From Candidatus Aminicenantota bacterium (GTDB taxonomy: Bacteria; Acidobacteriota; Aminicenantia; S016-38): DNA of 64,000 nucleotides. Positions 1-64,000 of this stretch are shown one piece after another. The DNA lies in assembly GCA_027068075.1 (NCBI GenBank), contig JAMOUJ010000005.1, forward strand, positions 650,162 through 714,161, written 5' to 3'. The notes beneath the pieces were generated by a model. The model made no database searches and had not been told where the DNA came from. It saw only the letters and a list, made by a program, of their open reading frames with translations. Positions within the stretch are counted from its first letter, which is position 1; every line of letters begins with the position of its first letter. Both the position numbers and the translations under genes were made by a program.

Positions 1-795
1 GTATACCTTCTCTGCCACCTCCTGTCTCCTCTTTATTTCCTCCGGGAGGGGACCGAAGTGGACCAGCCTCGTGAGGGCCACCACCAGACCGTATTTCCTG
101 GCGCATATGTTTATCTGGGCGTATTTGCGAAGGATTCTTCCCCGGGGTATAACATGTCTGTACTTCATTATCCCCTGGTCCACGCCTATGAGGAGAACCG
201 TGGGAACTAATCCCCTTTTGAAAAGTTCGTAGGCCACCCGGGCCCTTATTGCTTCTTCGCTCATCCCTGGCTTTAGTTCTCGGGCCGCCTTCTCCGCTGC
301 CTCCGCCGCCAGGCGGGCTACCTCCCTGTACCTTCCCACCTCCTGTGGGAGAAGTTGATACCTGAGCCTCTTCAATTTGTCCCCCACGAAAACAGTGCCT
401 TCCCTGGGGAGGTCTGAGCCTATTTTGGGGCCTCCGTATTCCCGGGCCAGTCTCAGAACCTCGTCCCCCTCCACCCCCTTGTACCAGGGATAACTGAGGA
501 CCTTTACGGGAAAACCCTTGAGTTCTTCCTGGGTGAACCTGGGCACCTCGTCGTTGGGGGCTATGAGGAAAAACGCCCCGGGGGTCACCAGCAGGGATAC
601 CGCCCCCTGCTCCGAACTTATGACCACCGTGCTGGTTCCCCCGCCGGTGAGCCAGGAGAAGTTCCTCTGAGACGAAAGCAGGACCGAGGAGAGTTTTTCC
701 TTTTCCATAAAATCCCTAAGTTTCTTAAGTTTGGTCTGGAACTCCCCTCCCATTATGAGAAGGGAGAAGACCGCCAGGGCGAGCAATTTTTTCAT
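1..795 (-). CDS. Partial exported M24 (aminopeptidase P/creatinase-like) protein with altered metal site
   Basis: The ATG is at 795 and the gene runs off the left edge, leaving the first 265 residues. Residues 1-17 (MKKLLALAVFSLLIMGG) look like a short signal segment, so export is likely. Residues 20-140 resemble a creatinase N-terminal domain. The catalytic pita-bread domain begins near 150, with a helix followed by LKPGMSEE at 174-181. His214 in KYRHVIP fits the conserved His. Active M24 enzymes carry two Asp ligands in a D-x-G...GYxxDxTR block; here the block reads INICARKYGLVVALTR, with Asn229 and Ala240 at those places. The remaining ligands would lie outside the window. It is the last visible gene of a minus-strand pair, 26 bp after the GNAT gene, with a GGAAGGGGGG ribosome site. 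It may be a non-canonical or inactive peptidase fold. Family assignment is good; activity is open. Confidence 0.75.
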   Translation of the reverse strand, partial: MKKLLALAVFSLLIMGGEFQTKLKKLRDFMEKEKLSSVLLSSQRNFSWLTGGGTSTVVISSEQGAVSLLVTPGAFFLIAPNDEVPRFTQEELKGFPVKVLSYPWYKGVEGDEVLRLAREYGGPKIGSDLPREGTVFVGDKLKRLRYQLLPQEVGRYREVARLAAEAAEKAARELKPGMSEEAIRARVAYELFKRGLVPTVLLIGVDQGIMKYRHVIPRGRILRKYAQINICARKYGLVVALTRLVHFGPLPEEIKRRQEVAEKVY

Positions 796-821
796 GGGAA
801 ATTCCCCCCTTCCTTCAAATT

Positions 822-1928
822 TCAAAATTCCTTGTCAAATATCCCGAATTCCTTATACCTCCGGGCTCCCATGTCCAGGAGGATTTTGTTCATCTGGTAG
901 TTGTTGTCCAGGATCCATCCCAGATCCGCCTCCCGGTATCCCTTCCTCAGTCCCTCCTGGATGGTCCGGTAAATCATGAGGGCCTCCAGGCCCCGGAGTC
1001 GGAATTTTTCCCGAACTCCCATGGCATAGGTCCTCAGTCGGTATATCTCCTTTTTGTGGATGAGGAGTTTGATCAGCCCAAAGGGGAAGAGGCGGCCGTT
1101 GGCGTATTTTAAAATCTGGTTGAAGTCAGGAAGGGAAAGGGAAGCGCCGGCGGGCTCGCCGTTGATTTCGGCGAAGAATACCAGGTCAGGGTCTATGACG
1201 GGCTTGAGTTCCTTGGCGATGTGCTCTATCTCCTCGTCGGTCAGGGGAACGAATCCCCAGTTCTTTCCCCAGGCTTCGTTGTAAATAAGTTTGAACCTCT
1301 CAATCTCCTTCCTGAATTCTTTCATTCTGGCCTTCCTCACATTTATCTTCTTTAGCCTGGCCTCGGCCACCCTTTTCAGTTTCTCCGGGATGGGCTGGTC
1401 CTTGGTGAGTTTATAGGCGTAGAGGGTTCTCACCAGGGAAAGCCCATAGTCTTCAAACAGGTTCAGATAATATCTGGGATTGTAGGTGTATTCAATCACC
1501 GGCGGGGAGTCAAAGCCCTTCATCAAAAGGCCGCAGGTTTCGTTGGTGGAGAAGTTCATGGGACCCCTCATCCTGTCCATTTCCTTTTCCCTGAGGTACT
1601 CCTCCGCCTTTTCAAAGAGGGCTCGGGAGACTTCTTTGTCGTTTATGGACTCAAAGAAACCGAAAAAACCCGTCTTTTCGTTCCAGTATTCGTTGTGGCG
1701 GAAGTTTACGAAGGCGGCTATCCTCCCCACCACCTCTTCGTCCTTCAGGGCCAGGAAATACTCCACCTCGGCGTGCTTGTGGAAGGGATGGCGTTTTCTA
1801 TCCAGGAGTTTTTTTACATCGGAAATAATAGGTGGCACCCAGTTGGGGTCTCCCCGGTAGATCTTCCAGGGAAGCATTATAAATTTCTTCAGGTCCCTTC
1901 GGTTCTCAACCTTCTTGATTTTTACCAT
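822..1928 (-). CDS. GNAT-fold acyltransferase-like protein of unknown substrate
   Basis: This 368-residue protein starts at ATG 1928 behind a GAGGTGA ribosome site. It has the opening typical of a family of about 370-residue GNAT-related proteins (YRGDPNWVPP near residue 25, followed by a segment with H-EVEYFLA and VVGRIAAF). The C-terminal half carries an acetyl-CoA-fold block, GVREKFRLRGLEALMIYR near residue 300, then a strand-helix ending in MGARRYKEFG. The substrate cannot be read from the sequence. It is the first gene of a minus-strand unit with the M24-like gene. The intergenic region on its 5' side holds a separate plus-strand promoter and terminator. The family call is firm; function is unknown. 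Confidence 0.7.
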   Translation of the reverse strand: MVKIKKVENRRDLKKFIMLPWKIYRGDPNWVPPIISDVKKLLDRKRHPFHKHAEVEYFLALKDEEVVGRIAAFVNFRHNEYWNEKTGFFGFFESINDKEVSRALFEKAEEYLREKEMDRMRGPMNFSTNETCGLLMKGFDSPPVIEYTYNPRYYLNLFEDYGLSLVRTLYAYKLTKDQPIPEKLKRVAEARLKKINVRKARMKEFRKEIERFKLIYNEAWGKNWGFVPLTDEEIEHIAKELKPVIDPDLVFFAEINGEPAGASLSLPDFNQILKYANGRLFPFGLIKLLIHKKEIYRLRTYAMGVREKFRLRGLEALMIYRTIQEGLRKGYREADLGWILDNNYQMNKILLDMGARRYKEFGIFDKEF

Positions 1929-1996
1929 TATCGCTCACCTCTCTAAGGAGATTTAATAAAATTCTAAGAATTTCTCACCTAAAAACAAAAAAAATC

Positions 1997-2024
1997 TTGG
2001 AAATTTTGCCCCATGTGTTATAAT
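1997..2024 (+). promoter_or_regulatory. Strong sigma70-type promoter for the short RNA unit
   Basis: TTGGAA at 1997-2002 is followed after a 16-bp spacer by TGT-TATAAT, a consensus extended -10 with the hexamer at 2019-2024. Transcription should start near 2031. Nothing on the plus strand between here and the terminator at 2084-2107 has a start codon. Confidence 0.75.
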
Positions 2025-2030
2025 TATCCC

Positions 2031-2106
2031 AATCACACATCTCTCTCATTCACCTTCTCCCAAAGCTCCCACCATCCCCTCAACCCCCCCTAACGGGGGG
2101 GTTTTA
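2031..2106 (+). ncRNA. Candidate C/U-rich small RNA or attenuated leader
   Basis: The stretch from the predicted start (about 2031) to the T-run after the G/C hairpin would give an RNA of about 75 nt. Its first 53 nt are almost free of G (one G) and contain UCCC three times, within CUCCCA, CUCCCA and AUCCCC. The 3' part is the intrinsic terminator hairpin. There is no ATG in the transcribed part. C-rich UCCC-bearing sRNAs in other bacteria pair with Shine-Dalgarno sequences, so a similar role is possible here. Alternatively this is a premature-termination leader for the HD-leuC-guaA-nikR operon that begins 57 nt further on. I recognise no riboswitch aptamer. The existence of a promoter-terminator unit is well supported; its role is inference. 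Confidence 0.55.
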
Positions 2107-2107
2107 T
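2084..2107 (+). terminator. Intrinsic terminator (C7-TAAC-G7, then TTTTATT)
   Basis: Seven C (2084-2090), loop TAAC (2091-2094) and seven G (2095-2101) form a perfect hairpin, followed by TTTTATT. The T-run is only on the plus-strand side, so it acts on plus-strand transcription, although no plus-strand protein gene precedes it in the window. Confidence 0.8.
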
Positions 2108-2162
2108 TTATGCCTCCTTTCTTGATAAAATATTTTCCGAATCCTTTAAAAGGAGAGGCCCA

Positions 2163-2693
2163 ATGGCTATAACAACCCTTATCCCTGAAATTGAGTTGAT
2201 TGAGGATGGAGGTCTGAGGGAAAAGGTGGCAGAGGCCTGGAAGAAGGCCATCTTGTTGGGAGGGTGGTCGGAGGAGGACCTTAAGACCATTCCCTTCACC
2301 CTCCTCATTCCCGACACCCCCATAAACCTAATTATGCACACCCGTTCAGTTACCCTCTGTGCCCTGGGGGTGTGGGATGCCTATCAAAAGATATACGGTA
2401 GGCTCAACCCTCTGAACCGGGATGTTCTTCTGGCAGGGGCAATACTCCACGATGTGGGTAAACTTCTGGAATACGAAAAGAGGGAGGGGAGGTTCGTAAA
2501 GAGCCGGCGGGGAAGACTTCTTCGCCATCCCGTCTCCGGGGCCGCCCTGGCCTGGTCCCTGGGGATTCCCGAGGAGGTGTGTCACATCATAGCCGCCCAT
2601 TCCAAAGAGGGGGACCATGTGAAGAGAACCCCCGAGGCCTTCGTGGTTTACCACTGCGATTTTGCCAATTTTGAGCCCTTCAGGGAGGGATGA
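2163..2693 (+). CDS. HD-domain phosphohydrolase
   Basis: This is a 176-residue single-domain protein. The metal-binding HD pattern is complete: His in IMHTRSV (about residue 60), the HD pair in LAGAILHDVGK (about 95), further His in HPVSGAA and IIAAHSK, and a late Asp in VYHCDF. The family hydrolyses phosphate esters, often of nucleotides. The ATG follows AAAGGAG at a normal distance. The gene ends 1 bp before the LeuC-type gene and heads an operon with leuC-like, guaA and nikR. A nucleotide or coenzyme phosphate substrate would suit guaA as a neighbour, but nothing in the sequence settles it. Confidence 0.75.
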   Translation: MAITTLIPEIELIEDGGLREKVAEAWKKAILLGGWSEEDLKTIPFTLLIPDTPINLIMHTRSVTLCALGVWDAYQKIYGRLNPLNRDVLLAGAILHDVGKLLEYEKREGRFVKSRRGRLLRHPVSGAALAWSLGIPEEVCHIIAAHSKEGDHVKRTPEAFVVYHCDFANFEPFREG

Positions 2694-2694
2694 C

Positions 2695-3948
2695 ATGGGG
2701 AAAACCCTGGCGGAAAAAATACTTTCGGCGAAATCGGGCACCGATGCCCGGGCCGGCGATATAGTGATGGCCAGGCCGGATTTCGTAATGTCACACGATA
2801 ACTCCGCCGCCATCGCCAGACATTTCATGAAGATAGGTCTGGAGAGGGTGGCCATCCCTGAGAAAATCGTTATCATACTTGACCATGTGGTTCCCCCTTC
2901 CACGGTGGAATACGCCGAAAACCACAAATTTATAAGGAATTTCGTCAAAGAGCAAGGAATAAAAAATTTTTACGACATAAACCGGGGGATATGCCACCAG
3001 GTTTTCATTGAGGAGGGCTTCGCTCTGCCCTCCACCCTGGCCCTGGGCTCCGATTCCCACACCACATCCTACGGGGCCCTGGGGGCCTTTTCGGCGGGAA
3101 TAGGGAGAACGGAAATGGCCTCCATCTGGGCCACTGGAGAACTGTGGATGAAGGTCCCCCAGACCATAAAGATCGTGGTGAAGGGAAAACTTCCCGAGGG
3201 GGTTTACGCCAAGGATGTGGTCCTTCACATAATCGGGGAAATAGGGGCCGACGGGGCCACCTACCGGGCGGTGGAGTTTACGGGACCGGTGGTGGAAGGT
3301 TTCTCCATCGCTTCCAGGATAACCCTGGCCAACATGGCCGCCGAGATGGGAGCCAAGGCAGGTTATGTCCCTCCTGACGAAAAAACCCTGGAATTTCTAA
3401 AAGGAAGAGCCAGGGCTCCCTTCCAGGTAGTGTCATCCGACCCGGACGCCGAATACGAGAAGGTCCTGGAGTTTGATGTAACCTCCCTTTCACCCCGGAT
3501 AGCCGCTCCCCACACGGTGGACAATGTTAAACCGGTGGAGGAACTGGAGGGCCTTGAGTTTCATCAGGGCCTTATAGGGACCTGCACCAACGGGAGGGTG
3601 GAGGACCTGGCGGTGGCCGCCGGTATTTTGAAGGGGAGGAAGGTTCATCCCAATGTCCGTCTTTTGGTTTTCGCCGCTTCCTGGAGGGAGTATGTGGAGG
3701 CCCTCCGTCGGGGCTATATAGAGACCCTGGCCGAGGCCGGAGCCGTTATAATGAACCCGGGGTGCGGCCCCTGCCTGGGCGCCCACCAGGGGGTTATTGC
3801 TTCCGGGGAAAGGGCCCTTTCCACATCCAACCGCAACTTCAAGGGCAGAATGGGCTCCCGGGAGGCGGAAATATACCTGGCTTCCCCGGCCACGGTGGCG
3901 GCCTCTGCCGTGGAAGGAAAAATAACGGATCCCAGAAAATATTTTTAA
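2695..3948 (+). CDS. 3-isopropylmalate dehydratase/homoaconitase large subunit (LeuC/HacA family)
   Basis: This 417-residue protein is of the short, stand-alone large-subunit type that pairs with a separate small subunit. The three [4Fe-4S] cysteines are visible: one in GTCTNGRVEDL and two in NPGCGPCLGAHQG. Other family blocks are DHVVPPST near residue 63 and GSDSHTTSYGALG near 120. The family isomerises isopropylmalate, homocitrate or methyl-substituted malates. No leuD-type partner lies in the window, so the substrate is open. I chose ATG 2695 because it lies 1 bp after the HD stop and starts MGKTLAEKIL, the usual beginning. A longer in-frame ATG at 2662 lies inside the HD gene and adds non-family sequence. 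Confidence 0.85.
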   Translation: MGKTLAEKILSAKSGTDARAGDIVMARPDFVMSHDNSAAIARHFMKIGLERVAIPEKIVIILDHVVPPSTVEYAENHKFIRNFVKEQGIKNFYDINRGICHQVFIEEGFALPSTLALGSDSHTTSYGALGAFSAGIGRTEMASIWATGELWMKVPQTIKIVVKGKLPEGVYAKDVVLHIIGEIGADGATYRAVEFTGPVVEGFSIASRITLANMAAEMGAKAGYVPPDEKTLEFLKGRARAPFQVVSSDPDAEYEKVLEFDVTSLSPRIAAPHTVDNVKPVEELEGLEFHQGLIGTCTNGRVEDLAVAAGILKGRKVHPNVRLLVFAASWREYVEALRRGYIETLAEAGAVIMNPGCGPCLGAHQGVIASGERALSTSNRNFKGRMGSREAEIYLASPATVAASAVEGKITDPRKYF

Positions 3949-3951
3949 GAG

Positions 3952-5475
3952 ATGATAGGCGGCATTTTAATAATTGATTTCGGGTCTCAATATACCCAGT
4001 TAATCGCCCGAAGGATAAGGGCACTGGGGGTTTATTCGGAAATAGTTCCCTTCTTCTCTGCGGAGGAGGCCATAGGAAGGAGGAATCCCCACGGACTCGT
4101 CCTATCCGGAGGGCCCCGCAGCGTCTACGAAGAGGATGCCCCCACCATGGACCCCTCCCTTCTGGAGGGCCGTCCGGTGCTGGGCATATGCTACGGCCAT
4201 CAACTTATGTCCAGGCTTCTGGGGGGAAGGGTAACCAGGGCCCGGGCCAGGGAATACGGCTTCGCCCGGCTGGAGATCCTTGACCCCACTGGTCTTCTTC
4301 GGGGGGTGGGGGAGAGGGTGTGGATGAGCCACGGGGATGTGGTGGAGGAGGCTCCGGAGGGGTTCAAGGTAACCGCCCGAACGGAGAACACCCCGGTGGC
4401 CGCCATGGAGGACCGGAAGAGAAATTGGTTCGGAGTTCAGTTCCATCCGGAGGTTCACCACACCCTGGGAGGACAGGAGGTATTCCGCAATTTTGTAGAT
4501 CTCTCCGGTATCCCCAGGAACTGGGAATTGGGCGACTTCATAGAGCGGAAAATCAAGGAAATAAAGGAAACCGTCGGAGACGGCCGGGTGGTGTGCGCCC
4601 TTTCCGGGGGAGTGGATTCCACCGTGGCGGCGGTGCTTATTTCCCGGGCCATAGGAGATAAACTTCACTGTATCTTCGTCAACAACGGCCTTCTGAGGCA
4701 GGGGGAATTTGAGGAAAACCTCAGGATGTTCCGGGAGAAACTCCACCTAAATGTGAAGGGAGTGGATGCCTCCCTCAGGTTTCTTCGGGCCCTGGAGGGG
4801 GTAAGGGACCCGGAGGAGAAAAGGAAAATTATAGGGAACCTCTTTATTGAAATATTTGAGGAGGAGGCGGAGAAAATAGGGGAAGTGGAGTTTTTGGCCC
4901 AGGGAACCACATATCCGGATGTCATTGAATCGGCGGGGGTGAAGGGGCCGGCGGCGGTGATAAAGAGCCACCACAATGTGGGAGGGTTGCCGGAGAGGAT
5001 GAAACTCAAACTCCTGGAACCCCTCCGGGAACTCTTCAAGGACGAGGTTCGGGAAATCGGCCAGAGGCTCGGCGTGGATCCCCATTTTATCGGGAAGCAT
5101 CCCTTTCCGGGACCGGGGCTGGCGGTGAGGATAGTGGGGGAGGTTACCCCGGAAAGGCTGAGGAAACTGAGGGAGGCCGATAAGATCCTGGAGGAGGAGA
5201 TGAAGAGGGAGGGTATTTACCGTGAACTGTGGCAGGGATTTGCCGTGCTGCTTCCCCTCAGGACCGTGGGGGTTATGGGGGACGAGAGAACCTACGAGGA
5301 GGTCATAGCCCTGCGCCTGGTTCAGAGCGTGGACGGTATGACCGCCGATTGGTTTTATCCCCCCAGGGATTTTCTGGCCAGGGTCTCCAGCCGCATAGTG
5401 AACGAGGTTAGGGGAGTTAATCGGGTGGTTCTTGACATATCTTCCAAGCCGCCCGCCACCATAGAGTGGGAGTGA
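3952..5475 (+). CDS. guaA: GMP synthase (glutamine-hydrolysing)
   Basis: GuaA amidates XMP to GMP using ATP and glutamine. The 507 residues match the normal full length. The class I amidotransferase domain comes first, with nucleophile Cys80 in GICYGHQ and His165/Glu167 in QFHPE. The ATP pyrophosphatase domain follows with the P-loop SGGVDS at 218-223, then the dimerisation domain with [12 protein letters not shown] and the C-terminal end KPPATIEWE. It starts 3 bp after the leuC-like stop, and its TGA overlaps the nikR ATG, so the operon is tightly coupled. No purine riboswitch is visible upstream. Confidence 0.97.
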
Positions 5476-5897
5476 TGGAAAAAACCGAAAGGTTCAGCGT
5501 GTCCATGCCCTCTTCCCTGCTCAGGCGCTTTGATTCTTATCTTCGGGAGATGGGCTACACCAACCGCTCCGAGGCGGTGAGGGACCTCATAAGGGAACGG
5601 CTGGTTCTGGAGGAGGAATGGGACTGTGATTCTCCGGAGGTGGTGGGGGTCCTGGTTCTGGTCTACGACCTTCACACCCGGGAGATTTCCGATAAGGTTT
5701 CCTCCCACCAACACAAGCATCATCGGGAGGTAATCTCCACCCTTCACATTCACATGGACGAGCGGCATTGTCTGGAGGTGGTGGTGATAAAGGGGCAGCC
5801 GTGCCGGGTAAAGGAAATAGCATCGGAACTGGGCACCATGAAGGGGGTTCTGTTCTACAAACTAATCCCTGCCACCACCGGCAGGGGACTCCTTTGA
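5475..5897 (+). CDS. nikR: Nickel-responsive transcriptional regulator NikR
   Basis: This 140-residue ribbon-helix-helix repressor has a C-terminal ACT-like nickel domain. The DNA-binding part is residues 1-45 (RFSVSMPSSLLRRFD, then NRSEAVRDLIRERL). The high-affinity nickel site is intact: His80, His91, His93 and Cys99, with the same spacing as the E. coli site 76/87/89/95. I start it at ATG 5475, which overlaps the guaA stop as TGATG; a GTG at 5466 would add three residues. Coupling to guaA is unusual. A nickel-related larC is at 26628. The 3' end overlaps the convergent wbqC gene by 36 bp. Confidence 0.93.
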   Translation: MEKTERFSVSMPSSLLRRFDSYLREMGYTNRSEAVRDLIRERLVLEEEWDCDSPEVVGVLVLVYDLHTREISDKVSSHQHKHHREVISTLHIHMDERHCLEVVVIKGQPCRVKEIASELGTMKGVLFYKLIPATTGRGLL

Positions 5898-6587
5898 CGG
5901 CTGAAACTTGAGGAGGTGGGTCAGAGCCATTGGACCCAGGTTAAAAAGGATGTCCAGGGAAGACAAGTCCTTTATGAACTCGCCCCATAACTGGGGATAA
6001 ACCGCCGGGCGATATGGGAAAAAGGAGGTCTTCAGGCCCTCCTTCCGCAGTTTTTCCAGATTGAGGTGGGCCTTGGCCCCCGGGGGAAGGAGGACTTCGT
6101 CGGCCCCCAGTTTTTCGGCCACGGAGAGGAGGAGGTTTTCCCCCTTTCCCCCTGCCTTTATTTCTGACTGAAGAAGGAAGTTATCCTCCAGACCAAAACT
6201 TTCCCTGAGGAGGTGGAGCAGGAGTAGATTGAGGTCCAGGAGTCGGCTGGGCCTCTTACCGTAGATGTTTTCCAGGGCCGGATAAAGGTGGTCAAAATAG
6301 GGAGAGTGCATGTAAGAATGCTTCACGGAAAGGAGGTGTTTTCTTATCCAGTCCTCGCCGTAGTAAATTTTTACCCGGGATATGGGGGAAAAGCCTATTC
6401 CCTTTCGCCTTATGGGCACGGTGAGCCATAGAACCCCATCCTTTCCCTTGAGCCTGTTTCTCCTGAGCCAGGTAAAGCCCCGGGGGAATTGAACCTCGTC
6501 CAGGAGTACGAAGGCATCGCAGGCCCTGGCTCTGAGGAAAAGGCCTGGATAAGGGATGAAATAAGGTTGAGAATATGAGAACCTCAA
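5862..6587 (-). CDS. WbqC-like family protein
   Basis: This 241-residue protein begins SYSQPYFIPYPGLF, the WbqC signature, followed by FVLLDEVQFPRG and RNRLKG. Members are found in polysaccharide or glycolipid loci and are thought to act in sugar-nucleotide modification, but their chemistry is not established. It is the last gene of a five-gene minus-strand operon and its ATG overlaps the ribF stop by 4 bp. It ends inside the convergent nikR gene. Confidence 0.85.
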   Translation of the reverse strand: MRFSYSQPYFIPYPGLFLRARACDAFVLLDEVQFPRGFTWLRRNRLKGKDGVLWLTVPIRRKGIGFSPISRVKIYYGEDWIRKHLLSVKHSYMHSPYFDHLYPALENIYGKRPSRLLDLNLLLLHLLRESFGLEDNFLLQSEIKAGGKGENLLLSVAEKLGADEVLLPPGAKAHLNLEKLRKEGLKTSFFPYRPAVYPQLWGEFIKDLSSLDILFNLGPMALTHLLKFQPSKESPAGGGRD

Positions 6588-7489
6588 ATTTCGCCCCTTC
6601 TGAAAAACTCCCTTACGGTTTCCACATCCCTGCCTATGGCCTTTTTCAGTTCCTCTTGGCTTTGAAATTTTTCCTCCCCCCGGATTTTTTCAAGGAAAAT
6701 GACCTCCGCCACATCCCCCGGGGGCGGCTCCCTTCCGGGGCCCAAAAGGTGAACTTCCAGAACTTTTCCCTTACCGCCGAAGGTTGGTTTCCTCCCGGAA
6801 TAGACCGCCGCCGGAACGAGTTGGCCCCGGTACTTTAAAAGACCCGCATAAACCCCCTCCGGGAGTATTTCGTTGAGGGGTTTAAAGTTCAGAGTGGGAA
6901 AGCCCAGGGCCTTGCCCCTTCCCTCTCCCTGGATTCTCACCCCCTCCACCGAGTAGGGCCTGGAGAGAAGACGGGAGGCTTCCTCCACCCGGCCCTCCCT
7001 TAGCAGGGACCTTATCCTGGAACTGGAGACCTTGCCCCGATGGTCCTGAAGTTTATTCACGGCCTCCGCTTCAATGCCCCAGAGGTCGGCGGTGGCCCTC
7101 AGCAGGTTTGCGTCTCCCTGCCTGTTCCTTCCAAATCGGAACTCCTCCCCCACCAGGATGGTTCTTGGGTTTAGGGCGTCCCTCAGTATGGCCAGAAAAT
7201 CCAGCGCTGGGATGTTCCGATAGTCCTGGAAGGGGAGCAGGAGGGTGTAGCGGGCAAATTCCCTGAGGGAATTCAATCTCTGATTTAAAGTCTGGATGAG
7301 GTGGGAGCGGCCCCTCAGCACCGATGCCGGATGGGGCCAGAAGGTTATAACCACCAGGGGGACCCTCAGGCCCAGGGCCCTGTCCCTGGCCTTTTGAAGT
7401 ATCAAAAGATGGCCCCGATGGAGGCCGTCAAAATTTCCTACGGTGACCACGCTGGCCGGCAGAGGAAGGGGATGGCGGAGTACCTCCAT
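6584..7489 (-). CDS. ribF: Bifunctional riboflavin kinase/FAD synthetase
   Basis: RibF makes FMN and then FAD from riboflavin. The 301 residues are the usual length. The N-terminal nucleotidyltransferase domain has GNFDGLHRGH near residue 18 and the conserved SSRIRSLLREG near 150. The C-terminal flavokinase domain has the PTLNF block near residue 200. It lies 1 bp downstream of the PATAN protein gene and overlaps wbqC by 4 bp. No FMN riboswitch is seen, since there is no leader. Confidence 0.95.
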   Translation of the reverse strand: MEVLRHPLPLPASVVTVGNFDGLHRGHLLILQKARDRALGLRVPLVVITFWPHPASVLRGRSHLIQTLNQRLNSLREFARYTLLLPFQDYRNIPALDFLAILRDALNPRTILVGEEFRFGRNRQGDANLLRATADLWGIEAEAVNKLQDHRGKVSSSRIRSLLREGRVEEASRLLSRPYSVEGVRIQGEGRGKALGFPTLNFKPLNEILPEGVYAGLLKYRGQLVPAAVYSGRKPTFGGKGKVLEVHLLGPGREPPPGDVAEVIFLEKIRGEEKFQSQEELKKAIGRDVETVREFFRRGEI

Positions 7490-7490
7490 G

Positions 7491-8429
7491 TCATCTGAAG
7501 AAGAAATAATCGGTGAAGTCTTTAAAATAGGTATAAAAAGGGTGGAGACGGGAGAAGAAAAGCCCCAGAAGGGCCAGGAGTATTATTCCAGCGCCTACAC
7601 CCACCACCAACTTCCAGTTTCTTTCCCGGGATACTTCAACCTTCTGGAGGGCTTCCCGGATCTCTTCCTCCTCCCTGGTGGGCTGTATGATGCCCTTCTT
7701 CTTCAAGTTCCAGAGGGCCTTCAGACTCTGAAATTCGTCGTAACTACTGGTGATTAAAATCCTTTCCACGGGGGTTACCCCGTCCACCAGGTTCAGGATG
7801 TGGTATTCAAGGCTGGTGAGTTTATACGGGGAACCCTCGCTTTCTTCCTGGCTTCCCACGATTTCAATCCTGGAGGGGTCAAAATCCGGGGAAACCTCAA
7901 AAACGATGTCCTCCCGGGGTATGTCCTTCCTTATGAGGGGAAGTTCGTCCAGGATGGTGGCTATTTCCAGGAGGAAGTTTTCCACGGGGATGGGAGGGAT
8001 CATGCGGTTTTCGTCGTCCAGTTTCTCGGCGCTGTCAAAAACATATTTTTTGATGGGAGCCGTGTAGAGTTTAAAGAAAATTCTCATAATCTGCCTTCGG
8101 AGGGCTTCCTCCACCACCTCCGGGCTTACGAATCCGTATTTTATCAGAATTTGTCCCAGTTTCCTTTTGGTGGCCTTCTGAAGTTTAATGGCGTTGAGAA
8201 GTTGTTCCCTGGTGATGTAACCCTGAACCACCAGGATGTTGCCCAGCCTCTCGTCCACCCTCTTGGGGAAGGCGTCGGCCCCCACTATCCTCCCCCGGTC
8301 AAGGTAGATGAAATAATGGGTATCGTTTTCCCCGTCCACCCTGAGGGTTCCGGTGGATTGTTGCATCCCTAAGGTCTGAAGGATTCCCGTAAAATCTATG
8401 CCTTCCATTTTCACAGAATCCTTTCCCAT
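7491..8429 (-). CDS. DUF4388/PATAN-domain protein with MshEN-like segment and C-terminal TM helix
   Basis: The protein has 312 residues. Residues 10-55 form a DUF4388 (PATAN) start, with MEGIDFTGILQTLGM, TGTLRV and RGRIVGADA. Residues 60-115 are a MshEN/GspE-N-like helical repeat (RLGNILVVQGYITREQLLNA, then KRKLGQILIKYGFVSPE). A second PATAN-like region follows, with SLEYHILNLVDG near 215. One membrane helix is at about 275-295. PATAN and MshEN modules occur in bacterial polarity, motility and cyclic-di-GMP proteins. It sits 2 bp after the TPR membrane protein. An MglA-like GTPase at 48180 could belong to the same kind of pathway, but that is speculation. Confidence 0.7.
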   Translation of the reverse strand: MGKDSVKMEGIDFTGILQTLGMQQSTGTLRVDGENDTHYFIYLDRGRIVGADAFPKRVDERLGNILVVQGYITREQLLNAIKLQKATKRKLGQILIKYGFVSPEVVEEALRRQIMRIFFKLYTAPIKKYVFDSAEKLDDENRMIPPIPVENFLLEIATILDELPLIRKDIPREDIVFEVSPDFDPSRIEIVGSQEESEGSPYKLTSLEYHILNLVDGVTPVERILITSSYDEFQSLKALWNLKKKGIIQPTREEEEIREALQKVEVSRERNWKLVVGVGAGIILLALLGLFFSRLHPFYTYFKDFTDYFFFR

Positions 8430-8431
8430 GG

Positions 8432-10168
8432 CTACCTCCAGGCTCTCATTTCAATGTAAACCTGGGCCGCTAAATTTATCACCAGTCCCGCCAGAAGGAG
8501 GTGAAGAAAGAAGGGAAGGGAGAGTTTCCAGGACAGAAAACCGCCCAACAGAAGGGTGAAGGAGAGGGTAGAAATGGCCCATCCGGTGAACTTCCCCGAG
8601 GCGAAGAGTTCTCCCCCGGGGAACAAACAGGAGAGAAGGGCGGGGATTTTCTGGGTGAAAAATTCGTATCTTCTCTTTTTGCGGAGTATTCCCATGGTCA
8701 TGGAGGAGGACATGTCGCCCCGGGTCAACTGGATCATGTTCATGCAGTCTTCGCAATATCCTTTGTAGTAATATTCGGAGCACCTTTCGCAGATGGGCTT
8801 TCCGCAGCCCTGACAATATCGGGCACTGCCTATGTTGGGCGGGATCTTCTTTAAGAGCAGAAGGCCTATGAGAAAAATCAAAAGCCCTGGTAGGAAGGGG
8901 GAGACTACCGACGGTTTTTTAAAGGGGAAGTAAAGGGCGAGGAGGATTGGGGGGAGGGATGTGCCTCCTACATTTTTCCCGAAGGCCTTCCAGAAAACCT
9001 CCCTGGAATTCCAGCCCAGATCCAGAAAACCCGTGGAACGGGTTCTGAGTTCACCCCACCGCCGGCCGAACTCCTTCCAGCCCATGTCGGAATACTTACC
9101 CGCCTCGGATAGGTTTCCAATACTCTCCAGAACATAGGCCAGGTCGTATAGGGGTATTATGTGTCTGCTTCTGGCATAGGCCCGTTTGAGAAGTTCCAGG
9201 GATCTGGGGTATTCCTGGGACATGAACCTTATTTTGGCCAGGGCAACCATGGCCTTTATGTGGCGGGGATCCCTCCTGACGACCTCCTCGTAAAACTTTA
9301 CCGCCCGGGCCAGTTCCCCCCGCCTTTCGTAGGAATAACCCAGGTAATAAGCCAGGTCGTTGTCCCAGTTTTCCTTCAGGGCTTCCTCTGCCTTCTTCAG
9401 GGTGGGGGTGTCCTCATCGTAAAAGAAAAGCCTTTTCATGGCTCTGTATTGAGAAGAGAGACTGGCTTTGCCCGTGGCAGGGGCCAGGGAGGCGAAAATC
9501 GCAACTACGAGGAGGAGAACTCCCAGGAAATTGGAATAATTTTCCCCGGAGTAAAGGGCGAAGAGGGCGGGGATGAAGAAAACGAGGAACCCGTATCCGG
9601 GGAAGAACACCAGAGGAAGGGCGAGGGCCGCTATAAAGAGGAGAAGGCCCGGAACCCTTTCACCCCATGTTTCCTTGAGGTCGTGGTAGAGCAGGGGGGA
9701 GTATTTAAGCATGAGGTTAAGGGAGAGAAAGAAAAGGAAGGCTATGATGCCCAGAAGAAGTAGTCTGGAGAAGAAAAAGACGGAATAATAAAAACCCTCG
9801 GCACTCCTCAGGTAAAGGGACGAGGCGGTGGTAAGAAGGGAGAAACTCTTAAGAACCCTTCCCCGGGAGAGGTGAAGTTTGGCCATGGAAAGGGGAATCC
9901 GGTAGTTTTCCCGGTCCAGTCTGGAGAGGAAACCCAGGGTTTGAAGGTCCCCCCGGTTTTCGGCCTCCTTCAGGATGAACTCCGAGGGCCATCGGGTCTG
10001 ATCCCTTCCCCGGAATTTCATGACCTGTAGGAGGTGTACCTTTTCCCTTTCAAACGCTGCTGTGTTTCCAGCACTGTAGAAAAGGGCCAATTTTTTTGAT
10101 GCGTCCCTTATGCCTTCTCCCACCACCAGGGAAGCCAGAACCAGAAGAAGGAGGAGTTTTCTTCTCAT
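8432..10168 (-). CDS. Multi-pass membrane protein with TPR repeats and a cysteine-rich zinc ribbon
   Basis: I do not recognise this 578-residue protein as a named family. It begins with a signal-like segment (MRRKLLLLLVLASLVVG). Hydrophobic helices lie near 130-155, 170-205 and 213-232. TPR-like repeats span about 255-375 (LAYYLGYSYERRGELARAVK, then YEEVVRRDPRHIKAMVALAK). Another helix is near 430-450. A ribbon at about 463-486 has CxxC-x4-CxxC followed by a further CxxC. Two or three helices end the protein. The TPRs probably scaffold an envelope complex. It overlaps the upstream 80-residue gene by 4 bp and is followed after 2 bp by the PATAN protein, so the three likely work together. Confidence 0.6.
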   Translation of the reverse strand: MRRKLLLLLVLASLVVGEGIRDASKKLALFYSAGNTAAFEREKVHLLQVMKFRGRDQTRWPSEFILKEAENRGDLQTLGFLSRLDRENYRIPLSMAKLHLSRGRVLKSFSLLTTASSLYLRSAEGFYYSVFFFSRLLLLGIIAFLFFLSLNLMLKYSPLLYHDLKETWGERVPGLLLFIAALALPLVFFPGYGFLVFFIPALFALYSGENYSNFLGVLLLVVAIFASLAPATGKASLSSQYRAMKRLFFYDEDTPTLKKAEEALKENWDNDLAYYLGYSYERRGELARAVKFYEEVVRRDPRHIKAMVALAKIRFMSQEYPRSLELLKRAYARSRHIIPLYDLAYVLESIGNLSEAGKYSDMGWKEFGRRWGELRTRSTGFLDLGWNSREVFWKAFGKNVGGTSLPPILLALYFPFKKPSVVSPFLPGLLIFLIGLLLLKKIPPNIGSARYCQGCGKPICERCSEYYYKGYCEDCMNMIQLTRGDMSSSMTMGILRKKRRYEFFTQKIPALLSCLFPGGELFASGKFTGWAISTLSFTLLLGGFLSWKLSLPFFLHLLLAGLVINLAAQVYIEMRAWR

Positions 10169-10407
10169 TTCTCTCCACCGGTTTTTTTGAGGTACATAAG
10201 TTTGAGGTTGGTGGCCGTGGAGAGCAAGAACTCCCTTTCCTCCCCGGTTAAATTCCCCCTGGTCTTCTCCTGTAGGAGGTCTATGAGGTCTATCATCCTC
10301 ATGGCTAGGTCATATTGGCCTTTCTCCATGGCCTCCATGGCCCCTATGTAAAAGGGCATTATCAGGGAGGAGAATTCCAGAGGGGGCAAGATTTCCTTCT
10401 TCTCCAT
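10165..10407 (-). CDS. Small helical protein heading the TPR/PATAN operon
   Basis: This is an 80-residue soluble protein of unknown function, rich in Met, Leu and Glu (IGAMEAMEKGQYDLAMRM near residue 22), and apparently all helical. The region has a TPR-like hairpin feel. Its ATG at 10407 lies 7 nt after a TATAAT on the minus strand with no Shine-Dalgarno. It overlaps the TPR membrane gene by 4 bp, which supports a shared role. Confidence 0.6.
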   Translation of the reverse strand: MEKKEILPPLEFSSLIMPFYIGAMEAMEKGQYDLAMRMIDLIDLLQEKTRGNLTGEEREFLLSTATNLKLMYLKKTGGEK

Positions 10408-10414
10408 AGGTTAA

Positions 10415-10422
10415 ATTATAAT
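10415..10422. promoter_or_regulatory. Overlapping divergent -10 boxes in a 25-bp intergenic region
   Basis: On the plus strand TATAAT lies at 10417-10422, 10 nt before the mazG ATG (10433). On the minus strand TATAAT lies at 10420-10415, 7 nt before the ATG at 10407. The two boxes share 4 bp. Neither gene has a Shine-Dalgarno, so both mRNAs should be leaderless or nearly so. Confidence 0.6.
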
Positions 10423-10432
10423 AATTAGTGAG

Positions 10433-11197
10433 ATGGAAAACAAAGATTGCAGGTTTTTTTGCCGCCTGGTGGAGATCATGGAGAAACTCCGTTCTCCCGG
10501 GGGGTGTCCCTGGGATCGGAAACAGACGGAAGAATCCCTGCTCAAATATCTTCTGGAGGAAGCCTACGAAGTGGTGGATGCCGTCCAGGAGGGGGATCCT
10601 GAGAAACTCAAAGAGGAGTTAGGGGACCTTCTCCTTCAGGTGGTTTTCCTGGCCCAGATAGCCAGGGAAAAGGGCCAATTCACCATAGAGGATGTGGCCC
10701 GGGGCATCGGAGATAAACTGATTGCCCGTCATCCCCATGTTTTCGGAGACAAGAAACTGGAAAGCGCCGAGGAGGTTCTCCAGCACTGGGATAGTTTCAA
10801 AAAGAAGGAAAAGAAAAACCTCCTGGAGGGTGTACCCTCCTCTTCCCCGGCCCTTTTAGAGGCTTATCTCATAGGCGAAAGGGTGGCCCGGGTGGGCTTT
10901 GACTGGGAGGGGCCTGAAGGGGTTTTTGAAAAGGTTCAGGAGGAAATAGGTGAACTTAAAGAGGCGGTGGAGGGGAGGGGCGATGTGGAGGAGGAGTTGG
11001 GGGACCTTCTATTCGCCGTGGCGAATCTGGCCAGAAAACTGGGGGTGAATCCAGAACTGGCCCTGAAAAAGGCCAACCGCAAGTTCAGGGAAAGGTTCGG
11101 CAAGATAGAGCGGGAAGCGGAAAACAGGGGTAGGAGCCTCAGGGACATGTCCCTGGAGGAAATGGACGAAATATGGGAGGAGGTTAAGGACCGGTGA
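10433..11197 (+). CDS. mazG: Nucleoside triphosphate pyrophosphohydrolase
   Basis: MazG hydrolyses (d)NTPs to monophosphates and pyrophosphate, clearing aberrant nucleotides. The 254 residues match the two-domain form. The first domain has CPWDRKQTEESLLKYLLEEA and the metal motif of Glu/Asp residues in EEAYEVVDA...KEELGDLLLQ; the second repeats it more weakly (EEIGELKEAVEG, then EEELGDLLFA). It heads a plus-strand operon with DUF2905, uvrA-like, holB-like and truA. The predicted leader is 3-4 nt, without a ribosome site. Confidence 0.95.
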   Translation: MENKDCRFFCRLVEIMEKLRSPGGCPWDRKQTEESLLKYLLEEAYEVVDAVQEGDPEKLKEELGDLLLQVVFLAQIAREKGQFTIEDVARGIGDKLIARHPHVFGDKKLESAEEVLQHWDSFKKKEKKNLLEGVPSSSPALLEAYLIGERVARVGFDWEGPEGVFEKVQEEIGELKEAVEGRGDVEEELGDLLFAVANLARKLGVNPELALKKANRKFRERFGKIEREAENRGRSLRDMSLEEMDEIWEEVKDR

Positions 11198-11403
11198 AGC
11201 AGGTGGGCCTTTATCTGATCCTTCTTTCCCTCTTCCTATTCCTTCTGGGCATCTTCTTCATCCTTTTCCCACGCCTTCCCCGAATCCCGGGAGACATCGT
11301 TTTAAGAAGGGGCAGGTTCACCATCTTCATTCCCCTGGGGACCTCCATTTTGCTGAGCCTTCTTTTAACCCTTTTGCTTAACCTCCTCTTCCGGGGCAAA
11401 TGA
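11194..11403 (+). CDS. DUF2905 small membrane protein
   Basis: This 69-residue protein starts with GTG and overlaps the mazG stop by 4 bp. Two hydrophobic helices (about 5-27 and 46-64) flank the family block PRLPRIPGDIVLRRGRF. It is an inner-membrane protein of unknown function. Its ATGA overlap with the next gene makes it part of the mazG-truA operon. Confidence 0.8.
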   Translation: MKQVGLYLILLSLFLFLLGIFFILFPRLPRIPGDIVLRRGRFTIFIPLGTSILLSLLLTLLLNLLFRGK

Positions 11404-13820
11404 GGTATATAAGCATCAGGGGAGCCAGGGAGCACAACCTCAAGAACATAGATCTGGAAATACCCCACGACAACCTGGTGGTGATCACCGGGGTGAGCGG
11501 AAGCGGAAAAAGTTCCCTGGCCTTTGACACCGTTTTTCAGCAGGCCCAGATGAAATTTCTGGAGGTTCTTTCCCCCTATGCCCGCCGCTTCCTTGAAAAG
11601 GTCTCCCGTCCGGAGGTGGAGGAAATAAAGGGGTTGAGGGCCGGTGTGGCGGTGGACCAGCGCAGCGTATCCTCCAATCCACTCTCCACCGTGGGAACGG
11701 TTACCGAAATCTACCATTACCTCCGCCTTCTCTTCGCCACCCTTTCCACCCCCTATTGCCCCTCCTGCGGAAGAGAACTCCAGGCCCTGCCCCCCGAGGG
11801 TATAGCCGAGGCGGTGGAGGCAAGGTTTTCGGGTTCCTTCCTCCGGGTGCTGGCTCCGGTGGTGAGCCGGAAGAAGGGGGAGCACAACGAGGTCTTCCGG
11901 AGGATTTTGAAGATGGGGTATCTCCGGGCCAGGGTGGACGGCAGGGTGCTGGAGTTAAGGCCGAATTTGAAGTTAGAGCGGCACAAGGTTCACCACATAG
12001 AGGTTCTGGTGGACGAGGGAAGGCTGAAGGGGGCAAGGCTCCGGAGGGCGGTGGAGCGGGCCCTGGAGATTGCCTCCCCCCATGTGGTGATTTCCATAGG
12101 GGAGAAGGACTTTCTTTTTTCCACCGCCCTTCATTGTCCCTACTGCGGAATTTCCCTTCCCTCCCCAGACATAAACCTTTTCTCCTTTCACAGTTCCTAC
12201 GGTTCCTGCTCCGTATGCGGTGGAAGCGGAGAAGTGGATGGAGAGCCCTGTCCCCGGTGCAGGGGAAAGAGGCTCCGGAAGGAGGCATTGGCCTTTAAAA
12301 TATCCGGTATGGACATAGGGGACCTCGCCGCCATGGAAGCAGGGGAGTTGAGGAGATTTCTCTCCTCCCTATCGCAGATTTTTTCCCATCCTGCGGGAAA
12401 GAAAATCCTGGAGGAAATAGACGAAAGGCTCCGGGTAATGGAGGACCTGGGGATAGGATATTTAAGCCTTAACCGTCCGGTTTCCTCCCTCTCCGGAGGG
12501 GAAGCCCAGAGGGTCAGGCTTACGGCCCAGTTAGGTTTGAGGATGAGGGGTGCCCTGTATGTTCTGGACGAACCCTCCATCGGTCTTCATCCCCGGGACC
12601 AGAGCAGGTTAATAGAAAGGTTAAAGGAGTTGCGGGACCAGGGAAACACGGTGATAGTGGTTGAGCACGACGAAATGACCATTCGGGCAGCGGACCACAT
12701 CGTGGACATGGGACCCGGCGGCGGAAGAGAAGGTGGAAGGGTGGTGGCCCAGGGAACCCTGGAGGAGATCCTTGAAAATCCCCACTCCCTCACGGGCAAA
12801 TACCTCTCCGGAAAAATTTCCCTGAAGGTCCCGGCCAAAAGAAGGGAGCCCCGGGGTTTTATCCGGATGAAGGGGGTGCGAACCCATAACCTTAAAAACA
12901 TAGATCTGGAAATACCCCTGGGGGTTCTTCTGGTGATCACCGGAGTGAGCGGAAGCGGAAAGAGTTCCCTGGTGATAGACACCCTTTACCGGGCCCTCAA
13001 GGGGGAAGAGGTGCCCATGGACGCCATGGAGGGCCACGGTGAGGTGAAGGAACCCATCTTAGTGGATCAGAAGCCCATCGGGAAAACTCCCAGGTCCAGC
13101 CCCGCCACCTATGTGGGCGTTTTCACCCACATAAGAAAGTTGTTTTCATCCCTCCCGGAGGCCAGGAAAAGGGGGTTTTCCCACTCCAAGTTCAGTTTTA
13201 ACCTTAGGGAGGGCAGGTGTCCGGTGTGTGGAGGAGCCGGAACCGTAAGGGTAAGGATGCATTTTCTTCCTGATGTTTTCGTCCGGTGCCGGGAATGCGG
13301 AGGCCGGAGGTATAAAAGGGAGGTCCTGGAAGTGAAGTTCCGGGGGTACAGCATCTACGATGTCCTTGAAATGACCGTGGAGGAGGCGGAGGAGGTTTTC
13401 CGGGATGTTCCCCCGGTGAAGAGGAAACTTAGGGTTTTAAACGAAATAGGCCTGGGCTACATAAAATTGGGTCAGCCTTCCCCCACCCTTTCTGGAGGGG
13501 AGGCCCAGAGGGTAAAAATCGCCAGGGAACTTACCAGAAACGCCAGTTCCAACCTCTACATACTGGACGAGCCCACCGTGGGCCTTCATTTTGACGATGT
13601 GGGGAAACTTCTCAGGGTTCTGAACCGTCTGGTGGATCAGGGAAACACCGTTATAATAATAGAGCACAACCTGGATGTCATAAAAAGCGCCGATTGGGTT
13701 ATAGACCTGGGACCCGAGGGTGGTGAGATGGGCGGAAGGGTAGTGGCCCGGGGCAGGCCCGAAGATGTGGCCAGGGCTCCCACCCACACCGGGAGGTTTT
13801 TAAGGGAGGTGCTTTTTTGA
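11400..13820 (+). CDS. uvrA: UvrA excinuclease subunit lacking the insertion domain
   Basis: UvrA recognises DNA damage in nucleotide-excision repair. At 806 residues it is well below the usual 920-960. Both ABC halves are intact, with GVSGSGKSS at 31-39 and again near 517, two LSGGEAQRV signatures and both LDEP Walker B segments. The UvrB-binding region is kept (VSRKKGEHNEVFRRILKMGY). The zinc modules CPYC...CSVC and CPVC...CREC are kept. What is missing lies between CSVCGGSG and CPRCRGKRL: only a few residues remain, where typical UvrA has about 110 (the insertion domain). The reading frame is continuous, so this is a clean domain loss, not a frameshift. It could be a UvrA paralog; no uvrB or uvrC is in the window. 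Confidence 0.88.
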   Translation: MRYISIRGAREHNLKNIDLEIPHDNLVVITGVSGSGKSSLAFDTVFQQAQMKFLEVLSPYARRFLEKVSRPEVEEIKGLRAGVAVDQRSVSSNPLSTVGTVTEIYHYLRLLFATLSTPYCPSCGRELQALPPEGIAEAVEARFSGSFLRVLAPVVSRKKGEHNEVFRRILKMGYLRARVDGRVLELRPNLKLERHKVHHIEVLVDEGRLKGARLRRAVERALEIASPHVVISIGEKDFLFSTALHCPYCGISLPSPDINLFSFHSSYGSCSVCGGSGEVDGEPCPRCRGKRLRKEALAFKISGMDIGDLAAMEAGELRRFLSSLSQIFSHPAGKKILEEIDERLRVMEDLGIGYLSLNRPVSSLSGGEAQRVRLTAQLGLRMRGALYVLDEPSIGLHPRDQSRLIERLKELRDQGNTVIVVEHDEMTIRAADHIVDMGPGGGREGGRVVAQGTLEEILENPHSLTGKYLSGKISLKVPAKRREPRGFIRMKGVRTHNLKNIDLEIPLGVLLVITGVSGSGKSSLVIDTLYRALKGEEVPMDAMEGHGEVKEPILVDQKPIGKTPRSSPATYVGVFTHIRKLFSSLPEARKRGFSHSKFSFNLREGRCPVCGGAGTVRVRMHFLPDVFVRCRECGGRRYKREVLEVKFRGYSIYDVLEMTVEEAEEVFRDVPPVKRKLRVLNEIGLGYIKLGQPSPTLSGGEAQRVKIARELTRNASSNLYILDEPTVGLHFDDVGKLLRVLNRLVDQGNTVIIIEHNLDVIKSADWVIDLGPEGGEMGGRVVARGRPEDVARAPTHTGRFLREVLF

Positions 13821-14533
13821 AAACCGAGGAATACCTGAAGGAAGCCCTGAAAAGGGGAAAACTCCACCACAGCATACTACTGGAGGGGGGGGACGAGAGG
13901 GCCGTGGGGGTTTTTGCCAAGTACATTATCTGCCGGGGGGAGTGTAGCGATCCGTCTTACTTAAACGAGATCATAAGGATAAAACCCGAGGGGAGAAGCA
14001 TAGGGATTGCCCAGATAAGGGACCTCATAGATAGGGTTTCGCTGAAGCCCTTCGCCGCCCCCTGGAGGTTGGTGGTAATAGAGGAGGCGGATAGCCTCAC
14101 GGCGGAGGCCGCCAACGCCCTGCTGAAAACCCTGGAGGAGCCCCCGGAAAGCACCTATTTCCTTCTTCTTACCTCTTCCCCTTCGGCCCTTCCCTCCACG
14201 GTCCTTTCCAGGTGTCTTTGGCTTTCGTGGAACAGACGGGAGGGGAGGAAGGCCAGGAGGCTGGGGGATCCCTCCGGAATAAAGACCCGGGAGGACCTGA
14301 AAAATTTCGTCCACAATGCCCTCCTTCTCCTCAGAGATTGGATGGCCTGGAGGGAGGGGGAGGAGCCCCTTCACTTCCCCGTGGAGGAGGTGAAGAAACT
14401 TAAACTTCCTCCGGAACGCCTGGGGGATTTTCTTGGGGCCTTTGATAAAATTGGTTCCGTATGGGATCGGGCGAATCTTTCCATTGCCAGGGCTTATCTT
14501 GCGAAGATCCTGCGGGAGATGGGAATTGGCTAA
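13817..14533 (+). CDS. DNA polymerase III delta-prime-like subunit
   Basis: This 238-residue clamp-loader protein starts with TTG, overlapping the uvrA stop by 4 bp. Family marks are RLVVIEEADSLTAEAANALL (Walker B region and sensor loop), KTLEEPP and the SRC motif in STVLSRCLWL. There is no P-loop, as expected for delta-prime. The usual four-Cys zinc site is reduced to C-x3-C (ICRGEC). It would help load the beta clamp together with DnaX and delta, which are not in the window. Confidence 0.82.
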   Translation: MKTEEYLKEALKRGKLHHSILLEGGDERAVGVFAKYIICRGECSDPSYLNEIIRIKPEGRSIGIAQIRDLIDRVSLKPFAAPWRLVVIEEADSLTAEAANALLKTLEEPPESTYFLLLTSSPSALPSTVLSRCLWLSWNRREGRKARRLGDPSGIKTREDLKNFVHNALLLLRDWMAWREGEEPLHFPVEEVKKLKLPPERLGDFLGAFDKIGSVWDRANLSIARAYLAKILREMGIG

Positions 14534-15260
14534 TTACAAACTCACCATAGCCTACGACGGGACCGCCTACAAGGGATGGCAGTATCAGCCGGATCAGAGG
14601 ACGGTGCAGGGAACCATCCACAGGGCCCTTCAAATAATTACCAAAAGAAAACCCAAGATTTACGGAGCCGGAAGAACGGACGCCGGGGTCCACGCCCTGG
14701 GGCAGGTGGCCAATTTTCACACCCGCCTTTCCATCCCTACGGATTCCATGAGGAGAGCCCTGAACTCCCTGCTCCCCCCGGACATAAGGATTCTAAAATG
14801 CGAGATAGTGGGGGAGAAATTCAACGCCCGGTTTCACGCCCGGGGCAAGGTCTACGAATACAGGCTCTTTGAGGGGGAGGTTTTGCTTCCCCACATCCAG
14901 CGCTTTACCGCCCAGGTAAGGGGGCCTTCCCTGGATCTAAACGCCGTAAAGGAAGCCGCCGCCTATCTGGTTGGAGAGAAGGATTTTTCCTCCTTCGCAT
15001 CGGAGGATTCCAGGAAGGATCGGGTGCGGAAAATCCAAAGTTTCAAGGTCTGGAAGAAGGGAGGAATAATTTATTTTCGGGTGCGGGGAAGCGGTTTCCT
15101 GAAATACATGGTGAGAATTATGGTGGGCACCCTCATTGAGGTGGGGAAGGGAAAAATTACCCCGGCGGAGTTCAAATCCATCCTGGAAGCCCGGGACAGA
15201 ACCCTGGCAGGTCCTACCGCCCCTCCCCAGGGGCTTTTTCTTCTGAAGGTTCTTTACTGA
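14526..15260 (+). CDS. truA: tRNA pseudouridine(38-40) synthase
   Basis: TruA makes pseudouridine in the anticodon arm. From TTG 14526 the protein is 244 residues and starts MANYKLTIAYDGT, the conserved beginning; the longer frame upstream lies inside the holB-like gene. Catalytic Asp52 is in GAGRTDAGVHALGQ. RFHARGKVYEYR and FLKYMVRIMVGTL are further family blocks. It overlaps the previous gene by 8 bp and ends 47 bp inside the convergent gene at 15214. Confidence 0.93.
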   Translation: MANYKLTIAYDGTAYKGWQYQPDQRTVQGTIHRALQIITKRKPKIYGAGRTDAGVHALGQVANFHTRLSIPTDSMRRALNSLLPPDIRILKCEIVGEKFNARFHARGKVYEYRLFEGEVLLPHIQRFTAQVRGPSLDLNAVKEAAAYLVGEKDFSSFASEDSRKDRVRKIQSFKVWKKGGIIYFRVRGSGFLKYMVRIMVGTLIEVGKGKITPAEFKSILEARDRTLAGPTAPPQGLFLLKVLY

Positions 15261-16599
15261 ACTCCCTCTTCTTGACCTCTTCCCGGATGTAGAGCAATAT
15301 GTTCTTCAGGTTGGAGAGTTTTAAGAATATGTCCCGGGTGGTGGTTGCCCTTCTTATGTCGGCGAAGGCCTTTTCCAGGGCCTCCCAATCCTTGTAAAGG
15401 AGCAGGTGAATTACCTTCTTTTCCAGATCGGAAATCAATTCCTCCGCTTCAAACCTCTCCACCTTGCCCTTGGAGAGGAGGAAGTCCAACTGGAACAGGG
15501 CCGCATCCAGGTTCTTCAGCAGCATCTTCGTCTGCTCCTTCCTTCCGATGTGGGACGGGAAGAGGGTTTTCTTTTCCACCCCCCTCCTGTAGAACCCCAC
15601 CAATTCCACCACCATGTCCTTGAGGAGGGACTTCAGGAGGAAAACGGATCTCCCCAGTTTTTCCTTCATGGCCGAGGGCAGGGATAGAAAACTGATGTTC
15701 AGGAGTTCTCCGAAGAAGACCTTTTTGTATTCGCCTTCCAGAGATTGCAGGAGTTTCTCCATGAGGGGTTTGAGTTTAGGCAATGTTTTTCTGTTGGTTT
15801 GAAGGACCTTTATGAGAAGGGCGAAGTCGTATTTTATCAGTATGAGAATGGGATAAAACCTCATGGGAATCTGGGCCTGACGCAGGAGGTTTTCCAGGTA
15901 GTCCAGGTATTTTATGAGTTTTGAAATCATGAGAAAGACCAGGGCTACCCGCCTTCTTTCGGTTCTTTCCTTTATGGAGGCGATGGTTTCCTTGATTTCC
16001 GGCACCGCCACCCTGTCCAGAGGTCTTTTAAACCTTTTTTTGAGATAGGTATCCATCAGGGGGATCCTCTTCAACTCCCTCACGATCCTCCGGGTGGTGG
16101 AGAAGAAGACGATGTAGGGGATTTCCGGGGCCTCCTTTACCCGGGAGAGAACATGCCGCCAGTCAAGGAAGAGTTCCGTCACCTGGGAGACCATACCCCA
16201 GTAGTTTCCCTTCCCCCTTTTGGGAAGTTCCAGGGTCATGACCCCGTACTTCCTCATGAAGTATTCTTCTATGAAGTCCTCAAACTCCGAGTAAAATTCT
16301 GTGTTTCTGTTTTCCAGTCTTATGGAAAGCAGGGCCGCCCTTCTGACGGCATCCTCCAGGGCCCTCAGTTCGGGCAGAAAATTCTTTCTGATGAGGGAGG
16401 ACTTAACCTCTTCAGAGAGCATGTGGAAATTTATTACGGGGAAGAGGAGAACTGATCTTATGAGCATTTCCCACTCAAAGAGTATCGGAAGAAGGGCCCT
16501 TTCTTCGCATTCTCTGAGGAAGGAGTCCAGGAGTTTGTCCTTGGTCTCCACCTCCCCTTCCTTGAAAAAAGCCGTGATGTGGGTAATATCTTCTCTCAT
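15214..16599 (-). CDS. Orphan, mostly helical protein
   Basis: I do not recognise this 461-residue protein. It has no signal peptide or membrane segment. It is rich in Leu, Lys, Arg and Glu and seems almost all helical, with a charged C-terminal tail (KEPSEEKAPGEGR). Segments such as RFYPILILIKYDFALLIKVL are hydrophobic but interrupted by charge. It starts at ATG 16599 with no Shine-Dalgarno and a well-placed promoter directly upstream. It is therefore probably transcribed alone, and ends inside truA. Confidence 0.6.
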   Translation of the reverse strand: MREDITHITAFFKEGEVETKDKLLDSFLRECEERALLPILFEWEMLIRSVLLFPVINFHMLSEEVKSSLIRKNFLPELRALEDAVRRAALLSIRLENRNTEFYSEFEDFIEEYFMRKYGVMTLELPKRGKGNYWGMVSQVTELFLDWRHVLSRVKEAPEIPYIVFFSTTRRIVRELKRIPLMDTYLKKRFKRPLDRVAVPEIKETIASIKERTERRRVALVFLMISKLIKYLDYLENLLRQAQIPMRFYPILILIKYDFALLIKVLQTNRKTLPKLKPLMEKLLQSLEGEYKKVFFGELLNISFLSLPSAMKEKLGRSVFLLKSLLKDMVVELVGFYRRGVEKKTLFPSHIGRKEQTKMLLKNLDAALFQLDFLLSKGKVERFEAEELISDLEKKVIHLLLYKDWEALEKAFADIRRATTTRDIFLKLSNLKNILLYIREEVKKREFSKEPSEEKAPGEGR

Positions 16600-16606
16600 A
16601 GGTCTA

Positions 16607-16635
16607 TTTCTAACAAAAAAACAGGTTCAGTTCAA
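16607..16635 (-). promoter_or_regulatory. Promoter giving a leaderless mRNA for the orphan helical protein
   Basis: On the minus strand TTGAAC (16635-16630) is followed after 17 bp by TAGAAA (16612-16607), preceded by TGT (16615-16613). Only 7 nt separate the -10 from the ATG at 16599. The -35 begins directly after the stop of the PqqD-like gene. Confidence 0.6.
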
Positions 16636-16959
16636 TTAAGTTTCGCCTTCAATTTTTTCCATGAACTCCACGAACCCTCCCCGGTAAAGGGTGGAAAGGA
16701 ATTTTTCGGTCCTATCCAGGGGGTCCTCCAGGGAGAATTTTTCCCCCAGTTTCCGGGCGATTTCCTGCACCGAGAGGGTTCCGTCCAGGAGGTTCCAGAC
16801 GAAACTTCCCCTTTCGTCCAGGTGAATTCGGAAGTTTTCCCCCCAGAGTAACCTCAAAATTTTGAAGCGGGATTTGGGCTTGAGGAGGACCACATGGTCC
16901 CCCTCAATCTCCCATTTACCCTTTCTGAGAGGATAAATCCTCTCAGGATCTTTCAGCAT
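16636..16959 (-). CDS. PqqD-like (RRE-fold) protein
   Basis: This 107-residue protein has the PqqD/RRE pattern of a winged helix: DERGSFVWNLLDGTLSVQEI near residue 47, then ARKLGEKFSLE and a C-terminal FLSTLYRGGFVE. In peptide-natural-product pathways this fold binds precursor peptides for a radical SAM enzyme. No such enzyme or precursor is nearby. The gene overlaps the OPT transporter gene by 17 bp, so the two are co-expressed. It may regulate or feed the transporter, or belong to the broader family of PqqD-like proteins with no known task. Confidence 0.72.
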   Translation of the reverse strand: MLKDPERIYPLRKGKWEIEGDHVVLLKPKSRFKILRLLWGENFRIHLDERGSFVWNLLDGTLSVQEIARKLGEKFSLEDPLDRTEKFLSTLYRGGFVEFMEKIEGET

Positions 16960-18901
16960 TCTTCTTGGGGTAATAAATCAGGGCGAATCCTACCACCAGG
17001 AAGACCAGAAGACCCATCCATGGCCCCAGGGCCCTTCCCCAGGCCGTTTCCATAACGAAGTTGGGAAGTTTGACCTTGGCCACATAGAGGCCTGCCAGGA
17101 TTATGCCGGTGATGGCTTCCCCGGCAATGAAGCCCGAGGCCAGAAGGGTTCCGGTGTTTTCGGCCCTTTGCTTCTGCTCCTGGGTGAGGTTCTTCTTCTT
17201 GAGGATGGAGTCCACCAGGGCTCTGATAAGCCCACCTATGAAGATGGCAAAGGTGGTCTCAAAGGGAAGATACATGCCCACGGCGATGAGCATGGGGGAG
17301 GGGGAATTTATGAGGATAAGCCCCACGGCGAAAAGCATTCCGGCCAGAACCAATCCCCAGGCCATTTCCCCGCTGACTATTCCCTTGGAAAGCATGGCCA
17401 TGAGTCCCGCCTGGGGGGCAGGAAGGTCAGCCCCGCCTATTCCTCCCCGGGAGGCCTGGTGAAGCCACTGCATGGGGATGGCTAAAACCAGCGAAGCCGT
17501 AATGACCCCGATGATGACCCCGATTTCCATCTTCCACGGGGTTCCTCCCAGGATGTGCCCCACCTTGAGGTCCTGCATGATGTCTCCGGCCACCCCGGAG
17601 GAGGCGCAAACCACCGCCGCCACCCCCAGGACCGCCGCCACACCGGGGTCACCCTTGATACCGATGAGCACCATGAGAAGGGCGGCGATTATAAGGGTGG
17701 AGAGGGTAAGTCCGGAAATAGGGTTGTTGGAGGAACCGATCATCCCCACCAGATAACCCGCCACCGCTGCAAAGAGGAAGCCGGCTATGGTCATTATCAC
17801 CGCCGAGAGGACCGCTCCCCAGAAGTTGTGGGTGAAGTAGTAGTAAATTATGGTAATGGGGATCAGGAGAATGAGAATGGCAACCAGGACTCCTCCGTAG
17901 GGAAGGTCCTTTTCCAGCCTGGACTTTTCTGCCTGGGATATGGCTCCGTGGCTGATGTCCCGGAAGGCCCTGGCAATCCCGTCCCACAGGGATTTTCTCA
18001 TTTTGTAAAGGGTGTAGAAGGCGCCCACGATCATGGCGCCCACCGCCGCAGGTCTTACCTGGTACTTCCATATGGCCTCGCTGAATGCCACCCAGTTTCC
18101 AGCCTCCGGGGTGTGCATCCCAGAGTTAATTAAAGAAAGAAGCGGCACCAGGAAGAGCCATCCGAAGACCCCTCCGGAAAAGACCACCGCCGAAAGCCTG
18201 GCTCCTATAATGTAGCCCACTCCCATGAAGGCCGGTGAGGCCGCCGGGCTGGACACATAAAACCCTCCGGTAAATTCCCTGGTGAAGAATTTTCCCGTCT
18301 GGATGGTGCTCTTTCCGAAACTGATGAAGCCGTTTACGAAGGACTGGATTATCTGAAGTCCCCTGGAGTTTTTGAGGAATTCTATGACGGCTCCCAGGGC
18401 CATGGCTCCGAAAACATATCCTGCTCCGCTCTGTCCCTTCTGTCCTGCCTTCACTATCTCCGCCGTGGCCACGCTCTCGGGGAAGGGCAGGGAAGCGTCT
18501 TCAATGAGTGTTCTTCGCAGGAAAATAACGAAGAGTACCCCCAGGACGCCTCCCACCAGCATAAGCATGGTGCTGATGAAGTAGTGGAGCCTGTCCCAGA
18601 GGCCCGAAATAAGAAAGGCCGGGATGGTGAATATGGCTCCTGCGGCCAGGGCTTCTCCCACCGCCGCGGTGGTCCTGAAGATGTTTTCCTCCAGCACCGA
18701 GCCCTTCAGGGGCTTGAGGATGACCATGGCCATCACCGCCGCCGGATAGGTGGCTGCCACGGTCATTCCCGCCTTGAGTCCTAAGTAGGTGTTGGCAGCC
18801 CCCAGGATCACCGCAAAAATGGCTCCGAAGAAAACCGCCTTAAAGGTAAATTCAGGAAGGTCGGTTTTTTCTGGAACGAAGGGTTTAAATCCGTTGCTCA
18901 T
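16943..18901 (-). CDS. OPT-family oligopeptide transporter
   Basis: This 652-residue inner-membrane protein has about 14-16 hydrophobic helices. Family marks are GLKAGMTVAATYPAAVMAM near residue 42, LPFPESVATAEIV near 139 and ISGLTLSTLIIAALLM near 395. OPT carriers take up peptides or metal chelates with protons. The ATG has a good AAGGAGA site. It is the first gene of a unit with the PqqD-like gene. The substrate cannot be read from the sequence. Confidence 0.9.
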   Translation of the reverse strand: MSNGFKPFVPEKTDLPEFTFKAVFFGAIFAVILGAANTYLGLKAGMTVAATYPAAVMAMVILKPLKGSVLEENIFRTTAAVGEALAAGAIFTIPAFLISGLWDRLHYFISTMLMLVGGVLGVLFVIFLRRTLIEDASLPFPESVATAEIVKAGQKGQSGAGYVFGAMALGAVIEFLKNSRGLQIIQSFVNGFISFGKSTIQTGKFFTREFTGGFYVSSPAASPAFMGVGYIIGARLSAVVFSGGVFGWLFLVPLLSLINSGMHTPEAGNWVAFSEAIWKYQVRPAAVGAMIVGAFYTLYKMRKSLWDGIARAFRDISHGAISQAEKSRLEKDLPYGGVLVAILILLIPITIIYYYFTHNFWGAVLSAVIMTIAGFLFAAVAGYLVGMIGSSNNPISGLTLSTLIIAALLMVLIGIKGDPGVAAVLGVAAVVCASSGVAGDIMQDLKVGHILGGTPWKMEIGVIIGVITASLVLAIPMQWLHQASRGGIGGADLPAPQAGLMAMLSKGIVSGEMAWGLVLAGMLFAVGLILINSPSPMLIAVGMYLPFETTFAIFIGGLIRALVDSILKKKNLTQEQKQRAENTGTLLASGFIAGEAITGIILAGLYVAKVKLPNFVMETAWGRALGPWMGLLVFLVVGFALIYYPKKNAERS

Positions 18902-18970
18902 TCTCCACTCTCCTTGAACTTATTTGGCTATAGATTAAGTAAATCATAAAAACCCTTCGGATTTCAACCT

Positions 18971-18998
18971 TTGATAAACCGGGGTTTTGTGATAAATT
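18971..18998 (+). promoter_or_regulatory. Promoter placing the transcript start at the UDP-glucuronate decarboxylase ATG
   Basis: TTGATA (18971-18976), a 16-bp spacer ending in TGA, then TAAATT (18993-18998). Seven nt later comes the ATG at 19006, with no Shine-Dalgarno between. Confidence 0.65.
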
Positions 18999-19005
18999 GG
19001 TTTTG

Positions 19006-19950
19006 ATGAAGGTCCTCATAACTGGAGCCGCAGGTTTCATTGGCTCCCACCTGGTGGGGAAGTTCCTCCAGGAGGGATGGGAGGTGGTGGGTCTGGATAA
19101 CCTCCTTACCGGGAGGATTGAGAACCTTCAGGATTATTTTTCCAGTTCGTCCTTCGTATTTATCAAATACGATGTTACGAACTTCCTCTATGTCAAGGGG
19201 GAACTTGACCTGATTCTCCACTTTGCCTGCCCCGCTTCCCCCGTCCACTACCTCCGCCACCCCATCCACACCATGAAGGTGGATTCCCTGGGAACCCTTC
19301 ACGCCCTGGGCCTGGCCAAGGAGAAGGGGGCCAGGTTCGTCTTAGCCTCCAGTTCAGAGGTTTACGGGGATCCCCTGGAGATTCCCCAGAAGGAAACCTA
19401 CAACGGCAATGTCTCACCCATAGGACCCCGTTCGGTTTACGACGAGGCCAAGAGGTTTTCCGAGGCCCTGACCATGGCCTATTTTCGCCAGCACGGGGTG
19501 GATGTGAGGATAGCCAGGATCTTCAACACCTACGGCCCCAGGATGGATCCCGACGACGGCAGGGTTATCCCCACCTTCATAAAACAGGCCCTGCTGGGCC
19601 AGCCCCTGACGGTTTTCGGCGATGGGACCCAGACCCGCTCCTTCTGCTACATAGACGACATGGTGGAGGGCATATATTCCCTCTCCACGGAGGATGGAAT
19701 CTCGGGGGAGGTTTTTAACCTGGGAAATCCCCAGGAGTGGAAGATAATTGATGTGGCAAAACTGGTTAGAGAACTGACCGATTCCGACTCCCCCATTGAA
19801 TTCAGACCCCTTCCCCAGGACGACCCCCGGCGGCGGAGGCCCGACATAGAAAAGGCCCGGAGGCTTCTGGGCTGGAGCCCCGTTTATAGCCTGGAGGAAG
19901 GGCTTAAGGAGGCTTTGCCATGGTTCAAAGAGAGGGTATTGAGGCCTTAG
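19006..19950 (+). CDS. UDP-glucuronate decarboxylase (UDP-xylose synthase)
   Basis: This extended short-chain dehydrogenase (314 residues) turns UDP-glucuronate into UDP-xylose. It has the NAD site GAAGFIGSHL near residue 7, SSSEVYGDP, the catalytic YDEAK in GPRSVYDEAKRFSEA, and the subfamily marks ARIFNTYGPRMDPDDGRV and FGDGTQTRSFCYIDD. I start at ATG 19006; a TTG three codons upstream would lie in the promoter. It begins a long operon with an M20 peptidase, an amidotransferase and the glycine-cleavage genes. UDP-xylose suggests xylose in surface polysaccharide. Confidence 0.88.
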   Translation: MKVLITGAAGFIGSHLVGKFLQEGWEVVGLDNLLTGRIENLQDYFSSSSFVFIKYDVTNFLYVKGELDLILHFACPASPVHYLRHPIHTMKVDSLGTLHALGLAKEKGARFVLASSSEVYGDPLEIPQKETYNGNVSPIGPRSVYDEAKRFSEALTMAYFRQHGVDVRIARIFNTYGPRMDPDDGRVIPTFIKQALLGQPLTVFGDGTQTRSFCYIDDMVEGIYSLSTEDGISGEVFNLGNPQEWKIIDVAKLVRELTDSDSPIEFRPLPQDDPRRRRPDIEKARRLLGWSPVYSLEEGLKEALPWFKERVLRP

Positions 19951-21050
19951 TAAGGGAGAACCAGGAGGAAATCCTTTCCCTTCTTAGGGACTTCGTGGAA
20001 CTGGAGTCCCCCACCGAGGACAGGGAGGCGGTTCACGCCCTGGGTGAGATGGCGGCGGAACTCTTCTACCCCTTCCTTCCTCAAAAAAAGGTCCTGGGAG
20101 AAGAATACAGGGTTTATAGGTTTTCCAGGCAGGAGCCCAGGGTGGTCTTCCTGGGCCACCTTGATACTGTCCATCCCCGGGGAAGTTTGAAGAGAAATCC
20201 CTTCCGGGTGGAGGAAGGAAAGGTTTACGGGCCCGGGGTCCTGGACATGAAGGGGGGGATAGTGGCCCTTTATTTCGCCCTGAGGTTTGCAGAGGCCCTG
20301 GGAGACCTTCCCCCTCTGGCCCTCATACTGAACACCGAGGAGGAGAGGGGCTCTGCCCACACCCTGGACAACATGAGGCGGCTGGCCAACGGATTCAAAT
20401 ACTGCTTCGGCCTGGAGCCTTCCTCTCCCGGAGGGAAACTTAAAACCTCCCGAAAGGGGGTTATCACCCTTAAAATTGAGACCCGGGGAAGGAAGGCCCA
20501 CGCAGGTCTTGCCCCGGAAAAGGGAATAAACGCCATAGATGAACTCATAGGTCAACTCCATCAGTTGAGGGAATGGGTGAAGGTCAACGAGGGAAGTTTC
20601 AACATAGGGATAATTGGAGGTGGGGAGAAGCCCAATGTGATCCCCGGGGAGGCCTTCGCAGTGGTGGACATAAGGTTTAAGGACGAGGGCTTCGGGGAAA
20701 AACTCCAGACCTACATGGGGGAAGTGGGTCCCCTCAAGAAGGGGGCCCTGGTTCGGATGGGTTTCAATTCCTTCGTGCCCCCCCTTCAACCCAATATCGC
20801 CCAGAGGAGACTTTACGCCCGCCTGCGGGAATTTTTCCGCTCCCACGGAATAGAACTGGAGGAGACATCCTCCCCCGGGGGAGCCGATGCTTCATGGTTT
20901 TCCCGGTGGGGAATGGCTGCCATTGACGGTTGGGGACCCGAAGGCGAAGGGGCCCATTCCGACGATGAGTTTCTCAACCTGGCTTCCCTCCACCAAAGGA
21001 TCGTCATCCTTACCCTTCTCCTCCTCAATTTGAAGACCCTGGCTCCATGA
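19920..21050 (+). CDS. M20-family zinc metallopeptidase (carboxypeptidase G2/LysK-like)
   Basis: A 376-residue protein with all di-zinc ligands visible: His in LGHLDTVHP, bridging Asp in GPGVLDMKGG, catalytic Glu pair in NTEEERGS, Glu in CFGLEPS and a last His in GAHSDDEF. A dimerisation lid lies between about 175 and 285. The family removes acyl or aminoacyl groups from amino acids or cleaves C-terminal residues. The ATG at 19920 has a clear AAGGAGG site and sits 31 bp inside the previous gene. The substrate is not determined. Confidence 0.85.
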   Translation: MVQREGIEALVRENQEEILSLLRDFVELESPTEDREAVHALGEMAAELFYPFLPQKKVLGEEYRVYRFSRQEPRVVFLGHLDTVHPRGSLKRNPFRVEEGKVYGPGVLDMKGGIVALYFALRFAEALGDLPPLALILNTEEERGSAHTLDNMRRLANGFKYCFGLEPSSPGGKLKTSRKGVITLKIETRGRKAHAGLAPEKGINAIDELIGQLHQLREWVKVNEGSFNIGIIGGGEKPNVIPGEAFAVVDIRFKDEGFGEKLQTYMGEVGPLKKGALVRMGFNSFVPPLQPNIAQRRLYARLREFFRSHGIELEETSSPGGADASWFSRWGMAAIDGWGPEGEGAHSDDEFLNLASLHQRIVILTLLLLNLKTLAP

Positions 21051-21613
21051 AAAAATTGTTTTTAATAAATGTTTACAGGAAGAAGGAAAAGGTTCGTAAA
21101 TACATTGAAGCCCTTTCCCTCCTTTTTGACGGTGGCCTCCAGGTGGTGGAGGAGGGGGAACTGAAGACAGTATCCGGCCCGGCCATAATAACTGGTTCCG
21201 AAAGGATGGTGGGGGAGGACCAGGTTTCTCAGCAACTCCTTGACTTCGTTTTGGAGACTTCCTGGCCCCTTCTTGGAATATGTTACGGTCATCAGGCCAT
21301 AGGGAAAGCCTACGGCCACGGGGTCGTAAAATGCGGAAAGCACCGGGGGCCGGAGTTCATAGTTAAAACGAAGGACAGCCCCTTGCTTCGGGGCCTACCC
21401 CGGATTTTTCAGATGGACGAATCCCACTACGAGTGCGTGGAGGGGGAAGGTCCCCTGGAAGTGGTGGCGGTAAACAGGGAGAATCCCCAGGTGGTTGAAA
21501 CCCTTCAGGATCCGGAAAGGGGGATTTTTGGGGTTCAGTTCCATCCAGAGAGGACCCCCGAGGGGAGGAATTTCGTCCTCCAAAACTTCCTTTCCCTTTC
21601 CTTCGGAGCCTAA
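21047..21613 (+). CDS. Free-standing class I glutamine amidotransferase
   Basis: This 188-residue protein is a single GATase1 domain of the GuaA-N type. The triad is complete: Cys79 in GICYGHQ, His166 and Glu168 in QFHPE. There is no synthase domain and no obvious synthase partner next door, so the ammonia acceptor is unknown. It overlaps the M20 gene by 4 bp and precedes gcvT by 32 bp. It might act on gamma-glutamyl compounds together with the M20 peptidase; that is inference. Confidence 0.82.
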   Translation: MKKLFLINVYRKKEKVRKYIEALSLLFDGGLQVVEEGELKTVSGPAIITGSERMVGEDQVSQQLLDFVLETSWPLLGICYGHQAIGKAYGHGVVKCGKHRGPEFIVKTKDSPLLRGLPRIFQMDESHYECVEGEGPLEVVAVNRENPQVVETLQDPERGIFGVQFHPERTPEGRNFVLQNFLSLSFGA

Positions 21614-21645
21614 TTTTTGTAAACTATTCCCCTTAGGAGGTTTTC

Positions 21646-22731
21646 ATGAAAAAAACGCCATTATACGAGGTGCACAAAGCCCTGGGGGCCAAAATGATCC
21701 CCTTCGCCGGCTTTGAAATGCCGGTGATGTATTCTTCCATCATAGAAGAGCACATGGCGGTGAGGGAGAGGGCCGGCCTTTTTGATGTAAGCCACATGGG
21801 GGAGATATTCGTTTCAGGACCGGATTCGGTGGACTTCCTCCAGTGGGTAACCAGCAACGAGGTGGAGAAGATGAAGGTGGGAAGAGCCCGTTACAACGCC
21901 TTCCCCACCGAAAAGGGCACCGTGGTGGACGACCTTCTGGTTTACAGGATGGAGGAGAACCACTACATGCTGGTGGTAAACGCAGCCAACATAGACAAGG
22001 ACTTTCAGTGGCTCGTGGAGCATGCCAGAGATTTTGATGTGAAACTGGAGAACCTGAGTGCCGAATACTTCCAGTTGGCCCTCCAGGGGCCCCGGGCCCA
22101 GGAAATACTCCAGCCTCTGGTGAATATTGACCTTTCGGGGATAAAGTATTACCGGTTCAAAATGGTGGAAATCCTGGGAGAGGAGGTGGTCCTTTCCAGG
22201 ACGGGCTACACCGGGGAGGACGGCTTTGAAATCTACGGCCCCTCCCACCAGGCCAGGAAGTTCTGGGATGCCATAATGGAGTTGGGAAGAGAGCACGGGA
22301 TGCTCCCCGCAGGTCTCGGCGCCAGGGATACCCTCCGCCTGGAGGCCGGCATGAACCTCTACGGCAACGACATGGACGAGACCACCACCCTCCTGGAGGC
22401 GGACCTGGAGTGGATCGTAAAATGGGAGAAGGATTTCCTGGGAAAGGAGGCCCTTGTGAAACAGAAGGAAGAGGGACTTCGCAGGAAACTCGTTGGGTTT
22501 GAGATGGTGGACAGGGGTATTCCCCGCCACGGCTACAAAGTTTATGTGGATGGCAAGGAATACGGAGTGGTGGCCAGCGGAGGCTACGCTCCTTACATTA
22601 AGAAAAACATAGGCAATGTTTACCTCCCCATGGAGAAAACCGCAGAGGGGGAGGAATTTGAGATAGAAATTCGGGGAAAACTCCACAGGGCCAGGGTGGT
22701 TCCCAGACCCTTTTACAGGAGAAAAAAATAG
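21646..22731 (+). CDS. gcvT: Glycine cleavage system T protein (aminomethyltransferase)
   Basis: GcvT releases ammonia from the aminomethyl group on GcvH and passes the methylene to tetrahydrofolate. The 361 residues are standard. Blocks include GLFDVSHMGEIFVSG near residue 43, the folate-site RTGYTGEDGFEI and GLGARDTLRLEAGMNLYGND. It has a strong TAGGAGG site. Only 32 bp separate it from the amidotransferase gene, too little for a glycine riboswitch. Confidence 0.95.
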   Translation: MKKTPLYEVHKALGAKMIPFAGFEMPVMYSSIIEEHMAVRERAGLFDVSHMGEIFVSGPDSVDFLQWVTSNEVEKMKVGRARYNAFPTEKGTVVDDLLVYRMEENHYMLVVNAANIDKDFQWLVEHARDFDVKLENLSAEYFQLALQGPRAQEILQPLVNIDLSGIKYYRFKMVEILGEEVVLSRTGYTGEDGFEIYGPSHQARKFWDAIMELGREHGMLPAGLGARDTLRLEAGMNLYGNDMDETTTLLEADLEWIVKWEKDFLGKEALVKQKEEGLRRKLVGFEMVDRGIPRHGYKVYVDGKEYGVVASGGYAPYIKKNIGNVYLPMEKTAEGEEFEIEIRGKLHRARVVPRPFYRRKK

Positions 22732-22741
22732 GAGGTGAGCG

Positions 22742-23119
22742 ATGATACCCGATGAACTCTATTACACCGAGAGCCACGAGTGGGTAAGGGTTGAGGGGGA
22801 AAGGGCCACGGTGGGAATTTCCGATTTTGCCCAGAGGGAACTTCAGGACATAGTTTATGTGGAACTTCCCGAGGTGGGCAAAAGGGTTAAAAAGGGGGAT
22901 GTTCTCTGTAGCATAGATTCGGTGAAGTCCTCCGCCGAGGTTTACGCCCCCCTTTCCGGGGAAATCGTAGAGGTTAACGAGGCCCTCAACGATCAGCCAG
23001 AACTGATTAACAAGGATCCCTACGGGGAAGGTTGGCTGGTGGTCATCAAAATAGAGGATCCCGGGGAGATTTCCTCCCTTCTTCCCGCCTCAAAATACAA
23101 AGAGATAGTTGAGGAATGA
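22742..23119 (+). CDS. gcvH: Glycine cleavage system H protein
   Basis: The 125-residue lipoyl carrier shuttles the aminomethyl group between P, T and L proteins. Lipoyl Lys62 is in SIDSVKSSAEVYAP. It starts 10 bp after gcvT behind GGAGGTGA and overlaps gcvPA by 4 bp. The L protein and lipoate genes are not in the window. Confidence 0.96.
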   Translation: MIPDELYYTESHEWVRVEGERATVGISDFAQRELQDIVYVELPEVGKRVKKGDVLCSIDSVKSSAEVYAPLSGEIVEVNEALNDQPELINKDPYGEGWLVVIKIEDPGEISSLLPASKYKEIVEE

Positions 23120-24450
23120 GTAGATACATCCCTATCACCCCCAGGGATAGGGAGGAGATGCTAAAGGCCCTGGGCCTGGAGTCCGAAGAGGAACTTTTCC
23201 GCTCCATTCCTCCGGACCTTCGGGGAAAGGGAGACATTGACATCCATCCCATCAACTCGGAGGCGGAACTCAGGGAATACTTCCTTTCCCTTTCCAGGGA
23301 CAACACCTTCCAGGACAAAAGAATTTTCCTGGGAGGTGGGGCCTATCACCACTACATCCCCTACGCCGTGGATTACCTCTCCTCCAGGTCGGAATTCTTG
23401 ACCCCGTACACCCCCTACCAACCGGAGGTCAGCCAGGGGACCTTAACCGCCACCTTTGAGTTTCAGACCTACATGGCGGCCCTTACGGGTCTTGAGGTGG
23501 CCAACGCCTCCATGTACGAGGGGGCCACGGCCACGGCGGAGGCAGCCTTGATGGCCCTGAGGATAAAAAGGGGAAACATAGCGGTGGCCTCCTCCCTTCA
23601 TCCCCAGTATCGTCAGGTTTTGAAAACATACCTGGAGAAACAAGGCGTGGACATAGTGGAGGTGCCCTTCGGTGAGGACGGCAAAACCCGTCTTGAGCAT
23701 CTGAGGAGGTTTGATAACCTTTCTGCCTTCATAGTGGGATATCCTAATTTCTTCGGGGTGGTGGAGGACCTGGATGCTATTCAGGGGGTCCTGAAGGAAA
23801 AGGGGGCCCTCCTGGTGACCTCCACCTGGGAAGCCCTTTCCCTGGCCCTGATAAAACCTCCCGGAGCCTTCGGCGCCGCCATAGCCGCCGGCGAGGCCCA
23901 GAGTTTGGGACTTCCCCTGGCCTACGGTGGTCCTTATGTGGGATTTTTTGCCACCCTGAAAAAATATGTCTGGAAAATGCCCGGGCGTCTGGCAGGGATG
24001 ACCAGGGACTCCCAGGGGAGAAGGGGATTTGTCCTCACCCTTTCCGCCCGTGAGCAGCACATAAGGCGGCAGAGGGCCACCTCCAACATATGCTCCAACG
24101 AGGCCTGGTGTGCCATAAGGGTGGCCATTTACCTTTCCCTTCTCGGGAAGAAGGGCCTTAGGAATCTGGCCCTTTTGAACCATCGCCGGGCGGTTTTCGC
24201 CCTGGACCTTCTCCGGCAGGCCGGTTTCAAGCCCAGTTTTTCCTCCCCCTTCTTCAATGAATTTGCCGTGGACCTGGGCAGGGATGCTGAGGAATTCAGG
24301 CGTAGCCTTTTGTCAAAGGGGTTCGTGGCAGGATATCCCCTGGGAAGGGATTATCCGAACCTTAAAAACCACCTTCTGCTGGCCTTTACCGAGATGACCT
24401 CCAGGGAGGACATAAAGGCCCTGGTGAAAGAAATGGAGGCTTTAAAATGA
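23116..24450 (+). CDS. gcvPA: Glycine dehydrogenase (decarboxylating) subunit 1
   Basis: This is the alpha half of the split P protein (444 residues). It opens with RYIPITPRDREEML and carries FLGGGAYHHYIPYAVDYL, TPYTPYQPEVSQGTL and QHIRRQRATSNICSNEAWC. It forms the PLP enzyme with GcvPB, whose start overlaps its stop by 4 bp. Split P proteins are common in thermophiles and Firmicutes-like gene sets. Confidence 0.95.
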   Translation: MSRYIPITPRDREEMLKALGLESEEELFRSIPPDLRGKGDIDIHPINSEAELREYFLSLSRDNTFQDKRIFLGGGAYHHYIPYAVDYLSSRSEFLTPYTPYQPEVSQGTLTATFEFQTYMAALTGLEVANASMYEGATATAEAALMALRIKRGNIAVASSLHPQYRQVLKTYLEKQGVDIVEVPFGEDGKTRLEHLRRFDNLSAFIVGYPNFFGVVEDLDAIQGVLKEKGALLVTSTWEALSLALIKPPGAFGAAIAAGEAQSLGLPLAYGGPYVGFFATLKKYVWKMPGRLAGMTRDSQGRRGFVLTLSAREQHIRRQRATSNICSNEAWCAIRVAIYLSLLGKKGLRNLALLNHRRAVFALDLLRQAGFKPSFSSPFFNEFAVDLGRDAEEFRRSLLSKGFVAGYPLGRDYPNLKNHLLLAFTEMTSREDIKALVKEMEALK

Positions 24451-25874
24451 AGGTCATATTTGAGTACTCCAGGGAAGGGAAAAAGGGTTTCCACATAGAG
24501 GAGGAAAAGGGGCGAGACCTTCTTCCCGAAGACCTCATCCGGGACGAGGTGGAGGTCCTTCCCGAGGTGAGCGAAAGGGAGGTGGTTTCCCACTACCTTC
24601 GCCTTTCCGTCCTCAATTATTCCGTGGATTGGGGCTTTTATCCCCTGGGTTCCTGCACCATGAAATACAATCCCAAGGTGAACGAACTGGTGGCTTCCCT
24701 TTTCACGGAGGCCCACCCCCTTCTCCCCGAGGAGATGGTCCAGGGGTATCTGAGGATCTTCAAGGATCTGGAGGAGGCCCTGAAGGAAATCACCGGTCTC
24801 CACACCTTTACCCTGGCCCCGGCCGCCGGAGCCCACGGGGAGTTCACCGGGATCATCACCGTGAAAAACTACCTGGAGGCCCGGGGGGAAAGGAGGGAGG
24901 TGGTTCTGATTCCGGACTCAGCCCACGGAACCAACCCCGCCACCGCAACCCTCTCCGGTTTTCGGGCCGTGGAAATTCCATCGGACGAAAAGGGAATGAT
25001 AGATCTGGAGAAGTTCAAGGCCGCCCTCAACGACAAGGTGGCGGCCCTCATGCTTACCAACCCCAATACCCTGGGAATCTTTGAGGAAAACATTAAGGAA
25101 ATCTCCCGCTTGCTTCACGGGGTGGGTGCCTTCCTTTACATGGACGGGGCCAACATGAACGCCCTCCTGGGGCAGGTTAAGGTGGCGGATCTGGGGGTGG
25201 ATGTGATCCACCTGAACCTTCACAAAACCTTTTCCACTCCCCACGGCGGGGGAGGACCCGGCAGCGGACCCGTGGGGGTGGTGGAAAAACTGGCCCCCTA
25301 CCTTCCGGGACCCCGGCTGGTAGAAAAGGAAGGGAAACTTCGCTGGACAGGGGGGCTGGGAAGGATAAGGTCCTTCTACGGAAATTTCCTGGTCATGGTG
25401 AAGGCCTTGGCCTACATAAAGGAACTGGGGGGCAAAGGGCTTGAGGAGGTTTCCCGGATCGCGGTTTTGAACTCCCGCTATCTCAGAAAAAAACTGGAAG
25501 GGAAATTTAAGGTTTCGTACCCCACGGAGACCCTCCACGAATTCGTCCTTTCCGACGAGACCTTCAGGGATAAAATCACCACCCTGGACCTGGCCAAGAG
25601 GTTGCTGGACTACGGATTTCATCCTCCCACCATTTACTTTCCCCTCATAGTCCACGGCGCCCTCATGATAGAGCCCACGGAGACCGAAAGCAGGGAAACC
25701 CTGGATGCCTTTGCCGGGGCCATGGAAAAAATCCTGGAGGAGGCAGAAAGGGAACCCGAGGTGGTCAAGACCGCTCCCCACAAAACCCCGGTGGGCAGAC
25801 TGGACGAGGTGGGGGCTGCCCGCAGGCCGATTTTGACCTGGATGCAGTATCTTCAGGAACAGGATCAGTCCTGA
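24447..25874 (+). CDS. gcvPB: Glycine dehydrogenase (decarboxylating) subunit 2
   Basis: This is the beta half of the P protein (475 residues). It carries the PLP lysine, Lys260, in LHKTFSTPHGGGGPG. FYPLGSCTMKYNPKVNE and DSAHGTNPATATLSGF are family blocks. It closes the gcv operon. Its last 10 bp overlap the convergent racemase gene. Confidence 0.95.
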   Translation: MKVIFEYSREGKKGFHIEEEKGRDLLPEDLIRDEVEVLPEVSEREVVSHYLRLSVLNYSVDWGFYPLGSCTMKYNPKVNELVASLFTEAHPLLPEEMVQGYLRIFKDLEEALKEITGLHTFTLAPAAGAHGEFTGIITVKNYLEARGERREVVLIPDSAHGTNPATATLSGFRAVEIPSDEKGMIDLEKFKAALNDKVAALMLTNPNTLGIFEENIKEISRLLHGVGAFLYMDGANMNALLGQVKVADLGVDVIHLNLHKTFSTPHGGGGPGSGPVGVVEKLAPYLPGPRLVEKEGKLRWTGGLGRIRSFYGNFLVMVKALAYIKELGGKGLEEVSRIAVLNSRYLRKKLEGKFKVSYPTETLHEFVLSDETFRDKITTLDLAKRLLDYGFHPPTIYFPLIVHGALMIEPTETESRETLDAFAGAMEKILEEAEREPEVVKTAPHKTPVGRLDEVGAARRPILTWMQYLQEQDQS

Positions 25875-26557
25875 AGGGCCAAATCCACCGCCGCCCTGGC
25901 GTGGATTTCCGTGGTGTTAAAAAGGGGAAGTTCGGTGTGTTCCTGTTTAATCAAAAGCGGTATCTCGGTGCAACCTAAAACTATGCCCTCGGCTCCGTTT
26001 TCCTCCAGGGCTTTGATGATTTCCAGAAACCTTCGCCGGGATTCCTCCCGGAGGATACCCTTCACCAACTCTTCGTATATTACCCGGTTTATGTATTCCC
26101 TTTCCCGGGCTGGAGGAACCAGGATGTCTATGCCGTGGCGGGCCAGCCTTTCCCGGTAAAAATCCATCTCCATGGTGAACTTCGTTCCCAGGAGGCCCAC
26201 CCTCCTTAGGCCCCTTTCCTTTATTTTCTCAGCGGTGGCGTCGGCAATGTGGAGCAAGGGGATCTTTACCCTTCGCTGAACTTCCGGAAATAGTTTATGC
26301 ATGGTGTTGGTGGCTATCACTAAGAAATCCGCCCCGGCCCTCTCCAGAACTTCGGCTATATCCCCCAGAATTAGCCCCATTTCATCCCATCGGTTTTCAA
26401 ACTGGAGGTCGTGTATCCCCTGAAAGTCCACCGAATACATTATGATTTCCGCCGAATGGTGGCCTCCAAGTTTTTCCATGACGGCCCGATTCATTATCCT
26501 GTAATATTCCACCGTGGATTCCCAACTCATTCCACCTATAAGTCCTATCTTCTTCAT
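25865..26557 (-). CDS. Aspartate/glutamate racemase family protein (Thr/Cys type)
   Basis: A 230-residue PLP-independent racemase with start KKIGLIGGMSWEST. The catalytic pair is Thr83 in IATNTMHK and Cys196 in VLGCTEIP. Most family members have two cysteines. The E. coli L-Asp/Glu racemase YgeA uses Thr83/Cys197, so this is probably a similar L-selective or broad enzyme. TAAAAT lies 6 nt before its ATG, without a Shine-Dalgarno. D-amino acids would serve peptidoglycan, for which alr lies at 56689. Confidence 0.85.
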   Translation of the reverse strand: MKKIGLIGGMSWESTVEYYRIMNRAVMEKLGGHHSAEIIMYSVDFQGIHDLQFENRWDEMGLILGDIAEVLERAGADFLVIATNTMHKLFPEVQRRVKIPLLHIADATAEKIKERGLRRVGLLGTKFTMEMDFYRERLARHGIDILVPPAREREYINRVIYEELVKGILREESRRRFLEIIKALEENGAEGIVLGCTEIPLLIKQEHTELPLFNTTEIHARAAVDLALQD

Positions 26558-26563
26558 AGGGAA

Positions 26564-26569
26564 ATTTTA
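26564..26569 (-). promoter_or_regulatory. -10 box 6 nt before the racemase ATG
   Basis: TAAAAT reads on the minus strand from 26569 to 26564, followed by TTCCCT and the ATG at 26557. I see no good -35. The spacing equals that of the divergent larC promoter 44 bp away. Confidence 0.45.
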
Positions 26570-26612
26570 CCTCAGGAGGCTTCCCCCCGGGAAAAACACG
26601 GGGAAGAGGAAG

Positions 26613-26621
26613 TGATAAAAT
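26613..26621 (+). promoter_or_regulatory. Extended -10 (TGA-TAAAAT) 6 nt before the larC ATG
   Basis: TG at 26613-26614, one base, then TAAAAT at 26616-26621 and CTAAAG before ATG 26628. The predicted transcription start coincides with the A of ATG. No -35 is obvious, which an extended -10 can tolerate. Confidence 0.55.
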
Positions 26622-26627
26622 CTAAAG

Positions 26628-27779
26628 ATGAAGATTTATTTTCAACCCTTTATGGGAATTGCCGGGGACATGACGGTGGCGGCCCTCTCTCACCTGGGGG
26701 GCGTAACCACTCTGGAACTCAGGAAAAAGGTGGCCTCCTGGGACATTCCCGTGGAGGTGGCCCTGGAGGAGGAAAGGAGGGGGGATTTTCCCGGCCTTTA
26801 CCTTCGGATTGAGATCCACGACAGGTTGCCGGAGGTTTTCTTTGACGATATCAGGGACATTCTCGGAAGAATAGAGGAGAGGAAGGAGGTTAAGGAGAAG
26901 GCCCTGGAGGCCTTTGAAACCCTTTTCAGGGCCGAGGGAGAGGCCCACGGTGTGAACTGGAGGAGGGTTCACCTCCACGAAGCCGGGGCCTGGGACGCCA
27001 TATTTGACTTGCTGGCCACCTCCTGGCTTCTGGAAGAACTTGCCCCGGCGGAGGTCCTCCACGGCCCCGTAAACCTGGGGGCCGGTGTGGTTTCTTCGGC
27101 CCACGGTCTTATGCCCGTGCCCCCCCCGGCGGTGGCGGTGCTTTTGAGGGGGAGGCAGGTGTTTTCCGCCGGGCCTTCGGCGGAACTCACCACCCCCACC
27201 GGAGCCGCCATCCTGAAAACCTTCGCCCGTCCTTCCCCGCTGCCCCCGGGGCGGCTTTCCGGGGAGGGCAGGGGACTCGGCACCAGAAAATTTTCAGGAT
27301 TTCCCAATTACCTTCGGGTTCTTTCCCTGGAGGGAGGGCCTTCCCGTTCTGTGGTTTACGAACTGGAGTTTCAGGTGGACGACAGTCCTGGTCAGTGGCT
27401 GGGAAACCTCTGGGAACTTCTGGAGGGCCGGGTTCTGGACATGGTGATGATTCCCGTTTACATGAAGAAGGGCAGGCCCGGGGTTCTCCTTAAAATCCTG
27501 GCCACGGCGGAAAACCTCCAGCAGGTGAAGGGAATTCTTTTTGAAAATACCTCCACCATAGGGCTTAGAGTTTCCCTTAAGGAAAGGGAGGAACTGGAAA
27601 GAAAACTTGAGGAAGTAGAGGTGGATGGGGAAAGGGCCCTGGTGAAGGTGGCCTATCGGGACGGAAGGCCCGTCAATGTGGCACCGGAGTTTTCCTCTTG
27701 TAAAGAACTTGCGGTAAAACTTAAAATATCCATAAAGGAGGCCTGCAGAAGAATCCTGGCCCGATGGAGGGAAAAATGA
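26628..27779 (+). CDS. larC: Nickel-pincer cofactor nickel chelatase LarC
   Basis: LarC inserts nickel into the pyridinium-bisthiocarboxylate mononucleotide cofactor of lactate racemase and related racemases. The 383-residue protein has the family opening MKIYFQPFMGIAGDMTVAAL, the HLHEAGAWDAIFDL block and PTGAAIL. It is one continuous frame, unlike L. plantarum, where it is split by a programmed frameshift. larA, larB and larE are not in the window. It overlaps metG by 4 bp. NikR at 5475 and an Ldh2-type dehydrogenase at 43043 are possible functional relatives. Confidence 0.88.
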   Translation: MKIYFQPFMGIAGDMTVAALSHLGGVTTLELRKKVASWDIPVEVALEEERRGDFPGLYLRIEIHDRLPEVFFDDIRDILGRIEERKEVKEKALEAFETLFRAEGEAHGVNWRRVHLHEAGAWDAIFDLLATSWLLEELAPAEVLHGPVNLGAGVVSSAHGLMPVPPPAVAVLLRGRQVFSAGPSAELTTPTGAAILKTFARPSPLPPGRLSGEGRGLGTRKFSGFPNYLRVLSLEGGPSRSVVYELEFQVDDSPGQWLGNLWELLEGRVLDMVMIPVYMKKGRPGVLLKILATAENLQQVKGILFENTSTIGLRVSLKEREELERKLEEVEVDGERALVKVAYRDGRPVNVAPEFSSCKELAVKLKISIKEACRRILARWREK

Positions 27780-29632
27780 AGTTTTACCTCACCACGCCTA
27801 TTTACTATGTCAACGGAAAACCCCACCTGGGGCATGCCTATACCACCGTCATAGGCGATGTGATAGCCCGATACAAGAGGATAAAAGGCTACGATGTCTT
27901 CTACCTCACCGGCACCGACGAACACGGTGGAAAGATTGAAAAGGCCGCCAGGGCCCTGGGGAAGAGTCCCAGAGAACTGGCCGACGAAATGGTCCCCCAC
28001 TTTAAAAACCTATGGAAGGCCCTGAACATAGAATACGATTTCTTCATAAGAACCACCATGGACTTCCACGAGAGGAAGGTGGCGGAAATATTTGAGGAAC
28101 TCAAGAGGAGGGGCCACATCTACAAGGGCTCTTACAGCGGCTGGTACTGCTACAACTGCGAGGCCTACATCCCCGACGACGCCGAGGAGGAGGACGGGGT
28201 GAAGATATGTCCCGATTGCGGTGGAAAGGGAGAATTTATCACCGAAGAGAACTATTTCTTCCGGCTTTCGGCCTTCCAAAAACCCCTCCTGGATTTTTAT
28301 CGGGAAAACCCCGATTTCGTAAAGCCCCGGTTTATGATGAACAAAGTGGTCAGTTTCGTGGAGCAGGGTCTTCGGGACCTCAGCATAACCCGCACCACCA
28401 TCAACTGGGGTATAAGGGTGCCCTCGGACCCAAAACATGTAATCTATGTGTGGTTTGACGCCCTGTTCAATTACATAACGGGTCTTCGGGATCAGTTTGA
28501 AAAATATTGGCCTGCGGACCTTCACATCATAGGCAAGGACATAATCATCTTCCACGCCGTCTACTGGCCGGCCTTCCTCATGGCCCTGGGTTATTCCCTT
28601 CCCCGGACGGTGCTTTCCCACGGGTGGTGGCTGGTGGACAGGAGGAAAATGTCCAAACACCTGGGAAATGTCCTGGATCCTCACATTCTCATAGAAGGTT
28701 TCGGTTCCGACGCTGTGAGGTATTTTCTGCTGAGGGAGACCCCCATCGGCCAGGACGGGAATTTTTCCCACGAGGGCTTCATAGAAAGATACAACGCAGA
28801 CCTGGCCAACGAGTTGGGAAACATCGTTTCCCGGACCACCGCCATGGCGGTTAAGTATTTTTCAGGGAACCTTCCCTCCCCATCGCCGGCCCTGGAAGTG
28901 GACAGAAAGATGGAGGAGCAGTGGAGGGAGTTGGAACCCCTTATTGACCGTGCCTTTGAGAACTACGAGTTTTCCCGGGGGCTTTCCCTCCTGTGGGGTT
29001 ACCTCCGGGGAATCAACAAATATCTGGTGGAGACAGAACCCTGGAGGAGTGGAACCAGGGATCCGAAAAGAACCTCCAGGATACTTCTCACATCCTTTAA
29101 GGCTCTTCACGCCTCCCTGAAATTCATAATTCCCGTGATGCCGGAGGCAGGGGAGAAGATAAGGAAGGCCCTTTCCGGTCCCGAGGAATTTTCCTGGGAT
29201 GCCTACAACGAAAACCGAAGGATAGAGAGGCTGGACCACCTCTTCCCCAGGGTGGACAAGGCCGAATTCTTCAAGGAGGAAAAAATGGAGGAGAAAAAAG
29301 AGGAAAAAACTTATGTCACCATTGAGGACTTTTTCAAAATGGGCCTCAAGGTGGGGAAGATAGTGGAGGTAAAGGAGGCTCCCAACGCCGACAAACTTTA
29401 CCTTTTGAAGGTGGACATGGGGGACCACCAGAGAAATCTGGTGGCAGGACTCCGCCAGTATTATAGCCCGGAGGAACTTCTGGGTAAGAAAATAGTGGTG
29501 GTAACCAACCTCAAGCCCGCCAAAATCAGGGGACACGAATCCCAGGGGATGCTCCTGGCGGCGGATGTGAACGGCAAGCCTTACCTTCTCATCGTTCCCG
29601 ACGAGGTGCCCCCGGGCTCCATGGTCAGATGA
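27776..29632 (+). CDS. metG: Methionyl-tRNA synthetase
   Basis: This 618-residue class I synthetase includes a C-terminal tRNA-binding (EMAP-like) domain. It shows the HIGH variant PHLGHAYTT, the KMSKH loop in RKMSKHLGN, and one zinc knuckle CYNCEA...CPDCGG. The tRNA-binding domain begins near residue 510 (VTIEDFFKMGLKVGKIVEV). A Lys/Glu-rich linker joins it. I start at ATG 27776, which overlaps the larC stop as ATGA behind GGAGGG; a start four codons upstream is less likely. Confidence 0.95.
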   Translation: MKFYLTTPIYYVNGKPHLGHAYTTVIGDVIARYKRIKGYDVFYLTGTDEHGGKIEKAARALGKSPRELADEMVPHFKNLWKALNIEYDFFIRTTMDFHERKVAEIFEELKRRGHIYKGSYSGWYCYNCEAYIPDDAEEEDGVKICPDCGGKGEFITEENYFFRLSAFQKPLLDFYRENPDFVKPRFMMNKVVSFVEQGLRDLSITRTTINWGIRVPSDPKHVIYVWFDALFNYITGLRDQFEKYWPADLHIIGKDIIIFHAVYWPAFLMALGYSLPRTVLSHGWWLVDRRKMSKHLGNVLDPHILIEGFGSDAVRYFLLRETPIGQDGNFSHEGFIERYNADLANELGNIVSRTTAMAVKYFSGNLPSPSPALEVDRKMEEQWRELEPLIDRAFENYEFSRGLSLLWGYLRGINKYLVETEPWRSGTRDPKRTSRILLTSFKALHASLKFIIPVMPEAGEKIRKALSGPEEFSWDAYNENRRIERLDHLFPRVDKAEFFKEEKMEEKKEEKTYVTIEDFFKMGLKVGKIVEVKEAPNADKLYLLKVDMGDHQRNLVAGLRQYYSPEELLGKKIVVVTNLKPAKIRGHESQGMLLAADVNGKPYLLIVPDEVPPGSMVR

Positions 29633-30597
29633 ACCTGGCCATTTTCGGGAAACCCCAGAGCGGGAAGACCACACTTTTTCACCTTCTCACCGGCATGGGG
29701 GAGAAGGTGAAGCACATGGCCATGGTGGAGGTTCGCGACCCACGGCTTGAAAGGGTAGGGGAGGCGGAGGGTTCCTCCAAGATTACCTACCTGCACATAG
29801 GCTTTTTGGACCCTCCAGCCAGGGAAATGGTCAGCCAGATGAGGGCGGCGGAGGGGCTTATCCATGTGGTCAGGTCGGAAACACCCGGGGAGGAAATAAG
29901 GAGGGTGGAGGAGGATTTTCTGGTGAAGGACGCTGAAACCCTGGAGGGAACCCTGGAGAAGGCGAAGAAGCAGTATTCCAAACAGAAGACCAGGAATCTG
30001 GAGAGGAAAATCTCCGGCCTGGAAAAGGCCCTGGAGGTTTTGAGGGCCGGAAGACCTCTGAGGGAGACATTTTACCAGGAGCAGGAGGAGTTTTCAGGCC
30101 TTGGGCTCCTTTCTCTCAAGCCCATCATCCATGTGGTAAATGCGAGATTTGAGGAACTGGAGAGGTTGCGGGGGCTGGAGGCGGAGGGAAAGGGGAGGGC
30201 GGTGGTGGTCATGGATCTGCTCACCGAAAAGGAACTCCTTGAAAGCGGGGAGGAGGAGAGACGGGAACTAATGGAGGAGTTCGGAATAGTGGAGCGGAAG
30301 GCGGAGAAGTTCGTTGAAAGGATTTACGGGGTTCTGGACCTTCTGGTTTTCTTTACCGCTAACTCCCGGGAGGCCAGGGCCTGGACCCTCCGTAGGGATT
30401 CCACCGCCCTGGAGGCGGCGGGTAAGATTCACACGGACATGGCCCGGGGCTTCGTCCGGGCGGAGGTGGCCCCCTGGGAGGAATTCGTCCAGGCCGGAGG
30501 ATGGTCAGGGCTACGCAGGGAAGGAAAGATTCGCCTGGAGGGGAAGGATTACAGGGTTAAGGACGGGGATGTTCTCAACATAAAGTTCAATAGATGA
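29629..30597 (+). CDS. Diverged YchF/Obg-like P-loop protein with TGS domain
   Basis: The protein has 322 residues, against about 363 for YchF. The P-loop is intact (GKPQSGKTT at 7-15) and G4 is the YchF type (NARFEE). The G3/switch II region is degenerate: LDPPAREMVSQM stands where YchF has D-x-A-G-L-V-x-G. The C-terminal TGS domain is clear (VFFTANSREARAW, then KIHTDMARGFVRAEV). It is probably an ATP/GTP-binding ribosome-associated protein with altered hydrolysis. It overlaps metG and tgt by 4 bp each. Confidence 0.75.
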   Translation: MNLAIFGKPQSGKTTLFHLLTGMGEKVKHMAMVEVRDPRLERVGEAEGSSKITYLHIGFLDPPAREMVSQMRAAEGLIHVVRSETPGEEIRRVEEDFLVKDAETLEGTLEKAKKQYSKQKTRNLERKISGLEKALEVLRAGRPLRETFYQEQEEFSGLGLLSLKPIIHVVNARFEELERLRGLEAEGKGRAVVVMDLLTEKELLESGEEERRELMEEFGIVERKAEKFVERIYGVLDLLVFFTANSREARAWTLRRDSTALEAAGKIHTDMARGFVRAEVAPWEEFVQAGGWSGLRREGKIRLEGKDYRVKDGDVLNIKFNR

Positions 30598-31688
30598 AAT
30601 TTGAAATCCTGTGGCAAGACAGCAATTCCCGGGCCAGGGTGGGAATCATTCACACCAAATCCGGCCCGGTCCTCACCCCTGCCTTCATGCCCGTGGGAAC
30701 GGAGGGGGCGGTGAAGGGGATTTTCCCGGAGCAACTCCGGGCTATGGGATACCGACTGATCCTTTCCAACCTCTATCACCTCTACCTCAGACCGGGGATT
30801 GAGGTCATAGAGGAGGTGGGGGGGCTCCACAGGTTCATGGCCTGGGATGGGGCCCTTCTCACCGATTCCGGAGGTTTCCAGGCCTTCAGTCTTTCCTCCC
30901 GGGTGGAGGTTCAGGAGGAGGGGATCAGGTTCTCCTCCCACATTGACGGCAGTTCCCATTTCCTTTCCCCGGAGGCGGTGGTGGATTATCAGAGGAGGTT
31001 GGGGGTGGACATAGCCATGGTTCTTGACCACTTCGTATCCAACGACGCTCCCCGGGCCCTGGTGGAGGAGGCCACCTTCCGAACCCTCCGCTGGGCGGAA
31101 AGGGCGGCCAGAAGAATAAGGGAAAGGAAAAATTCCACCGCCTTCTTCGGGATCGTTCAGGGAGGAGTTTATTCCGACCTGAGAAGGAGGGCTGCCCGGG
31201 AACTGGCCGCCATGGACTTTGACGGCTACGCCATCGGAGGTCTGGGGGTGGGGGAGGGGGAAGAGGAAATGATGGGGGCCGTGGAGGAAACCGTGGCGAA
31301 CCTCCCCGAGGAAAAGCCCCGCTATCTCATGGGCATAGGCCACCCCGTCCAGATGGTGAAGGCGGTGCTGAGGGGGGTGGACCTTTTTGACTGCGTTCTG
31401 CCCACCAGAAACGGGAGAAGGGGGCAGGTTTTTTCCCCGGAGGGTTTGTTGAGGATTAAGCGGAGGGAATACGCCCGGGATCCCCGCCCGGCCCACCCCG
31501 AGTACCCCTTTTCCAGGGCCCTCCTCCGCCACCTCTACTCCTCTGGGCACATAAATTCCTCCCTCTACAACACCCTCATCAACCTCAGGTTCTTTCTTGA
31601 CATAATGGAGAAAATTCGTAAATATATTAAGGCCAATTCCCTTGGGGAATTTCTGAGGGATTTAGAAAAAACTTGGAGGGAGAAATGA
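30594..31688 (+). CDS. tgt: Queuine/preQ1 tRNA-ribosyltransferase without the cysteine zinc site
   Basis: TGT swaps guanine 34 for the queuosine precursor in GUN anticodons. At 364 residues it is slightly short. The active-site Asp91 (TDSGGFQAF) and nucleophile Asp266 (LFDCVLPTR) are kept, as are GGLGVGE and MGIGHP. The structural zinc motif CxCxxC-x(25)-H is gone: the region reads PRPAHPEYPFSRALLRHLY (residues 298-314) with no Cys, only His313. The frame is uninterrupted. It precedes yajC, secD and secF, a widely conserved order. Confidence 0.92.
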   Translation: MKFEILWQDSNSRARVGIIHTKSGPVLTPAFMPVGTEGAVKGIFPEQLRAMGYRLILSNLYHLYLRPGIEVIEEVGGLHRFMAWDGALLTDSGGFQAFSLSSRVEVQEEGIRFSSHIDGSSHFLSPEAVVDYQRRLGVDIAMVLDHFVSNDAPRALVEEATFRTLRWAERAARRIRERKNSTAFFGIVQGGVYSDLRRRAARELAAMDFDGYAIGGLGVGEGEEEMMGAVEETVANLPEEKPRYLMGIGHPVQMVKAVLRGVDLFDCVLPTRNGRRGQVFSPEGLLRIKRREYARDPRPAHPEYPFSRALLRHLYSSGHINSSLYNTLINLRFFLDIMEKIRKYIKANSLGEFLRDLEKTWREK

Positions 31689-31993
31689 TCAACATGCTTT
31701 ACGCCCAATCTTCAGCCCAGGCAGGGCAACAGGGAGGTTTTCTTGGGTCCCTGATAATGATAGCCATAATCTTCGTGATTTTCTACCTTTTGCTTATCGT
31801 TCCGGCCAAAAAACGCCAAAAGAAGCATCAGGAGATGATAAATTCCATTGAGGTGGGGGACGGGGTGGTGACCGCCGGTGGAATAGTGGGGAAGGTCACC
31901 GCCGTATACGAGGACAGGGTGGAGATTGATTCTCTGGGAAGCAAACTTGAGGTGGTGAAAAACTACATAACCGCAGTAAACAAGAAGAGGTGA
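31685..31993 (+). CDS. yajC: Preprotein translocase accessory subunit YajC
   Basis: The 102-residue protein has one membrane helix (about 23-40, LIMIAIIFVIFYLLLIVPAK) and a cytoplasmic domain, VGDGVVTAGGIVGKV. I start at ATG 31685, which overlaps the tgt stop and follows GGAGGGA. It ends 4 bp before secD. Confidence 0.95.
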   Translation: MINMLYAQSSAQAGQQGGFLGSLIMIAIIFVIFYLLLIVPAKKRQKKHQEMINSIEVGDGVVTAGGIVGKVTAVYEDRVEIDSLGSKLEVVKNYITAVNKKR

Positions 31994-31997
31994 AATA

Positions 31998-33539
31998 ATG
32001 AAGAGAAAGGTGGGCTGGAAGTTCGCCGTAATTATCGGCTCCCTGCTTCTATTCCTTTACTTTATGATCCCCCCTTCCGAGAAGATAAAACTGGGCCTTG
32101 ACCTCAAGGGAGGGATGCACCTGGTTCTTCAGGTGGTGACCGACGATGCGGTGAAGATGGAAAGGGACCAGGAGATCCTCCACCTGAAGTCTCTGCTGGA
32201 GGACGAGGGGATCAAGGTGGCCCGGGTTTACGGAAAGGGGATAAACGCCATCGTGGTGGAGGGAATACCGGGGGATCGGGAAAGGGATTTTGATGCCCTG
32301 ATTGCCAGCAATTTCTCCGTCAACTGGGATTATTCCGGAATAGTCAACGGAAGGGCCGAGTTGACCATGAAGAAAAAGTACGAGGCCATGCTCAGGGAGA
32401 ACGCCGTGGAAGAGGCCCTGGAGACCATAAGGCGGAGGATAGACGAGTTCGGAATCTCCGAGCCGGTTATCCAGCGTCAGGGGGTTCACGGAGACAAAAT
32501 AGTGGTGGAACTTCCCGGAGTGGACGATCCCAAGAGAGTTAGGGCTCTTCTGAAGAACACGGCCCTTCTGGAACTTAAACTGGTGAAGGATGGACCCTTC
32601 CCCACCAAGGAGGAGGCCCTGAAGAAATACGGAGGGAGCCTTCCCTCGGACCTTCAGATTCTTCCCAGTAAGGGGCAGGGTTATTTCATAGTGGAGAAAA
32701 TGGCGGCGGTGACGGGCAGGGACCTGAAAACTGCCCGCACCTGCGCTGACCAGTATAACCTCCCTGCCATCTGCTTCACCCTCAACGCCGAGGGGGCCAG
32801 GAAGTTTGAAAAGGTGACCAGCGAGAACATCGGAAGACGCTTAGCCATCGTCCTGGACGATGTCATTCAGAGCGCACCCACCATAAACGCCAGAATATCC
32901 TACGAGGGAAGGATTGAGGGGCAGTTTACCCAGGAAAGTGCCCACGACCTGGCCCTGGTATTAAGGACCGGTTCCTTGCCGGCGGGAATAAAGATCGTGG
33001 AGGAAAGGACCATAGGACCCTCCCTGGGTGCGGATTCCATCAGGAAGGGGCTGAGGGCCTCCCTCTTGGCCCTTCTACTGGTTATGGGCTTTATGATTTT
33101 CTACTACCGTCTGGCCGGAGTCAACGCCACCCTGGCACTGATCCTGAACATGATCATAATCTTGGGCTCCCTGGCCCTATTCCATGCAGCCCTGACCCTG
33201 CCGGGAATTGCAGGAATCGTTCTAACCATAGGAATGTCGGTGGATGCCAATGTTCTCATCTTTGAAAGGATAAGGGAGGAACTGGATGCTGGAAAAAGTC
33301 CCCTGGCGGCCATTGACGCTGGATTTTCCAGGGCCTTCGTGACCATCTTGGATGCCAACATCACCACGGTCATTGCCGCCATCTTTCTCTTCAGTTTCGG
33401 TACCGGCCCCATAAAGGGATTCGCCGTCACTTTGATTCTGGGTATCATCGCTTCCATATACACGGCGGTCTTCGTCTCCAAAGCCATCTTTGAATTCCTT
33501 TACTTCGGGAAGAAAAAAGTGGAAAAAATCAGCATTTAA
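31998..33539 (+). CDS. secD: Protein translocase subunit SecD
   Basis: SecD uses the proton gradient to help export. The 513 residues include an N-terminal helix, the periplasmic P1 domain beginning LGLDLKGGMHLVLQV, and RRRIDEFGISEPVIQRQG. Five or six C-terminal helices contain GMSVDANVLIFERIREEL and NITTVIAAIFLF. secF begins 9 bp after its stop. Confidence 0.97.
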   Translation: MKRKVGWKFAVIIGSLLLFLYFMIPPSEKIKLGLDLKGGMHLVLQVVTDDAVKMERDQEILHLKSLLEDEGIKVARVYGKGINAIVVEGIPGDRERDFDALIASNFSVNWDYSGIVNGRAELTMKKKYEAMLRENAVEEALETIRRRIDEFGISEPVIQRQGVHGDKIVVELPGVDDPKRVRALLKNTALLELKLVKDGPFPTKEEALKKYGGSLPSDLQILPSKGQGYFIVEKMAAVTGRDLKTARTCADQYNLPAICFTLNAEGARKFEKVTSENIGRRLAIVLDDVIQSAPTINARISYEGRIEGQFTQESAHDLALVLRTGSLPAGIKIVEERTIGPSLGADSIRKGLRASLLALLLVMGFMIFYYRLAGVNATLALILNMIIILGSLALFHAALTLPGIAGIVLTIGMSVDANVLIFERIREELDAGKSPLAAIDAGFSRAFVTILDANITTVIAAIFLFSFGTGPIKGFAVTLILGIIASIYTAVFVSKAIFEFLYFGKKKVEKISI

Positions 33540-33548
33540 GGAGGGGAG

Positions 33549-34694
33549 ATGCGATTCTTTAAAAGACCGAACATAAACTTCATGAAGGCCAAATACATAG
33601 CCTTCGCCATCTCTTTGGCCATAATAATAACCGGCCTGATCTTCATCAAGAAAAACGGGCTCAACTACGGGATAGATTTCGTGGGCGGAACTCTCCTTCA
33701 GATAAAATTTTCCCATCCGGTGAAGATAGACGAACTCAGGGCGAAACTTAAGGAGTCGGGATTCAAGAACGCCATCATCCAGGCGGTGGAAAACTCCCAG
33801 GACGAGTACATCATCAGGGTGGAAAAAATGGGCACCGGAGAGGAGGAAGAGCATCTTAAAATTGCCAACCGCTTGGTTCACCTTTTCATGTCCCCGGATG
33901 AAGAAAAACTGTCCAAGGAGAAGTTAAATCTGAACCTCATGTCCACGGCGGAAATAAGGGACCTCCTGGCCCGGGCCTTCCCCGAGGAAAAGGCCCAGAT
34001 CTGGGCTCAAAAAATAGCCGACCTGAAGAAAGAAAGGAAGATTATAAAGAGTTTTGAAGAACTAAAGGAAGCGGGGATCCCTGCTGCTCCGTTGAATTAC
34101 CTCAAGGAAAAGGCTTTCCTGGGCTCGGTGGCCATCATGAGGGTGGAGTATGTGGGGCCTCAGGTTGGAAAGGTGCTCAGGCACAAGGCCGTCCTGGCCA
34201 CCGTGTGGGCCCTCCTGGGAATGCTGATTTACATAGCCCTCAGATTCCGTCTCCTCTACGGTTTTTCTGCGGTCCTTACCCTGGCCCACGATGTTCTGGT
34301 GACTTTGGCCTTCATTTACTTCCTGAACATAGAATTTGACCTGAAGATCGTGGCGGCACTCCTTACCATCGTGGGATATTCCATCAACGATACCATAGTG
34401 GTTTACGACAGAGTGAGGGAGAACTTTCCCCTCTTCCGAAAAAGGAAGGGTATGAGTTTTTCCGAACTTCTGAACCTGAGCATAAACCAGACCTTATCCA
34501 GGACCATCCTCACCTCCGGGACCACCCTTTTGGCCCTTCTGGCCCTGGTTCTCTTCGGTGGAGAAGTTATCCACGGTTTTGCCCTCACCATGTTCATAGG
34601 GGTTATAGTGGGAACCTATTCCTCCATTTATCAATCCTGCGCGTACCTGGACCTGTGGAGCAAAAAATTCGGCACCAAGGGACTGGTTAGGTAG
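33549..34694 (+). CDS. secF: Protein translocase subunit SecF with an enlarged periplasmic domain
   Basis: This is the SecD partner. Core blocks are GIDFVGGTLLQIKF (41-54), RVEYVGPQVGK (198-208), GYSINDTIVVYDRVREN and LSRTILTSGTTLLALL. The protein is 381 residues, against about 300. The extra length lies between roughly residues 95 and 190, a charged helical stretch (SPDEEKLSKEKLNLNLMSTA). It ends the sec operon and is followed by a terminator-like structure. Confidence 0.95.
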   Translation: MRFFKRPNINFMKAKYIAFAISLAIIITGLIFIKKNGLNYGIDFVGGTLLQIKFSHPVKIDELRAKLKESGFKNAIIQAVENSQDEYIIRVEKMGTGEEEEHLKIANRLVHLFMSPDEEKLSKEKLNLNLMSTAEIRDLLARAFPEEKAQIWAQKIADLKKERKIIKSFEELKEAGIPAAPLNYLKEKAFLGSVAIMRVEYVGPQVGKVLRHKAVLATVWALLGMLIYIALRFRLLYGFSAVLTLAHDVLVTLAFIYFLNIEFDLKIVAALLTIVGYSINDTIVVYDRVRENFPLFRKRKGMSFSELLNLSINQTLSRTILTSGTTLLALLALVLFGGEVIHGFALTMFIGVIVGTYSSIYQSCAYLDLWSKKFGTKGLVR

Positions 34695-34752
34695 TTCCGG
34701 CGGGAGTTTTAGCCCCGTAGGGGGTTGTTGTAGGCAGCGGAAAATTTTATTA
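34695..34752 (+). terminator. Possible structured terminator after secF
   Basis: TTCCG (34695-34699) pairs with CGGAA (34738-34742) around an inner CCCC-GTA-GGGG hairpin (34713-34723), and is followed by AATTTTATTAT. CGGG at 34701-34704 could instead pair with CCCG at 34714-34717. The T-run is imperfect, so this is a tentative call. Confidence 0.35.
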
Positions 34753-34769
34753 TAAAGAGGTTATCAAAC

Positions 34770-34798
34770 TTAACAAGGAAAGGTTTTTCTGGTAAATT
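34770..34798 (+). promoter_or_regulatory. Promoter of the FecR-like/mre operon
   Basis: TTAACA (34770-34775), 17-bp spacer ending in TGG, then TAAATT (34793-34798). The GTG start is 7 nt later at 34806, so the mRNA should be leaderless. A TATAAT at 34798-34803 overlaps but would start transcription inside the codon region. Confidence 0.55.
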
Positions 34799-34805
34799 AT
34801 AATCT

Positions 34806-35744
34806 GTGAAGAGAATAATACCTGGCTTTCTTTTTGTGCTTTTTGTGGTGGGTTTCATCTTCGCCCTGGAGATGTACCGCTGGAACCACAGCAGAAAACC
34901 CCACTACCTCCGGGATAGAAAGGTGCTGGAAACCCGGGGCAGGGTTTCCGTAAAGGAACAGGGGAAGAACCTAAGGGTGGAGACCAGAACCGGAAGGGTT
35001 CTGATAAGCCTGGGGGAGGCGGTTTTTCTGGTGAGGGAGAAATCCCGGGCGGAATTTTCCAGGGAAGGAGGCCATCTAATCCGGGGAAGCATGGAATTTT
35101 TCGGCCAGGGAAACTTCAAAAACAGGGGTTTTCCCTGCGCCTTCCAGGGAGAAGGTGTCCTTCTGGAGACCAGGTCGGTGGTTACGAAGGGTAAGGCCTG
35201 CGGCGTGGAGGAGGGGCGGGAATACGACGGAAAGAGGAGTAAGAAGGCCAGAATTCCCGTCCTGAAAATTAAGGAGATCCCTTCGGGGGTCTCGGTGGGG
35301 GGAAGTTTTCCCTTCGTTCTGGAGGTAAGCACCGACCCCTTCTTCGTAAAAGACCTTGTGAAGTTTAGCGTATCATCCTACCGAACCCTCCGCCCGGGCA
35401 ACGGAGTCTATCATTTGAGGGCCTGTGTCGGAGGTGTGTGTTCCAGGCCTCAGTCCATGGCTGTAAAAGACCTCCGGCCTCAGTTGAGGGTCATAGATAA
35501 AACCCCCCCTACCCTGGAGGTTTCCATAACCCCCAAGGGGAGGGTTGTTATAATTCGTGGGGTAACCGAGACGGGGGTAAAGGTCTTCGTTAATGGAATA
35601 AAGGTTCCTGTGGAGGCCTCGGGGAAGTTTTTCCACACCCTGGAGTTTGAGACTCCTGGCACCAAGCGGGTGGTGGTGGAGGCGGTGGACTCCGCAGGTA
35701 ACATAAATAGAAAATCCAAGGAAGTGGTGATCTATGGGGATTAA
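34806..35744 (+). CDS. Membrane-anchored FecR-like protein with C-terminal Ig-like domain
   Basis: The 312-residue protein starts at GTG 34806. A signal anchor spans about 5-22 (IPGFLFVLFVVGFIFALE). A FecR-like beta domain follows (VLETRGRVSVKEQGK, LISLGEAVFLVREKSRAEF). The C-terminus is an Ig/PEGA-like domain (TPPTLEVSITPKGRVVIIRG, then VFVNGIKVPVEASGKFFH). It probably faces the periplasm and binds cell-wall or envelope partners. Its last 10 bp overlap mreB, tying it to the rod-shape operon. The fold is inferred from pattern only. Confidence 0.65.
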   Translation: MKRIIPGFLFVLFVVGFIFALEMYRWNHSRKPHYLRDRKVLETRGRVSVKEQGKNLRVETRTGRVLISLGEAVFLVREKSRAEFSREGGHLIRGSMEFFGQGNFKNRGFPCAFQGEGVLLETRSVVTKGKACGVEEGREYDGKRSKKARIPVLKIKEIPSGVSVGGSFPFVLEVSTDPFFVKDLVKFSVSSYRTLRPGNGVYHLRACVGGVCSRPQSMAVKDLRPQLRVIDKTPPTLEVSITPKGRVVIIRGVTETGVKVFVNGIKVPVEASGKFFHTLEFETPGTKRVVVEAVDSAGNINRKSKEVVIYGD

Positions 35745-36768
35745 ATTTAACAACATTTTTTCCATCTTTGAGGCTCCGAGCCTCGGAATTGATCTGGGAA
35801 CGGCCAACACCCTGATCTACAAGAAGGGTGAAGGCATAGTCCTGAGGGAACCCTCCATCGTGGCCATTGATACCGCCACCGGGAAGGTTCTGGCCACCGG
35901 CAACGAGGCCAAGAGGATGCTGGGGAAGACCCCGGATAGGGTCAGGGCCGTTAAGCCCCTGAGGGATGGGGTAATTGCGGATTTTGAGGCGGCGGAAAAG
36001 ATGCTGGAAACCTTCCTCAAGAAGGCCATGAGGGGGATCTCCTGGGTCAGGCCCCGGGTGGTTATCGGCATCCCTTCGGGGATTACCCCGGTGGAGAAGA
36101 GGGCCGTCAAGGATGTGGCCCTCCGGGTCAGGGCCAAGGAAGTCTTCATGGTGGAGCAGGCCATGGCTGCTGCCATCGGAGCCGGCCTTTCGGTTCAGGA
36201 GCCCACCGGAAGCATGATAGTGGACATAGGGGGAGGAACCACCGACATATCCGTGATTTCCATGGCCGGGGTGGTTAAGGGAAAGACCATAAGGGTGGCG
36301 GGGAACGAGATGGACGAGGCCATCAAGAACTATCTGAAAAACAAGTTCAATCTACTGGTAGGGGAGAGGACGGCCGAGGAGATAAAAATAGAAATAGGCA
36401 ACGCCATGGAAACCGAGGACCCCAGGGAAAAGGAAGTTAAGGGGCGGGATCTGAGGGAGGGCCTTCCCAGGAACATCGTAGTCAACGAACTGGACATAAA
36501 GGAGGCCCTGGAGCCGGTAATCGTGGCCATAATAAACGCCATAATGGACACCCTGGAGACCACCCCTCCGGAACTCTCCGCCGATATTTTTGAAAGGGGA
36601 ATCGTCCTAAGCGGCGGCGGCGCCCTGTTGAAAAACTTGGATAAGAGGATTGAAAGGGAAATAAAACTCCCGGTGGAAGTGGCCAGGGACCCCCTTTCCA
36701 GTGTGGCAGAGGGCGTGGGCAAAATTCTGGACGATGTGGACCTTCTGAGGAAGGTTTCTGTGGATTAA
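35734..36768 (+). CDS. mreB: Rod shape-determining actin homolog MreB
   Basis: MreB filaments guide lateral wall synthesis. The 344 residues are full length, with the phosphate-1 motif LGIDLGTANTLIY near 15, GIPSGITPVEKRAV, MIVDIGGGTTDISVI and LSGGGALLKNLD. It starts inside the FecR-like gene and is followed 1 bp later by mreC. Confidence 0.98.
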   Translation: MGIKFNNIFSIFEAPSLGIDLGTANTLIYKKGEGIVLREPSIVAIDTATGKVLATGNEAKRMLGKTPDRVRAVKPLRDGVIADFEAAEKMLETFLKKAMRGISWVRPRVVIGIPSGITPVEKRAVKDVALRVRAKEVFMVEQAMAAAIGAGLSVQEPTGSMIVDIGGGTTDISVISMAGVVKGKTIRVAGNEMDEAIKNYLKNKFNLLVGERTAEEIKIEIGNAMETEDPREKEVKGRDLREGLPRNIVVNELDIKEALEPVIVAIINAIMDTLETTPPELSADIFERGIVLSGGGALLKNLDKRIEREIKLPVEVARDPLSSVAEGVGKILDDVDLLRKVSVD

Positions 36769-36769
36769 A

Positions 36770-37546
36770 TTGCAGGAAGCAAGGAGAGTATACCTCGTTT
36801 TTCTCGCCTTAAATTTGCTCCTGCTCCTTTCCCAGCGCTCCGTGGCCAGGAGAATCGGCGATGCCATTTATTCCCTGGTTTTAAGGGTGGAGGGGGTCGG
36901 AGCATTTATTTCCGGAGCCTACCACTCCGCAGGGAAGAAGATCCGGGCCATCTCCCGGGCCCGGGAAGTCCTGGAGGAGAACGAAGGCCTCCGGCGGGCT
37001 CTGGTGCAGGAAAAACTTAAGGTTACCCGTCTTCGCCAGGAACTGGAAAGGATAAAAACTCAGCCCTCCCTTCCGTATCCTTCGGTTTACTTTGCCCGAA
37101 CGGTGTTTTTGAACCCCGTAAGCCTCCACCTGAGGTTTTCGGTGGCGGCCGGCTGGGGTCAGGGCGTAAGGGAATTTATGCCGGTGGTGGACATGAAAGG
37201 CAACGCCGTGGGTAAGGTGGTGGGTCCCGTCCTCTACGCCAGTTGTTGGGTAAGGCCCATAACATATCCTATGTCCTCCACCGGGGTGGTCATCGGCCAG
37301 TATTACGGGGTAGCCCGGGGCACGGGTCAGGACCTTCTGGAGGTGGACTACATATATCCTACCTCTTCGGTAAGTCCGGGGGAGGAAGTTTATACCTCAG
37401 GTTTGGATGGGGTTTTCCCACCGGGCATCCCCCTGGGCAAGGTGGTTTCCGTGAAAAGAACCCCGGGGCTGTTTTTGAAGATAAAGGTCAGGGCCAATTT
37501 CTCCCTGGAGAGTTTGAAATGGGTTGGGATAATAAGAAAGTGGTGA
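36770..37546 (+). CDS. mreC: Rod shape-determining protein MreC
   Basis: The 258-residue protein starts with TTG at 36770, just after the mreB stop. It has one N-terminal helix (VYLVFLALNLLLLLSQ), a coiled coil at about 60-95 and the two-barrel periplasmic domain (DLLEVDYIYPTSSVSPGEEV, TSGLDGVFPPGIPLGKV). It organises the elongasome with MreD and RodA/PBP2. Confidence 0.94.
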   Translation: MQEARRVYLVFLALNLLLLLSQRSVARRIGDAIYSLVLRVEGVGAFISGAYHSAGKKIRAISRAREVLEENEGLRRALVQEKLKVTRLRQELERIKTQPSLPYPSVYFARTVFLNPVSLHLRFSVAAGWGQGVREFMPVVDMKGNAVGKVVGPVLYASCWVRPITYPMSSTGVVIGQYYGVARGTGQDLLEVDYIYPTSSVSPGEEVYTSGLDGVFPPGIPLGKVVSVKRTPGLFLKIKVRANFSLESLKWVGIIRKW

Positions 37547-37974
37547 TCCTCTTCGTAGGTCTGGCTCTGATGTTTTCCTTCCTGTGGACCGCTTCCCCGG
37601 TCTACGGCTTTCTTCCCTTTCAATTCCTCCCCATGGTGGCCTTTCTGCGGCACAGGGCCGGCGACGGTCCCTGGGTGGCCATCCTTTCTGGTTTGCTTCT
37701 GGACCTAGCCCTGGGGGTTCCCCTGGGAGTCTTCGGGTTTTCCCTGACTGCCGCCTCATTCCTCTTTTCCGAACTATCCCGAAAGGTTCTTCTTACCCCC
37801 AGGGCTTCGGTGATCTTCCTGATTCTCTATCTGGCGGTGAAGGACCTTATAGCCCTGGGAATCCTTTCGGCCTTTTCCATTCGCTGGACTCCCTCCATTC
37901 TGGGATATTTTCTCACCCTCCTGGCCTATTATCCCATTTACATAAAAAATGAAAGAAAGTTTAGAGAAACTTAA
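37519..37974 (+). CDS. mreD: Rod shape-determining protein MreD
   Basis: The 151-residue membrane protein has about five helices and the block AILSGLLLDLALGVPLGVFG typical of MreD. I chose ATG 37519 because it follows GGAG and opens MGWDNKKVV before the first helix. The frame continues upstream without a stop, but that part is only the shadow of mreC. It overlaps mreC by 28 bp and mrdA by 26 bp. Confidence 0.88.
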   Translation: MGWDNKKVVILFVGLALMFSFLWTASPVYGFLPFQFLPMVAFLRHRAGDGPWVAILSGLLLDLALGVPLGVFGFSLTAASFLFSELSRKVLLTPRASVIFLILYLAVKDLIALGILSAFSIRWTPSILGYFLTLLAYYPIYIKNERKFRET

Positions 37975-39691
37975 AGCCTCCAGGGTTAAATTCCTGTTCC
38001 TCGTGGGACTGGCTGTCCTGGTGGTGCTGGTCCGGAGTTTTCAACTTCAGGTGCTTCAATACCGGAAGTTTTCCCGTCTGGCGGAGAGGAACAGGACCGT
38101 GAAATTTCCCCGCCGGGCGCCCCGGGGGATGATTCTTGACCGGAAGGGGAGGGTTCTGGCCGAGGCCAGGGCAACCTTTTCCCTTTACATAGTGAGGGGT
38201 TTTTCCAGGGACCTTGAGAAAACCCTGAAAATCATAGCCCCGATTTTGGAGACCACGGTGGAAGTTCTGAAGGGGAGGCTGGAGGAGCAGAAGTATCTGC
38301 CCAAACTTCAGCCGGTGGCCCTGGCGGATAATCTCTCCATTTCACAGGTTTCTCGCCTGGAGGCCCTCCGGGAGGTTTTCCCGGAAATTCTGGTGGAGGC
38401 CGAACCCTCCAGGTTCTATCCCTACGGGAAACTGGCCGCCCATGTGGTGGGATATGTGGGGGAGGTGAGTTTGGGGGAAGTAAAAAGGATGGGATTGAAA
38501 CCCGGAGAAATAGTGGGGAAAAAGGGGGTGGAGAAGGAATACGATGCCCAGTTGAGGGGGGAGGAGGGATATGTGGAGGTGCTCAGGGACAGTCTGGGCA
38601 ATCCCATAAAGGTTTTAAAGGAGGTTTTACCCCGGGCGGGAAGGGATCTCAAACTTTCCCTGGACCTGGACCTTCAAAAGATAGCCCGGGAGGAGATGGG
38701 CGGGGAAAGGGGGGCGGTGGTTATCGTTTCCCCCACCACCGGGGAGATTCTGGCCATGGTTTCCAGTCCCTCCTTTGACCCCAACCTTATGTCCTCCCGG
38801 TTTTCCGGCCGGGAGAAGGTAAAAATAATGACTTCCCCCGATAAACCCCTCTTTACCAGGGCCATCCAGGGCACCTATCCCATAGGCTCCATCTTCAAAC
38901 TGGCGGTGGCGATAGCGGCTTTGAGCGAAGGGGTGGTTAAGCCCGGCGAGAGGCTTTTCTGTCCGGGATTTTTCCCCTTTGGGGGAAGGCTTTTCCGTTG
39001 CTGGACCTCCGCCGGCCACGGATGGGAAAATCTCCCCATGGCCATAAAAGATTCCTGCAATGTCTATTTCTACAAGGTGGGAAAGCGACTCGGCATAGAG
39101 AGAATGGTGAAGGTGGTAAGCAAGTTCCCCTTCGGCCGCAGAACCGGAGTGGACCTGCCCGGGGAAAGGGCCGGCATACTCCCCAGTCCGGAGTGGAAAA
39201 GAAAGAGGTTCGGCGTGGATTGGTATCCTGGCGAGACCCTCTCCCTGAGCATAGGCCAGGGTTATTTCGTGGCCACGCCCCTTCAGGTGGTCCTTTTTCT
39301 TTCGGCCATAGCCAACAGGGGGTGGTACCCGATTCCCCACCTTAAGGGTGACATTCCCCCGGTTAAAATTCCCACGGGGTTATCCCCTTCGGTTTTCCGC
39401 TGGGTGATCCGGGGCATGAGGCTGGCGGTGGAGGAGGGGACCGCCAGGGGAGCCGCCGTTCCAGGGATATCCGTGTGCGGAAAAACCGGAACCGCCCAGG
39501 TGGTTAGGCTTGAGAAAAGCAAGAAAATAAAACCCCATTCTCTTTTTGCGGCCTTTGCTCCCTGCTCCAACCCCCGGGTGGCCATTCTGGTCCTGGTGGA
39601 GCATGGGGGGGCCGGGGGAAAGACCGCCGCCCCCATGGCCGGTAGAATTTTAAGGAGGATTTTTCATGAGAAGGCTGCGAGAAATAGATAA
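37949..39691 (+). CDS. mrdA: Penicillin-binding protein 2 (elongation transpeptidase)
   Basis: This 580-residue class B PBP has an N-terminal anchor helix (15-32), a dimerisation domain and a transpeptidase domain. Active-site motifs are SxxK at Ser314-Lys317 (YPIGSIFKLA), SCN in IKDSCNVYF and KTGTA in CGKTGTAQVV. It crosslinks lateral peptidoglycan with RodA, which overlaps it by 26 bp. Confidence 0.96.
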   Translation: MKESLEKLKASRVKFLFLVGLAVLVVLVRSFQLQVLQYRKFSRLAERNRTVKFPRRAPRGMILDRKGRVLAEARATFSLYIVRGFSRDLEKTLKIIAPILETTVEVLKGRLEEQKYLPKLQPVALADNLSISQVSRLEALREVFPEILVEAEPSRFYPYGKLAAHVVGYVGEVSLGEVKRMGLKPGEIVGKKGVEKEYDAQLRGEEGYVEVLRDSLGNPIKVLKEVLPRAGRDLKLSLDLDLQKIAREEMGGERGAVVIVSPTTGEILAMVSSPSFDPNLMSSRFSGREKVKIMTSPDKPLFTRAIQGTYPIGSIFKLAVAIAALSEGVVKPGERLFCPGFFPFGGRLFRCWTSAGHGWENLPMAIKDSCNVYFYKVGKRLGIERMVKVVSKFPFGRRTGVDLPGERAGILPSPEWKRKRFGVDWYPGETLSLSIGQGYFVATPLQVVLFLSAIANRGWYPIPHLKGDIPPVKIPTGLSPSVFRWVIRGMRLAVEEGTARGAAVPGISVCGKTGTAQVVRLEKSKKIKPHSLFAAFAPCSNPRVAILVLVEHGGAGGKTAAPMAGRILRRIFHEKAARNR

Positions 39692-40724
39692 GGGGATGCT
39701 CCTCTGGGCCCTTTCCCTGAACCTGGTGGGATTTGTGGGGATCTGGCTTTCCCTGGGGAGTCCCCACTACCTGATGGGCCAGGCCTTCCGTCTGCTTCTG
39801 GCCCTCGGCGGTTTTCTCCTGTTTTCCTCCATAAACTACCGGAAACTGGTGAACCTATCCCCCTGGCTTTACGCAGGGCTTATAGCGGTGCTGGTTCCCC
39901 TGGCCTTCCGCGGTGGGGTATCCAGTTGGCTGAGATTGGGAACCTTCTGGTTTCAGCCCTCGGAGGCGGGAAAGTTTATCATTCCCCTATTTCTGGTAAG
40001 GGTTGTAAAGAAGAGGCTTACCTTTCCCCTTTCGCTGGGAAACCTGGCCCTTACCGGGGCTGTGGTGGGGGTTCCCATGGTCTTGGTGGCCATGGAGCCT
40101 GACCTGGGGACCGCCTTCGTGTACCTGGCCTTTCCCCTGGGTCTTTACCTGGTCTTCGGGATGAAAAGGCGGCTCAGGAACCTTCTGGTTCTGGCGGGGA
40201 TTTTCCTCTTTGCGGCGGCCTGGTTTTTCTTCCTGGAGGGTTATCAGAAAAAAAGGATCACCTCCTTTCTTAACCCATCGGAGGATCCCCGGGGGGCGGC
40301 CTACCAGGTGTATCAGTCCAAGATTTCCATAGGTTCCGGCGGGCTTTTCGGGAAGGGGCTCAGGGAGATGACCCAGGCAAAACTGCGGTTCCTTCCGGCG
40401 GCCCATACGGACTTCATTTTCTCCGTCATCGCCGAGGGCTTCGGCTTCCTGGGGGTGGCGGCGGTGCTTCTGCTTTATTTTCTGCTTTTCTACCGGATAT
40501 TTTCGGCGGTGGAATATCTTGCCGAGGAGGAGGCCATTCTTCTGGTGGTGCTCCTGGGTTCCTGGATGGCCTTCCAGACCGTCTTTAACCTCCTGATTGC
40601 CGTGGGGCTCTTTCCGGTGACCGGTTTTCCCCTTCCCCTCCTTAGTTATGGGGGATCCAACCTACTGGCCACCTACATTTCCCTGGGAATAATAAACAGC
40701 ACCCTGGCATGGAGATGGGAATGA
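39666..40724 (+). CDS. rodA: Peptidoglycan glycosyltransferase RodA
   Basis: This SEDS-family polymerase (352 residues) has about ten helices. Blocks are RLGTFWFQPSEAGKF, MEPDLGTAFVY, SKISIGSGGLFGKG, AAHTDFIFSVIAEGFGF and PLLSYGGSNLLATYISLG. It is the last mre-operon gene of standard content. The next gene begins at its stop. Confidence 0.96.
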   Translation: MRRLREIDKGMLLWALSLNLVGFVGIWLSLGSPHYLMGQAFRLLLALGGFLLFSSINYRKLVNLSPWLYAGLIAVLVPLAFRGGVSSWLRLGTFWFQPSEAGKFIIPLFLVRVVKKRLTFPLSLGNLALTGAVVGVPMVLVAMEPDLGTAFVYLAFPLGLYLVFGMKRRLRNLLVLAGIFLFAAAWFFFLEGYQKKRITSFLNPSEDPRGAAYQVYQSKISIGSGGLFGKGLREMTQAKLRFLPAAHTDFIFSVIAEGFGFLGVAAVLLLYFLLFYRIFSAVEYLAEEEAILLVVLLGSWMAFQTVFNLLIAVGLFPVTGFPLPLLSYGGSNLLATYISLGIINSTLAWRWE

Positions 40725-43072
40725 GGGAGTGGCTCCTCAAGGTCAGGAAGCCCTCCAGGTACATCGGGGGGGAGTTCGGGTCCATTTCCAAGCCCGATGC
40801 TAAGGTTCGCATAGCCCTGGCCTACCCGGACCTTTACGAAGTGGGAATGAGTTATCTGGGGTTGAGGATCCTTTATTTTCTGATAAATTCCCATCCGCAG
40901 GTGGCCGCCGAAAGGGTCTTCATGCCCGATGCCGATGCTCACCTTGAAATGAAAAGGAGGGGCGTTCCCCTGTTCACCCTGGAGAGCAGAACCCCTTTGG
41001 GAAAAACCGACCTGGTGGCCTTTTCTCTCCTTTACGAATTGAATTACACCAATCTCCTTCACATGCTGGACCTTGGGGGAATCCCCCTACGCCGGGAAGA
41101 GAGGGGCCAGGGCGATCCAATCGTGGGAGCCGGAGGACCCAATGTGATAAACCCCGAGCCCCTGACGGAATTTCTGGATTTCGTCTTCTTCGGAGATGGG
41201 GAGGTTTTTTTTGAAAGGGCAGTCCCCATACTGCTCGGCACCGGGAACCGCCGGGAAAGGCTGGAGGAATTGGGAAAAATCCCCGGGGTGTATTTGCCGG
41301 AGAAAGCCCGGCGGGATAGGACCTCCCACGGGCATTATTTCGTCAGGGAACCCAGGGTGAAAAAGGCCATTCTCACGGACCTGAACGCCCATCCCTTCCC
41401 AGAGGAGGCCATCCTTCCCCACGCCGAATCGGTTTTTGACCGTCAGGGATGGGAAATATCCAGGGGCTGTCCCCAGAAGTGTCGGTTCTGTCAGGCCACC
41501 CAGTTCTACTCCCCCTTCCGAGCCAGGAACATAGACCAGGTGGCCAATTCCGTGATAAGGAGCCTCAGGAAGACCGGTTACGAGGAGGTCAGTTTCTCCT
41601 CCCTCTCCACGGCGGATTTTCCCCATTTTGATGTCCTACTGGGGGCGCTTTATCCGGAATTTAAAAAATGGGCCATCTCCGTGTCCCTTCCCTCCCTGAG
41701 GCCTTCCCTCCTCCAGCAGCCCCATGTGCTCAACATGGTGGCCGGTCTGAGGAAGACCTCCTTCACCATAGTCCCCGAGGCGGGAACGGAAAGGCTCCGA
41801 AGGGTAATCAATAAGGCCACCACCGAGGAGGAAATAATGAAGGCGGCGGAGGTTGCCTTCAGCCTCGGATGGAAAAGACTCAAGTTCTACTTCATGGTGG
41901 GTCTTCCCACCGAGAGGGAGGAGGACCTGAGGGGCATAGGGCGGCTTTTGGTGAACATATCTTCCCTGGGCAGGAAAATCCTGGGCCACAGACCCACCCT
42001 GGTGGCTTCCATATCAAATTTCGTCCCCATGCCCTGGACCCCCTTTCAATGGGAGGGGTTTGAGGAGGAGTCCTTCCTGAGGGAGAAACAGGCCTTCGTC
42101 CTGGGCCTAATAAGAAGACACCGGAACATAAGGGTGAATTTTCATTCAATCCAACAGAGTTTTCTGGAGGCCCTTCTGTCCCGGGGGGATTTCAGGGTGG
42201 GAAGGGTTTTGGAGAGGGTATTTAAAATGGGGGGGATGCTGGAGGCCTGGAAGGAACATTTCCGATTTAACCTGTGGGAGAAGGCCCTGGAGGCGGAGGG
42301 TACGGAACCTGCACTCTTTACCGGTCCCTTCCCCCTGGAGGAACCCCTGCCCTGGGACCACATGGAGGCCGGTCCCGTTAAAACTTATCTTCTGGCGGAG
42401 CGGGAGAAGGCCCTTAGGGAGGAGAGAACCCCCTCCTGCCTTGATTTGCTGTGCGGCCGGTGTAAGGGATGTATTTACTGGAAGGTGGCCAGGAAAAGGT
42501 TCACCCGGGAGGTCAAACTTACTGAGAGCCTTCCTCCCCGCAACCCGGTGGGTCGCTTTTTCTACCGTGTTTACTTCACCAAGAAGGGCACCGCCAGTTT
42601 TCTCACCCAGACCGAACTCCTTAAAACCCTGGAAAGGTTGTTCCGCAGGACCGCCACTCCCCTGGCCTTTTCCTCCGGTTTCCATCCCAAGCCCAGGATA
42701 AGCATGGGCCCGGGGCTTCCCGTGGGGGTGGAGGGGGAAAGGGAAGTTCTGGAGGTGGAGGTGGTCCAGGAACTGGAGGAGGGCTTTCTGGAAAGGTGGA
42801 ATGCTTCCTCCATAGATGGATTGAGGTTTCTTTCCCTGGAGAAGATAGAGAAAAAGGAAATATCTCGGCTGAAGTTCGCCCTTTACTGGGCACCGGTGGA
42901 GGAGGAGGAAAAGATCCGCCAACTGGGCTTTCTTCCTCAGAAGGAAGGGGACGGCTTAAAATTTTTCCACCGCCTGGACACCCCATCTCCCCATCGCCGG
43001 GCCCGGGAGGCCGGGGTAAAGATAAAACTCAAAAGGTTGAACCTATATTTTGAAGGGGACCCCCAGGTCTGA
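40721..43072 (+). CDS. Radical SAM protein (TIGR03960 type) fused to a DUF2344 domain
   Basis: This 783-residue protein has three parts. An N-terminal B12-binding-like region runs to about 200 (KPSRYIGGEFG, LAYPDLYEVGMSYLGL). A radical SAM domain follows, with the 4Fe-4S cysteines at about 250, 254 and 257 (GCPQKCRFC). From about 600 there is the DUF2344 domain (YRVYFTKKGTASFLTQTELL, FSSGFHPKPRISMGPGLPVG). The chemistry is not established; homologs often neighbour RNase G and ribosomal L21/L27 genes. Three in-frame ATGs are possible (40709, 40715, 40721); the last overlaps the rodA stop as ATGA with GGAG upstream. It ends 30 bp inside the Ldh2 gene. Confidence 0.88.
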   Translation: MREWLLKVRKPSRYIGGEFGSISKPDAKVRIALAYPDLYEVGMSYLGLRILYFLINSHPQVAAERVFMPDADAHLEMKRRGVPLFTLESRTPLGKTDLVAFSLLYELNYTNLLHMLDLGGIPLRREERGQGDPIVGAGGPNVINPEPLTEFLDFVFFGDGEVFFERAVPILLGTGNRRERLEELGKIPGVYLPEKARRDRTSHGHYFVREPRVKKAILTDLNAHPFPEEAILPHAESVFDRQGWEISRGCPQKCRFCQATQFYSPFRARNIDQVANSVIRSLRKTGYEEVSFSSLSTADFPHFDVLLGALYPEFKKWAISVSLPSLRPSLLQQPHVLNMVAGLRKTSFTIVPEAGTERLRRVINKATTEEEIMKAAEVAFSLGWKRLKFYFMVGLPTEREEDLRGIGRLLVNISSLGRKILGHRPTLVASISNFVPMPWTPFQWEGFEEESFLREKQAFVLGLIRRHRNIRVNFHSIQQSFLEALLSRGDFRVGRVLERVFKMGGMLEAWKEHFRFNLWEKALEAEGTEPALFTGPFPLEEPLPWDHMEAGPVKTYLLAEREKALREERTPSCLDLLCGRCKGCIYWKVARKRFTREVKLTESLPPRNPVGRFFYRVYFTKKGTASFLTQTELLKTLERLFRRTATPLAFSSGFHPKPRISMGPGLPVGVEGEREVLEVEVVQELEEGFLERWNASSIDGLRFLSLEKIEKKEISRLKFALYWAPVEEEEKIRQLGFLPQKEGDGLKFFHRLDTPSPHRRAREAGVKIKLKRLNLYFEGDPQV

Positions 43073-44128
43073 GGAGATTTCCCTTATGTCCTCATACACC
43101 TTGTGATAGAGGGGAACCTCCTCCCGGTTTTCTTCCTCCTTCTCAAATTCCTTTTCTCCGTGAATGTAGATCCGGTCCTTGCCCGGGGCCTTGGGTGCTC
43201 CCTTGACCATGCGGATGAGGTCGTCCATGTTAGAGGAAATCTCCTCCAGGCCCACGAAGGCCTCCGGGGAGATGGCTCCCAGGAAGTGGGAAACCCCGGC
43301 GGGTTCTCCCTTTCTTCCGTAAACCCTGGTGCCCCACGCTCCGGAGGAAAACACCCCGGAGAATATGTCCACCAGCAGGGCCAGACCGTAGCCCTTGTGG
43401 CCTCCGGTGAGTTCGTCGGCTCCTCCCAGGGGAAGAAGACCTCCCCCACGCCTTTCCAGAAGGTTCTTCAATACTCTGGCGGGGTCGTCGGTGGGAATGC
43501 CGTTTTCGTCCGTGGCCCACATGAGGGGTATTTTTTTGCCCATGCGGTTGTAAACCTCCAGTTTTCCCCTGGGAACGGTGGATGTGGCCATGTCAAGAAC
43601 ATAGGGCCTTTCCTCCCTGGAGGGGACCGCCACGGAAATGGGGTTGGTTCCCAGGACGGCGTCCTTGCCGAAGGTGGGAATTACCAGGGGGGCGGCGTTG
43701 GTCATGGATAAGCCGATGAGTCCCTCCTTGAGGGCCATCATGGAGTAATAGCCTGCTATGCCGTAGTGGTTGGAATTCCTTATGGTGGCCAGACAGATGA
43801 AGTTTTCCCTGGCCTTTTGGATGCACTTCTTCATGGTGCGATAGGCCACCACCTGGCCCATGCCTCCCCCTCCGTCCACCACCAGGGAGACGGGGGTTTC
43901 CTTCACATAGGTGATCTCTGTCCTGGCCTTCATCACGCCCTGTTTTATGCCGTTTACATAGCGGCGGAGACGGGCCACGCCGTGGGAGGATATTCCCCGC
44001 CGATCGGCGGCTATAAGGACATCCGCTATGATCTCTGCGTCCTCCCCGGGGACCCCCAGTTTTTTAAAGACATTTGTCACCACATCAAAGAGATCATCAA
44101 TTTTTACCCGGACCCATTCTTCGGCCAT
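43043..44128 (-). CDS. Ldh2-family (malate/L-lactate/ureidoglycolate) NAD(P)-dependent dehydrogenase
   Basis: The 361-residue protein has the family's non-Rossmann fold. Marks are GISSHGVARLRRYV near residue 45, IRNSNHYGIAGYYSMMA near 115, NPISVAVPS and GGHKGYGLALLVDIFSG. Members reduce or oxidise malate, sulfolactate, ureidoglycolate or imino acids, so the substrate is uncertain. It has a strong AGGAGGT site at -6 and an extended -10 just upstream. Confidence 0.88.
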   Translation of the reverse strand: MAEEWVRVKIDDLFDVVTNVFKKLGVPGEDAEIIADVLIAADRRGISSHGVARLRRYVNGIKQGVMKARTEITYVKETPVSLVVDGGGGMGQVVAYRTMKKCIQKARENFICLATIRNSNHYGIAGYYSMMALKEGLIGLSMTNAAPLVIPTFGKDAVLGTNPISVAVPSREERPYVLDMATSTVPRGKLEVYNRMGKKIPLMWATDENGIPTDDPARVLKNLLERRGGGLLPLGGADELTGGHKGYGLALLVDIFSGVFSSGAWGTRVYGRKGEPAGVSHFLGAISPEAFVGLEEISSNMDDLIRMVKGAPKAPGKDRIYIHGEKEFEKEEENREEVPLYHKVYEDIREISSDLGVPFKI

Positions 44129-44146
44129 AATTCACCTCCTGGGTAA

Positions 44147-44155
44147 ATTTTATCA
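44147..44155 (-). promoter_or_regulatory. Extended -10 for the Ldh2-type gene
   Basis: On the minus strand TG (44155-44154), A, then TAAAAT (44152-44147). Transcription would start near 44140, directly at the AGGAGGT (44140-44134), giving a leader of about 12 nt. Here the same -10 element serves a Shine-Dalgarno gene. Confidence 0.5.
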
Positions 44156-44197
44156 CCCTGATTTTCCAATAAAAACCTTTCTTTTTTTAGGCCTCTG

Positions 44198-44206
44198 TGA
44201 TATCTT
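44198..44206 (+). promoter_or_regulatory. Weak extended -10 (TGA-TATCTT) 6 nt before the mgtE ATG
   Basis: TG at 44198-44199, A, TATCTT at 44201-44206, then TTAAGG and ATG 44213. The hexamer is poor and there is no -35, but the spacing matches the leaderless promoters elsewhere in the window. Confidence 0.35.
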
Positions 44207-44212
44207 TTAAGG

Positions 44213-45577
44213 ATGAATCAAAAATCCCTGAACATGCTCTTCAGCAGCATTACCAAGTTCATAAGAAGCAAGGCCTATTCCCGTCTCTGGAACCTTACTA
44301 AGAAAGTTCACGCTGCGGACATCGCGGCGGTGATGGCGAGGCTTTTTCCCAACGAAAGGATAACCCTTTTTCAGGTCATATATTCCCACGATGTGGAAAA
44401 GGCGGCGGATGTTCTGGCGGAACTGGAGCCCGACATTGCGGCGGACCTTCTCATAAAGGCTCAACTTTCCCCCCGGGAAATGGTGGAAATCTTTCGCCAC
44501 ATAGATAGCGACGATCTGGTTTCCATACTTGACCATCTCCCCGAGGATGTTTCCGAAAAGGTCAGGAGCCTCATGGCCCCCAAGAGGAGCGAAGAGGTCC
44601 GGGAACTTCTGGCCTACGGGGAGGAAACCGCCGGACACATAATGTCCACCGATTTCTATGTCCTCCACCAGGACACCACGGTTTCCGATGCCATAACCGC
44701 CATTCAACTTTCCCGGGAGGTGGAATCGGGTTTTTACCTCTATGTGGTGGATGACGAAGGGAAACTGGTGGGGGTGGTTTCCCTGAAACAACTCATCCTG
44801 AACCCCCCCTCCACCAAATTAAAGGACATAATGAATCCCCATGTTATCTCCGCCACGGTGGACATGGACCAGGAGGAGGTGGCCCGCATGGTCTCCGCCT
44901 ACAACCTGGTGGCCATTCCCGTGGTGGACCACGAAGGAAAACTCAAGGGCGTAATCACCGTGGACGACATCATAGACATAATTGAGGAGGAGGCCGCCGA
45001 AAATTTATTGAAAATGGCTGGGTTGGAGGAGGTGGACAGGATAACCACGCCCCCGGTGAAATCCATAAAAAGAAGGCTTCCTTGGCTCTATGTAAACCTC
45101 ATAACGGCGGCCATAGTGGCCTCGGTTATTTCCCTGTTCAAGGGAACCATTCAAAAATACGCCCTCATAGCCGCCTTTATGCCCATAACCGGTCTGGTGG
45201 GAAACGCCGGGATCCAATCCATCGCAGTCATGGTTAGAGAACTTGCCCTGGGGGAACTTACCTGGGAGAACGCCAGGAAGGCCCTCTTCAAGGAAATCGC
45301 CGTGGCCATGGGCAATGCCCTGGGGCTCGGAATTGTGGTGAGTATCCTGGGCTACCTTACCACGGGGAAGCCCGTCATCGGGCTTATCCTCTTTCTGGTC
45401 CTTGTGGGGGATATGTTTATAGCCGCCGTGGCCGGGACCCTTATCCCCATAATCTGGAAGAAGATAGGCCTTGATCCTGCCTTCGGTCCGGGGACCTTTC
45501 TCACCATGCTCACCGATGCCGTGGGCTATCTTCTCCTCTTCGGGCTGGCCACCCTCCTCATCGGTCACCTTATGTGA
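44213..45577 (+). CDS. mgtE: Magnesium transporter MgtE
   Basis: The 454-residue channel has a cytoplasmic N domain (MgtE repeats, DVEKAADVLAELEPDIAADL), two CBS domains (about 140-260) and five helices from about 285. The selectivity region contains NAGIQSIAVMVRELALGEL, and LTMLTDAVGYLLLFGLA is at the end. It imports Mg2+ gated by cytosolic Mg2+. Its stop overlaps the recO start as TGATG. Confidence 0.95.
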   Translation: MNQKSLNMLFSSITKFIRSKAYSRLWNLTKKVHAADIAAVMARLFPNERITLFQVIYSHDVEKAADVLAELEPDIAADLLIKAQLSPREMVEIFRHIDSDDLVSILDHLPEDVSEKVRSLMAPKRSEEVRELLAYGEETAGHIMSTDFYVLHQDTTVSDAITAIQLSREVESGFYLYVVDDEGKLVGVVSLKQLILNPPSTKLKDIMNPHVISATVDMDQEEVARMVSAYNLVAIPVVDHEGKLKGVITVDDIIDIIEEEAAENLLKMAGLEEVDRITTPPVKSIKRRLPWLYVNLITAAIVASVISLFKGTIQKYALIAAFMPITGLVGNAGIQSIAVMVRELALGELTWENARKALFKEIAVAMGNALGLGIVVSILGYLTTGKPVIGLILFLVLVGDMFIAAVAGTLIPIIWKKIGLDPAFGPGTFLTMLTDAVGYLLLFGLATLLIGHLM

Positions 45578-46191
45578 TGCCCAGGCTTATCTTTACGGCC
45601 TTCGTTCTCAATTCCTCCTATGCCTACGAGATAGACCGGGAGGTGGTACTCTTCACCAGGGAAAGGGGAAAACTCATCACCCTGGGAAGGGGAGGAGCCA
45701 AGGTTCCCAACAGGTTCGGTTCTTCCCTGGAACCCTTCACAAAGGTGGAGGCCACCGTATGGGAAAGTTGGAAGGGGGGGCTCACCCTGGAGGGGCTGGA
45801 AATTCTGAGGCCGGGATACCCCCTGATGTCCCATCCGTCTTTTTACCCCTTCCTTTCGGTAATCCAGGAGGTTCTTTTAAACATCCTGCCCGTAGAGGTT
45901 CCCAGAAGGGGCGTGTTTGACCTCCTTGACCGGGGCCTTGTGAGACTCAGGGAGGCCCCCCTTCAGGTTTCCACCTACCTCCTGTTCTGGATTTTGAAAA
46001 TGGAGGGTTTTCCGGTGGAAAAGGGACTCCCCCGGAGGGAAATTTTTAAACTGCCCATGGCCCGCTTCATCCAGGAAGAAATTTCCCTGGGATTGTTTGT
46101 AACCCTGGGGAAGAGGGCTCAGAACTTTTTGGAAAAAGAACTTCTTTCCCTTTTACAACTCAAAATCCTGTTCAATGTTGGCCTGGAGTGA
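45577..46191 (+). CDS. recO: DNA repair protein RecO, cysteine-free
   Basis: RecO anneals SSB-coated DNA and loads RecA with RecR. The 204-residue protein has the OB-fold opening (FTAFVLNSSYAYEIDREVVL, then GKLITLGRGGAK). The helical part follows. There is no cysteine at all, so the four-Cys zinc finger seen in many RecO proteins is absent, and it is shorter than the usual 230-250. ATG 45577 overlaps the mgtE stop; a GTG one codon earlier is also possible. The 3' end overlaps the next gene by 39 bp. Confidence 0.8.
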   Translation: MPRLIFTAFVLNSSYAYEIDREVVLFTRERGKLITLGRGGAKVPNRFGSSLEPFTKVEATVWESWKGGLTLEGLEILRPGYPLMSHPSFYPFLSVIQEVLLNILPVEVPRRGVFDLLDRGLVRLREAPLQVSTYLLFWILKMEGFPVEKGLPRREIFKLPMARFIQEEISLGLFVTLGKRAQNFLEKELLSLLQLKILFNVGLE

Positions 46192-46647
46192 CTCCAGTTC
46201 CTCCCGGGCCTTCTGGCACTGACCTTCCTCCACATTGGCCCTTATTCTCTGGAGGGAATCGTAGATGGCCACCACCCTGTTCCGGAGGTTCTCCCCGCTC
46301 ACCAGGAGGGTTTCCCAGACTTCCTTGAGATGGGAAGGAGGGTTGTTTTCAATTTTAAAGTCCCCTTCCCCCAATTTTTCTAAGGCGTTTTTTATCGTCT
46401 CCGCCGACTGATAAATTCCCTTTATCTCCCGGGATGGACTCCTGAAGGCCAGGGGATAGGAGATGACCAGGGCGGAAAATCCCGCCAGCAGGTAAAGGTA
46501 GATTTTATCCAGGGGGGAGAACCTGAAGAGCACGGCCAGGAAGACCAGAGCCAGCACAATGGCGCCGGCTGTTCCGTAGAGAAAGGCCCTGTGGGTTAGT
46601 CTTCTGAGCCTCCTGCCCTCCTTTTTCAAACTATGTGTTTTGCTCAT
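46153..46647 (-). CDS. Two-TM membrane protein with HAMP-like and coiled-coil tail
   Basis: I do not recognise this 164-residue protein. Two helices (about 23-44 and 50-68) are followed by a HAMP-like segment (REIKGIYQSAETIKNALEKL) and a long charged helix. It could be a small signalling or scaffold protein. It starts 6 nt after an extended -10, without a Shine-Dalgarno, and ends inside recO. Confidence 0.6.
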   Translation of the reverse strand: MSKTHSLKKEGRRLRRLTHRAFLYGTAGAIVLALVFLAVLFRFSPLDKIYLYLLAGFSALVISYPLAFRSPSREIKGIYQSAETIKNALEKLGEGDFKIENNPPSHLKEVWETLLVSGENLRNRVVAIYDSLQRIRANVEEGQCQKAREELESLQANIEQDFEL

Positions 46648-46653
46648 GAGGGA

Positions 46654-46662
46654 ATTTTATCA
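46654..46662 (-). promoter_or_regulatory. Extended -10 (TGA-TAAAAT) 6 nt before the two-TM protein ATG
   Basis: On the minus strand TG is at 46662-46661, A at 46660, TAAAAT at 46659-46654, then TCCCTC and ATG 46647. The predicted start coincides with the ATG. Confidence 0.6.
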
Positions 46663-46667
46663 CAGAA

Positions 46668-46683
46668 AACATTTCAAAATGTT
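46668..46683. promoter_or_regulatory. Perfect inverted repeat between divergent promoters (candidate operator)
   Basis: AACATTT (46668-46674) and AAATGTT (46677-46683) are perfect inverted arms around CA. The site lies upstream of both the gdhA -35 (46690) and the minus-strand -10 (46659). A dimeric regulator could control both genes. The regulator is unknown. Confidence 0.45.
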
Positions 46684-46689
46684 ATAAAC

Positions 46690-46718
46690 TTGACAATCGC
46701 AGAAAAACTTTGTAAATT
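46690..46718 (+). promoter_or_regulatory. gdhA promoter
   Basis: A consensus TTGACA at 46690-46695, a 17-bp spacer and TAAATT at 46713-46718. Transcription should begin near 46725, giving a 30-nt leader that holds AAAGGAGGT (46741-46749). Confidence 0.8.
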
Positions 46719-46742
46719 TTTCGCTGTAAAGGACTAAATTAA

Positions 46743-48110
<1,368 letters not shown>

Positions 48111-48115
48111 CATAA

Positions 48116-48141
48116 AAGAGGGGGGCTTCGCCCCCCTCTTC
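48116..48141 (+). terminator. Intrinsic terminator after gdhA
   Basis: AAGAGGGGGGC (48116-48126) pairs with GCCCCCCTCTT (48130-48140) over a TTC loop, directly after the gdhA stop. The T tract is short (CTTC). Confidence 0.8.
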
Positions 48142-48145
48142 CCGC

Positions 48146-48173
48146 TTGAAAATAAAGAGATGGATGTTAAAAT
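48146..48173 (+). promoter_or_regulatory. Promoter of the MglA-like gene
   Basis: TTGAAA (48146-48151), 16-bp spacer ending in TGT, then TAAAAT (48168-48173). AAAAGC separates it from the ATG at 48180, so transcription should start on the start codon. There is no Shine-Dalgarno. Confidence 0.65.
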
Positions 48174-48179
48174 AAAAGC

Positions 48180-49331
48180 ATGGTCTTTTTTAATTACGCC
48201 AGCAGGCAGTTAGCGGCAAAGATAGTTTATTACGGTCCCGGTCTCAGCGGAAAGACCACCAACCTTCAGGTTATTTATAAAAGGACCCATCCCCGGGTAA
48301 GGGGCGAACTCATAAGTTTGGAAACGGGGGCGGATAGAACCCTGTTCTTTGACCTCCTGCCCATGGAGGTGGGAACCCTCAAGGAGTACAGGGTGAGGTT
48401 TCAACTCTACACCGTTCCAGGGCAGGTCCACTACAACGAGACCAGGAAACTTGTCCTCAAGGGGGTGGACGGCATAGTTTTCGTGGCGGATTCCCAGAGG
48501 GCCGTTCTGGACTCCAACATAGAGAGTTTTGAAAACCTGGCGGAAAACCTATCCTATTACAATGTGAAACTGGAGGATGTTCCCCTGGTCATCCAGTACA
48601 ACAAAAGGGATCTTCCCAACATCCTCCCGGTGGAAGAACTTCAGAGGCACCTGAACAAACTCTCCGTCCCCCATTACGAGGCCATCGCCATAAGGGGGAT
48701 AGGGGTATTTGAAACCCTGAAGGGGATATCCAGGCTTACCCTGGCCAGAATCGCTCAGAACCTGGAACTTCAGGAAGGGGGCGAAGAAGCAATCCCTGCT
48801 CAAGAGGAGGAAGAGGAGGCCAGGACAGCGGTCCTTACCGGCGAAGTCCAGGGCGAGGCGCGGGAAGATGTGGGTAAAACCACCGTGGTGATGCCTGGAG
48901 AAAGGAAAGAAGTTTCCGCCGCTTCTCCCCGCCAGGAGGTGGATGTGGAGTTCGCCGTGGAGGAGGAAAAACCGGCGGAGGAAAAGGTCTATTTTCGGAA
49001 GGTTAAGGTTTCCCGGGAAAGGGCTGGTCAACAACTGGACGAATTGATCAAGGCCATCCTCGGGGAGACCAGGGCCTCCTCTAGAAAAATAGGCAAACTT
49101 GAGAGGAAGGAACTCAACGAGGTTTTCAGGGAAGTATTGAGGAAGGAAAAGACCGTGAAAAGGGAGGAACAATTTGATGTTCCCCGGCGGGAAATGGAGG
49201 AGGCGGATTTCCTGGAAGTTTCCTTTAAATTTCAAGGAGGAAAGGAAGAGAGGAAAATAAAGATTCCCCTGAAGGACAGGGGATACGACATTCTTAATTT
49301 GAAACTCTTCCTAAAATTTATAGCCAAGTGA
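48180..49331 (+). CDS. MglA-like Ras-family GTPase with a long C-terminal extension
   Basis: The first 195 residues are an MglA-type GTPase: MVFFNYASRQLAAKIVYYGP leads into P-loop GPGLSGKTT (19-27), then VPGQVHYNE (G3 with Val-Pro-Gly) and NKRD (G4). MglA proteins set cell polarity and motility with a Roadblock-type MglB. MglA alone is about 195 residues. Here an acidic linker (EEEEEARTAVLTGE) and a charged domain to residue 383 follow, ending in a hydrophobic strand-helix. No mglB is next to it. It overlaps the transglycosylase gene by 4 bp. Confidence 0.88.
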   Translation: MVFFNYASRQLAAKIVYYGPGLSGKTTNLQVIYKRTHPRVRGELISLETGADRTLFFDLLPMEVGTLKEYRVRFQLYTVPGQVHYNETRKLVLKGVDGIVFVADSQRAVLDSNIESFENLAENLSYYNVKLEDVPLVIQYNKRDLPNILPVEELQRHLNKLSVPHYEAIAIRGIGVFETLKGISRLTLARIAQNLELQEGGEEAIPAQEEEEEARTAVLTGEVQGEAREDVGKTTVVMPGERKEVSAASPRQEVDVEFAVEEEKPAEEKVYFRKVKVSRERAGQQLDELIKAILGETRASSRKIGKLERKELNEVFREVLRKEKTVKREEQFDVPRREMEEADFLEVSFKFQGGKEERKIKIPLKDRGYDILNLKLFLKFIAK

Positions 49332-50710
49332 AGCGATTTAAAACCATTGTATTAATTCTGCCCTTTTTTGTATTAAGTTTCTGCGGCGGAGGCAAAAAGG
49401 CAGTTCTCACCCCCCAGGTTCTTCAGGAGGTGGAAGATCTCCCTCCCCCCCAGATTCTCCCCGAGGATTTCTCCCCTCCGGTGCCCGAGGAGGTTCCGGA
49501 AATATCCCGGGAGCAGGCCCAGGTTCTTGAGAAGAAGTTAAAAAAGGAAATAAAAAAGTTTGAATACCCCGTGGAGGTCAACGATCTGGTCAAAAGGTAT
49601 ATTTACGCCTATTCCACCCGCTACAAGAAATTCATGGAGGCCTCCCTGACCCGTTCGGGGAAGTACATAGACTTCATAAGAAAGGTTCTCAAGGAATACG
49701 GGATTCCCCGGGAAGTTTCCTATCTTCCCATCATAGAAAGCGGTTTCAGGGAGAGGGCGCGGAGTTGGATGTGGGCCCGGGGAATATGGCAATTCATGCG
49801 TTCCACGGCCAGGCTTTACGGATTGCGGGTGGACTGGTGGGTGGACGAGAGGCTGGATCCCATAAGGTCCACCTATGCGGCGGCCAAGTATCTCCGGAAC
49901 CTCTACGACAGGTTCGGGGATTGGAACCTGGCCCTGGCCGCCTACAACGGTGGGGAAAGGAGGGTGGAGAGGGCCATACGCCGGGCCGGAAGCCGCAATT
50001 TCTGGAAGATTAAAAAATACCTCAAAAAACAAACGGCCAATTATGTTCCCGCCTTCATAGCCACGGTTATAATAGCCTCCAATCCTGCCGACTACGGAAT
50101 AGTTTATCAGCCCCTTCCCCCCTTCCGATACGAAGAGGTGGAGGTTCCCTCCCCCACGGACCTGAGGGTTATAGCCCGATGCGCAGGGATAACCTATTCA
50201 ACCCTGAAGGAATACAACCCCCACCTTCTCCGCTTTACCACCCCGGGAAACATCAGTAAATACACCGTAAGGCTCCCCCTGGGAACCAAGGAGCGGTTCC
50301 AGAGGGAGTTCGCCAAACTTTCCTCCAAGGAAAGGTTGAGGTGGACCTGGTACAGGGTCCGCCGGGGGGATTCCCTTTACAGGATCTCCAGGAAATTTGG
50401 GGTTTCCATCAGGTCCATAATGCGGGCCAACAACATGAGAAGCACCAAACTTAGGCCTGGACAGAGGCTTCTCATCCCCCTGAGTTACGCCTATTCCTAC
50501 CCCCGAAGGAAAACTTCCAGCAAAAAGGCGAGGAAAAGAAGCGTCAGGCGGTCCAGATCCCGGGGAGCCATCATTTACACCGTCAGGCGGGGGGATACCC
50601 TCTACAGCATAGCCAGGAGATACGGGGTAAGCGTCAGGAGGCTCAAGAGGTGGAACCGCCTGCGGAGAAATTTGATAAGGCCCGGTCAGAAACTCATAAT
50701 TTACAGATGA
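49328..50710 (+). CDS. MltD-type lytic transglycosylase lipoprotein with two LysM repeats
   Basis: The 460-residue protein starts with GTG. It has a lipobox LSFC (Cys19), so it should be anchored in a membrane, probably the outer. The SLT domain has catalytic Glu137 in LPIIESGFRE, then RGIWQFMRSTARLYGL and ALAAYNGGERRVERAI. Two LysM domains lie at about 338-382 (RVRRGDSLYRISRKFGV) and 415-460 (TVRRGDTLYSIARRYGV). It cleaves peptidoglycan glycan strands. Confidence 0.93.
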   Translation: MKRFKTIVLILPFFVLSFCGGGKKAVLTPQVLQEVEDLPPPQILPEDFSPPVPEEVPEISREQAQVLEKKLKKEIKKFEYPVEVNDLVKRYIYAYSTRYKKFMEASLTRSGKYIDFIRKVLKEYGIPREVSYLPIIESGFRERARSWMWARGIWQFMRSTARLYGLRVDWWVDERLDPIRSTYAAAKYLRNLYDRFGDWNLALAAYNGGERRVERAIRRAGSRNFWKIKKYLKKQTANYVPAFIATVIIASNPADYGIVYQPLPPFRYEEVEVPSPTDLRVIARCAGITYSTLKEYNPHLLRFTTPGNISKYTVRLPLGTKERFQREFAKLSSKERLRWTWYRVRRGDSLYRISRKFGVSIRSIMRANNMRSTKLRPGQRLLIPLSYAYSYPRRKTSSKKARKRSVRRSRSRGAIIYTVRRGDTLYSIARRYGVSVRRLKRWNRLRRNLIRPGQKLIIYR

Positions 50711-52206
50711 AGGTCTATGCTGCCTCCCTCATGGGCATAGATGGGTTTCTGGTGGAGGTGGAGGCGGACCTCGCCCGGGGTCTTCCGGATTTCAAGATAA
50801 TAGGCCTGGCCGACACCACCATCAAGGAGAGTTCCGAGAGGATAAGAGCGGCCCTAAAGAACATAGGCTATCCCCTTCCCCCCAGAAGGATAACCGTGAG
50901 TCTTTCTCCGGCGGACCTCCGCAAGGAGGGCGCCTGGTTTGACCTTCCCATAGTAACGGTTCTTCTTTCCAGGTTTCTTGCCGCTCCCATAAGGGAAAAA
51001 CTCCTGCTGGCCGGGGAGGTGGGGCTTTACGGGGAGGTAAAGCCCATAAGGGGTGCCCTTCCCATGGCGGAGATTGCCAGAAGGGAGGGATTAGAAGAGG
51101 TGGTTCTTCCCCGGGGTAACGCCCGGGAAGCCTCCCTTTTGAGGGGGATTCCCATTTACATGGTGGAAAACCTCCAGCAGATAATCGCCTATCTTCAGGG
51201 GGAGCCCCTTCCTCGGGCCGAGGAGGGGAAAGTGGAGTTCAAATTTGAATACGAAGTTGACATGGGGGAAGTGGCCGGTCAGCGGGTGGCCAAAAGGGCG
51301 GTGGAGATAGGTGTAGCCGGGGGGCACAACATGGCCATGGTGGGTCCTCCGGGGGCTGGAAAAACCATGATAGCCCAGAGGATTCCCACGGTTTTCCCCC
51401 CCATGGAAAGGCAGGAAATAGAAGAGGTTACCAAAATATACAGCGTGGCAGGTCTGGTGAAGGACAGGTACATAACCCTCCGTCCCTTCCGCTCTCCCCA
51501 CCACACCATATCGCCGGTGGGCCTCATAGGTGGAGGACGATATCCCAGGCCCGGGGAAATTTCCCTGGCCCATCGGGGGGTTCTTTTTATGGACGAGTTT
51601 ACCGAGTTTCAGAAACAGGCCCTGGAGGGGCTCCGTCAGCCCCTGGAGGAAGGGAGGGTAGTGATAACCAGGGCTGGATATTCTGTGGAATTCCCGTCGG
51701 ACTTCATGCTGGTGGCGGCCATGAACCGGTGCGAGGACCGGTACGGAGGCCTTGAGGTTTACGAATGCAGTCCGGCGGAGAGGAAGAAGTACTATTCAAA
51801 AATATCCCGGCCACTGGTGGACAGGATAGACATATGGATTGAACTTCCCCGGGTGGAGATAGGGGAAGTTTTGAGGAAGGGGGAAGTTCCCCGGGAGTCA
51901 GAGGCCATGAGGGACAGGATAATACAGGCCCGGGAGATTCAGAAAAGAAGGTTCCAGGGAAAGAAATACCTGACCAACTCCAGGATGAGTTCCAGGGACA
52001 TAAAAAGGTTCTGTTCCCTTCCCTTGGAGGGGGAGAATTTTTTAAAAACAGCCGGCGAGAAACTGGAACTTTCGGCCCGGTCAGTAACCAGGGTTTTAAA
52101 ACTGGCCAGGACCATTGCCGACCTTGAAGGTTCCCATGAGATAAAACTGCCACACCTCATGGAGGCTTTAAATTATCGCCGGGTGGAGAGAATAATATGG
52201 TCCTGA
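50707..52206 (+). CDS. comM: YifB/ComM-type AAA+ Mg-chelatase-like ATPase
   Basis: ComM is a helicase that promotes branch migration during natural transformation; other roles are possible. From ATG 50707, which overlaps the upstream stop, the protein is 499 residues. The N-terminal LonC-like domain has GLPDFKIIGLADTTIKESS. The AAA+ part has the P-loop GPPGAGKT near 213, RPFRSPHHTISP, and FMDEFTEFQ. It ends with the usual helical domain, ARSVTRVLKLARTIADLEG. Confidence 0.92.
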   Translation: MKVYAASLMGIDGFLVEVEADLARGLPDFKIIGLADTTIKESSERIRAALKNIGYPLPPRRITVSLSPADLRKEGAWFDLPIVTVLLSRFLAAPIREKLLLAGEVGLYGEVKPIRGALPMAEIARREGLEEVVLPRGNAREASLLRGIPIYMVENLQQIIAYLQGEPLPRAEEGKVEFKFEYEVDMGEVAGQRVAKRAVEIGVAGGHNMAMVGPPGAGKTMIAQRIPTVFPPMERQEIEEVTKIYSVAGLVKDRYITLRPFRSPHHTISPVGLIGGGRYPRPGEISLAHRGVLFMDEFTEFQKQALEGLRQPLEEGRVVITRAGYSVEFPSDFMLVAAMNRCEDRYGGLEVYECSPAERKKYYSKISRPLVDRIDIWIELPRVEIGEVLRKGEVPRESEAMRDRIIQAREIQKRRFQGKKYLTNSRMSSRDIKRFCSLPLEGENFLKTAGEKLELSARSVTRVLKLARTIADLEGSHEIKLPHLMEALNYRRVERIIWS

Positions 52207-53954
52207 GATTTGCCACCCTTTTGCTTTCGGCCCTTCTCCTTCGGGGAGGGATGCTGGATTTCTTCTTCCAATATCCCTTCCTGGGTTTCAGCCCTTCCGT
52301 TCTTTATCCCGCCGACGGGCGGGGGGAATTCTTTTTGAACGGAAGGGCCGTTCCACCTCCGCTTTTCCACATCACCCCATCCCTCCTGCCCTTTCCCTAC
52401 AGGATGGATCGGGCGGGGAAGTTCTGGTCCCTTTCAAGGGAGAAAAGGGAATTTGCCGTAGGCTCCCGGGGAGATGTCTCCCTGCGCTGGTTGAAGGAAA
52501 ATTGGGGTGTGACGGTGGATACCTTTGGGCGGGAAAGGGGAAGGTTTTTCAGATTAACGGGTTTTAAGGAGGGGAAAGGGGGCCTCTTTTACTGGGACGG
52601 CGGGAGGAGGAAGGGGGTCTTTACCGGAAGGTGGGAGGATTGGTTCGTCCTTTCCTGGAGCAGGACCAGGGGAGGGATTTACGCCCGGGGCTTCAGATTG
52701 GAGGGAACCGGCGGTTTTTCCGGGTTAAACCTGGGGGGATGGCTCCGGAGGGAGGGCTTCCTGAAGGGGCTTTTTTTCTGGGAAGTTCGGGGCAGTTTTG
52801 ACGCCTTTTACGGAGTGGAGGAGGGTTATAGCCGCACTTTTAAACTGGGGAATGAACCCTTTTTAAAGGTGGAGGTGGAGGATGCCCGCTATTTACCCCT
52901 TTCCTTGGAGGTGGATGGAGGAGTTAAGGGGAAGTGGGAGGGGCTTGACGCCGGTTTGGGTTTCCAACTGGGATTTCTCCAGACCAGTCCGTGGATCCAT
53001 CCCTATGGTTATGTTTTTCTGCGTCGCAGCAGGCTGAGTTTTTTCATGTCTCTGAAGGGCATATTACCGCCGGTGGAGGGATTGAGGGGCCTGGGCAGAA
53101 GGGGAGGTCTCCGTAGGCTCTACACCTGGGACGGAGCCTGGGCACACTCCTCCTCCCTTCAGCCTCCTGCCTGGAAGGGGAAGGTTCGGCCCTTCACCCG
53201 CCTGAAAATGAGCCTCCTCCTGGGAACCCCCACCTCCCTTTTCGGAGGCTTCTACTTCCTTCGGGACTGGAGGCTACCCGAGGACCGGGGGTTGTGGGGA
53301 GAGCAGGAAGAGATGAGGGTTTACTTCGGCGAGGCCACCTTTCCGGTGTGGTTTTCCCGGGATTTTCAGGGGTACCTTTACGGTAATTTCTCCAGCCTGT
53401 GGCGCCAAAGCGGAGGGGTCTTCGCCGGGGCCGGATTTCGGTGGAGGAGCCTGGGGGGATATTTAAGGCTCTCCTACGATTATTCCCGGGGAACATACCC
53501 CCTCGTTCCCCTTTCCCCACGGCCCGGGGAGATATTTCTTTATTCAACGGAGGTTCTCAACGACAGGAACTGGGAGCCTTCCTTCCGCAGGGAAATGGAG
53601 GGAGCCCTTCCCCAGAGCAATGGCCCTTCCCTTCTTTCCTATGTTTCCTGGAATCCGTGGAGGCTCAGGGTTCAGGGCTTCGTCTTTCTTTTCCCGAACT
53701 TTCCTTCCTTGGAATTTATCCAGGTGGCGGGGCTTTCCCAGGCCCAGGAGGTGATTCTGGTGTCCAGGGGCGAAGGGGACTACAACGCCATGGGGGCCCT
53801 CAGGATATCCTACGACCTTCCCTGGGGAGGCGTCCTGTTGGAGGCACACGGAGTTATGAAAAACTCCCTGTGGAGAACTAGGATAGACGGCCAGGAAAGG
53901 GACCTTCTTTCCCTTCCCGCCTGGAGGGTTTTCCTGGGGGTTTTTCTGAGGTAA
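52197..53954 (+). CDS. Predicted outer-membrane beta-barrel protein, unknown
   Basis: I do not recognise this 585-residue protein. It has an N-terminal signal-like segment (residues 2-17) and no other helix. The rest is rich in aromatic and Gly residues in alternating strands (LSLEVDGGVKGKWEGLDAGL, FMSLKGILPPVEGL). This is the look of a large barrel or surface beta protein. It overlaps comM by 10 bp. Its stop is 2 bp from that of the convergent mlaD-type gene. Barrel assignment is pattern-based. Confidence 0.55.
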   Translation: MVLRFATLLLSALLLRGGMLDFFFQYPFLGFSPSVLYPADGRGEFFLNGRAVPPPLFHITPSLLPFPYRMDRAGKFWSLSREKREFAVGSRGDVSLRWLKENWGVTVDTFGRERGRFFRLTGFKEGKGGLFYWDGGRRKGVFTGRWEDWFVLSWSRTRGGIYARGFRLEGTGGFSGLNLGGWLRREGFLKGLFFWEVRGSFDAFYGVEEGYSRTFKLGNEPFLKVEVEDARYLPLSLEVDGGVKGKWEGLDAGLGFQLGFLQTSPWIHPYGYVFLRRSRLSFFMSLKGILPPVEGLRGLGRRGGLRRLYTWDGAWAHSSSLQPPAWKGKVRPFTRLKMSLLLGTPTSLFGGFYFLRDWRLPEDRGLWGEQEEMRVYFGEATFPVWFSRDFQGYLYGNFSSLWRQSGGVFAGAGFRWRSLGGYLRLSYDYSRGTYPLVPLSPRPGEIFLYSTEVLNDRNWEPSFRREMEGALPQSNGPSLLSYVSWNPWRLRVQGFVFLFPNFPSLEFIQVAGLSQAQEVILVSRGEGDYNAMGALRISYDLPWGGVLLEAHGVMKNSLWRTRIDGQERDLLSLPAWRVFLGVFLR

Positions 53955-53956
53955 AT

Positions 53957-55219
53957 TTACCGGCCGTAGGAAAGGCCGAAGATGAGGGAGCGATTTTCCC
54001 CGGAGTACCCTCCGAAGAGGGCGAGGTTCCTCCGGGCCACTCCGAAGAGCAGCCTCCACTTCCAGTGGCGGGGTTGATAAACCTCTCCACCCAGGAAAAA
54101 GCCCTTTTGGAGGTTTATTCTGGTCCTGAACCCGAATTCTCCCTCTATCATCCCTGCCCCCAAGGAGAGATTTCGCCACCTTCTTCCGAAAACAAGGTCG
54201 TAGGTGGTGGTTTCGGGGAGCCTCACGAGGGAAAGGTTCATCCAGTCCTGGCCGGAGGATAATTCCACCCCCGCCTTTCCCAGCCCCTCGGAGGAATAGA
54301 AAAGATACGGGCTTACCGAGGGGGAATTTTCCATGGTGCGGTTTATTTTCCTCAGAGTTCGGGAGGTTTCCTTAACGATTTCTTTTGTCTCCCGGTATAT
54401 TTCCTCATCCTTGAGAAGTTTACCCAGGGAGCCCTCCCCCACGGCCTGGAGTTCCTCCCTCAATTTTTCGCTGAGGGCGGTGAGGCTGGCCGATATCCTC
54501 TCAAATTCATCCAGGGCCCTTTCCAACCTTTGGGATTTATCACCGAAACGGTGGGCTAACTCCGCCACCTTCCGGGAAGCCCGGGAGAAATCACTGATGG
54601 CCTGTCTTATCTCCCTGATGGTGGCGAGGATTTCCCGGGTGGAGGCGGAGACCACCCTGGAGTTTTCCCTAAGGAGCAGGTCAAGCCTGGTGGTTATCCT
54701 GTCCAGGTTCTTCAGGATGGTGGTGAGGCTGGTTTTTCCCTTCTCCCCGCCGATGACATCGCTGAAGGTTTTGCTCATCTTCTTGACATCCTGGGCTATG
54801 GAATAGAACATGGTTCCCAACTGGTCTATGGAGAGGGGAGGGATCCCCTCTATGGTTTCCCCGGGATTTACGAATTCCTCGCCTTCTCCCGGAAAAATCT
54901 CAATGTACTTCTCACCCATTATTCCCATGGAGGTCACCGCTGCCCGGGAGCCCTTTCTTATCCGGTATTCGTCAAAGATTTTCATCTCCACCAGGGCCCT
55001 CCCCCGGGATAGTTTTATCTCCTTCACATACCCTATCTTTACCCCTGCCAGCCTTACCGGAGCCCTTTCCTCCAGCCCGGCGGTGCTCTGGAAATAAGCC
55101 TTTATCTGGTAGCCCCTGGGCTCAAACAGGGACGAAAGGCTTCCCATTTTTATGAGGAAGTAAACCAGAACCGCCAGGGCGGCCAGAATAAGAAGTCCAA
55201 TTTTCGTTTCTCTACTCAA
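53957..55219 (-). CDS. mlaD: MCE/MlaD-family protein with C-terminal beta-rich extension
   Basis: MlaD binds phospholipids between membranes. The 420-residue protein has one N-terminal helix (6-24), then an MCE domain at about 35-120 (AGLEERAPVRLAGVKIGYVK, GIMGEKYIEIFPGEG). A helical region follows, and from about 310 there is a segment of alternating beta strands (GVELSSGQDWMNLSLVRL, LVFGRRWRNLSLGAGM) that looks like part of a barrel. Classical MlaD is about 180 residues. It is the last gene after mlaE and mlaF, overlapping mlaF by 4 bp. Confidence 0.85.
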   Translation of the reverse strand: MSRETKIGLLILAALAVLVYFLIKMGSLSSLFEPRGYQIKAYFQSTAGLEERAPVRLAGVKIGYVKEIKLSRGRALVEMKIFDEYRIRKGSRAAVTSMGIMGEKYIEIFPGEGEEFVNPGETIEGIPPLSIDQLGTMFYSIAQDVKKMSKTFSDVIGGEKGKTSLTTILKNLDRITTRLDLLLRENSRVVSASTREILATIREIRQAISDFSRASRKVAELAHRFGDKSQRLERALDEFERISASLTALSEKLREELQAVGEGSLGKLLKDEEIYRETKEIVKETSRTLRKINRTMENSPSVSPYLFYSSEGLGKAGVELSSGQDWMNLSLVRLPETTTYDLVFGRRWRNLSLGAGMIEGEFGFRTRINLQKGFFLGGEVYQPRHWKWRLLFGVARRNLALFGGYSGENRSLIFGLSYGR

Positions 55220-55959
55220 TCGGGAATTCCCTCCACAAATTTTTTAACCACCGGATTGGAACATTCCCTGAACTGCTCAGGGGTTCCCATAAACACTATT
55301 CTACCATCGTGGAGCATGGCCAGGGTGGTTCCCACCCGGAAGGCCAGTTTCAGGTCGTGGGTGATTATGAAGGAGGTGGAGCCGATTTCCCGCTTCATCT
55401 TGAGGATCAACATGGCTATGGTGGCGGCCATTATGGGGTCCAGGCCGGTGGTGGGTTCGTCGTAGAATATGACCCTGGGCCTCAGGGCAATGGCCCTGGC
55501 TATGGCCACCCTTTTTTGCATGCCTCCGCTGAGTTGGGAAATCCTGGCCTCCTCAATGCCCTCAAGCCCAACCAGGGAAAGGGATTCCTTCACCCGCTCC
55601 CGGATTTCCTCCTCGGAAAGGCGGGTCATCCTTCTGAGTCCGAAGGCCACATTTTCCCCCACGGATAGGGAATCAAAGAGGGCCGAATGCTGGAAAACCA
55701 CGGCAAATTCGCGCCTTACCTCCTTCCACTCTTCCGGCTCTGCCCTGACGAGGTCCTTTCCCCGATAGATGACCCTGCCGGCCTCCGGCCTCATAAGCCC
55801 CACCATATTTTTCAGTAAGACGCTTTTCCCCACGCCGCTTCTTCCCAGCACTATGAATACCTCCCCCTCCCTGATGGATAGGTCCACTCCCCTGAGCACT
55901 TCCTTTCCCTGGAAGGACTTTTTTAGCCCTTCAACCCTTATCAATATCTCAGCGTCCAT
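55216..55959 (-). CDS. mlaF: Phospholipid-transport ABC ATPase MlaF
   Basis: The 247-residue ATPase has Walker A GRSGVGKS, the signature LSGGMQKR, Walker B VIFYDEPTTGLDP and switch His in THDLK. It powers MlaE/MlaD lipid movement at the inner membrane. It overlaps mlaE by 19 bp. Confidence 0.94.
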   Translation of the reverse strand: MDAEILIRVEGLKKSFQGKEVLRGVDLSIREGEVFIVLGRSGVGKSVLLKNMVGLMRPEAGRVIYRGKDLVRAEPEEWKEVRREFAVVFQHSALFDSLSVGENVAFGLRRMTRLSEEEIRERVKESLSLVGLEGIEEARISQLSGGMQKRVAIARAIALRPRVIFYDEPTTGLDPIMAATIAMLILKMKREIGSTSFIITHDLKLAFRVGTTLAMLHDGRIVFMGTPEQFRECSNPVVKKFVEGIPD

Positions 55960-56696
55960 GGAAGAAGTTTTCCCCAGATGAAGTCCACGATGAGTATGGT
56001 TATGGAGGCGTGAACCACCGCAGAGGTGGTGGCCCTTCCCACCCCCTCGGCTCCGCCTTCGGCCTTCAGTCCTTTGTAACAGCCCACCAGGGCTATTATT
56101 ATTCCGAAACTCAGGGCCTTTATTAGGCCCACGGCTATGTCCCAGGGCTCCATGTACATGAAAAGGTAGTAATCGTAAATCCTGGGATTAACCCCCATGA
56201 GGCCCACCGCCACGGCGTAGGCCCCTATGTGGGCCACCCCGTCTCCGAAAAGAACCAGCACCGGCAGCATCACCGTGGAGGCCACCGTTCGGGGCAGTAC
56301 CAGAAAGGCCACCGGATCTGCGTTGAGGGTGTAGAGGGCGTCTATCTGTTCCGTCACCTTCATGGTTCCCAGTTCCGCCGCCATGGCCGCCCCCACCCTT
56401 CCTGCGATGACTATTCCCGCCAGGACGGGGACCAGTTCCTTGGCCAGGGCCACTCCCACCACCGAGCCCGTGTATTGACCGGCTCCGAAGCGGGAAAACC
56501 CTATGTAAGTGTTGAGGGAAAGGACCATCCCGGCGAAGACGGTGGTCAGGGTCACCACCGGGACGCTCTTCACCCCTATGAGTTCCATCTGGCGAAGTAT
56601 TTCCGCCAGTTCCCCTTCCCCTTTTACGAATTTTCTCAGGGTTTCCCAGCCCAGAAGGGCCACCGCCCCCAGTTCTCTGAGAAACCCGCTAATCAT
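55941..56696 (-). CDS. mlaE: Phospholipid-transport permease MlaE
   Basis: The 251-residue permease has the MlaE/DUF140 block VIAGRVGAAMAAELGTMKVT and VDFIWGKLLPWTLRY near the end, with about five helices. It overlaps alr by 8 bp and forms the MlaEFD core with the two following genes. No mlaA, mlaB or mlaC is in the window. Confidence 0.93.
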   Translation of the reverse strand: MISGFLRELGAVALLGWETLRKFVKGEGELAEILRQMELIGVKSVPVVTLTTVFAGMVLSLNTYIGFSRFGAGQYTGSVVGVALAKELVPVLAGIVIAGRVGAAMAAELGTMKVTEQIDALYTLNADPVAFLVLPRTVASTVMLPVLVLFGDGVAHIGAYAVAVGLMGVNPRIYDYYLFMYMEPWDIAVGLIKALSFGIIIALVGCYKGLKAEGGAEGVGRATTSAVVHASITILIVDFIWGKLLPWTLRY

Positions 56697-57759
56697 GATA
56701 AATCCTTACCACCCGTTCGCTTATTTTACAGAGAATTTCGTAGGGAATGGTATCCGCCACCCGGGCCGTTTCCCATACTTGCTCCTGGGTGGAGAAGAAG
56801 GTAACCTCCTCGTCCTCCCGAACCCCCTCCACTTCGCTAACATCCAGGAGGGTAAGGTCCATGCTCACCTTTCCCACTATGGGCACCTTTTCCCCCCGGA
56901 CCCACATCCAGCCCCTGTTGGAAAGAGACCTGGGGACTCCGTCGTAATAGCCCATGGGGACTGTGGCTATAAGGCTTTTCCTTTGGGTAACGAAGCCACC
57001 TCCGTATCCCAGTGGGGTTCCGGCGGGAACGGTTTTAAGGTTTATTATCCTGGTCCTTACGCTCATGACCATTTTGAAATGGGGGAGTTCCCGGGGAAAG
57101 GGTGGAACCCCGTAAAGGAGTATCCCGGGCCTTACCAGGTCGTGGTGAATTTCGGGATGGAGAAGGAGGCCGGCGGAGTTGGCTATGGATATCATGATCC
57201 CCCTCCTTTTTAAACCCAGGGCCTCGGCGGCGGACATCATCCTGCGGTGTTGTTCTTCCACGGTGGGTTTTCCCTGGCCGTCGGCGGCGGATAGGGTGGT
57301 GAAGGCGGAAACTATCTCCACCCCATCCTCCCACGGAAAACGGGGTTTGTCCCAGGGAAATCCCAGCCTCCCCAGGCCGGTGTCTATTTTAAGGTGGGCC
57401 CTTACGGGTTTCCCGCGCCTCCTCCCCGCTGAGGCCAGCAGTTTCGCCTGTTTTTCGGAAAAGAGGGCTGGTTCCAGGTCGTATTTTAACAGGGCCTCTT
57501 CCTCCCCGGGGTAAAAACCTCCCAGGACGGCAATGGGTTTTTTTATCCCCGCTTTCCGCAGTTCCACGGCCTCCGATACGGTGGCCACCCCGAAGTAGTC
57601 CACCAGGTCCTGGCTTGCCTCCGCCACCCTGGGGGCTCCGTGACCGTAGGCCTGGGCCTTTATTATCCCCATGAGAAGGGGAGCCCTGGATATTTTCCTC
57701 AGATTCCTCAGATTTTCCCTGAGGTTCCCCAGGTTTATGTGGGCCAGGGTGGGTCTCAT
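56689..57759 (-). CDS. alr: Alanine racemase
   Basis: This PLP enzyme supplies D-alanine for peptidoglycan. The 356 residues are full length. The PLP lysine is Lys34 in IIKAQAYGHG; the usual motif is KANAYGHG, so Gln replaces Asn. PGILLYGVPP and TPLGYGGGF cover the cofactor phosphate and catalytic Tyr region. It starts on the base where dnaB ends. Confidence 0.93.
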   Translation of the reverse strand: MRPTLAHINLGNLRENLRNLRKISRAPLLMGIIKAQAYGHGAPRVAEASQDLVDYFGVATVSEAVELRKAGIKKPIAVLGGFYPGEEEALLKYDLEPALFSEKQAKLLASAGRRRGKPVRAHLKIDTGLGRLGFPWDKPRFPWEDGVEIVSAFTTLSAADGQGKPTVEEQHRRMMSAAEALGLKRRGIMISIANSAGLLLHPEIHHDLVRPGILLYGVPPFPRELPHFKMVMSVRTRIINLKTVPAGTPLGYGGGFVTQRKSLIATVPMGYYDGVPRSLSNRGWMWVRGEKVPIVGKVSMDLTLLDVSEVEGVREDEEVTFFSTQEQVWETARVADTIPYEILCKISERVVRIYHD

Positions 57760-59171
57760 TATTCCGTCCTTCTTCTCCTTCTAAACCGGCTTTCCCTTAC
57801 CCTTTCCATGTATTCCCGGTATCTTACCTGGGCTTCCACCTCCAGGTCTACGAATTCCGTGAATTTTTTATCAAAGAAAACCAGGACCGTTATCCCCTGG
57901 GGTCCGCTCCTCTGTTTGGCCACGATAATCTCCGCCACACCCTTGTTGGCCGCGGTGGGTTCCTCGTCGTAGTAGTCGTCCCGGTAAAGAAGGAGGACGG
58001 TGTCGGCGTCCTGCTCCAGGGTGCCGCTTTCCCTCAGATCCGATAGCCTGGGCCTGGGCAGGGCGTGGCGCCGCTCGGGTTCTCTGTTGAGCTGACTCAG
58101 GGCTATGACGGGGACATCCAGGTTCTTGGCCAGTTCCTTGAGGCTGGAGGAGATAACGCTGACCTCCGCCACCCGGTTGTCCCTGGCCCAGGGGACCCTC
58201 ATCAACTGGAGGTAATCCACCACTATAAGGCCCACATTCCGCTCCTTCTTTATTTTCCTGGCCCTGGCCATGAGTTCCGCGGTGGTGAGGCCCGGGGTGG
58301 TGTCCACATAAATGGGGAGTTTCGCCAGTTTTTCCTGGGCCCTTATAAGTTTATCCATGTCTTCCCTGTTTATGTTCCCGCTTCTTATGTCTTCCATGGC
58401 AACCCCGGATTTTATGGAAAGGAGCCTCATTCCCAGTTGGAGCCTTGACATCTCCAGGGAGAAAAAGGCCACGGCCACGGGTTCGGGGTCCTTTTCCCGG
58501 GATCGGGTGGCGGCGTTCAGGGCGATGGTGAGGCCCAGGGCGGTTTTTCCCATGCCGGGCCTTCCAGCGATGATTATGAGTTCCCCCTTGTGGAATCCGG
58601 TGGTCACCCTGTCCAGGTCGCTGAGGCCGGACCTCACCCCGGTGACGAGTCCGGTGTCCTGACGGGCGGCTTCGGCGAACTCCAGGGCTTCGTCCCCGGC
58701 TTCCTCAATGTGGAAGAAGCCCCGGGGGATGTCCCCTGTAATGGAGAGGAGTTTCTCCTCCAGTTCGCTCACCGCCAGGTCGGCACTTTCAAGGTCTGTG
58801 CCTATTTTTTTCTTTATTTTTTCTATTTCTTCTATGATCCGGCGCTTTTTGTAGTCCTCCAGCACCACCTCAATGTACGGGGTGAGGTCCTGCTGAGGGG
58901 CCACGCCGTCCACCAGGGAGGCTATGTATTGGGCTCCACCCACCTTGGAAAGGAGTCCCTTTCTTTTGAGGGCTTCCGTTAGAATTATCAGGTCAAATTC
59001 CCCTCGCCTGGAGAGGTCCTCCATTTCCTTGAGAATTAACCGGTGGGCCTCCAGGTAAAAATGGTCCTGACTGAGGACGGATAAAACCCTATCCAGGTTG
59101 GAATTGTCCAGCAGGATGGCCCCCAGAAGGGCCCTTTCCGCTTCCGGACTGTAGGGGAGGTTTATTGTCAC
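57759..59171 (-). CDS. dnaB: Replicative DNA helicase DnaB
   Basis: The 470-residue helicase has the N-terminal helical domain (PYSPEAERALLGAILLD) and the RecA-like domain with Walker A GRPGMGKTA. VDYLQLMR and LSQLNREPERR follow, then SDLRESGTLEQDADTVLLLY. No intein is inserted. It begins 1 bp after rplI in the ribosomal-protein cluster. Confidence 0.97.
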   Translation of the reverse strand: MTINLPYSPEAERALLGAILLDNSNLDRVLSVLSQDHFYLEAHRLILKEMEDLSRRGEFDLIILTEALKRKGLLSKVGGAQYIASLVDGVAPQQDLTPYIEVVLEDYKKRRIIEEIEKIKKKIGTDLESADLAVSELEEKLLSITGDIPRGFFHIEEAGDEALEFAEAARQDTGLVTGVRSGLSDLDRVTTGFHKGELIIIAGRPGMGKTALGLTIALNAATRSREKDPEPVAVAFFSLEMSRLQLGMRLLSIKSGVAMEDIRSGNINREDMDKLIRAQEKLAKLPIYVDTTPGLTTAELMARARKIKKERNVGLIVVDYLQLMRVPWARDNRVAEVSVISSSLKELAKNLDVPVIALSQLNREPERRHALPRPRLSDLRESGTLEQDADTVLLLYRDDYYDEEPTAANKGVAEIIVAKQRSGPQGITVLVFFDKKFTEFVDLEVEAQVRYREYMERVRESRFRRRRRTE

Positions 59172-59172
59172 A

Positions 59173-59643
59173 TCAACTTTCCCCTTTTTCTTCCTGCTCT
59201 TCTTCCTTCTTCACCACCACCCTGACCCGGGCCTTGACATCGTGGTGGACCCTCACTTCAAAATAGTGGACTCCCAGTCTCTTTATGGGTTCCTCCAGCA
59301 TGATGTCCTTCTTGTCCACTTCAAATCCCTTTTCCCGCAGGGCTTCTGCCAGGTCCTGGGTGGTAACAGAACCGTAAAGGACATCGTTTTCACCGGCTTT
59401 TTTGTAAATCTCCAGTTCCAACTGGGAAAGTTTTTCCGCCAGTTCCTGGGCCGTTCTGGCCTCCTTTTCCCTCTGGCGGAGAAGACGCCTCTTTTCCTCT
59501 TCAATCATCCGGAGGTTTCCCCGGGTTACCGGAAGGGCCAGGCCCCGGGGAATCAGGTAGTTTCTGGCGTATCCGTCCTTTACGGTAACTATATCCCCCT
59601 TCCTTCCCAGCCTTTCCACATCTTCCTTGAGGATGACCTTCAT
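59173..59643 (-). CDS. rplI: 50S ribosomal protein L9
   Basis: The 156-residue protein opens with MKVILKEDVERLGRKGDIVT and GYARNYLIPRGLA, followed by the long helix and C-terminal domain. Its acidic-Gln tail (EEEQEEKGES) is slightly longer than usual. It follows rpsR by 10 bp. Confidence 0.97.
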   Translation of the reverse strand: MKVILKEDVERLGRKGDIVTVKDGYARNYLIPRGLALPVTRGNLRMIEEEKRRLLRQREKEARTAQELAEKLSQLELEIYKKAGENDVLYGSVTTQDLAEALREKGFEVDKKDIMLEEPIKRLGVHYFEVRVHHDVKARVRVVVKKEEEQEEKGES

Positions 59644-59653
59644 CTTTCCCTCC

Positions 59654-59899
59654 TTATCTTACGGTAAAGGGCAGCAGGGCCAGGATTCTTGCCCTTTTTA
59701 TGGCCCTGGTGAGAAGTCTCTGATGGTAGTGGCATGTTCCGGTTACCCTTCTGGGAAGGATTTTTCCGGTCTCGGTGATGTACCTGGAGAGAACCTCTGG
59801 GTTTTTATAGTCAATGTAGGCTACCTTCTCGGCGCAAAACCGGCAGTATTTCTTCCTGGAGGAAAACCTTCTTCCCTGGGATGACCTCTGGTCCCTCAT
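59654..59899 (-). CDS. rpsR: 30S ribosomal protein S18
   Basis: The 81-residue protein has [18 protein letters not shown] and the conserved end [20 protein letters not shown]. Zinc-type cysteines (CRFC, then GTCHYH) are kept, as in some thermophiles. It overlaps rpsF by 4 bp. No ssb lies between them, unlike in many bacteria. Confidence 0.96.
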
Positions 59900-60291
59900 T
59901 CTTCACCTCCTTCTTCCTGGGCCTTCTCCTTTTCTTCCAGTTTGGCCCTCTTTTTTCTCCATTTTTCTTCCAGTTTTCTGGCCTTCTTCAGTTCCTTGTC
60001 CAGGCGAACCGTGAGAAACCTTATGACCCGTTCGTCGTTCCTCATACGCCTTTCCAGTTCCGCCACCGTTCCGGTTCCGCCTTCGGTCTTGTAGCGGAGA
60101 ATCACATAGAAGCCTTCGGTGAACTTCTGAATTTCGTAGGCCAGTTTTCTCTTTCCCATCACCTCCAACTCCACTTCCTTTCCCCCGTTTTTTTCCACTA
60201 TCTCCCGGTAGCGGTCCATGACCGCCTGGGTTTCTTCCTCGGAAAGGTTGGGAGCGATGATGAAGACGGTTTCATACTCCCTTAATTCCAT
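59896..60291 (-). CDS. rpsF: 30S ribosomal protein S6
   Basis: The 131-residue protein starts [12 protein letters not shown]-like ([20 protein letters not shown]) and carries [20 protein letters not shown] Lys/Glu-rich tail extends from about 100. It overlaps the end of pth by 10 bp. Confidence 0.96.
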
Positions 60292-60890
60292 GTTTCACCT
60301 CCTTGTGGTTTTTTAGCCCCTTTCTCCTGGAAGGAGCAAGGAGTAAGGCCATTTATTTCGTTCATGGCCCTTTCCCATCCTTTTTCCATTAGAACATCCA
60401 TGGCGGTGCTCGTCCTCTCCAGGGCGCAGAGAAGCGGTTCCCTTTCCTCTTCCCCGAACTCCTGAAGGACGAAGTCCGCCAGTTTGGCCGGTTTGAAGCC
60501 TATGTTTATTCCGATCCTGATTCTGCCGAAGACCGAAGTTCCCATGGCTTCCATCACCGACTCCAGGCCCCGGTGGCCACCGGTTCCTCCCCCCAGTTTG
60601 AGTTTGACGCTTCCCAGGGGCAAGTCTATGTCGTCGTGGATGACCACCAGTTTTTCCCTGTCTTCCCCCCAGAGGGAGAAGGCCTGTTTTACGGCCTTTC
60701 CGCTGAGGTTCATGTATGTTACGGGCTTTACGAGCACGAAATCATCACCCTGAGCGTAAACGAAGGAGTCCCTTCCCAACCACCGCAGGCCTTTCTTCCG
60801 GGCGTATTCCTCCACCGCCATCCATCCGGCGTTGTGCCTGGTGAAGCGGTATTGTCTCCCTGGATTTCCAAGGCCCACGAAAATCCACAC
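60282..60890 (-). CDS. pth: Peptidyl-tRNA hydrolase
   Basis: Pth frees peptides from dropped-off peptidyl-tRNA. The 202 residues include FVGLGNPGRQYRFTRHNAG with catalytic His19, VKPVTYMNLSGKAV and IHDDIDLPLG, and GGTGGHRGLESVM. The C-terminus is a little extended. It overlaps rplY by 1 bp. Confidence 0.96.
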   Translation of the reverse strand: MWIFVGLGNPGRQYRFTRHNAGWMAVEEYARKKGLRWLGRDSFVYAQGDDFVLVKPVTYMNLSGKAVKQAFSLWGEDREKLVVIHDDIDLPLGSVKLKLGGGTGGHRGLESVMEAMGTSVFGRIRIGINIGFKPAKLADFVLQEFGEEEREPLLCALERTSTAMDVLMEKGWERAMNEINGLTPCSFQEKGAKKPQGGETWN

Positions 60891-61579
60891 TACTTCTCCT
60901 CGGCCTCCTTCTTTTCCTCTTCTTTGCCTTCGCCTTCTCCTTCTTCCCCTTCCTTCTTCTTGCCTATAACCTCCGGTTCTTCACCTTCCTCTTCAACTTC
61001 TGCCGCCGCCAGTTCCTCTTCCATCCTTTCCGCTGCCACCAGGGCTATCACGGTTTCCGGATCTTCCAGGATCTCCACGCCCTCCGGCGGGGTTATGTCC
61101 TTGACCTTTATGAAATAGCCCACTTCCAGTCCGGAGATGTCCACCTCTATGGCTTCTGGAATGGCATGAGGTAAGGCCTTTATGTCCAGTTCCCTGGTTT
61201 CAAATTCCAGGACTCCGCCCTTCTTGACGCCCACCGGTTCGCCCACCAGTTTAACGGCCACGGTGACTTCCACGGGCTGGTCCATTCTGATGGCCTGAAA
61301 ATCTATGTGAAGAGGCTCGTAGGTTACGGGGTGAAACTGTATCTCCTTCAATATGGCGTTGTGCTTTTTCCCGTCCACATCCAGTTCCAGAATCATACCC
61401 TTGATGTCGCTTCTGTAGACCTTAGTGGTGAACTCCTTGTGCTCCACATAGAGAAGTTTGCTCTCCTTGAGCCCCTTTCCGTATAGAACTGCTGGTATAA
61501 GGCCCCGGGCTCTGGCCTTCTTCGCTTTTTCCTTGCCCTTTTCCTTTCTGGGTAGGGCCTTAATTGGCAATTTTTCCAT
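60890..61579 (-). CDS. rplY: 50S ribosomal protein L25 (CTC type)
   Basis: The 229-residue protein has the 5S rRNA-binding domain (ARGLIPAVLYGKGLKESKLL, then EIQFHPVTYEPLHIDFQAIR) and the C-terminal CTC domain. It ends in a long Glu/Gly/Lys-rich tail. It lies 10 bp after prs. Confidence 0.95.
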   Translation of the reverse strand: MEKLPIKALPRKEKGKEKAKKARARGLIPAVLYGKGLKESKLLYVEHKEFTTKVYRSDIKGMILELDVDGKKHNAILKEIQFHPVTYEPLHIDFQAIRMDQPVEVTVAVKLVGEPVGVKKGGVLEFETRELDIKALPHAIPEAIEVDISGLEVGYFIKVKDITPPEGVEILEDPETVIALVAAERMEEELAAAEVEEEGEEPEVIGKKKEGEEGEGEGKEEEKKEAEEK

Positions 61580-61589
61580 TTTTCCCTCC

Positions 61590-62522
61590 TCAACGGAAAA
61601 GTTCGCTTATTGACCTTTCCTGATGAACTCTTATGATGGCTTCCCCGATCAGGGGAGCTATGTCCAGAACTTCTATTTTACCACATTCCTGGGCTTCCCT
61701 GGAGAGTTGAATGGTGTTGGTAACCACCAGTTTTTTTATGGGGGAATTTTTTATCCTTTCCACCGCCGGAGGGGACAGGACGGGATGGGTGATGGCGGCG
61801 TAAACCTCCGAGGCTCCGGCCCTGAGGATGGCCTCGGCGGCCTTTACCAGGGTTCCAGCGGTGTCCACTATGTCGTCAATTATAATGGCCCTTTTCCTCT
61901 CCACATCTCCCACCACCTGGATTATTTCCGCCTCGTTGGCCCTCTTTCTCCTTTTGAAGAGTATGGCAAAGGGGGCGGAGAGCCTCTTGGCCATTTCCAT
62001 GGCCCTCTGGGCTCCCCCGGCGTCCGGCGAAATAACCATTATGTCCTTGTGGTTTTTAAAGTAATCTACGAAAAGGGGCAGGGCGGTGAGGTGGTCCACC
62101 GGTATGTAGAAGAACCCCTGAATCTGGCCGGCGTGAAGGTCCACGGTGATGATTCGGGAGGCCCCCATTTTTTCCATGAGGTCCGCCACCACCCTGGCGG
62201 ATATGGGGACCCTGGGTTTGTCCTTTCTGTCCTGGCGGGCGTATCCGAAATACGGGATTACCAGGTTTATTCGTCTGGCCGAGGCCCTGCGCAGCGCATC
62301 GGTGGCCAACAGGGTTTCCATTATGTGGAAGTTGGCGTCCCTGGATGTGGACTGGATGAAGAAAACATCCTTTCCCCGGACATTCTCCCGGATCTGAACA
62401 TAAATTTCACCGTCCTTAAACCTGGTAAGTTCCACCTCTCCCAGGTTTATACCCAGGTTTTCCACCACCTTCCTGGCCAGGGGAAGGTTGGAACTTCCGG
62501 AAAAGACCACGAGGTTTTCCAT
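61590..62522 (-). CDS. prs: Ribose-phosphate pyrophosphokinase
   Basis: Prs makes PRPP for nucleotide, His and Trp synthesis. From ATG 62522 the protein has 310 residues and starts ENLVVFSGSSNLPLARKV. It carries YFGYARQDRKDKPRVPISA, the DLHAGQIQGFF loop and the PRPP loop IIDDIVDTAGTLVKA. A longer in-frame start would run into the tRNA gene. The ATG is only 9 nt after the tRNA-Gln CCA, with leader CAAAAAAAC and no Shine-Dalgarno. Confidence 0.95.
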   Translation of the reverse strand: MENLVVFSGSSNLPLARKVVENLGINLGEVELTRFKDGEIYVQIRENVRGKDVFFIQSTSRDANFHIMETLLATDALRRASARRINLVIPYFGYARQDRKDKPRVPISARVVADLMEKMGASRIITVDLHAGQIQGFFYIPVDHLTALPLFVDYFKNHKDIMVISPDAGGAQRAMEMAKRLSAPFAILFKRRKRANEAEIIQVVGDVERKRAIIIDDIVDTAGTLVKAAEAILRAGASEVYAAITHPVLSPPAVERIKNSPIKKLVVTNTIQLSREAQECGKIEVLDIAPLIGEAIIRVHQERSISELFR

Positions 62523-62531
62523 GTTTTTTTG

Positions 62532-62607
62532 TGGCTGGGGAGGGAGGACTCGAACCTCCAAATGGCGGATCCAAAGTCCGCTGCCTTGCCTGTTTGGCTA
62601 CTCCCCA
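62532..62607 (-). tRNA. trnQ: tRNA-Gln (TTG anticodon), CCA encoded
   Basis: The gene reads on the minus strand from 62607 to 62532 (76 nt). The acceptor TGGGGAG pairs with CTCCCCA, with discriminator G and CCA. The anticodon stem GCGGA/TCCGC encloses loop CTTTGGA, giving anticodon TTG. The T arm is GGAGG-TTCGAGT-CCTCC. Its first 10 nt overlap the last codons and stop of ispE, and prs starts 9 nt after it. The order ispE-tRNA-Gln-prs-rplY-pth is known from other bacteria. Confidence 0.95.
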
Positions 62608-63392
62608 ATTAAAGTGGATTGATATTCTACAAAGGGGACGAAGTTAACCACCCACTTCCTCCCGGAGGAAATTTTACCATAAAAAGACCTGGCTTCGGAT
62701 ACTTCAGCGAAGGTTTTGAAAAAACATGACCCGCTCCCGCTCAATTCCATTCCCCATTCCCGAAACTTGTGGAGTTCAGGGTGGAGGGAGAGCAGGGCTG
62801 GGAGAAGGTGGTTGGAGTAGGGGGTAAAGTCAAAGCCTTTTTCTCTCAATTTGTCGTATTCTTCGTAAATTTTCGCAGTGGAAACTTCCAGGCCGGGGTC
62901 CACCACCACCGCTACCCCGGGAAGGTCCTTCAAGGGCTGGAGTTTTTCTCCTATGCCCTCCACCTTTACCCTACCCCCCAGGAGAAAAAAGGGAACATCG
63001 GCCCCCAGTTCCACCGCCATGGAAAGGAGGACTTCCATGGTCAGGTCCGGGGCGAAGAGTTTTCCGAGGGCAAGAAGCGTGGCCGCCGCGTCTGAACTTC
63101 CACCTCCCAGGCCCCTCCCCGGGGGAATCCTCTTGTGGAGGTGGATCTTCACCGGTTCCGCCCCGATTTTTTCCCTGAAGAGGCGGAAGGCCCTGGCCAC
63201 CAGGTTTTCTTCCCCGCAGGGCACCGGTTCTCCGCTACAGGCCAGGATAAACCGGGGGCTCCTTTCAACGGTGAGTTCGTCCCTCAGGTCCACCGTTTGA
63301 AGTTCCGATTCTACGAGGTGGTACCCGTCGCTTCTTTTTCCCCTTATCCGAAGATAAAGGTTTATTTTTGCCGCCGGACTAACCTTGAGCAT
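62598..63392 (-). CDS. ispE: 4-diphosphocytidyl-2-C-methyl-D-erythritol kinase
   Basis: IspE is the fourth step of the MEP isoprenoid pathway. From ATG 63392 the 264-residue protein begins MLKVSPAAKINLYLRI. It has the GHMP kinase loop IPPGRGLGGGSSDAAATL and the final loop MELSGSGSCFF. Fifty upstream in-frame codons exist but lack family sequence and overlap the lipoprotein gene. Its TAG (62600-62598) is inside tRNA-Gln. Confidence 0.94.
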   Translation of the reverse strand: MLKVSPAAKINLYLRIRGKRSDGYHLVESELQTVDLRDELTVERSPRFILACSGEPVPCGEENLVARAFRLFREKIGAEPVKIHLHKRIPPGRGLGGGSSDAAATLLALGKLFAPDLTMEVLLSMAVELGADVPFFLLGGRVKVEGIGEKLQPLKDLPGVAVVVDPGLEVSTAKIYEEYDKLREKGFDFTPYSNHLLPALLSLHPELHKFREWGMELSGSGSCFFKTFAEVSEARSFYGKISSGRKWVVNFVPFVEYQSTLIGE

Positions 63393-63883
63393 ATTCTGAA
63401 GAACCTCACTTTTTTGTAGGGTGGTTTTTCGGGCCTCATCGCCCCTCTCCTTACCTTCATAAGGCGAACCGTCCATTGACGAAAGAGGAAGAGGACGGGC
63501 CATCCCCGGGGGGATTTCCTTATCACCCCCCTCCCCTTCCATATTTCCTCCATTTCCTCCAGGCGAGGAAGGGCGGGGAACCTGTCTTTAACCTTTTCCC
63601 AGGGACCCTCCCACCGTTCCTTCCTCCTGTGGTCGTAAATTTTAACTGTGGAGGACCCCATTATAAAGGAACAGCCTCCGGCCTCCACCCGGAGAAATTC
63701 TCCTGGGAGGAAGTGAAATTTTCCCTTGAAGGTTCCCTGGGGGGAGGAAGCGGAAAACCATCCGGAGAATCCCCGGGGGGTTTGATGGGGAGTGCAGGAG
63801 GAGAGGAAGAGAAGGAGAATTAAAGCCGGAACCCGTAGTCCCGGGGACCTTCGCCTTCCCCCTTTTTTTTCGCCCGCCTCCAT
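63362..63883 (-). CDS. Lipoprotein with LolA/LolB-like pattern in the lolB position
   Basis: The 173-residue protein from ATG 63883 (GGAGG 8 nt upstream) has a basic N-region, helix VPALILLLFLSSC and lipobox LSSC with Cys30. The mature part has strands like those of the LolA fold (KFHFLPGEFLRVEAGG, then GSSTVKIYDHRRKERWEG). In gamma-proteobacteria lolB lies directly before ispE, the same place, so a LolB-like role in lipoprotein insertion is a reasonable guess. It overlaps ispE by 31 bp. Sequence similarity alone is weak. Confidence 0.55.
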   Translation of the reverse strand: MEAGEKKGGRRRSPGLRVPALILLLFLSSCTPHQTPRGFSGWFSASSPQGTFKGKFHFLPGEFLRVEAGGCSFIMGSSTVKIYDHRRKERWEGPWEKVKDRFPALPRLEEMEEIWKGRGVIRKSPRGWPVLFLFRQWTVRLMKVRRGAMRPEKPPYKKVRFFRICSRLVRRQK

Positions 63884-63987
63884 CTCCTGGTCCTCCAGCA
63901 TCCGAAACCCAACCGGGAAGGGAATAGGGCCACCAGCAGAAGGATGACCAGAGCCAGAAGGACCAGAAGAATGTCCCATGGGCTCAT
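63820..63987 (-). CDS. Small single-TM protein with a basic tail (hypothetical)
   Basis: A 55-codon frame begins at ATG 63987 (MSPWDILLVLLALVILLL) and stops at TAA 63822-63820. A helix spans about 5-22, followed by a strongly basic stretch (WRTRRWRRAKKKGEGEG). It overlaps the lipoprotein gene by 64 bp in another frame. No Shine-Dalgarno is seen, and the window ends 13 bp upstream. The helix plus positive tail is what an N-in or N-out anchor would look like, but it may also be a chance frame. Confidence 0.4.
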   Translation of the reverse strand: MSPWDILLVLLALVILLLVALFPSRLGFGCWRTRRWRRAKKKGEGEGPRDYGFRL

Positions 63988-64000
63988 TTAAGAATTCGCA

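Follow-up and report, generated by a model that had tools for sequence, protein, structure and literature searches.

The isoprenoid gene ispE and the tRNA-Gln(UUG) gene trnQ overlap by 10 nt on the minus strand of the 64,000-nucleotide stretch of Aminicenantia DNA analysed here (the window), so that the ispE stop codon TAG is at the same time U8-A9-G10 of the tRNA, and the two genes run into each other in 75 of 78 genomes of the class. Compared across genomes, this overlap looks like a real, old and tight packing of genes, not a proven switch. Its best explanation – one that we hold to be probable, though well short of certain – is an mRNA–tRNA overlap locked in place by constraint.

The ispE–trnQ junction

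The ispE gene (62598–63392, minus strand) extends from an ATG at 63392 to a TAG at 62600–62598 and encodes a 4-diphosphocytidyl-2-C-methyl-D-erythritol kinase of 264 residues. The nearest PDB sequence matches of this product are IspE chains, it passes the TIGR00154 cut-off as the sole copy found by profile search of the genome, and its AlphaFold model (mean pLDDT 94.8) matches IspE structures in Foldseek.

The tRNA-Gln(UUG) gene (62532–62607, minus strand), found by ARAGORN and with Rfam RF00005 and present as a single copy in the genome's tRNA inventory, begins TGGGGAGTAGCC and is well formed, with U1-A72, a 7-bp acceptor stem and an encoded CCA reaching 62532 (63.1 bits). It is the only one of the 43 tRNAs of the genome with the anticodon UUG and hence, by anticodon, the only reader of CAA, a separate tRNA-Gln(CUG) serving CAG; by decoding rules, therefore, the cell should be unable to do without the maturation of this copy.

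Translation of the window sequence gives the 3′ end of ispE as ...TCC ACT TTA ATT GGG GAG TAG, in which the third base of ATT is U1 of the tRNA (62607). The shared segment (62598–62607, minus strand) thus comprises tRNA positions 1–10, namely the final base of the Ile codon ATT followed by GGG, GAG and the stop codon (62598–62600). A preliminary description of this DNA, which had placed the TAG at tRNA positions 8–10 with 10 nt in common, was correct on this point, as ARAGORN, Rfam and the translation concur. It had also named a different tRNA 5′ end as a way in which the overlap might dissolve; tRNA ends are predictions and the genomes drafts, yet both programs put this end at 62607, and a shift by one base would leave the stop inside the tRNA. 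In this genome, then, the 3′ end of a same-strand protein ORF covers part of a tRNA gene, whereas in 26 relatives, belonging to families f2, f5 and f9, the ORF stays open through the complete tRNA.

The surroundings are equally compact. The same-strand run reads alaS ... ispE-trnQ-prs-rplY-pth-rpsF, with an uncharacterised ORF overlapping the start of ispE and, further upstream, more same-strand genes, one of which reads as alaS. Downstream, prs, for ribose-phosphate pyrophosphokinase (61590–62522, minus strand), begins 10 nt past the CCA end of the tRNA, after a 9-nt spacer, CAAAAAAAC (62523–62531, minus strand), that holds no Shine-Dalgarno-like sequence. All seven genomes of the source family have the prs start 7–11 nt after the tRNA, again with no Shine-Dalgarno-like sequence, a distance so short that a prs mRNA released by 3′ processing of the tRNA would have next to no leader.

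Tight spacing between coding sequences and tRNA genes is frequent in the source genome. A second stop codon is shared with a tRNA where the TAG of an HU-like gene occupies positions −1 to +2 of tRNA-Val(GAC) (L158:1517–1519, minus strand; G000:C9, about 40516), and would be split into T|AG by RNase P; the arrangement recurs in six of six family genomes checked, including L269, L270, L271, L273 and L274. The stop of a peptidase-T-like gene, in turn, lies 1–2 nt before a tRNA-Arg(CCG) (L006:1574–1579, minus strand).

Conservation in Aminicenantia and beyond

The comparison of the junction among relatives that the preliminary description had proposed covered 54 class genomes and 29 loci of family f7, which, as five of the latter are repeats, amount to 78 genomes; the one-base offset that ARAGORN shows at some 5′ ends was corrected for tRNA-Gln. 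The genes are separate in only three. In 48 genomes the stop is a TAG at tRNA positions 8–10, in one it lies further inside the tRNA, and in the 26 fully nested cases it follows 3–66 nt past the tRNA (L016, L017, L019, L020, L024, L025, L028, L029, L031, L033, L035, L037, L171, L172, L175, L176, L179, L180, L183–L185, L188–L190, L192 and L193). Many of the nested frames of family f5 end in a TGA that overlaps the prs start codon (ATGA). Every overlapping genome of the class, including all seven of the source family, which also share the TAG, has tRNA position 1 as a third codon base, and an identical phase in every overlap is most simply a single inherited arrangement.

Outside the class, 44 of 48 ispE–trnQ junctions show no overlap, in a survey that is small beyond the Acidobacteriota. 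The four that do (L043, L046, L057 and L137) come from two Deltaproteobacteria MAGs, one Mariprofundales MAG and one other acidobacterial lineage, and apparently represent independent origins. Judged by these comparisons, the overlap in Aminicenantia is more than chance.

On an IspE tree from which the tRNA-encoded part was excluded, presence or absence of the overlap requires at least three changes, outgroup included, and stop states change at least six times within the class. Stops upstream of the tRNA arise in two lineages, f6 and f8, and two members of one genus, G027 and G029, differ, one having the TAG and the other full nesting. Such upstream stops and repeated changes of state are what would be expected if the stop position were loosely constrained.

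Why the stop codon falls inside the tRNA

The last helix of the protein is predicted to end about where the tRNA begins. In the AlphaFold model the final helix of IspE consists of residues 254–261, encoded at 62610–62633 (minus strand); the codon of residue 261, TTA (62612–62610), still lies wholly outside the tRNA and is followed directly by the one shared with it, and the C-terminal block of residues is modelled with low confidence (pLDDT 63). The helix carries Tyr257, invariant in a set of 25 sequences, within a motif R-x-x-Y-x-x-x-[hydrophobic] that Aminicenantia have in common with other Acidobacteriota. Outgroup Acidobacteriota show the same motif even though their tRNA sits further off. 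With the helix reaching the tRNA boundary, an earlier stop would nearly always cut a conserved element. The 51 overlapping genomes in which this was counted have on average 0.9 spare codons beyond Tyr+4 and 0.06 routes in them by which a single base change would yield a nonsense codon, and an earlier stop thus has almost no mutational target.

The tRNA, for its part, offers a stop in just this phase. U8-A9-G10 occurs in at least 15 of the 43 tRNAs of the genome, an approximate count that would rise if the one-base 5′ offsets left by ARAGORN in some of them were corrected. In 46 of 48 outgroup tRNA-Gln genes, only an A at position 9 closes this reading phase; whether ispE stops at positions 8–10 or reads on thus hinges largely on tRNA base 9.

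These observations suggest a simple history. In an ancestor of Aminicenantia, ispE and trnQ would have been packed together until the end of the C-terminal helix abutted tRNA position 1, at which point the stop codon would have been forced into the tRNA, where U8-A9-G10 lay ready-made; wherever position 9 later changed to C or G, the frame would have read on through the tRNA. Taken with the structural model, a packing constraint of this kind suffices for both the overlap and its conservation. Selection maintaining the overlap itself was considered and set aside as not forced, mutational room for an earlier stop being nearly nil. Two f7 genomes, L239 and L240, fit less well with a pure lack of room, as they have longer in-frame IspE tails, several codons after Tyr+4, and still end in the TAG at 8–10 in the same phase.

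A promoter inside ispE?

The main rival to the packing explanation is that trnQ, perhaps together with prs, is made mainly from a promoter of its own in the 3′ end of ispE. Most tRNA would then derive from RNAs that lack the ispE frame, and the long ispE RNA would give little tRNA. We consider this possible, but on the whole unlikely.

What lends it weight is the habit of the genome: many other tRNA genes (among L001–L007 and L149–L168 of genome G000) have strong promoters of the sigma70 type, TTGACA/TATAAT, which match 9–12 of 12 consensus positions and whose −10 element ends 7–12 nt before the tRNA. A search with a genome-specific model derived from these promoters returned, as the best site of its kind within ispE, a weak candidate at 62619–62647 (minus strand), composed of TTAACT (62647–62642), a 17-nt spacer and TATCAA (62624–62619), whose −10 ends 11 nt ahead of the first tRNA base, a customary distance. 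In several f5 genomes the matching place is taken by CTGACC-18-TATTAT.

The candidate, however, matches only 8 of 12 positions, with a scan-wide P of about 0.23, a generic sigma70 scan left the tRNA-proximal part of ispE without a hit, and families f4, f7, f8 and f9 yielded no good counterpart. Moreover, the match is confounded by the protein: codons for the conserved motif T-x-x-R-x-x-Y of IspE are themselves prone to spell AC...TA(T/C) with the spacing of a promoter; the −35/−10 similarity was accordingly rejected as proof of a promoter. A tRNA promoter within ispE, which the preliminary description had listed as a possible refutation of its reading, thus has a candidate, at the usual distance but a weak match to the consensus.

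Translation, tRNA processing and ribosome rescue

With almost no spacing between the genes, some co-transcription is likely, and the ispE-trnQ-prs run is most probably transcribed together at least in part. On such an RNA, cleavage by RNase P at the tRNA 5′ end (62608/62607) would leave an ispE message ending ...ACU UUA AU, devoid of a stop and with its last codon split, to which the addition of A residues could not restore a stop. The proposal that tRNA processing generates a non-stop ispE mRNA is, in this sense, borne out as a consequence of the geometry.

The further proposal that one transcript cannot give both the tRNA and normal termination of IspE proved too strong, since translation can precede cleavage. 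RNA polymerase passes the stop codon about 55–60 nt ahead of the end of the 3′ acceptor strand, on which folding of the tRNA depends, and a ribosome that follows the polymerase closely can therefore finish before the tRNA has folded and been cut out. IspE would then be made mainly from nascent or still unprocessed RNA, after which RNase P would free the tRNA and so end the life of that ispE message; the non-stop fragment would be left to tmRNA/SmpB and decay, and late ribosomes on cut RNA would need rescue. The means for this are encoded in the genome, which has SmpB and a tmRNA (tag ANDFALAA), the latter scoring over the cut-off in 38 of 40 genomes. ArfB was not found among proteins with an RF-1 domain, of which this genome has only two, both of release-factor length. 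Of the expectation that separate promoters or ribosome rescue would be required, what stands is that a rescue system and a weak internal promoter candidate are present.

A regulatory reading goes further, holding that each RNA serves either as an IspE message or as a source of tRNA-Gln and a prs message, so that tRNA maturation sets the level of IspE. The geometry of the junction, the class-wide overlap in a single phase, the full nesting in 26 genomes and the short, Shine-Dalgarno-free distance to prs in the source family would all suit it. We nonetheless judge it improbable: unlike SelB and tRNA-Sec, IspE and tRNA-Gln are not known to us to be related in function, genomes of one genus flip between TAG and full nesting, two lineages lack the overlap, and its conservation is already accounted for by the packing constraint. 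The negative link between isoprenoid synthesis and tRNA maturation put forward in the preliminary description draws no support from these data; packing at the helix end explains the conservation without it.

Quite improbable, in our estimate, is the boldest version, in which, across Aminicenantia, the ispE message is as a matter of course destroyed or shortened by excision of tRNA-Gln, much IspE is finished with no normal stop – by tmRNA-type rescue or, in the 26 nested genomes, by read-through into a tRNA-encoded tail – and competition between ribosome and RNase P sets IspE dosage. That the junction is an artefact – of misassembly, of a pseudogene resembling a tRNA or of a misplaced tRNA 5′ end – is scarcely credible: the genome is a draft of nine contigs, and a pairing of U-1 with G73, conceivable in principle, would shift the 5′ end by one, but the identical junction recurs in dozens of independent assemblies, the tRNA is well formed, single-copy and the sole CAA reader, and the shift would keep the stop within it.

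Relation to known systems

In the library of papers searched, none dealt with the junction of ispE, tRNA-Gln and prs. If transcript data were to confirm a single RNA, sequence would be shared between an isoprenoid gene and a seemingly indispensable tRNA throughout a bacterial class, fully nested genomes included. It could then be asked directly how often mRNAs that lose their stop codon to tRNA processing are translated in bacteria, and how far ribosome rescue is relied on. On a practical level, annotation pipelines that cut coding sequences back where a tRNA begins may put the ends of such genes in the wrong place.

The arrangement recalls the tRNA punctuation of mitochondria, where protein genes flank the tRNAs of polycistronic RNAs almost without spacing. 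Here, too, spacing to the protein genes is near zero or below it – a 10-nt overlap with ispE on one side, prs without a Shine-Dalgarno sequence 10 nt on at the other, with the weak promoter candidate inside ispE – and tRNA excision would set the mRNA ends. In mitochondria, however, polyadenylation can complete an incomplete stop codon, which is not feasible for the ispE RNA. Where a bacterial operon carries a tRNA among its protein genes, as in the mRNA–tRNA transcripts of Escherichia coli, the tRNA likewise has to be cut from the message with RNase P; in such operons, however, the upstream stop codon as a rule lies ahead of the tRNA and stays with its message, whereas ispE would lose it.

The closest parallel is the tRNA-Sec gene selC, which is nested in, or partly overlaps, selB in Alphaproteobacteria, Gammaproteobacteria (Dyella and Luteibacter) and Nitrospirae, and which, as far as the author of that description knew, was the first case of a tRNA nested within a bacterial reading frame (Mukai 2021, PMC8124441). 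That study proposed a non-stop mRNA after RNase P cleavage and a leaderless downstream mRNA, with alternative expression of protein or tRNA from one transcript as a hypothesis only (PMC8124441). Both systems place a tRNA gene on the same strand within the 3′ end of an ORF, as full nesting or as partial overlap with the stop inside the tRNA; in both, the ORF stop can overlap the start of the next gene, and the predicted products of processing are alike. They differ in that ispE/trnQ combines an elongator tRNA, the sole CAA reader, with a functionally unrelated core metabolic gene, in that its stop lies at tRNA positions 8–10 as against 46–48, and in that it is conserved over a whole class, with evidence for a packing constraint in place of a dosage logic. 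The ispE–trnQ junction is, then, a further case of mRNA–tRNA overlap of the selB/selC type, with another tRNA, another gene, a class-wide distribution and a structural reason.
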